From: a virus
Strand: one strand, 5' to 3'
Virus record (IMG/VR): IMGVR_UViG_3300020182_000235
Coordinates: 1-20,051 of that record
DNA: 20,051 nucleotides
Part shown: piece by piece, positions 1-20,051 of the stretch
Layout of the letters: each line of letters starts with the position of its first letter
Numbering within the stretch: position 1 is the first letter of the stretch
Made by a program: the position numbers and the translations under genes
Notes under the pieces: generated by a model
The model's database searches: none
What the model was told of the DNA's origin: nothing
What the model saw: the letters and a program-made list of their open reading frames with translations, nothing else

Positions 1-96
1 AGCTCCACTATATTCCTGAACTGTGATTGAGTGGTTGAGTTGATTGATCTTTAACTGAGTGTCATTGATCATCTCTTTGAGTGTAGTATAATCCAT
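1..96 (-). CDS. Small protein, N-terminal part only (runs off left edge)
   Basis: An open frame starts at an ATG whose complement is at 94-96 and continues to base 1 without a stop (32 codons seen). A strong Shine-Dalgarno, GGAGGA, lies about 8 bases upstream in the leader at 101-115. The visible product begins MDYTTLKEMIND and looks helical and polar, with no signal peptide. Over 22 residues it aligns without gaps to part of the gene at 161-400 (shared M, I, LN, T and QE positions plus several conservative changes), and the two genes share a 15-base leader. They are probably distant paralogues in one leftward operon. Function is not recognised. Confidence 0.6.
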   Translation of the reverse strand, partial: MDYTTLKEMINDTQLKINQLNHSITVQEYSGA

Positions 97-100
97 TGTT

Positions 101-115
101 ATGTCCTCCAGACAT
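101..115 (-). promoter_or_regulatory. Ribosome binding site held in a small hairpin (copy 1)
   Basis: Read on the minus strand this is ATGTCTGGAGGACAT. The outer ATGTC and GACAT are complementary, so the core of the GGAGG Shine-Dalgarno falls in the loop and its edge in the stem. It sits five bases upstream of the ATG at 96. The same 15 bases occur at 402-416 before the next leftward gene. That suggests shared translational control, which is an inference. Confidence 0.5.
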
Positions 116-125
116 TTGAGTGATA

Positions 126-153
126 GTGGTGATCACCCTGAATAGGTGACCAC
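126..153 (-). repeat. Intergenic hairpin between the two leftward genes
   Basis: On the minus strand GTGGTCACC is followed by a 7-base loop and GGTGATCAC, giving a 9-bp stem with one G-U pair. The + strand also holds the perfect 10-bp palindrome GGTGATCACC at 128-137. No T-run follows, so it does not look like an intrinsic terminator. A processing site, attenuator or operator are possible roles. Related GTGGTCAC words recur near 425-433 and 519-528. Confidence 0.45.
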
Positions 154-160
154 GTTGTTA

Positions 161-400
161 TTACATGACGTCATCTTCGTCATCGATGATCATATCGTAG
201 TCATCGTAGTCATTGAGATAGTATCCAGTGTTGACTCTTGTCTCTTCTCTGATAGCATGCTCAAGGTATTCCAAGTGGTACTCGATATCACACTCCTCTT
301 GGATAGTTGTGGCCAGATTCAGCTCGGCTATGCACTTGGTCTGCTCTGCTTTCATATCAGCAAGAGTAGACTTGAGTGTTAGTGTTGATACGTATGACAT
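161..400 (-). CDS. Small acidic protein of unknown function (79 aa)
   Basis: The frame could be extended to 448, but the ATG at 400 is chosen because GGAGGA lies about six bases upstream of it (leader 402-416). The product begins MSYVSTLTLK, has a helical, charged middle (about residues 10-55) and ends in a strongly acidic Asp/Tyr-rich tail (about residues 62-78). No membrane segment, signal peptide or known catalytic motif is visible. It lies upstream of, and in the same direction as, the partial gene at the left edge, which has the same leader and a similar 22-residue stretch. An acidic tail suits a small early-type protein that binds a host protein or mimics DNA, but this is only inference. 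Confidence 0.6.
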   Translation of the reverse strand: MSYVSTLTLKSTLADMKAEQTKCIAELNLATTIQEECDIEYHLEYLEHAIREETRVNTGYYLNDYDDYDMIIDDEDDVM

Positions 401-401
401 G

Positions 402-416
402 ATGTCCTCCAGACAT
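402..416 (-). promoter_or_regulatory. Ribosome binding site held in a small hairpin (copy 2)
   Basis: The same 15 bases as at 101-115, again just upstream of a leftward ATG (here two bases away). The similarity extends upstream to ACTCA, one variable base before the leader, and in both cases a GTGGTCAC-containing hairpin lies further upstream (here about 425-447). The repeated arrangement marks a shared leader and decides the start of the 79-aa gene. Confidence 0.5.
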
Positions 417-752
417 ATGAGTAATGTGACCACGGTATTGTGGTACACGGTGTTAGGGATGATGCACAGGTCGGCAGTGATTACCTGCTGTCACCTATGA
501 TGAACAGTACCACACATATGTGGTCACCTCTTCCATCCATAATACCCAGATGCGATAGCATCTTTACCACTGTAGTTATAGATGATGACACATAAGTGTA
601 TCTCTTCTCTCTTATCTATGACACAACGATAACACATGAGTGCCACATACATGACACAGGCTGTACCATATGGTCAGTGTGTATGCTGAGTGTGTGCCAC
701 ATGTATACACTACATTTGCTACACTCCATCGCATTGAGTAGTTGTGTGGTAT

Positions 753-810
753 GAGGTGATCAGAGTGTGATGTGAGGTGATGTGAGTTGTGATGTGAGGT
801 TATCAGAGTG
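753..810 (+). repeat. Direct-repeat cluster, GAGGTKATCAGAGTG with GATGTGAG units
   Basis: GAGGTGATCAGAGTG at 753-767 and GAGGTTATCAGAGTG at 796-810 differ at one base and are 43 bases apart. Between them lie three close copies of GATGTGAGGT/GATGTGAGTT (769-800). A further GTGATCAGTGTG follows at 811-822. The arrangement resembles iteron-like or operator-like protein-binding arrays; its role is unknown. Confidence 0.55.
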
Positions 811-837
811 GTGATCAGTGTGCCATCTACCATTGCC

Positions 838-926
838 TACTACACTCACACCACACACTAACTACTCTCAACCTCCACGCTACTTACAGTCACCCTCACC
901 GAGTAGAGTGCGATCAGAGTGTAGTA
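838..926. repeat. Nested inverted repeats
   Basis: TACTACACTC at 838-847 is the exact complement of GAGTGTAGTA at 917-926. Inside it CTACTC (862-867) is complementary to GAGTAG (901-906). The nesting could form a long imperfect stem in RNA, or simply reflect paired binding sites. The right arm overlaps a GATCAGAGTGT motif. Confidence 0.45.
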
Positions 927-953
927 GATGACACTCATACCTGTGAGAGTAGA

Positions 954-995
954 CCCCACCCCGACTGAGGGCATACAGCAGTAGAGGGGGTGTGG
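954..995. repeat. GC-rich hairpin
   Basis: CCCACCCC at 955-962 pairs with GGGGTGTGG at 987-995, with one bulged base, around a 24-base loop. It is the most GC-rich structure in the spacer. No immediate T-run follows on either strand, so I do not call it a terminator. Confidence 0.4.
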
Positions 996-1246
996 TCGAT
1001 GTATGTGAGGGTGTAGTGTATGTATGTATTTTATTTGTTCTCTCTCTAACACTGACCTACATAGTCTGTTTGGCAAATAAGGATAAGAAGTGTACAATAT
1101 AGTGAACCTAAGTAGTGTACATGTGCATTAGATCACTCCACATATTCAACTCTTCCTAGTAATGGAGGATGCATGCTCAGGTAGACAACACTCTGATCAC
1201 ACTCAGACTACACTCTAACTACACATCTTTCTTATTATGTTAAAGA

Positions 1247-1254
1247 TATAAATA
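1247..1254 (+). promoter_or_regulatory. TATAAATA element, possible phage promoter
   Basis: The octamer TATAAATA matches the late-promoter -10 sequence known from T4-type phages, and it lies upstream of the rightward late genes. There is no evidence here of the T4 late sigma system, and an AT-rich octamer can occur by chance, so this is a weak call. Confidence 0.2.
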
Positions 1255-1279
1255 CTTTTGCCAACCTTCAAGCTGGCAC

Positions 1280-1500
1280 AATATGTAGAATGCAAAGGTA
1301 AAGCGTGTCATATACATGCAATCCACACTCAATAAAATAGGGATATCAACCTAAGAGTGTATACTATATGTAGTAGGGGTACCCATAAATCTACTACATA
1401 TAGTATCAACACATACAAAAAATACAAAATTTAAGTCTAGGCCTAAAACACAACATGTAGTGGTTTTCGCCCATATTTGGCCTTAAATGTCTATATGTAG
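1280..1500. promoter_or_regulatory. TATATGTAG motif family
   Basis: AATATGTAG (1280-1288), CTATATGTAG (1364-1373 and 1491-1500) and the reverse-strand copy CTACATATAG (1394-1403) cluster within 220 bases; ACATGTAG at 1453-1460 is a looser copy. The two best copies are followed within two bases by GGGG and then T. A repeated AT-rich motif in a non-coding leader upstream of late genes could be promoters for a phage-encoded or phage-modified polymerase; this is inference. Confidence 0.35.
1361..1406. repeat. Perfect 16-bp inverted repeat
   Basis: ATACTATATGTAGTAG (1361-1376) is the exact complement of CTACTACATATAGTAT (1391-1406). The 14-base loop contains the palindrome GGGTACCC. No U-run follows on either strand, so it is more likely a protein-binding site, cruciform or RNA stability element than an intrinsic terminator. 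Confidence 0.7.
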
Positions 1501-1554
1501 GGGGTGTCTCCTATATAGAGAGAGTAAGTGAGAGTCTACTCCTATTACTCTAAG

Positions 1555-1585
1555 TTTACACTCCTATAACACTCCTTTCTATATT
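1555..1585 (+). promoter_or_regulatory. Weak sigma-70-like promoter candidate before the tRNAs
   Basis: TTTACA at 1555-1560 is followed after 17 bases by TCTATA (or after 19 by TATATT), about 80 bases upstream of the first tRNA. The -10 match is poor. The 12-base word GAGTGTATACTA, found at both 1355-1366 and 1617-1628, is an alternative promoter candidate. Confidence 0.2.
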
Positions 1586-1630
1586 CTTTTATAAGAGTAA
1601 GATAAGAGTGTAGTTGGAGTGTATACTACA

Positions 1631-1650
1631 GGGTGTCTGTAAGGACATCC
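1631..1650 (+). repeat. Hairpin just upstream of the tRNA cluster
   Basis: GGGTGTC (1631-1637) pairs with GACATCC (1644-1650), 7 bp with one G-U pair, around a 6-base loop. It ends 15 bases before the first tRNA and could guide 5' processing of the transcript. Confidence 0.4.
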
Positions 1651-1665
1651 TCACACAAAAATTAT

Positions 1666-1742
1666 CTCGGTATAACTCAGTCTGGTAGAGTGCTTCCTTT
1701 GGAAGGAAGAAGTCGTAGGTTCAAATCCTGCTACCCTGACCA
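1666..1742 (+). tRNA. tRNA-Pro (UGG anticodon)
   Basis: The cloverleaf has a D stem ACTC/GAGT (1675-1678/1688-1691) and a perfect anticodon stem CTTCC/GGAAG with loop TTTGGAA. The anticodon TGG is at 1700-1702. The T arm is GTAGG-TTCAAAT-CCTGC and CCA is encoded at 1740-1742. C1-G72 and A73 agree with bacterial proline identity. The acceptor stem is odd: pairs 1 and 4-7 form, but 2:71 is T-T and 3:70 is C-C. The gene supplies decoding of CCA proline codons if functional. Confidence 0.8.
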
Positions 1743-1747
1743 ATTAC

Positions 1748-1821
1748 GTCTGTATAGTGAAATGGTATCACGTCTGGTTCCAACCCAGAAAGTTAGGGTT
1801 CGATTCCTTATACATTCGCCA
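1748..1821 (+). tRNA. tRNA-Trp (CCA anticodon)
   Basis: The D stem is GTGA/TCAC with a short 7-base loop. The anticodon stem TCTGG/CCAGA holds the anticodon CCA at 1780-1782. The T arm is TAGGG-TTCGATT-CCTTA, discriminator G73 fits tryptophan identity, and CCA is encoded at 1819-1821. It begins five bases after tRNA-Pro. The acceptor stem has mismatches at the same two places as its neighbour: 2:71 is T-T and 3:70 is C-T, while 1:72 and 4-7 pair. Confidence 0.75.
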
Positions 1822-1830
1822 ATATAACTT

Positions 1831-1857
1831 GTCCGAAATATACTACAAACTTCGGAC
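1831..1857 (+). repeat. Hairpin between tRNA-Trp and tRNA-Asn
   Basis: GTCCGAA (1831-1837) and TTCGGAC (1851-1857) form a perfect 7-bp stem with a 13-base loop, ending three bases before tRNA-Asn. No T-run follows, so it is probably a processing structure, not a terminator. Confidence 0.5.
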
Positions 1858-1860
1858 CAT

Positions 1861-1936
1861 TCCCATGTAGCTCAATTGGTAGAGCAGCTGACTGTTAATC
1901 AGCAGGTTAAAGGTTCGATCCCTTTCATGGGAGCCA
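1861..1936 (+). tRNA. tRNA-Asn (GUU anticodon)
   Basis: All stems pair. The acceptor is TCCCATG/CATGGGA, the D stem GCTC/GAGC and the anticodon stem GCTGA/TCAGC with GTT at 1894-1896. The T stem is AAAGG/CCTTT, G73 follows, and CCA is encoded at 1934-1936. Its normal acceptor stem contrasts with the two tRNAs before it. Confidence 0.92.
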
Positions 1937-1959
1937 ATAAATATAATAGGATCACCAAT

Positions 1960-2130
1960 ATGCAGTTCACCCCAGATGATGATAGATGCTACCCAATACC
2001 TGAGAACACATACTGGCACATGAAATGCGTAACATGTGGACACCAATACTGTGGTCCTAAGAGAGCGTCTGAGTGCTATCCATGCTCCCAACTAGGTGAG
2101 CAACTTATCTTTGACTTCGCATCAATTTAA
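1960..2130 (+). CDS. Small Cys-rich, zinc-ribbon-like protein (56 aa)
   Basis: The start ATG at 1960 has AGGA at 1948-1951, eight bases upstream. An in-frame start further left would lie inside tRNA-Asn and is rejected. The 56-residue product has cysteines at 10, 23, 26, 31, 39 and 42, arranged as CxxC (23-26) and CxxC (39-42), the usual spacing of a zinc ribbon or knuckle. No other domain fits in this length. It lies between the tRNAs and terminase, where many phages encode a small terminase subunit, but nothing visible supports that role. A zinc-stabilised nucleic-acid or protein-binding function is the most one can infer. Confidence 0.7.
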   Translation: MQFTPDDDRCYPIPENTYWHMKCVTCGHQYCGPKRASECYPCSQLGEQLIFDFASI

Positions 2131-2144
2131 GAAAAGTCGCACAG

Positions 2145-2160
2145 GCGATCAGAGTGTAAT
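2145..2160 (+). repeat. GCGATCAGAGTGTA repeat copy in the terminase leader
   Basis: The 14 bases GCGATCAGAGTGTA at 2145-2158 are identical to 910-923 in the spacer, and TAG follows one base later in both. The copy lies between the 56-aa gene and the terminase ribosome site. It belongs to the GATCAGAGTG family also seen near 758, 801 and, reversed, 1188-1200. Confidence 0.55.
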
Positions 2161-2171
2161 AGGAATGTCTA

Positions 2172-3848
2172 ATGGCAAATAACAATAAGAAGATTCTTGC
2201 TCTTGCTAAAGAGAAGAGAAAAAGAGAGAAGGACGAAGTCTACAAGAAAGACTACGAAACTTTTGCCAAAGAACAAATTAAGATCAGACCTAAAGATGTT
2301 ACAAAAGGTATGATCAAATTCGAATTTAACGATGCCCAGTATCTGATACATAAACAGATTGAGGCACAGTTGGAGAAGACAGGGAAGGTCAGAGCATTGG
2401 TACTCAAAGCCCGGCAGCAAGGTATTTCAACCTATTGTACCGGGCGAGTGTTCTGGAAAACAGACTACATGCCTCTTTCCCGTTCTGTTGTAATGGCCCA
2501 TGACTCAGCTACATCTGAGGCACTCTTTTCTATGTCTAAAGATATCCACTCGAACATGGGTGCTGAATTCAGACCAGAGATTGCAAGATCTAACGCTAAA
2601 GAAATTATCTTTGTAGATCGTAAGAAAGATCCAGAGACAGGAGAAGAAATTGAAGAGAAACGTGGTTACAGACTATACACAGCTGGTTCTCCGGAAGCAG
2701 GACGAGGAACAACGCCAACAGTTGCACACCTATCCGAAGTAGCATTCTGGGGCTTTGATGATAAGATCCTTGCTGGTCTTTTCCAAGGTATCCCAGATGC
2801 TCCCGGCACAGAAGTAATCCTAGAGAGTACCGCTAACGGTATCTCAGGTGAATTCTACCGCCTCTGGAAAACAGCGGAGAAAGGTGAGAATGAATATATC
2901 CCAATCTTTATTCCTTGGTTTATGACTAAAGAGTACCGAAATGATAACGTACCAGAAGACTTCTTCCTAAACGAAGAGGATCAGAAGTATAAAGATCTCT
3001 ATGAATTAGATAACGCTCAGATGTACTGGCGTAAGCTAAAGATAGGTGAATCTGGATCAATCAAATTCCAACAGGAATATCCAGCTACAGCAGACGAAGC
3101 GTTTGTTGCATCTGGCGTAAACGTATTTGACATGACCATCCTCAATCAGATGGTGGCTGAAGTGCCAAAGAAGAACATGAGAATGAATTACGAATCAGGA
3201 TTCTTCGAGGAAAATATACATGGCGAACTACGAATCTATAAATACCCTACATTCGAAGGTAAATTTCTTATCTCAGGAGATGTCGCCCTCGGAGTTGGGC
3301 AAGACTCCTCTGTTGCAATCGTTATGGATGATCAGAGGAACGTTTGTGCGGTATATCGCGATAATCGCATTGATCCTACTAAGTATGGAGATCTACTCTT
3401 TTATCTAAGTCGATACTATAATAACGCATTACTAGCAGTTGAAAGTAACTCCATCGGTGTTGCTACTCTTGCCAGACTACATCAAATGAAACATCGTAAC
3501 CTCTACTACCAGACTGATATCCAGAAACTGAGTGATGAAGAGGGTAAACGACCGGGATTCAGAACTACCTCTGCAACTCGACCAGCTATTATCGGCTTGT
3601 TGAAGAATGCTATTAAAGAGAGGGATGTAAAGATTCCTGATGCTACAGTTATCCAAGAGATGAAAGAGTTCATCATAGCCAATAACGGTAAAGCAGAAGC
3701 ATTGCCGGGATGTCATGATGATACAGTAATAGCACTAGCTATCGCCCTAGAAGTGTATAGGTCACACGGTGATAAGCTGACGAACACTAAAATAGGCTTT
3801 GACAGTAATTGGAGCAATCAAGCTAACAATGACACTGTCTGGCTATAA
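2172..3848 (+). CDS. terL: Terminase large subunit (ATPase and nuclease)
   Basis: This is the motor that cuts and pumps concatemeric DNA into the procapsid through the portal. The ATPase half shows a Walker A-like ARQQGIST (residues 80-87), a Walker B-type segment ending in LSE (187-189, E189 catalytic) and the coupling motif STANG (219-223). The nuclease half has the expected acidic residues: D370 in ISGD, E424 in AVES and D516/D517 in HDD. At 558 residues it is of normal, full length. The start follows AGGA at 2161-2164; the nearby ATG at 2165 is out of frame. A lysine-rich N terminus (residues 5-45) precedes the ATPase. It opens the structural operon, with the glycosidase and portal downstream. 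Confidence 0.93.
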   Translation: MANNNKKILALAKEKRKREKDEVYKKDYETFAKEQIKIRPKDVTKGMIKFEFNDAQYLIHKQIEAQLEKTGKVRALVLKARQQGISTYCTGRVFWKTDYMPLSRSVVMAHDSATSEALFSMSKDIHSNMGAEFRPEIARSNAKEIIFVDRKKDPETGEEIEEKRGYRLYTAGSPEAGRGTTPTVAHLSEVAFWGFDDKILAGLFQGIPDAPGTEVILESTANGISGEFYRLWKTAEKGENEYIPIFIPWFMTKEYRNDNVPEDFFLNEEDQKYKDLYELDNAQMYWRKLKIGESGSIKFQQEYPATADEAFVASGVNVFDMTILNQMVAEVPKKNMRMNYESGFFEENIHGELRIYKYPTFEGKFLISGDVALGVGQDSSVAIVMDDQRNVCAVYRDNRIDPTKYGDLLFYLSRYYNNALLAVESNSIGVATLARLHQMKHRNLYYQTDIQKLSDEEGKRPGFRTTSATRPAIIGLLKNAIKERDVKIPDATVIQEMKEFIIANNGKAEALPGCHDDTVIALAIALEVYRSHGDKLTNTKIGFDSNWSNQANNDTVWL

Positions 3849-3854
3849 CAATTA

Positions 3855-3906
3855 TCTCTCTATGTCCTCAATCGAACGGGGTGGCGGTAGAGAGAATAAC
3901 CACCCC
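3855..3906 (+). repeat. Interleaved stems after terL, possible RNA pseudoknot
   Basis: TCTCTCTA (3855-3862) is complementary to TAGAGAGA (3888-3895), and GGGGTGG (3878-3884) to CCACCCC (3900-3906). The arms interleave in pseudoknot order, with loops of 15, 3 and 4 bases. The last loop is short for an 8-bp stem, so the stems may form as alternatives. No T-run follows, which argues against a simple terminator. Confidence 0.45.
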
Positions 3907-3929
3907 ACATAATTTATAGGATTCATAAG

Positions 3930-4598
3930 ATGAAACTTGATGATCAATTCTTTGACGAAGTAGCTGACACTCTATTTTACGGATCGCTACCAGAGTTCCA
4001 ACGAGCGCCTCTAGTCTATATGGCTGAAGAGTATGAACGCCGTCAATGGGACAACGTAGATAAACTAGCCTATATCATGGCTACTGCATACTTAGAAACT
4101 GATAGGTTCAAAGCTCTTGCTGAATATGGCAAAGGACGAGGACGAGATTATGGCGCTCCTACTCTTATGATTAGAGGTCGTAATGAGGTCTTCTACGGAC
4201 GTGGTTGGGTAATGCTTACTTGGCTACAGAACTATGCAAAGATTTCTACTGCTGCCACCTTGGCTCTAGGAAGAGAAGTTGATCTAGTTAATGAACCTGA
4301 CGATATTATCGAAGACCTTGAGGTCAATGCTTTTGCTACCTTTGAAGGTATGGAGCGTGGTCTGTTCACAGGGAAGAAACTCTCTGATTATATTAACAAG
4401 AACAAAACAGATTTCGTAAATGCACGAAGAATTATTAACGGAACTGATAAGGCTGAAAAGATTGCCCAGTACGCTATTAAGTTCAGGGATGCATTGAATA
4501 GAATTGAAACCCCATTTGATCTTTCCACTGAAGATCTAAAAGAAGAGGAAGAGGAAGATGGAGAAACAAGGATTACTAAGTTCTTTCGGTTTAGATAA
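3930..4598 (+). CDS. GH19/lysozyme-like peptidoglycan glycosidase (endolysin candidate)
   Basis: The 222-residue product resembles the chitinase-like family 19 lysozymes that many phages use to cleave cell-wall glycan. Visible features are AYLETDRFKALAEYGKG (residues 53-69, with E56 and E65 as likely catalytic acids), the hallmark FYGRGW (88-93) and the NARRIINGTD segment (164-173). There is no signal peptide or membrane segment, so as a cytoplasmic endolysin it would need a holin. Alternatively it could be a virion-borne wall-degrading enzyme, as its place between terminase and portal is unusual for lysis. The C-terminal tail (200-222) is highly acidic and then basic, and its coding sequence overlaps the next gene by 41 bases. 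Confidence 0.8.
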   Translation: MKLDDQFFDEVADTLFYGSLPEFQRAPLVYMAEEYERRQWDNVDKLAYIMATAYLETDRFKALAEYGKGRGRDYGAPTLMIRGRNEVFYGRGWVMLTWLQNYAKISTAATLALGREVDLVNEPDDIIEDLEVNAFATFEGMERGLFTGKKLSDYINKNKTDFVNARRIINGTDKAEKIAQYAIKFRDALNRIETPFDLSTEDLKEEEEEDGETRITKFFRFR

Positions 4599-4851
4599 CA
4601 TCGCAAACATCCCGCAAGACCGTGCTGAAATTGATGCGCTACAAGAGATGCGAAGGAAGAAAAGAGAAGAAGCTGCTGCTATCTTACTACAGAAGCCGAC
4701 CACACAAGTAGTACAACCGACTGAGAACCAAGAGCGTCCTCAACCTGTTACTACAAGCGGTCAAAAGATTAACCCTGATGATTTCAAAGTACCTGATCCA
4801 ACTTCGTTTGGTGGTAAGCTACTTAAGTCTATCTTTGGAGAATACTTCTAA
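4558..4851 (+). CDS. Unknown 97-aa protein
   Basis: It starts inside the end of the glycosidase gene. The ATG at 4558 is preceded by a purine-rich GAGGAAG, which also encodes the acidic tail of that enzyme. The product has a charged helical segment (about residues 20-45, with RRKKREE), a Gln/Pro/Thr-rich linker (46-68) and a hydrophobic end (FGGKLLKSIFGEYF). There is no membrane segment or known motif. It is joined to the next gene by a TAATG overlap, so the two are probably co-translated. A small virion or assembly protein is possible but unproven. Confidence 0.65.
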   Translation: MEKQGLLSSFGLDNIANIPQDRAEIDALQEMRRKKREEAAAILLQKPTTQVVQPTENQERPQPVTTSGQKINPDDFKVPDPTSFGGKLLKSIFGEYF

Positions 4852-5033
4852 TGTCTGATGCACGTAAATGGCTAGATGAGCAAAAGAAGCTCAAGAGTGG
4901 CCCAGTTAATAAAAATGATCCGTATGGTTTTATGGAAGAGTTTGATTTAAACGCGTATGATCGCGCTGAATCGGATAAGGCTAGAAAAGATATTGAAGCC
5001 AATCCATTCAATAAAAGTAAATACGTTGATTAA
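4851..5033 (+). CDS. Unknown 60-aa protein
   Basis: The start ATG overlaps the previous stop by one base, with GGAG ten bases upstream. The product begins MSDARKWLDEQKKL, is highly charged and contains DPYGFMEEFD in the middle. No signal or membrane segment is seen. It ends 11 bases before the portal gene. Function is not recognised. Confidence 0.65.
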   Translation: MSDARKWLDEQKKLKSGPVNKNDPYGFMEEFDLNAYDRAESDKARKDIEANPFNKSKYVD

Positions 5034-5044
5034 AGGAAAAACAA

Positions 5045-7291
5045 ATGTCAAATAAAGATAAGGTTAGTGACGAACAGGTACTGACTGAACTCGGACAGTT
5101 GAGAGCGCAATCTAACGGTTCCTTTCTACAATCCGCTGACCTCCAAAGAGAGCGTCAGAAAGCCACGTATGAATATGCTGGCATGGCTCAAGGTCACCTG
5201 ACACCTCAGGGTGTATCCACAATCGTTGACTCTTCTACTACAGAGGTCGTTGACGGTTACGCTTCGATCTTGTCTGAACTTCTGTTTGACAATAATAAGA
5301 TCGCTAAATTTAAACCTCTTACATCAGAACCAGAAGAAGTACGGCGAACTAAGGTAGCAGAAGACCTTACAAACCACGAAATCTTTACAATGTCCAACGG
5401 TTGGGAAAAGCTCAATACTTGGGTAAAAGCCTCGCTTATGTGGAAGAATGCCGCGATCCGTTGGGATTGGGTTGAAGATTACACATATGAGTATGAAGAG
5501 TACGACTCAATTGACGCAATCAAACTTGATGAGATTCTTAACGATGAGAACGCAGAAGTAGTAGGCGATCTTGAGTACGAAGAGAATACTGATCTAGCTG
5601 ATATTGAAAATCCTGAAGTCACAATGACTTTTGTAAACGTCAAGATTCGTAGGAAAGAAAATAACGCTGGAGTTCGTATCACGAATATTCCGCATGAGAA
5701 TTTCACTATTGATAGAAACGCTACATCTCTCAATGATTTCTCTTATATCGGTATCACAGAAGAAGGTCTTACAAAATCTGATCTACGTATGCGTTATCCT
5801 AAATTCTTCAAGAAGAAATTTGATGATTGGGATTCGCTAGGAGATGAGAAAGAAGCGTATAACCTAGATGGTGAAGTTCGTAAGAATGTAACCGGACAGA
5901 ATGATACTTCCCTATTTGAGGTCCAATCTACCTTGGACGCAAACCAGACTTATACTACAGTAGAATGCTGGATGCGTATTGACCGAGATGGTGATGGTAT
6001 CTCAGAGCTTAAGAGATTTGTTATCTCTGGTTCGCTAATTATTGAAGAAGAGTATGTCGAGCAAGTAAACATCGCTGTACTCTGCCCAATTGAAATCCCT
6101 TATGAGTTCTACGGCCTTTCCATGGCTGATATCACTCGTCCCTCAACTCTAACCTCTACTGCAATCCTACGTGGTTTCGTAGAGAACACTTACCTCACAA
6201 ACTACTCACCTCGTCTGGCTGACCCTAACGTAGTTGATTTCTCTGCTCTTCAGAATATGAAGCCAAAGCAGATTATCCCAACTGTAGGTAATCCTCAAGG
6301 TGCTGTAGCAATGCTGCCACCAGAGAACCTTGCTCCCGGCACTGTACCTCTGTTGCAACAAATGCAGACAATCAAAGAACAAGCAAACGGTCTTTCTAAA
6401 GCCTCACAAGGTTTGAATGACACGCTATATGTTTCCGGTAACTCAGAAGCGAAGCTAGGCCAAGTCCAGAGTGCTGCTCAGAAGAGAATCCAACATATTG
6501 CTCGTAGATACGTACAGACAGGTCTTGAGAGACTTGTAAGTGGTGTCTATAAGACAATCCGTAAGAACGCTTCCAAATCGATGAATTATATTGATAGAGA
6601 TGGCTTCTACAAATTAGTTGAGGTTGTCGACCTTCCTAAAAGAATTCACTTTGGAGTATCCGCTAATATCGGAGAGAACTCCAATGAGAACTTGGAACGG
6701 AAGTATGCTGGTGTTGCTGCTATCCTTGCTCAGCTTAATGAAAGTGGGAGAGGAGTTGTTATCCGTGAACAAGCGGATGCTCGTCTTGCGTCAATGGCTA
6801 TCCAAGCTATGGATCTTGATCCTATGGATTACATTGAAGACTACAACTCACCAGAGTTTGCTCAACGTGCAGAAGATACTCGTAAACAGACAGATGCTAT
6901 TGCTAAGAAAGAGATGGATATCAAAGAGCTTATTGCTAAGTACGATATCATCGCTAAAGAGGCTAACGCTCGTTACCTCTCTACTCAAGCAGATAACTCT
7001 ATGCAAGATAACGCCAAGCAATTGGTTGTCGCTATGGATAAGCATTATCAAGAGTGGGCTAAGCTCATGCTTGAAGCTGATAAGAGTAAAACACCAAGAC
7101 CTCAGATGCCAGACTTCTCTCAGATGTCTGCTGTCGCATATGAGCTAATCAAAGAGTATGGACCAGCTAACAATGCTGCCATCAACTCACGACTAGCTGA
7201 CATGGCAGGTCAGGTACAATCTGTATCAGAAGGACAAGGAATGTCAGACGTAGCTATGGGTCAAGCCGAAGAAGCTATGAAGCCATTCTAA
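5045..7291 (+). CDS. Portal protein
   Basis: The 748-residue length, its place between terminase and scaffold/capsid, and the sequence all fit a podovirus-type portal, the dodecameric ring through which DNA is packaged and ejected. Informative segments include PYEFYGLSMADI (about residue 355), followed by a Ser/Thr-rich helix typical of the portal wing and clip. Next comes KEQANGLSKASQGLND, then a helical, charged C terminus (about 600-700). An acidic insert at about 150-195 is rich in Glu and Asp. The start follows AAAGGA by eight bases. The gene is terminated by a short gap before a GTG-started gene. Confidence 0.85.
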   Translation: MSNKDKVSDEQVLTELGQLRAQSNGSFLQSADLQRERQKATYEYAGMAQGHLTPQGVSTIVDSSTTEVVDGYASILSELLFDNNKIAKFKPLTSEPEEVRRTKVAEDLTNHEIFTMSNGWEKLNTWVKASLMWKNAAIRWDWVEDYTYEYEEYDSIDAIKLDEILNDENAEVVGDLEYEENTDLADIENPEVTMTFVNVKIRRKENNAGVRITNIPHENFTIDRNATSLNDFSYIGITEEGLTKSDLRMRYPKFFKKKFDDWDSLGDEKEAYNLDGEVRKNVTGQNDTSLFEVQSTLDANQTYTTVECWMRIDRDGDGISELKRFVISGSLIIEEEYVEQVNIAVLCPIEIPYEFYGLSMADITRPSTLTSTAILRGFVENTYLTNYSPRLADPNVVDFSALQNMKPKQIIPTVGNPQGAVAMLPPENLAPGTVPLLQQMQTIKEQANGLSKASQGLNDTLYVSGNSEAKLGQVQSAAQKRIQHIARRYVQTGLERLVSGVYKTIRKNASKSMNYIDRDGFYKLVEVVDLPKRIHFGVSANIGENSNENLERKYAGVAAILAQLNESGRGVVIREQADARLASMAIQAMDLDPMDYIEDYNSPEFAQRAEDTRKQTDAIAKKEMDIKELIAKYDIIAKEANARYLSTQADNSMQDNAKQLVVAMDKHYQEWAKLMLEADKSKTPRPQMPDFSQMSAVAYELIKEYGPANNAAINSRLADMAGQVQSVSEGQGMSDVAMGQAEEAMKPF

Positions 7292-7305
7292 TAAAGGATA
7301 AAATT

Positions 7306-7650
7306 GTGGACATCAAAGAATATCTAAAAGAACACTTCTTCATTCCCCTCTTTACTAATGGGAAACCTAACAAATCGAAGAAGCATTACCATAACGTATT
7401 CTCGTACAAAGGAGAGTTCGCTTCAAAAGAGCGGGCTGACTTCTTTGATGGGGCTTACGGAGAGATTCTGTTTGACTTATTCATTCAGTGGGTACAAAGC
7501 CCAATTGAGGAAAAGGAACTCAGAGAACACATGTATAGACAAGCTCTAGCCCTCGGATCAGTTAAAGAGAAAATGATTAACTACGAGACTTATGGCAAGA
7601 ATGCTAAATTTCTAGGATTAGAAGAGGAAGAAATAAATGATGAAGAATGA
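7306..7650 (+). CDS. Unknown 114-aa protein, GTG start
   Basis: The GTG at 7306 is preceded by AAAGGA (7294-7298), seven bases away, and no better ATG exists. The product begins MDIKEYLKEHFFIPLF, has aromatic residues throughout and ends in an acidic EEEEINDEE tail. No membrane segment is evident despite a hydrophobic patch (FDLFIQWV, about residues 57-64). It overlaps the next gene by 14 bases. Small proteins between portal and scaffold are often virion or assembly factors, but none is recognised here. Confidence 0.65.
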   Translation: MDIKEYLKEHFFIPLFTNGKPNKSKKHYHNVFSYKGEFASKERADFFDGAYGEILFDLFIQWVQSPIEEKELREHMYRQALALGSVKEKMINYETYGKNAKFLGLEEEEINDEE

Positions 7651-7876
7651 TAGAGTAATTAAAGCAATTACCAATATGGAAGCCGTAAAGGTCCGTATGG
7701 TTGAGAAGCTGGCGTCAAGCACTACTGGCGCTCAAGCTCACATTGGTATTCTTACTAATGTGGAAAGTGATCTGGCTATCCTGAAAGGGATTGTTGAAGT
7801 TGAAGTGGAAAAGCCCACAGCTCCAGTTAAGGTAGAAGTACCAGAAGTCAAATCTACAAAGAACACAAAAGGATAA
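7637..7876 (+). CDS. Unknown 79-aa protein
   Basis: It begins at the double ATG 7637/7640 within the last codons of the previous gene, with GAGG upstream inside the acidic tail codons. The N-terminal half is probably helical (MKNDRVIKAITNMEAVKVRMVEKL). The C-terminal third is a Val/Glu/Lys/Pro-rich low-complexity tail (residues 52-79). It ends seven bases before the scaffold gene. Function is not recognised. Confidence 0.6.
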   Translation: MMKNDRVIKAITNMEAVKVRMVEKLASSTTGAQAHIGILTNVESDLAILKGIVEVEVEKPTAPVKVEVPEVKSTKNTKG

Positions 7877-7882
7877 TAACCA

Positions 7883-8989
7883 ATGACTATTAATAATGGC
7901 CAAACTGCGTCTGTACCCTCGGATCAATCAGCAGCTGGTGATACAGAAGAATCTCTGTTCGCTGACGTATTCGCAAACTCCTCTTTACTGAGTGGTGAGC
8001 AACCTCTACCGAATAACGGAGATTCCGAAGATCTGGAAGACGAATCAGATGACGACCTTGACGATGATTCTAATTCTACAGTTGACGAAGATGATGATGA
8101 AGAAGATGGCGCTGTACCAAAAGCTGATGAGGATGACGATGAGGATGATACCTCTACCGAAGAAGACTCAGATGATGATGATACAGATGATGGAGAAGTT
8201 GATTGGGAATTTAAAGTTCCTGTAAAGATCGACGGTGAAGAGAGTAATGTTACTCTTGAAGAACTCCGGAAGGGTTACCAAACTCAACAACATTTGTCTA
8301 AACAAGGTCGAGAGCTAGGTGAACAAAAGACCGCTTTCGAGAAAGAGAAATCAGAAGGTCTGGAGAAAGTAATTTCTACCGCTGAACTTTTGAATGCTCA
8401 AGTAATGAAGCAAGAAACCGAACTAGCGACTAAATATAATGAGCTAAAGGAAACTATTGCTCAGAAGAAAAAAGAAGGCGATAAATACTCTGCCAATGAG
8501 CTAAAGGATGACCTTGAGGAACTCCAATCGCAATACTGGGTAGCACGTAAAGATCGTGAAGCACTTGAGAAGAATGTGTCATCTGCTCGTGCAGCTCAAG
8601 AAGAAGAGCGTATGAAAGCTGATGTTGAACGTTTTGGAAAAGAGATCGAATCTCTGATCCCTGATTTTGATAATGATAGGGCAACAGCTATCCGAGACTT
8701 TGCAGTACAGGAAGGAGTTCCCGCAGAACTCATCAACGTATTGGCAAGCGCTGGGGCAGTAAAGTTCATCGATGACTATCGTATTCTAAAAGAGAGTCTC
8801 AACAAAGGTGCAGCTCGTAAGAAGAGCATCCCGACTCGTAAAATCGCACCAACAAAGAAAAGTACCACTGCTAAGTCCAAAACCGCTGCTAAAGAAAGCG
8901 CCCTCTCCCATAAGCTCGCCAAAGGTGAAGCCACAGAGGACGAAGGTTTTGATTTCCTGAAAGGAATGGCTCGGAAGTATGGTATGTAA
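7883..8989 (+). CDS. Capsid scaffolding protein
   Basis: The 368-residue protein sits directly before the major capsid gene and has the composition of scaffolds, which template procapsid assembly and then leave or are cleaved. Residues 48-105 are almost entirely Asp/Glu/Ser. Residues 140-250 are charged and helical with coiled-coil character. Residues 309-335 form a basic Lys/Arg/Thr-rich segment that could contact the capsid protein. No protease motif is visible. Composition and position, more than specific motifs, support the call. AAGGAT precedes the start. Confidence 0.8.
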   Translation: MTINNGQTASVPSDQSAAGDTEESLFADVFANSSLLSGEQPLPNNGDSEDLEDESDDDLDDDSNSTVDEDDDEEDGAVPKADEDDDEDDTSTEEDSDDDDTDDGEVDWEFKVPVKIDGEESNVTLEELRKGYQTQQHLSKQGRELGEQKTAFEKEKSEGLEKVISTAELLNAQVMKQETELATKYNELKETIAQKKKEGDKYSANELKDDLEELQSQYWVARKDREALEKNVSSARAAQEEERMKADVERFGKEIESLIPDFDNDRATAIRDFAVQEGVPAELINVLASAGAVKFIDDYRILKESLNKGAARKKSIPTRKIAPTKKSTTAKSKTAAKESALSHKLAKGEATEDEGFDFLKGMARKYGM

Positions 8990-8999
8990 TGTTTAAACA
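8990..8999. repeat. TGTTTAAACA palindrome before the capsid gene
   Basis: A perfect 10-bp palindrome directly after the scaffold stop, 25 bases before the capsid start. It may be an operator or mere chance; no promoter is evident beside it. Confidence 0.3.
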
Positions 9000-9024
9000 A
9001 ATGTCAAGATAGAGGTATACACCC

Positions 9025-10098
9025 ATGGCAACAGGTAACTATGTAACTGGCGGTCCTAAGGCTGCTCTCGGTAATTCGTCTGGCGCTTCCGAGCGTGAAG
9101 ATCTGGCGAACTACATCTCCATGATCACTCGTGATGATACTCCTTTTGTATCTTCGATTGGTAAAAATAAGGCGAAAGCTATTCTCCACGAATGGCAGAC
9201 TGATGAGCTTCGTGCTCCCGGCGTGAACGCCCAAGCAGAAGGCGTAGACTACGCTGACCTGACTCAAACTCAGAACTTCCGTACTCGTCTGGGTAACTAC
9301 ACTCAGATCTTTGCAGAAGCTATCTCGGTTTCTAACACTAAACGCAAAGTCGACCAAGCTGGTGTTGCGGATGAATTCGCTTACCAGTTGAAGAAAGTCG
9401 GTACAGAAATGCGGCGTGACCTTGAGTTTACTCTCGTTCAAAGCTGGCAGGAAAAGAACGGTTCTGGTACTCGTACCATGGGCGGTGTACATTCCTATGC
9501 AACTGATGCTCTGGTTTATGACGCAACATTTGGTGGATTCGCCAATGATGGTGGTAACTTCAATGGTGTCTTCGACGGCAGTGGTACTTTCGCTGGCGTA
9601 AACCCCGGCAACACTGGTGTCGCTGATGTTGAAGTAGATATCGATCTGACTCACATCGATGAAGTCCAACAGCGTGTATACGAAGAAGGTGGTAAGTCCA
9701 CTCGCGTTATGGTTTCTCCAAAGAACCGCCGGAAGATTTCTGAACAAGCTCAACTTGCTGGTTCGAACGTCCGTCGTGAAATTGGTGCAAGCGGTAAGCT
9801 TCGTCAATCGGTTGACATCTACGAATCTGACTTCGGTGAAGTTATGATTGTACCTAACTACGTAATGGGTACTGGTGGTGTTGCTGGTGCTGGTCCTCTC
9901 TTTGCGACCACTAACCCAGATGACTTCACTGCTATCTGTTATGACCCAATGTGGTTCAACGTAACTACTCTGCGTCCTATGCATGAAACTGATGTTGGCC
10001 CTAAGGGTGACTCGACAATCGGTATGCTGGTCGAAGAGTGTACATTCGAAGCTAAGAACCCAAAAGGTTTCGGCTTGATTGTAAACATCGGTCTGTAA
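9025..10098 (+). CDS. Major capsid protein (SU10/DUF5309-type, HK97 fold)
   Basis: The 357-residue product matches the SU10-like major capsid family. The diagnostic N-terminal block runs REDLANYISMITRDDTPF then VSSIGKNKAKAILHEWQTD (about residues 24-60), followed by a conserved-looking GVNAQAEGVDY. The C-terminal half contains KNRRKISEQA and an aromatic DPMWFNVTTLRPM segment, consistent with the HK97 fold. No propeptide cleavage site is obvious. A purine-rich AGAGG lies upstream. Codon use is more GC-rich and more regular than in the neighbouring genes, as is usual for a highly expressed gene. A strong terminator follows at once. Confidence 0.9.
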   Translation: MATGNYVTGGPKAALGNSSGASEREDLANYISMITRDDTPFVSSIGKNKAKAILHEWQTDELRAPGVNAQAEGVDYADLTQTQNFRTRLGNYTQIFAEAISVSNTKRKVDQAGVADEFAYQLKKVGTEMRRDLEFTLVQSWQEKNGSGTRTMGGVHSYATDALVYDATFGGFANDGGNFNGVFDGSGTFAGVNPGNTGVADVEVDIDLTHIDEVQQRVYEEGGKSTRVMVSPKNRRKISEQAQLAGSNVRREIGASGKLRQSVDIYESDFGEVMIVPNYVMGTGGVAGAGPLFATTNPDDFTAICYDPMWFNVTTLRPMHETDVGPKGDSTIGMLVEECTFEAKNPKGFGLIVNIGL

Positions 10099-10105
10099 GA
10101 TACTT

Positions 10106-10144
10106 AATGGGAGTTCAATGTAATGTTGGACTCCCATTTCTTCT
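10106..10144 (+). terminator. Intrinsic terminator after the major capsid gene
   Basis: AATGGGAGTTCAA (10106-10118) and TTGGACTCCCATT (10126-10138) form a 13-bp stem with one G-U pair and a 7-base loop, followed by TCTTCT. It starts 8 bases after the capsid stop. It probably sets the capsid operon apart from the following genes, or makes their expression lower by partial read-through. Confidence 0.85.
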
Positions 10145-10159
10145 AATGAGGTAATAGAA

Positions 10160-10474
10160 ATGACACTAACTTATGAAAAGAAACATCCAAGAAAGTTTGT
10201 TATTGTAGTGCATGTAAGCGGTAGAGCAGAGAAGGATGACGATGTAATACCACTATTATCTATCCATAATCATCCACAGCATGCCCACGTAATCAATTTG
10301 AATAACAAGGATTTAGTTATTGAGTCTTCGCCTACGCTTGAAGGACCATGGGTAGAAACAGATAAGGTAAGAAAAAACAATAGTGATGATATAGTAATTC
10401 ATAATCTATATACAAGAGTTAAATCAAAAATTAATGACACCTTTAACTTTTGGGTAACTATATTCAAAACTTAA
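10160..10474 (+). CDS. Unknown 104-aa protein, first of an AT-rich cassette
   Basis: GAGGT about 10 bases upstream supports the ATG at 10160. The product begins MTLTYEKKHPRKFVIVVHVSG and is probably rich in beta strands, with no signal peptide or clear membrane helix. A segment ESSPTLEGPWVETDKV (about 55-70) followed by a C-terminal hydrophobic strand FNFWVTIF suggests a small beta domain. It lies directly behind the capsid terminator, where capsid decoration proteins are often found, but no family is recognised. The base composition is visibly more AT-rich than the capsid gene, suggesting later acquisition. Confidence 0.6.
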   Translation: MTLTYEKKHPRKFVIVVHVSGRAEKDDDVIPLLSIHNHPQHAHVINLNNKDLVIESSPTLEGPWVETDKVRKNNSDDIVIHNLYTRVKSKINDTFNFWVTIFKT

Positions 10475-10494
10475 AGCTCCGGAGGGACGACGAA

Positions 10495-10707
10495 GTGACG
10501 GACGAAGTCAATAAGCTAAAAGATACAATACACCAGCATGATCTTAGGATCAATTCAATTGAAATTAAACATGAAGGCATCACATTTAACGTAACAGATC
10601 TACAAGCCGATAGAAAGCGAATTTTATGGATCGTAATTACAATCATCTTATCCGGACTTGTATATGCTGGCCTTTCAGGGTTACAGGATATTTTGTATGT
10701 ACAATAA
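10495..10707 (+). CDS. XhlA-like small membrane protein (holin-type candidate, 70 aa)
   Basis: The GTG at 10495 is chosen because GGAGG (10481-10485) lies nine bases upstream; a TTG-started extension to 10450 overlaps the preceding gene and has no ribosome site. The N-terminal 40 residues are helical and charged with heptad-like spacing (EVNKLKDTIHQHDLRINSIE). A single membrane helix follows at about residues 47-65 (ILWIVITIILSGLVYAGLSG). This layout of coiled coil then C-terminal membrane helix resembles the XhlA/haemolysin-type phage proteins linked to lysis. Its place behind the capsid gene also allows another membrane role. Confidence 0.55.
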   Translation: MTDEVNKLKDTIHQHDLRINSIEIKHEGITFNVTDLQADRKRILWIVITIILSGLVYAGLSGLQDILYVQ

Positions 10708-11146
10708 GATTCTAAAAGAACTAACTTGGATTATTATATTTATATTATCACAACTCGCACTATTTCTCTATAATTTTAGAGAATTCGAGACACAATTCTT
10801 ACCTGTAGTAGGTGATATAAGTGTAAGAAGTGAGTTGAAGGATAAGGAAACAAAGTCAATTATGGTTTATGTATCCTTTGATAAATTAAGAGACTGTGAG
10901 TTTATAGGTCTAAGAATGACTGATCCTTATGGTTCAAGAGTAAAATTTAAATTTCTAGACGAAGATACATTGAATGATGATTCATACCTATCCAGACCAG
11001 AGGGCTTTAATATAGCTGGTCCATGGTGGATAGAATACTACAACTTTGAGGACTTACAGATTGAGGCAATCCATAAATGTGATTGGTTCGGTTTCACAGT
11101 ATCTCTTATGCAAACAAAGAAGGACACTAACTATGAAGATCGATGA
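10697..11146 (+). CDS. Membrane-anchored protein with an external domain (149 aa)
   Basis: The ATG at 10697 overlaps the previous gene by 11 bases and has AGGA about eight bases upstream; a longer frame from 10658 lacks support. A membrane helix lies at residues 9-26 (LTWIIIFILSQLALFLYN) with lysines before it, which suggests an N-in, C-out signal anchor. The remaining 120 residues look like a beta-rich soluble domain with two cysteines (in LRDC and HKCDW) that could form a disulfide outside the cytoplasm. The gene is AT-rich like its two upstream neighbours. Superinfection exclusion or a lysis accessory role is possible, but no family is recognised. Confidence 0.55.
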   Translation: MYNKILKELTWIIIFILSQLALFLYNFREFETQFLPVVGDISVRSELKDKETKSIMVYVSFDKLRDCEFIGLRMTDPYGSRVKFKFLDEDTLNDDSYLSRPEGFNIAGPWWIEYYNFEDLQIEAIHKCDWFGFTVSLMQTKKDTNYEDR

Positions 11147-11438
11147 AGTAAAACACCACAACATGACATTCAAAGCTGATGACTCAGGTTACCAGATTGG
11201 CCAAGATGTCTCAGAAATTCTGGCTCAAGCAGAACAAGAACGAAAGTTTGCTGCAGAAGTCTCTAATCCTAATAAGCGCTATCGTAAGTTTGGGACTATT
11301 CCAGATGTAATCTGTGTTGAAATTAAAAATAGGTACAACGTGGATATCCATGCACCTGAATCAAGTGAAGACCCAAACATCATGAAGAAGTTTAAAGATA
11401 TTATCAAACGTGAATATCCTTATCTTCTTTCTAATTAA
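11133..11438 (+). CDS. Small structural-region protein of unknown function (101 aa)
   Basis: The ATG at 11133 follows AAGGA and overlaps the previous gene by 14 bases. The product begins MKIDEVKHHNMTFKADDSGYQ, is soluble and charged, and has the segments IPDVICVEIKNRYNVDIHAPE (split, about 53-73) and MKKFKDIIKREYPYLL near the C terminus. From memory, proteins of this size and ending recur between capsid and adaptor genes of other podovirus-like phages, suggesting a minor structural or assembly role. That is recollection, not a search result. Confidence 0.6.
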   Translation: MKIDEVKHHNMTFKADDSGYQIGQDVSEILAQAEQERKFAAEVSNPNKRYRKFGTIPDVICVEIKNRYNVDIHAPESSEDPNIMKKFKDIIKREYPYLLSN

Positions 11439-11452
11439 AAGAGAGAACCATT

Positions 11453-12280
11453 ATGGTAGACTACACACGATTTGTGGATATGATCCACTCCTACACTAAC
11501 AGAGATCAGACAGTTCTGCCTAATGACCTTATTAAAAGCTTCACTGACATGGCAACTGACGATGTTTATAGATCTCTCAGAATCCCACCTCTGGAAGCAA
11601 CCTTTACTTATGATCCGTTGACAGAAGATGGAAACTTGGTTGGTATTCCCGGCGATGCGATTGAGTTTATTCAGCTTCGTAAGCTTGACGCCAATACATT
11701 GAAAGTAAAGGATGTGTATAATGCACGTTCAGATATTAGATCTTTCTATATCGACAATATGTCTAAGTATGATGGTAATTATTATACAAGAGAAGTTAAT
11801 GACTTAGTCGTATATCCAGACTTGAAAACTGGAGATGTTATGCAACTCCACTACTACAAACGATTGCCATCTGTGTATGCTCGTTACTCCCTGACAGCAA
11901 CTAATGTTGCAACAGGACTGATGTACACAGGACCATCACAAGCTGATGTTCAAGATCAAGTTGAAGTAGCTGAGCCGGGAGCTTTCATCGCTGACCCAGA
12001 CCTACTCAGCTCTATCAAAGAGTACGCTGGTGACGCTGATATCCCAGCTGGATGGTACGTTGGTACTCTGGCAGGTAACTGGCTACGAGATGAGAACTTG
12101 AAAATGCTATTGTATGGCACTCAAGCAGAAGCTTATATCTACCTCAAAGACGCTGAAAAAGCTCAGCAGTTCTTCGCTCTGAGGGATCAAGAAATAGAAG
12201 ATTTGAATACAGAAGCTAGACTCCGTTCCGTTAGAGGTGGGGTAGCACAAACCCACTATTCTGGTGGATCATTACTTTAA
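11453..12280 (+). CDS. Head-tail adaptor (tail tubular protein A-like)
   Basis: The 275-residue protein lies between the capsid region and the tail genes. It begins with helices (VDYTRFVDMIHSYTNRD), then a strand-rich core with IPPLEATFTYDP and VGIPGDAIEFIQLRKL (about residues 45-78). These resemble the gp11/gp4-like adaptors that join portal to tail nozzle in short-tailed phages. A helical C-terminal half includes a segment rich in Ala and Glu (AEAYIYLKDAEKAQQFF), similar in style to such adaptors. No enzymatic motif is present. The sequence resemblance is at family-style level, so the role is likely but not certain. Confidence 0.6.
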   Translation: MVDYTRFVDMIHSYTNRDQTVLPNDLIKSFTDMATDDVYRSLRIPPLEATFTYDPLTEDGNLVGIPGDAIEFIQLRKLDANTLKVKDVYNARSDIRSFYIDNMSKYDGNYYTREVNDLVVYPDLKTGDVMQLHYYKRLPSVYARYSLTATNVATGLMYTGPSQADVQDQVEVAEPGAFIADPDLLSSIKEYAGDADIPAGWYVGTLAGNWLRDENLKMLLYGTQAEAYIYLKDAEKAQQFFALRDQEIEDLNTEARLRSVRGGVAQTHYSGGSLL

Positions 12281-12291
12281 GGAGATAGCAT

Positions 12292-14562
12292 ATGTCTATT
12301 ACTAACCCAACTCCCGGCGGATCTTTCGGTGGGGATGGCTCGTCAGTCTCAGGTGCTGGCAGAACTCCCGGTGGGCAATTCTCTGGGATTGGTCGCATCG
12401 GTGTGAACGGAAGAGGCCTCGCTGACTCTATTCTTTGGATTGGACCAGAGCCTCCAATCAGTAAACAATTCCTACTCTGGATTAATACCTCAGATGGTAG
12501 ATGGTACGGTTACTGGTTTGACGGATCTTCCTCACAGTGGGTAGACCTCTCTCTACCATTTGGTGAAGGTCTGGTAGGACCAACAGGTCTTACAGGCGAC
12601 ACTGGACTTCCGGGACCAGTTGGCCAAGGTATTCCTATTGGAGGTCTGGCTGACCAAATTCTTGTGAAAGCAGATGGCACAGACTTCAATACTATCTGGG
12701 GAGATAGACCAGCGGATGGTAATACAATCATCTTTGGTGTTGTTGATCCTACTACAGAAGGTAGAGATGGAGACTCTTATATCAATGCTGTAACGTATGA
12801 ATTCTTCGGTCCAAAATCAGGAGGAGTGTGGCCAGCAGGTTTCTCACTCGTAGGTCCAATTGGTGAAACAGGTCCTATCGGTCCAGAAGGTCCAACAGGT
12901 CCAGCTGGTTCTGATGCGGCTACTAATTATATTCTTGGTCCTCTTTGTTATGAAAATAACTTTGGTAATACAGTTTACTCTTCGTCAGGTTACGCAACTA
13001 AAGGTAACCTCTTCCAAGTGACATCAGACGTTGTAATGACTGCTTGTAAAGTACGACTTTCTAGTAACCAGACAGTTAAGGCTGTACTTGCAGAGTTGTC
13101 AGAAGAAAATCCAGGCACTATTACAGCTATTCTTGATGAAAGCTTAAGCCAAGTTATTCCAACTACTGACGAATACATATTCCCAATAGCTAACATCGTA
13201 CTTCAACCAACTAAGTTTTATGCAATACTATTGGTTAGAATAGATGGATTGGATACATCCGCGCTGGGTATTCCTTTTGCAGGAGCTACACCTGATGCAG
13301 ATCCAGAAGGTTATTTCAACTTACTAGCTTCTTCTAGGTATACGTCCATAGATCCAGCAGTGAGTGATCTTACCTACTTTAATACTACTACTACAGTTTC
13401 TATGGTAATGTACGGTCTATCTGCACCTTTCCTAGCTACTGGCATTAAGGGTGATACAGGTGCTGCTGGTTTGGATGGACAAGGCGTACCTGTAGGAGGC
13501 ACCGCAGGACAAGTTCTGGCTAAGATTGACTCCACAGACTACAACACTGAATGGGTTGATGCAACTGGTGGAGGTGGTCCCGGTGGTCCTTCTTTGATGG
13601 TACAGGGTGAAATCTCTGCAGACTACACTCTCATTAATGGTGACTTAACGGGAAATGTTGTTAAGAGAGTTAATAATGCAACGCTTAATACTCTATCTGT
13701 TACTGTTCCACCTTCCCTAACTAATGAACAACCTATCACTTTTATTGCTACAAACACAGGAGGCGTAACCTTCCTTCCCGGTGCAGGTGTAACTTTGCTA
13801 TCTGCTGATGGTAATACAGCTCTAAGGGTTCCGTATTCTTCGGCTACAATTATACCTGATCTTGCTAATGCAGAAACTTACTATATTGTAGGTGACCTTG
13901 TTCAGCTTACAGATATGCTTCTACCAGCAAGTATTCCAGCTCCAATAGTCTGGATTTCACCAAGAAATGTTGAGACAGATGTAGATGGAAACATCACTAA
14001 GTTCCTTAATAGAGGTACTGGTGGAGCTACATATGATGCTACCCCAGTTGGTGCAAATAGGAATACTATTGCATTGTATGCAAATTGGAACAATAAAGAT
14101 GTTATTGTGGTACCTGATATTACCTCTAATGGCTATGCACTTGGATCTCCAGTAACAAACACTAGGACAGTATTTACAGTTACTTCTTATAAGGATGTTG
14201 GCCAACTTACCTTTACTGACTTTGATGGCCTTATCTCTGGTCCTACAGGAGCTGGTTCTGAACTACAATTAGTTGGTTCAAGTGGCACTGATGCTTTCTT
14301 GATTGGTGCAAACCAAACTATCTATAAGAATGATGTAGCAGGTGCTAGTGTACTGCCTCTTGCTAAAGATACTGTTGCAACTACAAATAGCGCTGATGGT
14401 CTATTCACACAAACACTATGGCATGATAATGCTGGTGCCTCCAGAAACTGGATTGGTGCAAATGGTGATATGATGATCTGGGACACTGAACTAACTACAC
14501 TTCAACTAACTGAACTACATACTCTGTTTACAGATTACTTTGGTACAGGAGATGGCGTGTAA
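12292..14562 (+). CDS. Collagen-like tail fibre protein with C-terminal lectin-like domain
   Basis: The 756-residue protein starts after AAGGAG. It contains three Gly-X-Y collagen-like stretches (about 96-113, 188-208 and 384-398), which form trimeric stalks in phage fibres. A roughly 28-residue module is duplicated: GQGIPIGG...TDFNTIWGD (111-138) and GQGVPVGG...TDYNTEWVD (396-423). Residues about 215-380 form a beta-rich domain between the stalks. The last ~210 residues (from about 546) look like a concanavalin/LamG-like fold with ASRNWIGANGDMMIW near the end. That domain is repeated in the next gene. It probably forms the host-recognition fibre. Confidence 0.8.
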   Translation: MSITNPTPGGSFGGDGSSVSGAGRTPGGQFSGIGRIGVNGRGLADSILWIGPEPPISKQFLLWINTSDGRWYGYWFDGSSSQWVDLSLPFGEGLVGPTGLTGDTGLPGPVGQGIPIGGLADQILVKADGTDFNTIWGDRPADGNTIIFGVVDPTTEGRDGDSYINAVTYEFFGPKSGGVWPAGFSLVGPIGETGPIGPEGPTGPAGSDAATNYILGPLCYENNFGNTVYSSSGYATKGNLFQVTSDVVMTACKVRLSSNQTVKAVLAELSEENPGTITAILDESLSQVIPTTDEYIFPIANIVLQPTKFYAILLVRIDGLDTSALGIPFAGATPDADPEGYFNLLASSRYTSIDPAVSDLTYFNTTTTVSMVMYGLSAPFLATGIKGDTGAAGLDGQGVPVGGTAGQVLAKIDSTDYNTEWVDATGGGGPGGPSLMVQGEISADYTLINGDLTGNVVKRVNNATLNTLSVTVPPSLTNEQPITFIATNTGGVTFLPGAGVTLLSADGNTALRVPYSSATIIPDLANAETYYIVGDLVQLTDMLLPASIPAPIVWISPRNVETDVDGNITKFLNRGTGGATYDATPVGANRNTIALYANWNNKDVIVVPDITSNGYALGSPVTNTRTVFTVTSYKDVGQLTFTDFDGLISGPTGAGSELQLVGSSGTDAFLIGANQTIYKNDVAGASVLPLAKDTVATTNSADGLFTQTLWHDNAGASRNWIGANGDMMIWDTELTTLQLTELHTLFTDYFGTGDGV

Positions 14563-15248
14563 TGTTCCTTCCAATTATTGGGGCTATAAGCTCATCAAGA
14601 CCTCTTATAACTGCTGGAGGTGGTGATCCTGTAACAACAGGACTCATCCCAGTAGGTTATGATGATCCGGTAATGTGGTTCAGTGCTGACTCTGTCATAC
14701 TAGATGGATCTGGAAATATCACAACATACGTAAATAAAGGTACTGGCGGGACTGCCTTGAATGCTACCGCCAATACCACAAACTATGCAACTGTAGGTGA
14801 CTTGAATGGTAAAGCCATTAGTCTAATTCCAAGTACAACAACTGGTGGTTACTCTATCACTGGAGGTACTGGTACTATGATAACTGGCTTTGGTACATAC
14901 AAAGATGGTCTAGATGCAGCATTTGATGGTTATGATGGTTATATGTCAGGTAACTTGCAGATGACAGGTAACTCTGGATCTAACTCGTGGTTCTCTGGGC
15001 AACCAGCAAACCCAGTTAAAAATGGTATTGCAACCGCAGTTGTTCTGCCACTAGAGAATGGTACAATTGGTGCATTCGCAAATTCTGCAACACCAACCTC
15101 AGTTAATAGATTGTTCCAAGATGACTTTGGTACATCAAGAAATTGGAAGGGTACATCAGGAGATATTCTTATCTACAATGATAGAGAGTATACAATTGAT
15201 GATATGCTTGCATTCCACAATCAAGCCGTAATATTTTACGGACTATAA
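14562..15248 (+). CDS. Fibre-domain duplicate, lectin-like (228 aa)
   Basis: The start overlaps the fibre stop by one base (TAATG). The product corresponds along nearly its whole length to the C-terminal ~200 residues of that fibre: SGNITTYVNKGTGG matches DGNITKFLNRGTGG, and TSRNWKGTSGDILIY matches ASRNWIGANGDMMIW. It therefore looks like a tandem duplication of the receptor-binding tip, standing alone with a short hydrophobic N terminus (MFLPIIGAISSS) and no collagen stalk. It may assemble on the fibre or another tail part as a second adhesin. Divergence between copies is high, so the duplication is old or under diversifying selection. Confidence 0.7.
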   Translation: MFLPIIGAISSSRPLITAGGGDPVTTGLIPVGYDDPVMWFSADSVILDGSGNITTYVNKGTGGTALNATANTTNYATVGDLNGKAISLIPSTTTGGYSITGGTGTMITGFGTYKDGLDAAFDGYDGYMSGNLQMTGNSGSNSWFSGQPANPVKNGIATAVVLPLENGTIGAFANSATPTSVNRLFQDDFGTSRNWKGTSGDILIYNDREYTIDDMLAFHNQAVIFYGL

Positions 15249-15264
15249 ATAGGAGATCACCAAC

Positions 15265-15732
15265 ATGGCAGTGATTAATTTCCCAGATTCACCGATTGCT
15301 GGTGATCGCTTCACTAAAGATCAAATTACATATGAATGGAGACAAGAGGGATTCTGGAAGTCTGTAGAGGCAAGTGTTAATAACGCGAACCCTAAAGAGT
15401 TTGCTCTATTCCTTAACAGTGTGCCTTCTACTGTAACAGAAGTTCTATACAGACTAGATATTGGTACTGGTCAGCAGCTAGACTTAGTAACAGAAAATGC
15501 ATTTGGACTTATCGGGAGTTTACCAGCAAATGATCAAGTCTATGATATCTATTTGAATGAAGTTCTGGCAACGGATACTATTACTGTGGACACACTTGGC
15601 AATCTATCTATCTTCTCACCTCGGTCACCTATAAATGGACCAGTAACAATTAAAGTGAGAGTCAGTCCAACTACAGTGGTTGATGCTGCATTTGATGGAT
15701 TCGGTCTTATTGGGGAGGTCTATACTCTATAA
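15265..15732 (+). CDS. Small tail fibre-associated protein (155 aa)
   Basis: AGGAGA precedes the ATG. The N-terminal module FPDSPIAGDRFT...YEWRQEGFWKSV (about residues 5-34) is of a kind seen at the start of many phage tail fibre proteins. A beta-rich body of about 110 residues follows. It is joined to the next gene by a TAATG overlap, and that gene starts with a related module ending YEFMPNGTWKNI. The pair may act in one fibre or baseplate-like complex. Confidence 0.6.
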   Translation: MAVINFPDSPIAGDRFTKDQITYEWRQEGFWKSVEASVNNANPKEFALFLNSVPSTVTEVLYRLDIGTGQQLDLVTENAFGLIGSLPANDQVYDIYLNEVLATDTITVDTLGNLSIFSPRSPINGPVTIKVRVSPTTVVDAAFDGFGLIGEVYTL

Positions 15733-17342
15733 TGGTTACTACAACACAAGGTGTCACCTCTCTAAGGTGGCCAACAGGAACAGCTAAAGTAGGAGACTTC
15801 ATTGTAACAGATGACACTAATACAGCATATGAGTTCATGCCTAATGGTACTTGGAAGAATATTGTTGTTGAGAAAGTGTATGATGATTTCTCAGTATCTT
15901 ATGAGGCAGGTATCTCAACAGGAGCTGCTAATCCAAACAATGGGCCGATTACTCTTTATAATGAAGAAACGATAAAACATGGTGATAGGATATATGAAGT
16001 ATCTGTTAATGGTTCAGAAGATTACCCTGCATACAGACAGCTATATGTTTCTTCCCCAGCTACACTAACAGCTTACCATTTGACATCTCACTCGGGTTTG
16101 CCTTTCATAGAAGATGGAAGTCCTTTTAAACCTATCTTCGGATGGGATGTATGGACATGGGGTAAGAATATCTCTGGTTTTAATAGACCGCATACATTAA
16201 AAACTGCTATACCACTCGTAGACTACATTCAAGATCCGAGTAGGATGGATGAAGTAAAAGTAAAAATTGATTGGGGGAATGCTAACGGACTTCCTATTAC
16301 TGTTGGAGGACATACTTGGGTAGTAGAAATGTTTGAGGATGGGAGAGCTAGTAAAAACTACTCAATCTCTTCTCCAACATTTAACTTAAGATTCTCAGAA
16401 GCTGTTCCATATCCTATTAACAGCCCAGCTATACCACCTAGGAGTATCTCAACTGGTTGGTTAGATATGGCATCTAATTCGTTCTACTTGTGGTACACAC
16501 TTACTTACAACCCCGGCCAACATATTGGTGGATGGACACTGACAATTGATGATCCTACCTACACAGGTAATGATGGCACTTCTTCAACATCTGGAATGTG
16601 TATGGATCTCAATGGAAATAACTTATATTTTGTAAGAGAGTCAACAGTAGGTAAGGATGCAATACTACGTAGCACTCTTTCTACATCTCATGACTTATCC
16701 ACAAAGGTAGATGCTGAAACTGTTACATCCTACTATGATCCTAATGAAGACCCATTTGGTGCTATCAATGCAGGTAACTGCTGCATCACTGATGACGGTA
16801 GAGACTTCTTTATCACAGATAGAGATACTAATGCTGTACACCAATTTAAGCTTAGAACAAACTATCAGATTTCTGACATAGCTTCTGTTGATCCGTTTAA
16901 CTCTTTCATCTACACTGAATACAAGAAGGAGTTTACTCCAGATGGTGTAGTCCTCGATATCTTTGTAAACAGAGCTAAAGCAACTCTTCTAGTTCTCACA
17001 GATAATAATAAGATCACTAAATACACATTCGAGAACCAAGATATTAGTACTGCTATTTACGAATCAGAATATGATATTACAGAGGTGGCCAGTGGGGCAA
17101 AGTGTTTAACTATGACTTATGCAGAGTCATCTATCCTACTAGCCATTCCAGAAGGTGTAAGATACCTAGCTGTTGAAGCGGGTATTGATCTGAGTACAGT
17201 AAAAACAAGTCAGGATCTAGTTAAAATTCCATCAATAGACCCAAGGGGAATAGCAGTATCAAAAGATAGTAAGAAAATCTTCATCGCTGATAATCATACA
17301 ATCGACCCCACTCTAAGAGTTACTCAGTGGGACGCAATATAA
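15732..17342 (+). CDS. Tail protein with probable beta-propeller domain
   Basis: The 536-residue product begins with a short fibre-type module (about 11-45, WPTGTAKVGDFI...YEFMPNGTWK). A beta-rich middle part follows (about 50-275), including a Trp-rich stretch near 138-145. From about 286 onward five sequence repeats of roughly 30 residues are visible, each with a hydrophobic strand followed by Asp-containing turn and a second strand. Examples are CMDLNGNNLYFV, CITDDGRDFFITD and IAVSKDSKKIFIAD. This is the pattern of NHL/YncE-like beta-propeller blades. It is probably a tail spike or fibre subunit binding a surface ligand. Confidence 0.6.
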   Translation: MVTTTQGVTSLRWPTGTAKVGDFIVTDDTNTAYEFMPNGTWKNIVVEKVYDDFSVSYEAGISTGAANPNNGPITLYNEETIKHGDRIYEVSVNGSEDYPAYRQLYVSSPATLTAYHLTSHSGLPFIEDGSPFKPIFGWDVWTWGKNISGFNRPHTLKTAIPLVDYIQDPSRMDEVKVKIDWGNANGLPITVGGHTWVVEMFEDGRASKNYSISSPTFNLRFSEAVPYPINSPAIPPRSISTGWLDMASNSFYLWYTLTYNPGQHIGGWTLTIDDPTYTGNDGTSSTSGMCMDLNGNNLYFVRESTVGKDAILRSTLSTSHDLSTKVDAETVTSYYDPNEDPFGAINAGNCCITDDGRDFFITDRDTNAVHQFKLRTNYQISDIASVDPFNSFIYTEYKKEFTPDGVVLDIFVNRAKATLLVLTDNNKITKYTFENQDISTAIYESEYDITEVASGAKCLTMTYAESSILLAIPEGVRYLAVEAGIDLSTVKTSQDLVKIPSIDPRGIAVSKDSKKIFIADNHTIDPTLRVTQWDAI

Positions 17343-17354
17343 AGGAGGAGCATC

Positions 17355-17756
17355 ATGGGATGGTTCGCATTTCTAACTCCTATCTTTGAGCATATAGCTA
17401 AACTCGGTTCTTCTTATATGAAACGAAAAGAAGTTATCGCTGAAGGTAGGATCACACTTGAACAAGCTAGAGCTACGGCTGAAGCTCAAGTTCAGATCGC
17501 TAAACTAACAGCTGATATTGAATGGGAAAAGATGATGGCCGATGGGTCAACCAGATCATGGAAAGATGAGTTCTGGACTATCCTACTTGCTATCCCACTG
17601 TTCCTAGCATTTATTCCCGGCGCTGTAGGATTCATCGAAGATGGATTCAACGTTCTGGCTCTTATGCCACAGTGGTATGGTATTGCTATAGGTGCTGCTA
17701 TTTCAGCTGCATTTGGTAAGAATATCATTCAATATTTCACAAACATGAAAAAATAA
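17355..17756 (+). CDS. Putative holin, GTA_holin_3TM-like
   Basis: AAAGGAGG upstream gives a strong start. The 133-residue protein has an amphipathic N terminus, a charged helix (about 22-66, rich in Glu, Ala and Gln) and then RSWKDEFWTILLAIPLFLAF. Membrane helices lie at about 73-95 and 107-124, separated by a GFNVLALMPQWY segment. This order, with WKDE before the first helix and PxWY before the second, fits the holin family described from gene transfer agents (GTA_holin_3TM), from memory. It could release the GH19 enzyme at lysis. The position among tail genes is common for holins of this type. Confidence 0.65.
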   Translation: MGWFAFLTPIFEHIAKLGSSYMKRKEVIAEGRITLEQARATAEAQVQIAKLTADIEWEKMMADGSTRSWKDEFWTILLAIPLFLAFIPGAVGFIEDGFNVLALMPQWYGIAIGAAISAAFGKNIIQYFTNMKK

Positions 17757-17764
17757 GGAGACTA

Positions 17765-19540
17765 ATGATGCCAATAGCACCATTGCAAAAATTCGGGCTT
17801 GGAGGTCTGATCACAGATCAACCCAAAGAATCCCTTGACCTGACTTACTTTGATGATGGTCTAAACCTTCGCTCTGACGATGGAGCTATCTCTGGCGTCT
17901 ACACTTTTGATGAAGATGATCTAAGGCTCAGACTGTTTCAACTAGCAGTAGACGGAGAGCCATATGAGTTCGATACAGAAACTATCAACCCTGTCTATAT
18001 CACACAATGGACACAAGCTGGTATCGAATACCTTGATGTACTCACAGTAGGGTTGAATGCTGTTGACGCAGGTAAGGTTTACATCACTGGTGGTAATCAA
18101 GATCCTGCAGTTGTATCCCTGTGTAGCACTGTCTATAACTTCACATACGAGCCTCTGTATGGATTTAACTCATTTATCTTCAACGAAGTAGCTGTACTCA
18201 ACACAGTCACAGCTCCTCCAATGTACTCATTTGATAGAGAGAACTTCTACCAACTTCCTAATTTCTTTGGGGAGCCAATAGGTTTAGATCTAACTGCTAT
18301 TGATGTACATACAGTCTACTCCATCTCAACAGTTACACAAGAAGATTGGTCTTCTGTTGGTGGACCTCTCAACGCTGTAGTAGGATCAGTTTTCACAGCC
18401 ACCTCGACTAACGCTGACATTTCAGCATTAGGAGAAGTAAAGGTGATGCAAGCTTATACAGCAAAGAGAATGTGTGTTTACAATGGTCGACTGATCGCTA
18501 TGAACCTAGCTAATGACCTTGGCACTCCAACAGAAATTGATGATATTAAGTCCCCAATTGAAGTAGCATGGTCAACATCTGTCACTAACATTGGTTCTAT
18601 CATTGATCTACAGTGGTATGCATCTTTCACTAACACAGCTGGTAACAACTTCCTTACCCAAACACCGGGAAAAGTAGTAGATGGTAAACAGCTTGGTGAA
18701 TTCCTGATGATCTACAAGACAGACTCTGTCTATAGATTGCAAGATGCAGGTGATCCACTCTTTCTTGTAGGTGAGACTGCCTTCCTTGATGATGGTATTC
18801 TAGCTGCTGACTGCGCAGTTGACATCGGTTCAAACCAACATTTCGTTGTAGGCCAATACGGACTTTATATCCATACTGGTGGACCAGATAAGAAAGACAT
18901 TGCAGAGGATAAGAATATCTCAGGCTTGTATGATGATCTCCCGATCTCAGTAGCAGACCGAGCTTTGACCTTCTGCTTCCATGACTCTCTAAGATCTGAG
19001 GTATGGACATGCTATAGAAATAAAGATGCTTCAGATATTGAGCCTAGTAAGGGCTGTACAAGAGCATTGATCTATAACTACACAGATGGGACTTTCTATC
19101 GTAGATCGCTTCCAAACGTATCTAAGATTATTGAGACTGAGATTAATGGTGTCGTAGAGATTGTTGCTGCTTCAAGAAATGTAGTTCCCGGATCTTTGAC
19201 ACTCGGTGGATTGTATATCCTATCTCGGGACACTCTTGAACCAAATGGGTGGATTCAATTCTCCTCAAGGGATTTGGGTATGATCGAAGTAGTAAAAGAG
19301 ATTGATGGACTCTGGCCTACTGCACAAGGAAACTTCGAATGCAAGATCAAAGGTTCATTGTCTTCTGCAACTCCTGATATGTCTATAATCACTCCTGCTA
19401 ACTTTGCTTCTGCAACTGACTACAAGATTGACTTCAGACAGTTGGGTAGATTCCACACAATCAGAATTGAGATGAGTGGTTCAGTTGACCCTGTAATCTC
19501 AGGAATGAAAATTGATATGAAGCAGCTAGGAGAAAGATAA
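17765..19540 (+). CDS. Large tail protein, nozzle/tail tubular protein B-like
   Basis: AAGGAG lies four bases from the first ATG and seven from the in-frame ATG at 17768, so the second may be the true start. The 591-residue protein begins MPIAPLQKFGLGGLITDQPK and soon has FDDGLNLRSDDGAISG, a pattern common to nozzle proteins of short-tailed phages. A later block (about 295-375) includes GEFLMIYKTDSVYRLQD and NQHFVVGQYGLYIHTGG, consistent with a multi-bladed beta fold forming the tail nozzle or needle support. No enzymatic motif is visible. It ends in a TAATG overlap with the next gene. Role is inferred from pattern and position. Confidence 0.6.
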   Translation: MMPIAPLQKFGLGGLITDQPKESLDLTYFDDGLNLRSDDGAISGVYTFDEDDLRLRLFQLAVDGEPYEFDTETINPVYITQWTQAGIEYLDVLTVGLNAVDAGKVYITGGNQDPAVVSLCSTVYNFTYEPLYGFNSFIFNEVAVLNTVTAPPMYSFDRENFYQLPNFFGEPIGLDLTAIDVHTVYSISTVTQEDWSSVGGPLNAVVGSVFTATSTNADISALGEVKVMQAYTAKRMCVYNGRLIAMNLANDLGTPTEIDDIKSPIEVAWSTSVTNIGSIIDLQWYASFTNTAGNNFLTQTPGKVVDGKQLGEFLMIYKTDSVYRLQDAGDPLFLVGETAFLDDGILAADCAVDIGSNQHFVVGQYGLYIHTGGPDKKDIAEDKNISGLYDDLPISVADRALTFCFHDSLRSEVWTCYRNKDASDIEPSKGCTRALIYNYTDGTFYRRSLPNVSKIIETEINGVVEIVAASRNVVPGSLTLGGLYILSRDTLEPNGWIQFSSRDLGMIEVVKEIDGLWPTAQGNFECKIKGSLSSATPDMSIITPANFASATDYKIDFRQLGRFHTIRIEMSGSVDPVISGMKIDMKQLGER

Positions 19541-19980
19541 TGGGAACTATTGTACCAATTCCAATGGGGATCAAGGATAGAGCAGTCTACTCATCCCTTC
19601 TTCGTATTGCCAGATCACTGGCTCGAAGCACAATAATCTCTGTTAAGCAAACAGGAACTATACCTGTAGCTGATGATCTGGCTATTCCTAATACACCAAA
19701 CTACGTTCTACAAGAGTCGTATCAAGTTGTAACAGGACTTTCTTTTGAAGAATTTAACTCTGATACTGCTATGTATCAATTCACTGCAGGTATTGTAGGA
19801 GACATCGGTTACACTATTGGTGACCCTGATCTTCCATCTGCTTACGTCGATATAAAAGCTAACTCTCCATCCTTTGGAGATGCTGATCAAAATGTGATCT
19901 TAATCATGGAACTATATGTGAGAAACATTGACTCCATACAGAATTCCAATATTGAATGGAAGATTAAGAAACTTGAATGA
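19540..19980 (+). CDS. Unknown tail-region protein (146 aa)
   Basis: The start overlaps the preceding stop by one base and the stop runs into the ribosome site of the next gene (TGAGGA). The product begins MGTIVPIPMGIKDRAVYSSLLRIARSLARS, with a basic amphipathic helix (about 11-33). The rest is beta-rich and acidic, ending in EWKIKKLE. No membrane segment is seen. Its coupling to the nozzle-like protein suggests a minor tail or fibre-attachment part. Confidence 0.6.
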   Translation: MGTIVPIPMGIKDRAVYSSLLRIARSLARSTIISVKQTGTIPVADDLAIPNTPNYVLQESYQVVTGLSFEEFNSDTAMYQFTAGIVGDIGYTIGDPDLPSAYVDIKANSPSFGDADQNVILIMELYVRNIDSIQNSNIEWKIKKLE

Positions 19981-19987
19981 GGACAAA

Positions 19988-20051
19988 ATGAAAACACTAC
20001 CTATGATCCCACCAGCTGATATGGTGCATCTAATGCCATTGTTTGAGAAGT
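19988..20051 (+). CDS. Start of a further gene, cut by the window edge
   Basis: ATG at 19988 has GAGGA five bases upstream, and 21 full codons are open to the end of the window. The visible product begins MKTLPMIPPADMVHLMPLFEK. In short-tailed phages a short N-terminal protein at this point often belongs to a tail or ejection protein, but too little is seen to identify it. Confidence 0.55.
   Translation, partial: MKTLPMIPPADMVHLMPLFEK

Follow-up and report, generated by a model that had tools for sequence, protein, structure and literature searches.

Tandem pyrimidine mismatches at acceptor pairs 2:71 and 3:70 in phage tRNA-Trp and a neighbouring tRNA-Pro

The tRNA cluster and its closest relatives

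The window, the 20,051-nucleotide stretch of viral DNA that was analysed, is a 20 kb IMG/VR fragment of an incomplete phage genome. It contains a cluster of three tRNA genes (Table 1), each scoring above the gathering cut-off of Rfam RF00005 (29 bits). Directly downstream of the cluster is the gene for the terminase large subunit, and beyond it come genes for endolysin, portal, scaffold and capsid. Judged by terminase, the nearest isolate found is Roseobacter phage CRP-7 (54%).

Table 1. Features of the window in and around the tRNA cluster
Feature	Position	Strand	Details
Region with few plausible genes	600-1650		~1 kb; many direct and inverted GAGTGTAG/CTACACTC-like words
Near copy of GCGATCAGAGTGTAATAGG	910-928		
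25-nt inverted repeat	1352-1415		arms 14 nt apart (ACTATATGTAGTAG...CTACTACATATAGTAT); noncoding region left of the tRNAs
9-bp hairpin	1630..1651	+	just upstream of tRNA-Pro; fold z = -3.7; altered-sequence counterpart in contig L003, z = -2.5
tRNA-Pro(UGG) gene	1666..1742	+	CCA encoded; ARAGORN (tgg); Rfam RF00005 55.3 bits
tRNA-Trp(CCA) gene	1748..1821	+	CCA encoded; ARAGORN (cca); Rfam RF00005 53.7 bits
7-bp hairpin	1831..1857	+	spacer before tRNA-Asn; fold z = -3.8; altered-sequence counterpart before tRNA-Asn in L003, z = -2.8
tRNA-Asn(GUU) gene	1861..1936	+	ARAGORN (gtt); Rfam RF00005 74.2 bits
Small protein	1960-2130		CxxC...CxxC zinc-ribbon-like pattern; between tRNAs and terminase; conserved in L003
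Motif GCGATCAGAGTGTAATAGG	2145-2163		immediately precedes the terminase gene; conserved in L003

The acceptor stem of the tRNA-Pro, CTCGGTA/TACCCTG, contains the mismatches U2•U71 (1667:1737) and C3•C70 (1668:1736), while C1-G72, pairs 4-7 and every other stem are paired. The tRNA-Trp, GTCTGTA/TACATTC, is mismatched at the same two positions, as U2•U71 (1749:1816) and C3•U70 (1750:1815), and its G1-C72, pairs 4-7 and remaining stems are paired. Full pairing of the acceptor, which is usual in a functional tRNA although not strictly required, is therefore lacking in both, and the acceptor of the window tRNA-Asn is free of mismatches. In Pro and Trp the only acceptor pairs that the Rfam model flags as non-standard are 2:71 and 3:70; in Asn it flags none. 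The flanks showed no other 5′ or 3′ ends from which paired stems would form. An earlier, sequence-only reading had singled out this shared pair of mismatches amid otherwise well-formed stems, next to a fully paired tRNA-Asn, and ARAGORN, Rfam and a pair check all bear it out. Folding gives a pairing probability of 0.57 for 1:72 of the window tRNA-Trp, a predicted weak end, and the tRNA-Pro acceptor is unstable in an unmodified model.

The two hairpins are possible processing elements or signals, and the motif in front of the terminase gene is perhaps a promoter for a phage RNA polymerase. The small protein encoded beside it matches only PHROGs of unknown function.

Direct homologues of the Pro and Trp genes were found in two viral contigs only. 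In L002 the tRNA cluster is identical to that of the window. In L003, whose terminase shows 95% protein identity and 86% nucleotide identity to that of the window (14% of nucleotides differing), the Pro, Asn and Trp tRNAs are present in a different order and score 54.8-59.3 bits against RF00005. The L003 tRNA-Pro has retained U2•U71 and C3•C70, with its anticodon stem altered by compensation. Its tRNA-Trp carries U2•U71 and U3•U70, so that the sole acceptor change (C3 to U3) again leaves a mismatch. The L003 tRNA-Asn (2306-2379) has C4•C69 and U5•U68, whereas its window counterpart is paired. Every mismatch in this pair of phages is pyrimidine-pyrimidine and adjacent to another. The ordinary paired stems in relatives that would have pointed to error or decay are thus not what L003 carries. 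Most relatives at a greater distance (terminase 54-68%) carry no tRNA genes; those that turned up, for Arg and Met, are few and fully paired.

Adjacent pyrimidine mismatches at pairs 4-5 or 5-6 also occur elsewhere, in the Cys tRNA of Ceto, the Phe tRNA of phiCbK, the Asn tRNAs of Tourach and contig L219, and the Ala tRNA of contig L183.

Rarity, recurrence and exchange of the mismatch

The background frequency was taken from 1382 viral tRNAs ending in CCA, with His excluded and none chosen on its acceptor stem. Fully paired acceptors make up 1229 of these; single mismatches occur in 125, two adjacent ones in 22 and two non-adjacent ones in 6. Adjacent double pyrimidine mismatches account for 13 of the 22 adjacent pairs (0.9% of the sample), and the seven double pyrimidine mismatches at pairs 2-3 are all in tRNA-Trp. 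At a rate of 0.9%, and with independence assumed, three doubly mismatched genes out of four (Pro, Trp, window Asn and L003 Asn) have P ~3e-6. Together with the retention in L003, this rarity upholds the earlier view that random decay did not produce the pattern. The two tRNAs had also been treated as a single coincidence. The positions are indeed shared, but the cases are not equal, as the Trp mismatch is widespread in phages and the Pro mismatch was seen in one lineage only.

The Trp mismatch was followed by scanning viral contigs for tRNA-Trp with the 3′ end TTCGCCA and an unconstrained 5′ strand. The matches listed include 76 unique tRNAs, which begin with GUU (41), GUC (23), GAG (8) or GGG (4), and never with GAA or GGA. 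The double mismatch (GUU or GUC) is present in 64/76, a frequency conditional on selection by the 3′ end; the other 12 all have G3•U70, and A3-U70 occurs in none. The class was defined by a Watson-Crick 1:72, U2•U71, Y3•Y70, paired 4-7, G73 and an encoded CCA, all of which the window tRNA-Trp possesses. In a set of 68 unique members, including those of the window and L003 (median identity 69%), 1:72 is G-C, 2:71 is U•U and 3:70 is Y•U (U•U or C•U) without exception. Pairing is likewise complete (68/68) at 4-7 and in the T stem, where several pair types occur (covarying). Members were found in the isolates Synechococcus phages S-PM2 and S-CREM1, Aeromonas phage AhSzq-1, Vibrio phage Ceto and Mesorhizobium phage Cp1R7A-A1. 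One viral contig has two distinct mismatch-class tRNA-Trp genes side by side (L257:7775-7898).

A further sample of 88 viral tRNA-Trp genes was unselected on the acceptor and enriched for longer variable loops, which makes its frequencies conditional as well. The tandem mismatch at 2-3 is present in 7 of these genes, and a single mismatch at 2 or 3 in none. Four of the seven are U•U with C•C, the combination of the window tRNA-Pro. Mismatch frequencies depend on the search patterns and on ARAGORN, which may be biased towards U•U when it scores pairs; even so, mismatches of the C•C and C•U types turn up as well, and Rfam concurs with ARAGORN where the two were compared. The open literature on acceptor mismatches in phage tRNAs yielded no account of this tRNA-Trp class.

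Bacterial tRNA-Trp genes are fully paired in 57/57 cases, with the double mismatch in 0/57. Searching 385 alphaproteobacterial genomes with the class Trp pattern gave 6 matches, none of them a tRNA. In a scan of all genome contigs, the 118 matches listed include 7 tRNAs, at least 4 with the tandem mismatch, which may be of prophage, contaminant or cellular origin. By these comparisons the tandem mismatch is absent from bacterial chromosomal tRNA-Trp and is phage-specific.

The double mismatch in tRNA-Pro was found in the window lineage only. A single U2•U71 recurs in viral tRNA-Pro (L024, L128, L143, L174 and L184), including that of a Pseudomonas phage isolate. Very close tRNA-Pro genes of other viral contigs read CAGGGTA/TACCCTG, which suggests a change of AG to UC on the 5′ strand in the window lineage. 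As a single-lineage case, the Pro mismatch may be tied to the Trp class through its shared positions and mismatch type.

The upper acceptor of phage tRNA-Trp is replaced as a block. The closest tRNA-Trp pair of opposite mismatch state, DSS3_MAL1 (AGG...CCU, paired) and viral contig L230 (GUU...UUC), differs at 7/75 positions, and pairs 1-3, all six nucleotides of them, account for six of the seven differences (P 3.5e-8 under uniform spread, a descriptive value because the pair is the most extreme of many). In four more pairs, from the unselected sample, changes stood at 4/6 in the acceptor top and 0/8 in pairs 4-7. Across close pairs, which are non-independent, the top three acceptor pairs change at 2.1 times the rate of pairs 4-7 in phage Trp (33 pairs) and at 0.67 times that rate in other isotypes (380 pairs). 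On a tree of the tRNA body, the mismatch state takes at least 35 parsimony changes against 55.5 in shuffles, a count inflated by the short sequences. The state is partly inherited and frequently switched, and class members may share ancestry or have been transferred horizontally.

Explanations for the altered acceptor top

The presence, conservation, phage-specificity and block replacement of the mismatch have to be accounted for together. The explanation preferred here, though held tentatively and somewhat short of even confidence, is that these are functional tRNAs whose acceptor top has changed in a way that TrpRS tolerates and that selection has favoured because it evades acceptor-reading host effectors. 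The window Pro and Trp would be working translation tRNAs, whose mature acceptors would keep the tandem Y•Y mismatch at 2:71 and 3:70. In Trp the phage-specific top would consist of a Watson-Crick 1:72 closing U2•U71 and Y3•Y70, with G73, and would be gained and lost as a unit, with the remainder of the tRNA unchanged. Bacterial TrpRS would read the anticodon and G73 and meet the upper acceptor mainly via its backbone, so that charging could survive the mismatch. In E. coli, the contacts of TrpRS with acceptor pairs 1-5 are to phosphates, and G73 is recognised by its base (PMC12135181), which would explain why Trp, and not other tRNAs, can tolerate the change. Host tRNA-inactivating proteins that read the upper acceptor pairs would no longer recognise the phage copy, which would keep translation supplied while the host tRNA is disabled.

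Candidate opponents would be acceptor-cleaving nucleases, tRNA 3′-end transferases and aminoacyl-tRNA acetyltransferases. FaRel2 reads acceptor pairs 1, 2, 4 and 5 (PMC11559606), CdiA-CT EC869 cuts between 71 and 72 in the tRNAs for Gln, Asn and Trp (PMC9071432), and AtaT acetylates Trp-tRNA (PMC7595197). Since CdiA-CT EC869 prefers a weak or mismatched 1:72, a loosened top could aid as well as hinder such an enzyme. Cas12a3 removes tRNA tails and tolerates stem changes. Defences that target tRNAs can, as is known, be overcome by phage-encoded tRNAs (PMC11555353, PMC10264068). Taken together, the TrpRS contacts, the effectors acting at the acceptor end and the counter-defence role of phage tRNAs favour altered acceptor recognition, with plain tolerance close behind.

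Several points count against escape from acceptor-reading effectors. The TrpRS of B. subtilis requires G2-C71 and G3-C70 for efficient charging (PMC9976931), and charging of the mismatched tRNAs is therefore doubtful in some hosts. The predicted weak ends, and a Pro mismatch without parallel beyond the window lineage, may also weigh against it, and no effector that reads 2:71 and 3:70 of tRNA-Trp has been identified in these hosts. The more general form of the proposal, that many kinds of phage repeatedly swap in a fixed tandem-mismatch module which the synthetase accepts and acceptor-reading immune effectors do not, is put forward with a little more reserve.

The main rival is simple tolerance, in which TrpRS makes little use of the upper acceptor bases and phage tRNA-Trp drifts among paired and Y•Y tops with no escape function. 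This is a serious possibility, ranked next after the two statements of the escape proposal. It agrees with the largely phosphate contacts of TrpRS, with the restriction of the 2-3 class to Trp and with the top pairs being the fast-changing part of phage Trp. The mismatches are, moreover, nearly all Y•Y, the type most easily accommodated, as small tandem pyrimidine mismatches fit an RNA helix. Drift alone, however, does not readily yield tandem mismatches that are common in Trp while single ones at 2 or 3 are absent, nor an invariant U2•U71 within the class. A six-nucleotide block swap in an otherwise near-identical tRNA exceeds what drift would be expected to produce, and bacterial Trp, served by the same synthetase, has not drifted.

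A decoy or regulatory tRNA, deliberately poorly charged and either sponging host effectors or acting outside translation, is improbable. The requirement of the B. subtilis enzyme and the predicted fraying of the ends would suit such a role, but the tRNAs conserve what translating tRNAs conserve, namely the anticodon loop, G73, an encoded CCA and the T arm, and CCA is the most frequent Pro codon in the window (47%). Regulation through T-boxes was considered and dropped, as the named hosts include cyanobacteria and proteobacteria. T-boxes are rare in both.

Post-transcriptional repair, by which a phage or host Thg1-like 3′-5′ polymerase or a 3′-end repair enzyme would rewrite 1-3 or 70-72, is very improbable. 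It had been raised in the sequence-only reading on the precedent of 5′ editing, which spans positions 1-3. No match to Thg1 (PF04446) above the cut-off was found in 50 class-carrying phage records (mostly fragments), nor in CRP-7, L002 and L003; the window being a 20 kb fragment, its phage may still encode one elsewhere. The negative search, together with a 1:72 that is never mismatched and always Watson-Crick, makes editing unlikely. Known 5′-editing substrates have mixed mismatches over positions 1-3, and those of the phage tRNAs are uniform (U•U and Y•Y); the L003 tRNA-Asn mismatch, at 4-5, lies deeper than such editing. Tolerance and resistance to a host nuclease, the other two options offered at the outset, both fit better. 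In the same 50 records no synthetase of the TrpRS/TyrRS type was found above the cut-off. Least credible of all are decaying genes or sequencing or assembly errors, for which two mismatches per stem and slightly lower Rfam scores could be cited, against identical bases in L002, retention in L003, mismatches of this kind in five cultured phage isolates, and a tRNA that is otherwise intact and covarying with its CCA encoded.

Relation to known tRNA systems

It has long been asked why phages carry tRNAs. A conserved double mismatch found only in phages, at a site where several immune toxins act, is a testable hint that some of their tRNAs are shaped for immune escape. It points to a host factor that would read pairs 1-3 of tRNA-Trp, and it would reveal to what extent non-canonical acceptor stems are tolerated by TrpRS and EF-Tu in bacteria.

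Conserved or genomic acceptor mismatches are known from two other settings. The bacterial initiator tRNA (C1xA72) likewise has a conserved, functional mismatch in its acceptor; that mismatch is single and at 1:72, whereas the phage one is tandem, at 2-3, and found in the elongators Trp and Pro. Thg1-like 5′-tRNA editing, which operates in some protist mitochondria, also involves genomic mismatches within acceptor positions 1-3. The phage tRNAs differ from its substrates in their always paired 1:72, in the uniformity of their mismatches and in having no Thg1 gene found with them.

FaRel2, CdiA-CT EC869 and AtaT act on the same part of the tRNA, with tRNA-Trp among the targets of the latter two. 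They are examples of putative opponents and not relatives of the phage system, and none has been shown to read 2:71 and 3:70 of Trp. A closer likeness is offered by the phage tRNA-Tyr and tRNA-Lys that counter retron Eco7 and PrrC, where a phage tRNA restores translation after the host tRNA has been destroyed (PMC11555353). The effect reported in the accessible portion of that source is largely one of expression level and tRNA supply, and an acceptor mismatch class is not described there.

The phage tRNAs that evade anticodon nucleases (van den Berg et al. 2023, PMC10264068) resemble the present case in that the phage isoacceptor differs where host tRNA-targeting enzymes read. In those tRNAs the changes lie in the anticodon loop, and the text does not mention the acceptor stem. 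Here they lie in the top acceptor pairs, as a tandem mismatch that recurs in unrelated phages, and if the proposal of escape is true they would form the acceptor-end counterpart of anticodon-loop escape.

Follow-up and report, generated by a model that had tools for sequence, protein, structure and literature searches.

The tip of a T-even long tail fibre is either a separate capping protein, as in the S16-type pair gp37 + gp38, or belongs to gp37 itself, as in the T4 type, and S16-type gp38 is held by hydrophobic contacts, with a helical bundle bearing three tryptophans, and contains a polyglycine sandwich (available text of PMC6851490). In the branched receptor-binding proteins of G7C, KP32 and K1-5, a second protein is presumed to be docked by a conserved N-terminal peptide of 7-11 residues (available text of PMC6872550). 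Among roseophages, N4-like and others, the proteins SUFG_00042 of phiCB2047-B, orf34 of EE36phi1, QJA43160 of MD18 and MAL1_00084 of DSS3_MAL1 belong to the tip family studied here and are free-standing; each begins with a hydrophobic N-terminal peptide of ~12 residues, termed the plug, and its gene overlaps or abuts that of a carrier protein with a domain of ~106 residues, termed the platform. These phages have a single tip, which is never fused to the platform and is annotated as hypothetical, whereas the locus described below has two. No description of the platform/plug pair was found in the open-access literature searched, as far as the available text of these sources goes (including PMC4193335, PMC10579305, PMC8825819, PMC6872550, PMC13243795 and PMC6851490).

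The stretch of DNA analysed here (the window), a genome fragment, comprises the 20,051 bases of one IMG/VR virus record. Its gene order of terminase, portal, capsid and then fibre is that of a head module of the SU10/CRP-7 kind; the portal matches SU10_portal (E 1.6e-103), the capsid matches SU10_MCP (E 4e-73), and among named phages Roseobacter phage CRP-7 has the closest capsid (48.6%). Three consecutive tRNA genes (Pro, Trp and Asn) are located at 1666-1936, and a glycoside-hydrolase-19-like endolysin gene (3930-4598; PHROG 181, E 1e-18) is situated between the terminase and portal genes, with a counterpart in an equivalent position in L056, the nearest capsid relative (47% over 179 aa). 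Downstream of the locus of interest, two further genes that overlap as TAATG occupy 15265-17342, the second of which encodes a 536-aa product with a marginal NHL-repeat match (E 0.0003), perhaps a propeller-bearing fibre.

The fibre gene (12292..14562, on the plus strand like all features of the locus; an open frame of 756 aa) matches PHROGs 21510, 18179 and 29153 and contains three short G-X-Y runs, at aa 93-110, 188-208 and 384-395. Its lineage-specific N-terminal part of ~150 residues (aa 6-152; 12307..12747) is common to L056 at the equivalent genome position (62% over 147 aa), where the L056 contig, whose capsid is 71% identical, ends inside its fibre gene. The middle region (aa 229-373; 12976..13410) is also found in the carrier protein of phiCB2047-B (41% over 146 aa), and is followed by the platform domain (13585..13902; profile match E 1e-42), which in relatives forms the extreme C-terminus of the carrier, and by the fused tip (13912..14547), which was identified by the tip profile and by its homology to the next gene. 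Because the N-terminal part is shared with L056 and the C-terminal half with phages of other families, the sequences fit a fibre whose distal part has been exchanged. Profile searches for platform and tip found neither in 80 loci kept from the at least 578 IMG/VR relatives of the capsid protein, 33 of which reach 5.6 kb past the capsid gene, and a tip-profile search in 14 records of capsid relatives returned nothing. These at least 578 IMG/VR stretches make up a large, mostly uncultured phage group. Third-position GC was 0.22-0.27 in the fibre and tips versus 0.37-0.42 for terminase, portal and capsid, a difference compatible with an acquired cassette but no proof of one. An assembly chimera was set aside, with GC running smoothly over 13.4-15.2 kb and the overlap and plug in register.

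The next gene (14562..15248), an open frame of 228 aa assigned to PHROG 29153 and covered by the tip profile over 14637-15242, encodes the free tip. As the preliminary description had proposed, nearly all of this protein matches the last ~200 residues of the fibre: fibre residues 539-751 align with free tip residues 24-227 at 72/215 identical positions (33%), with 100 bits and E 2e-28. The local alignment score of 293 is far above what 1000 shuffles of the sequence produced (mean 43, s.d. 7.6, maximum 76), and both tips contain the two landmarks noted earlier, GNITxxxNxGTGG and SRNWxGxxGDxxI, here as GNITKFLNRGTGG / GNITTYVNKGTGG and SRNWIGANGDMMI / SRNWKGTSGDILI, respectively. Both also belong to PHROG 29153, the fibre tip with E 5e-50 over profile positions 22-239 of 241 and the free tip with E 5e-55 over positions 5-240 of 241. 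At the DNA level, the alignment is limited to short stretches (67 nt at 72%). The tip proper begins near 13912, slightly before the 13927 that had been proposed.

Tips of this family were found in seven records of the phage collection, which correspond to five phages after merging duplicate accessions: phiCB2047-B, EE36phi1, M39, MD18 and DSS3_MAL1. A roseobacter host is named in six of the seven records, and the DSS3_MAL1 record names none. The earlier suggestion of a modular tip is borne out by the family being free behind platform genes in four of these phages and, in M39, fused to a gpJ-like protein. The presence of two homologous tips in the window, one fused and one free-standing, is likewise supported. 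In M39, a Sulfitobacter phage with an unannotated record, the tip ends a large gpJ-like protein and is not preceded by a plug (L002:2124-5333). In phiCB2047-B (L001:5540-5720), the last residues of the annotated tip depart from the family pattern, which resumes in another reading frame; this is a frameshift, either in the phage or in the record. No IMG/VR relative was retrieved with the free tip, with its pair alignment or with the phiCB2047-B tip, and the fused-tip alignment retrieved EE36phi1 only; a plasmid search gave no tip match. In solved structures, the platform and tip profiles found weak rows only, judged to be chance (best E 0.13 and 0.0077), and the carrier and tip of DSS3P8 found no match in a search for a link to gene-transfer-agent head spikes.

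The term lectin-like, which had been applied to the tip, is retained here tentatively. A Laminin_G_3 match in M39 hints at such a fold from a level below threshold (E 0.0012, 19.5 bits against a cut-off of 27.6), and F5/8 type C and sialate-acetylesterase domains occur in other genes located at this position. Pfam gave no Laminin-G or concanavalin A-like match in either window tip, and AlphaFold2 yielded a pLDDT of 31 for the free tip (3 sequences) and under 50 for the fused tip.

To place the fibre among its relatives, the platform was traced by tblastn to 45 phage records, including N4-like Rhodovirinae, siphoviruses such as vB_RpoS-V16 and ~147-kb phages such as DSS3P8, MD18 and RcXuper. 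Twenty-one carriers, matched by the domain or by the whole fibre, were fetched, and Sinorhizobium phage Phosso was excluded, not being re-found by the domain alone. In 20/20 named phages, the carrier gene stops 0-2 residues past the platform match and the next gene starts overlapping or abutting the carrier stop (ATGA, or TAATG/TGATG). The same layout was observed in 10/10 IMG/VR loci (five being identical or almost identical to named phages) and at L050, where the platform also ends its gene and the next gene overlaps. Compared with these 26 distinct loci (20 named phages, five from IMG/VR, and L050), the window is the sole case in which the protein runs on past the platform, by 218 residues that make up the fused tip. 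The free tip gene nevertheless keeps the usual junction, sharing one base with the fibre gene in a TAATG stop/start overlap; its ATG is preceded by AGGAG at 14547-14551, and the whole signal spans 14547..14564. In bacteria, the platform was found in 7/385 genomes of one class, one of the seven being the centre genome. Among eight prophage-type loci in bacterial genomes, the platform is C-terminal in seven, with one protein that does not end there, and an ORF begins within 4 bases of the stop in six.

An AlphaFold2 model of the platform is predicted to be all-beta, with a pLDDT of about 75. Its best match was residues 195-293 of 294 of the Pa223 capsid spike (9ny6; Z 12.8, rmsd 2.0 over 97 residues, 11% identity), and parts of other phage proteins matched at Z 7.5-9.5. 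These included residues 79-181 of CBA120 TSP4, the XD1 domain, at Z 7.5-7.9, a range in which the tool warns of chance; XD2/XD3, the T4 gp10-like docking domain, was absent from the matches listed. Since the best match is a capsid spike and XD1 is regarded by its authors as a spacer (available text of PMC8825819), neither structural match shows docking, and on the model the carrier may be located on the head or on the tail. In a one-sequence search, PaP3 orf20 (L048:16563-17450), a capsid spike of the Pa223 type, showed a weak likeness to the platform profile (15.6 bits).

The plug of the free tip, MFLPIIGAISSSRP (14562..14603), follows a pattern, M..LLL.S(V/I)(S/A)(S/A/Y)(S/A), that opens the protein in 25/26 of the coupled genes, a set that includes the window, leaves out L050 and remained after five copies were dropped; the exception is RcTiptonus. 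With L050 added and the window left out, the plug is present in 25 of 26 other loci. The set holds near-identical pairs such as RPP1/RLP1 or DSS3P8/V10. Among the remaining plus-strand ORFs of these loci that reach 100 aa, 244 in number, none fits the pattern; this comparison is limited by a pattern defined after viewing the sequences and by control ORFs that are mechanical. As a forward test, IMG/VR was scanned with a DNA pattern combining overlap and plug, which returned seven stretches, six of which have a platform directly upstream. Five of these six were already known and L050 was new, with both plug and platform (E 2e-35); the other new stretch, L053, has the first residues of the pattern only and no platform. 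By eye, the plug is weak or absent in the eight prophage-type loci. Both fused tips (2/2), that of the window fibre and that of the M39 gpJ-like protein, lack it, as would be expected of a peptide whose job is attachment, and the window is the only locus with a plug-less fused tip together with a plug-bearing free tip, against 26 others. The bodies that follow the plug are very different, forming four or more groups at a level of E 1e-4. In a Pfam scan of 18 plug genes, F5/8 type C domains were above the cut-off in five and below it in three more, and sialate O-acetylesterase was found in two.

The best reading of this arrangement, to which we give a probability of about one half and which draws on sequence comparison, is a plug-and-socket tip system that in the window has one tip welded on and another clipped on. 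In the related loci, the platform would form the end of the fibre, probably as a trimer, and the next, overlapping gene would make a tip that clips onto it, with the hydrophobic plug sitting in the platform and the body binding or trimming surface sugar. Tips would be swappable because the plug alone needs to be kept. In the window phage, one tip lineage would be welded to the platform without a plug and a second lineage of the family retained as a plug-bearing partner. A platform that bears a fused tip would then also take a plug, giving a hybrid in which one tip is fused and the other docked, and the virion would display two different tips of one sugar-binding-like family, both presumably binding glycans.

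The proteomics of RPP1 bears on docking in both directions. According to the available text of PMC4193335, the platform carrier gp32 was detected in virions by mass spectrometry, which counts for a docked tip, and the plug gene product gp33 is missing from the 13 virion proteins, which counts against it. The labels 'structural protein' in RLP1 (L022) stand one gene later than in RPP1 (L021), so the one on the RLP1 plug gene may be an annotation error and not evidence. The absence of gp33 would also be seen if the free protein were a fibre chaperone or a temporary cap that is not retained on the virion, and its gene lies directly after the fibre gene, as with known fibre chaperones. We consider this unlikely, because the free protein is a homologue of the tip that the fibre itself carries, genes in this position bear sugar-binding and esterase domains, and no chaperone family in Pfam or PHROGs matched the free tip. 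Less likely again is that the free tip docks on another platform protein encoded outside the 20-kb fragment, which would put the tips on different fibres: in every other locus the plug gene directly follows its own platform gene, and a profile search found no second platform within the window, even though the record is a fragment and platform genes and plugs are paired elsewhere.

The preliminary description had attributed the two tips to a tandem duplication, and this part of it did not hold. In the tree, the free tip clusters with the free tip of Sulfitobacter phage phiCB2047-B (support 99/97, 50% identity), and the fused tip, nearest to the EE36phi1 tip by identity (38%), has no firm placement. 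Forcing the window copies to be sisters costs 27 log-likelihood units and is rejected (p-AU 0.001) in this tree of seven sequences with long branches. The evidence that the two tips descend from separate lineages within one exchanged family is good, though not final. Adjacent and homologous copies would also result from a true tandem duplication, the fibre's own tip having split off and later diverged, and an old duplication that had spread to other phages is compatible with so small and long-branched a tree; given the rejected sisterhood and a mutual identity of 33%, below that of either copy to its nearest relative, we regard it as less probable than the two alternatives above. Of the 27 residues invariant in the other five tips, 24 are present in the free tip and 23 in the fused tip, so neither looks decayed. 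Least likely of all, the free tip would be a leftover whose role was lost once the fibre gained its fused tip, which suits two tips of one family found together, among the loci seen, only in the window genome, but not a gene that retains an intact frame, overlap, AGGAG and plug together with 24 of the 27 invariant residues.

Returning to the docked and welded tips, we put forward tentatively, and with less assurance than for the locus itself, that they belong to a general tip-exchange system of alphaproteobacterial phages, in which a C-terminal platform and a ~12-residue plug would allow unrelated tips, sugar-binding or sugar-cutting, to be exchanged as single overlapping genes among short-tailed, long-tailed and large phages, the window being a natural welded/clipped hybrid on one fibre. 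If this is right, one short peptide and its socket would explain the trading of host-recognition tips among unrelated roseophages, and the window would offer a natural comparison of the fused and docked states in one tip family. It would also provide many genes annotated as hypothetical with a function that can be tested, and indicate which part of a marine phage determines its host range.

By analogy, the principle appears close to that of the S16/T4 gp37-gp38 tips and of the branched receptor-binding proteins. The Pa223 spike resembles the window system in its C-terminal domain, which matches the platform model, and differs in being a head, not a tail, protein, with a next gene that does not overlap in the PaP3 homologue. 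With the S16/T4 fibres, the window shares a tip that is either separate or part of the fibre, whereas its ~12-residue plug and its tip are unlike those of gp38, and the T4-type and S16-type states are not joined in one phage in the available text of PMC6851490. Of the features of gp38-type adhesins, long glycine runs are absent from the free tip, as is tryptophan from its first 38 residues, and no adhesin family in Pfam or PHROGs matched it. The conserved N-terminal peptide on the second protein of branched complexes has its counterpart in the plug, present in 25/26 coupled genes. In those complexes, the dock is a gp10-like domain near the N-terminal side of the carrier, or an adapter (available text of PMC6872550), whereas in the window system it would be the C-terminus of the carrier, with overlapping genes, a plug sequence of its own and varied cargo.
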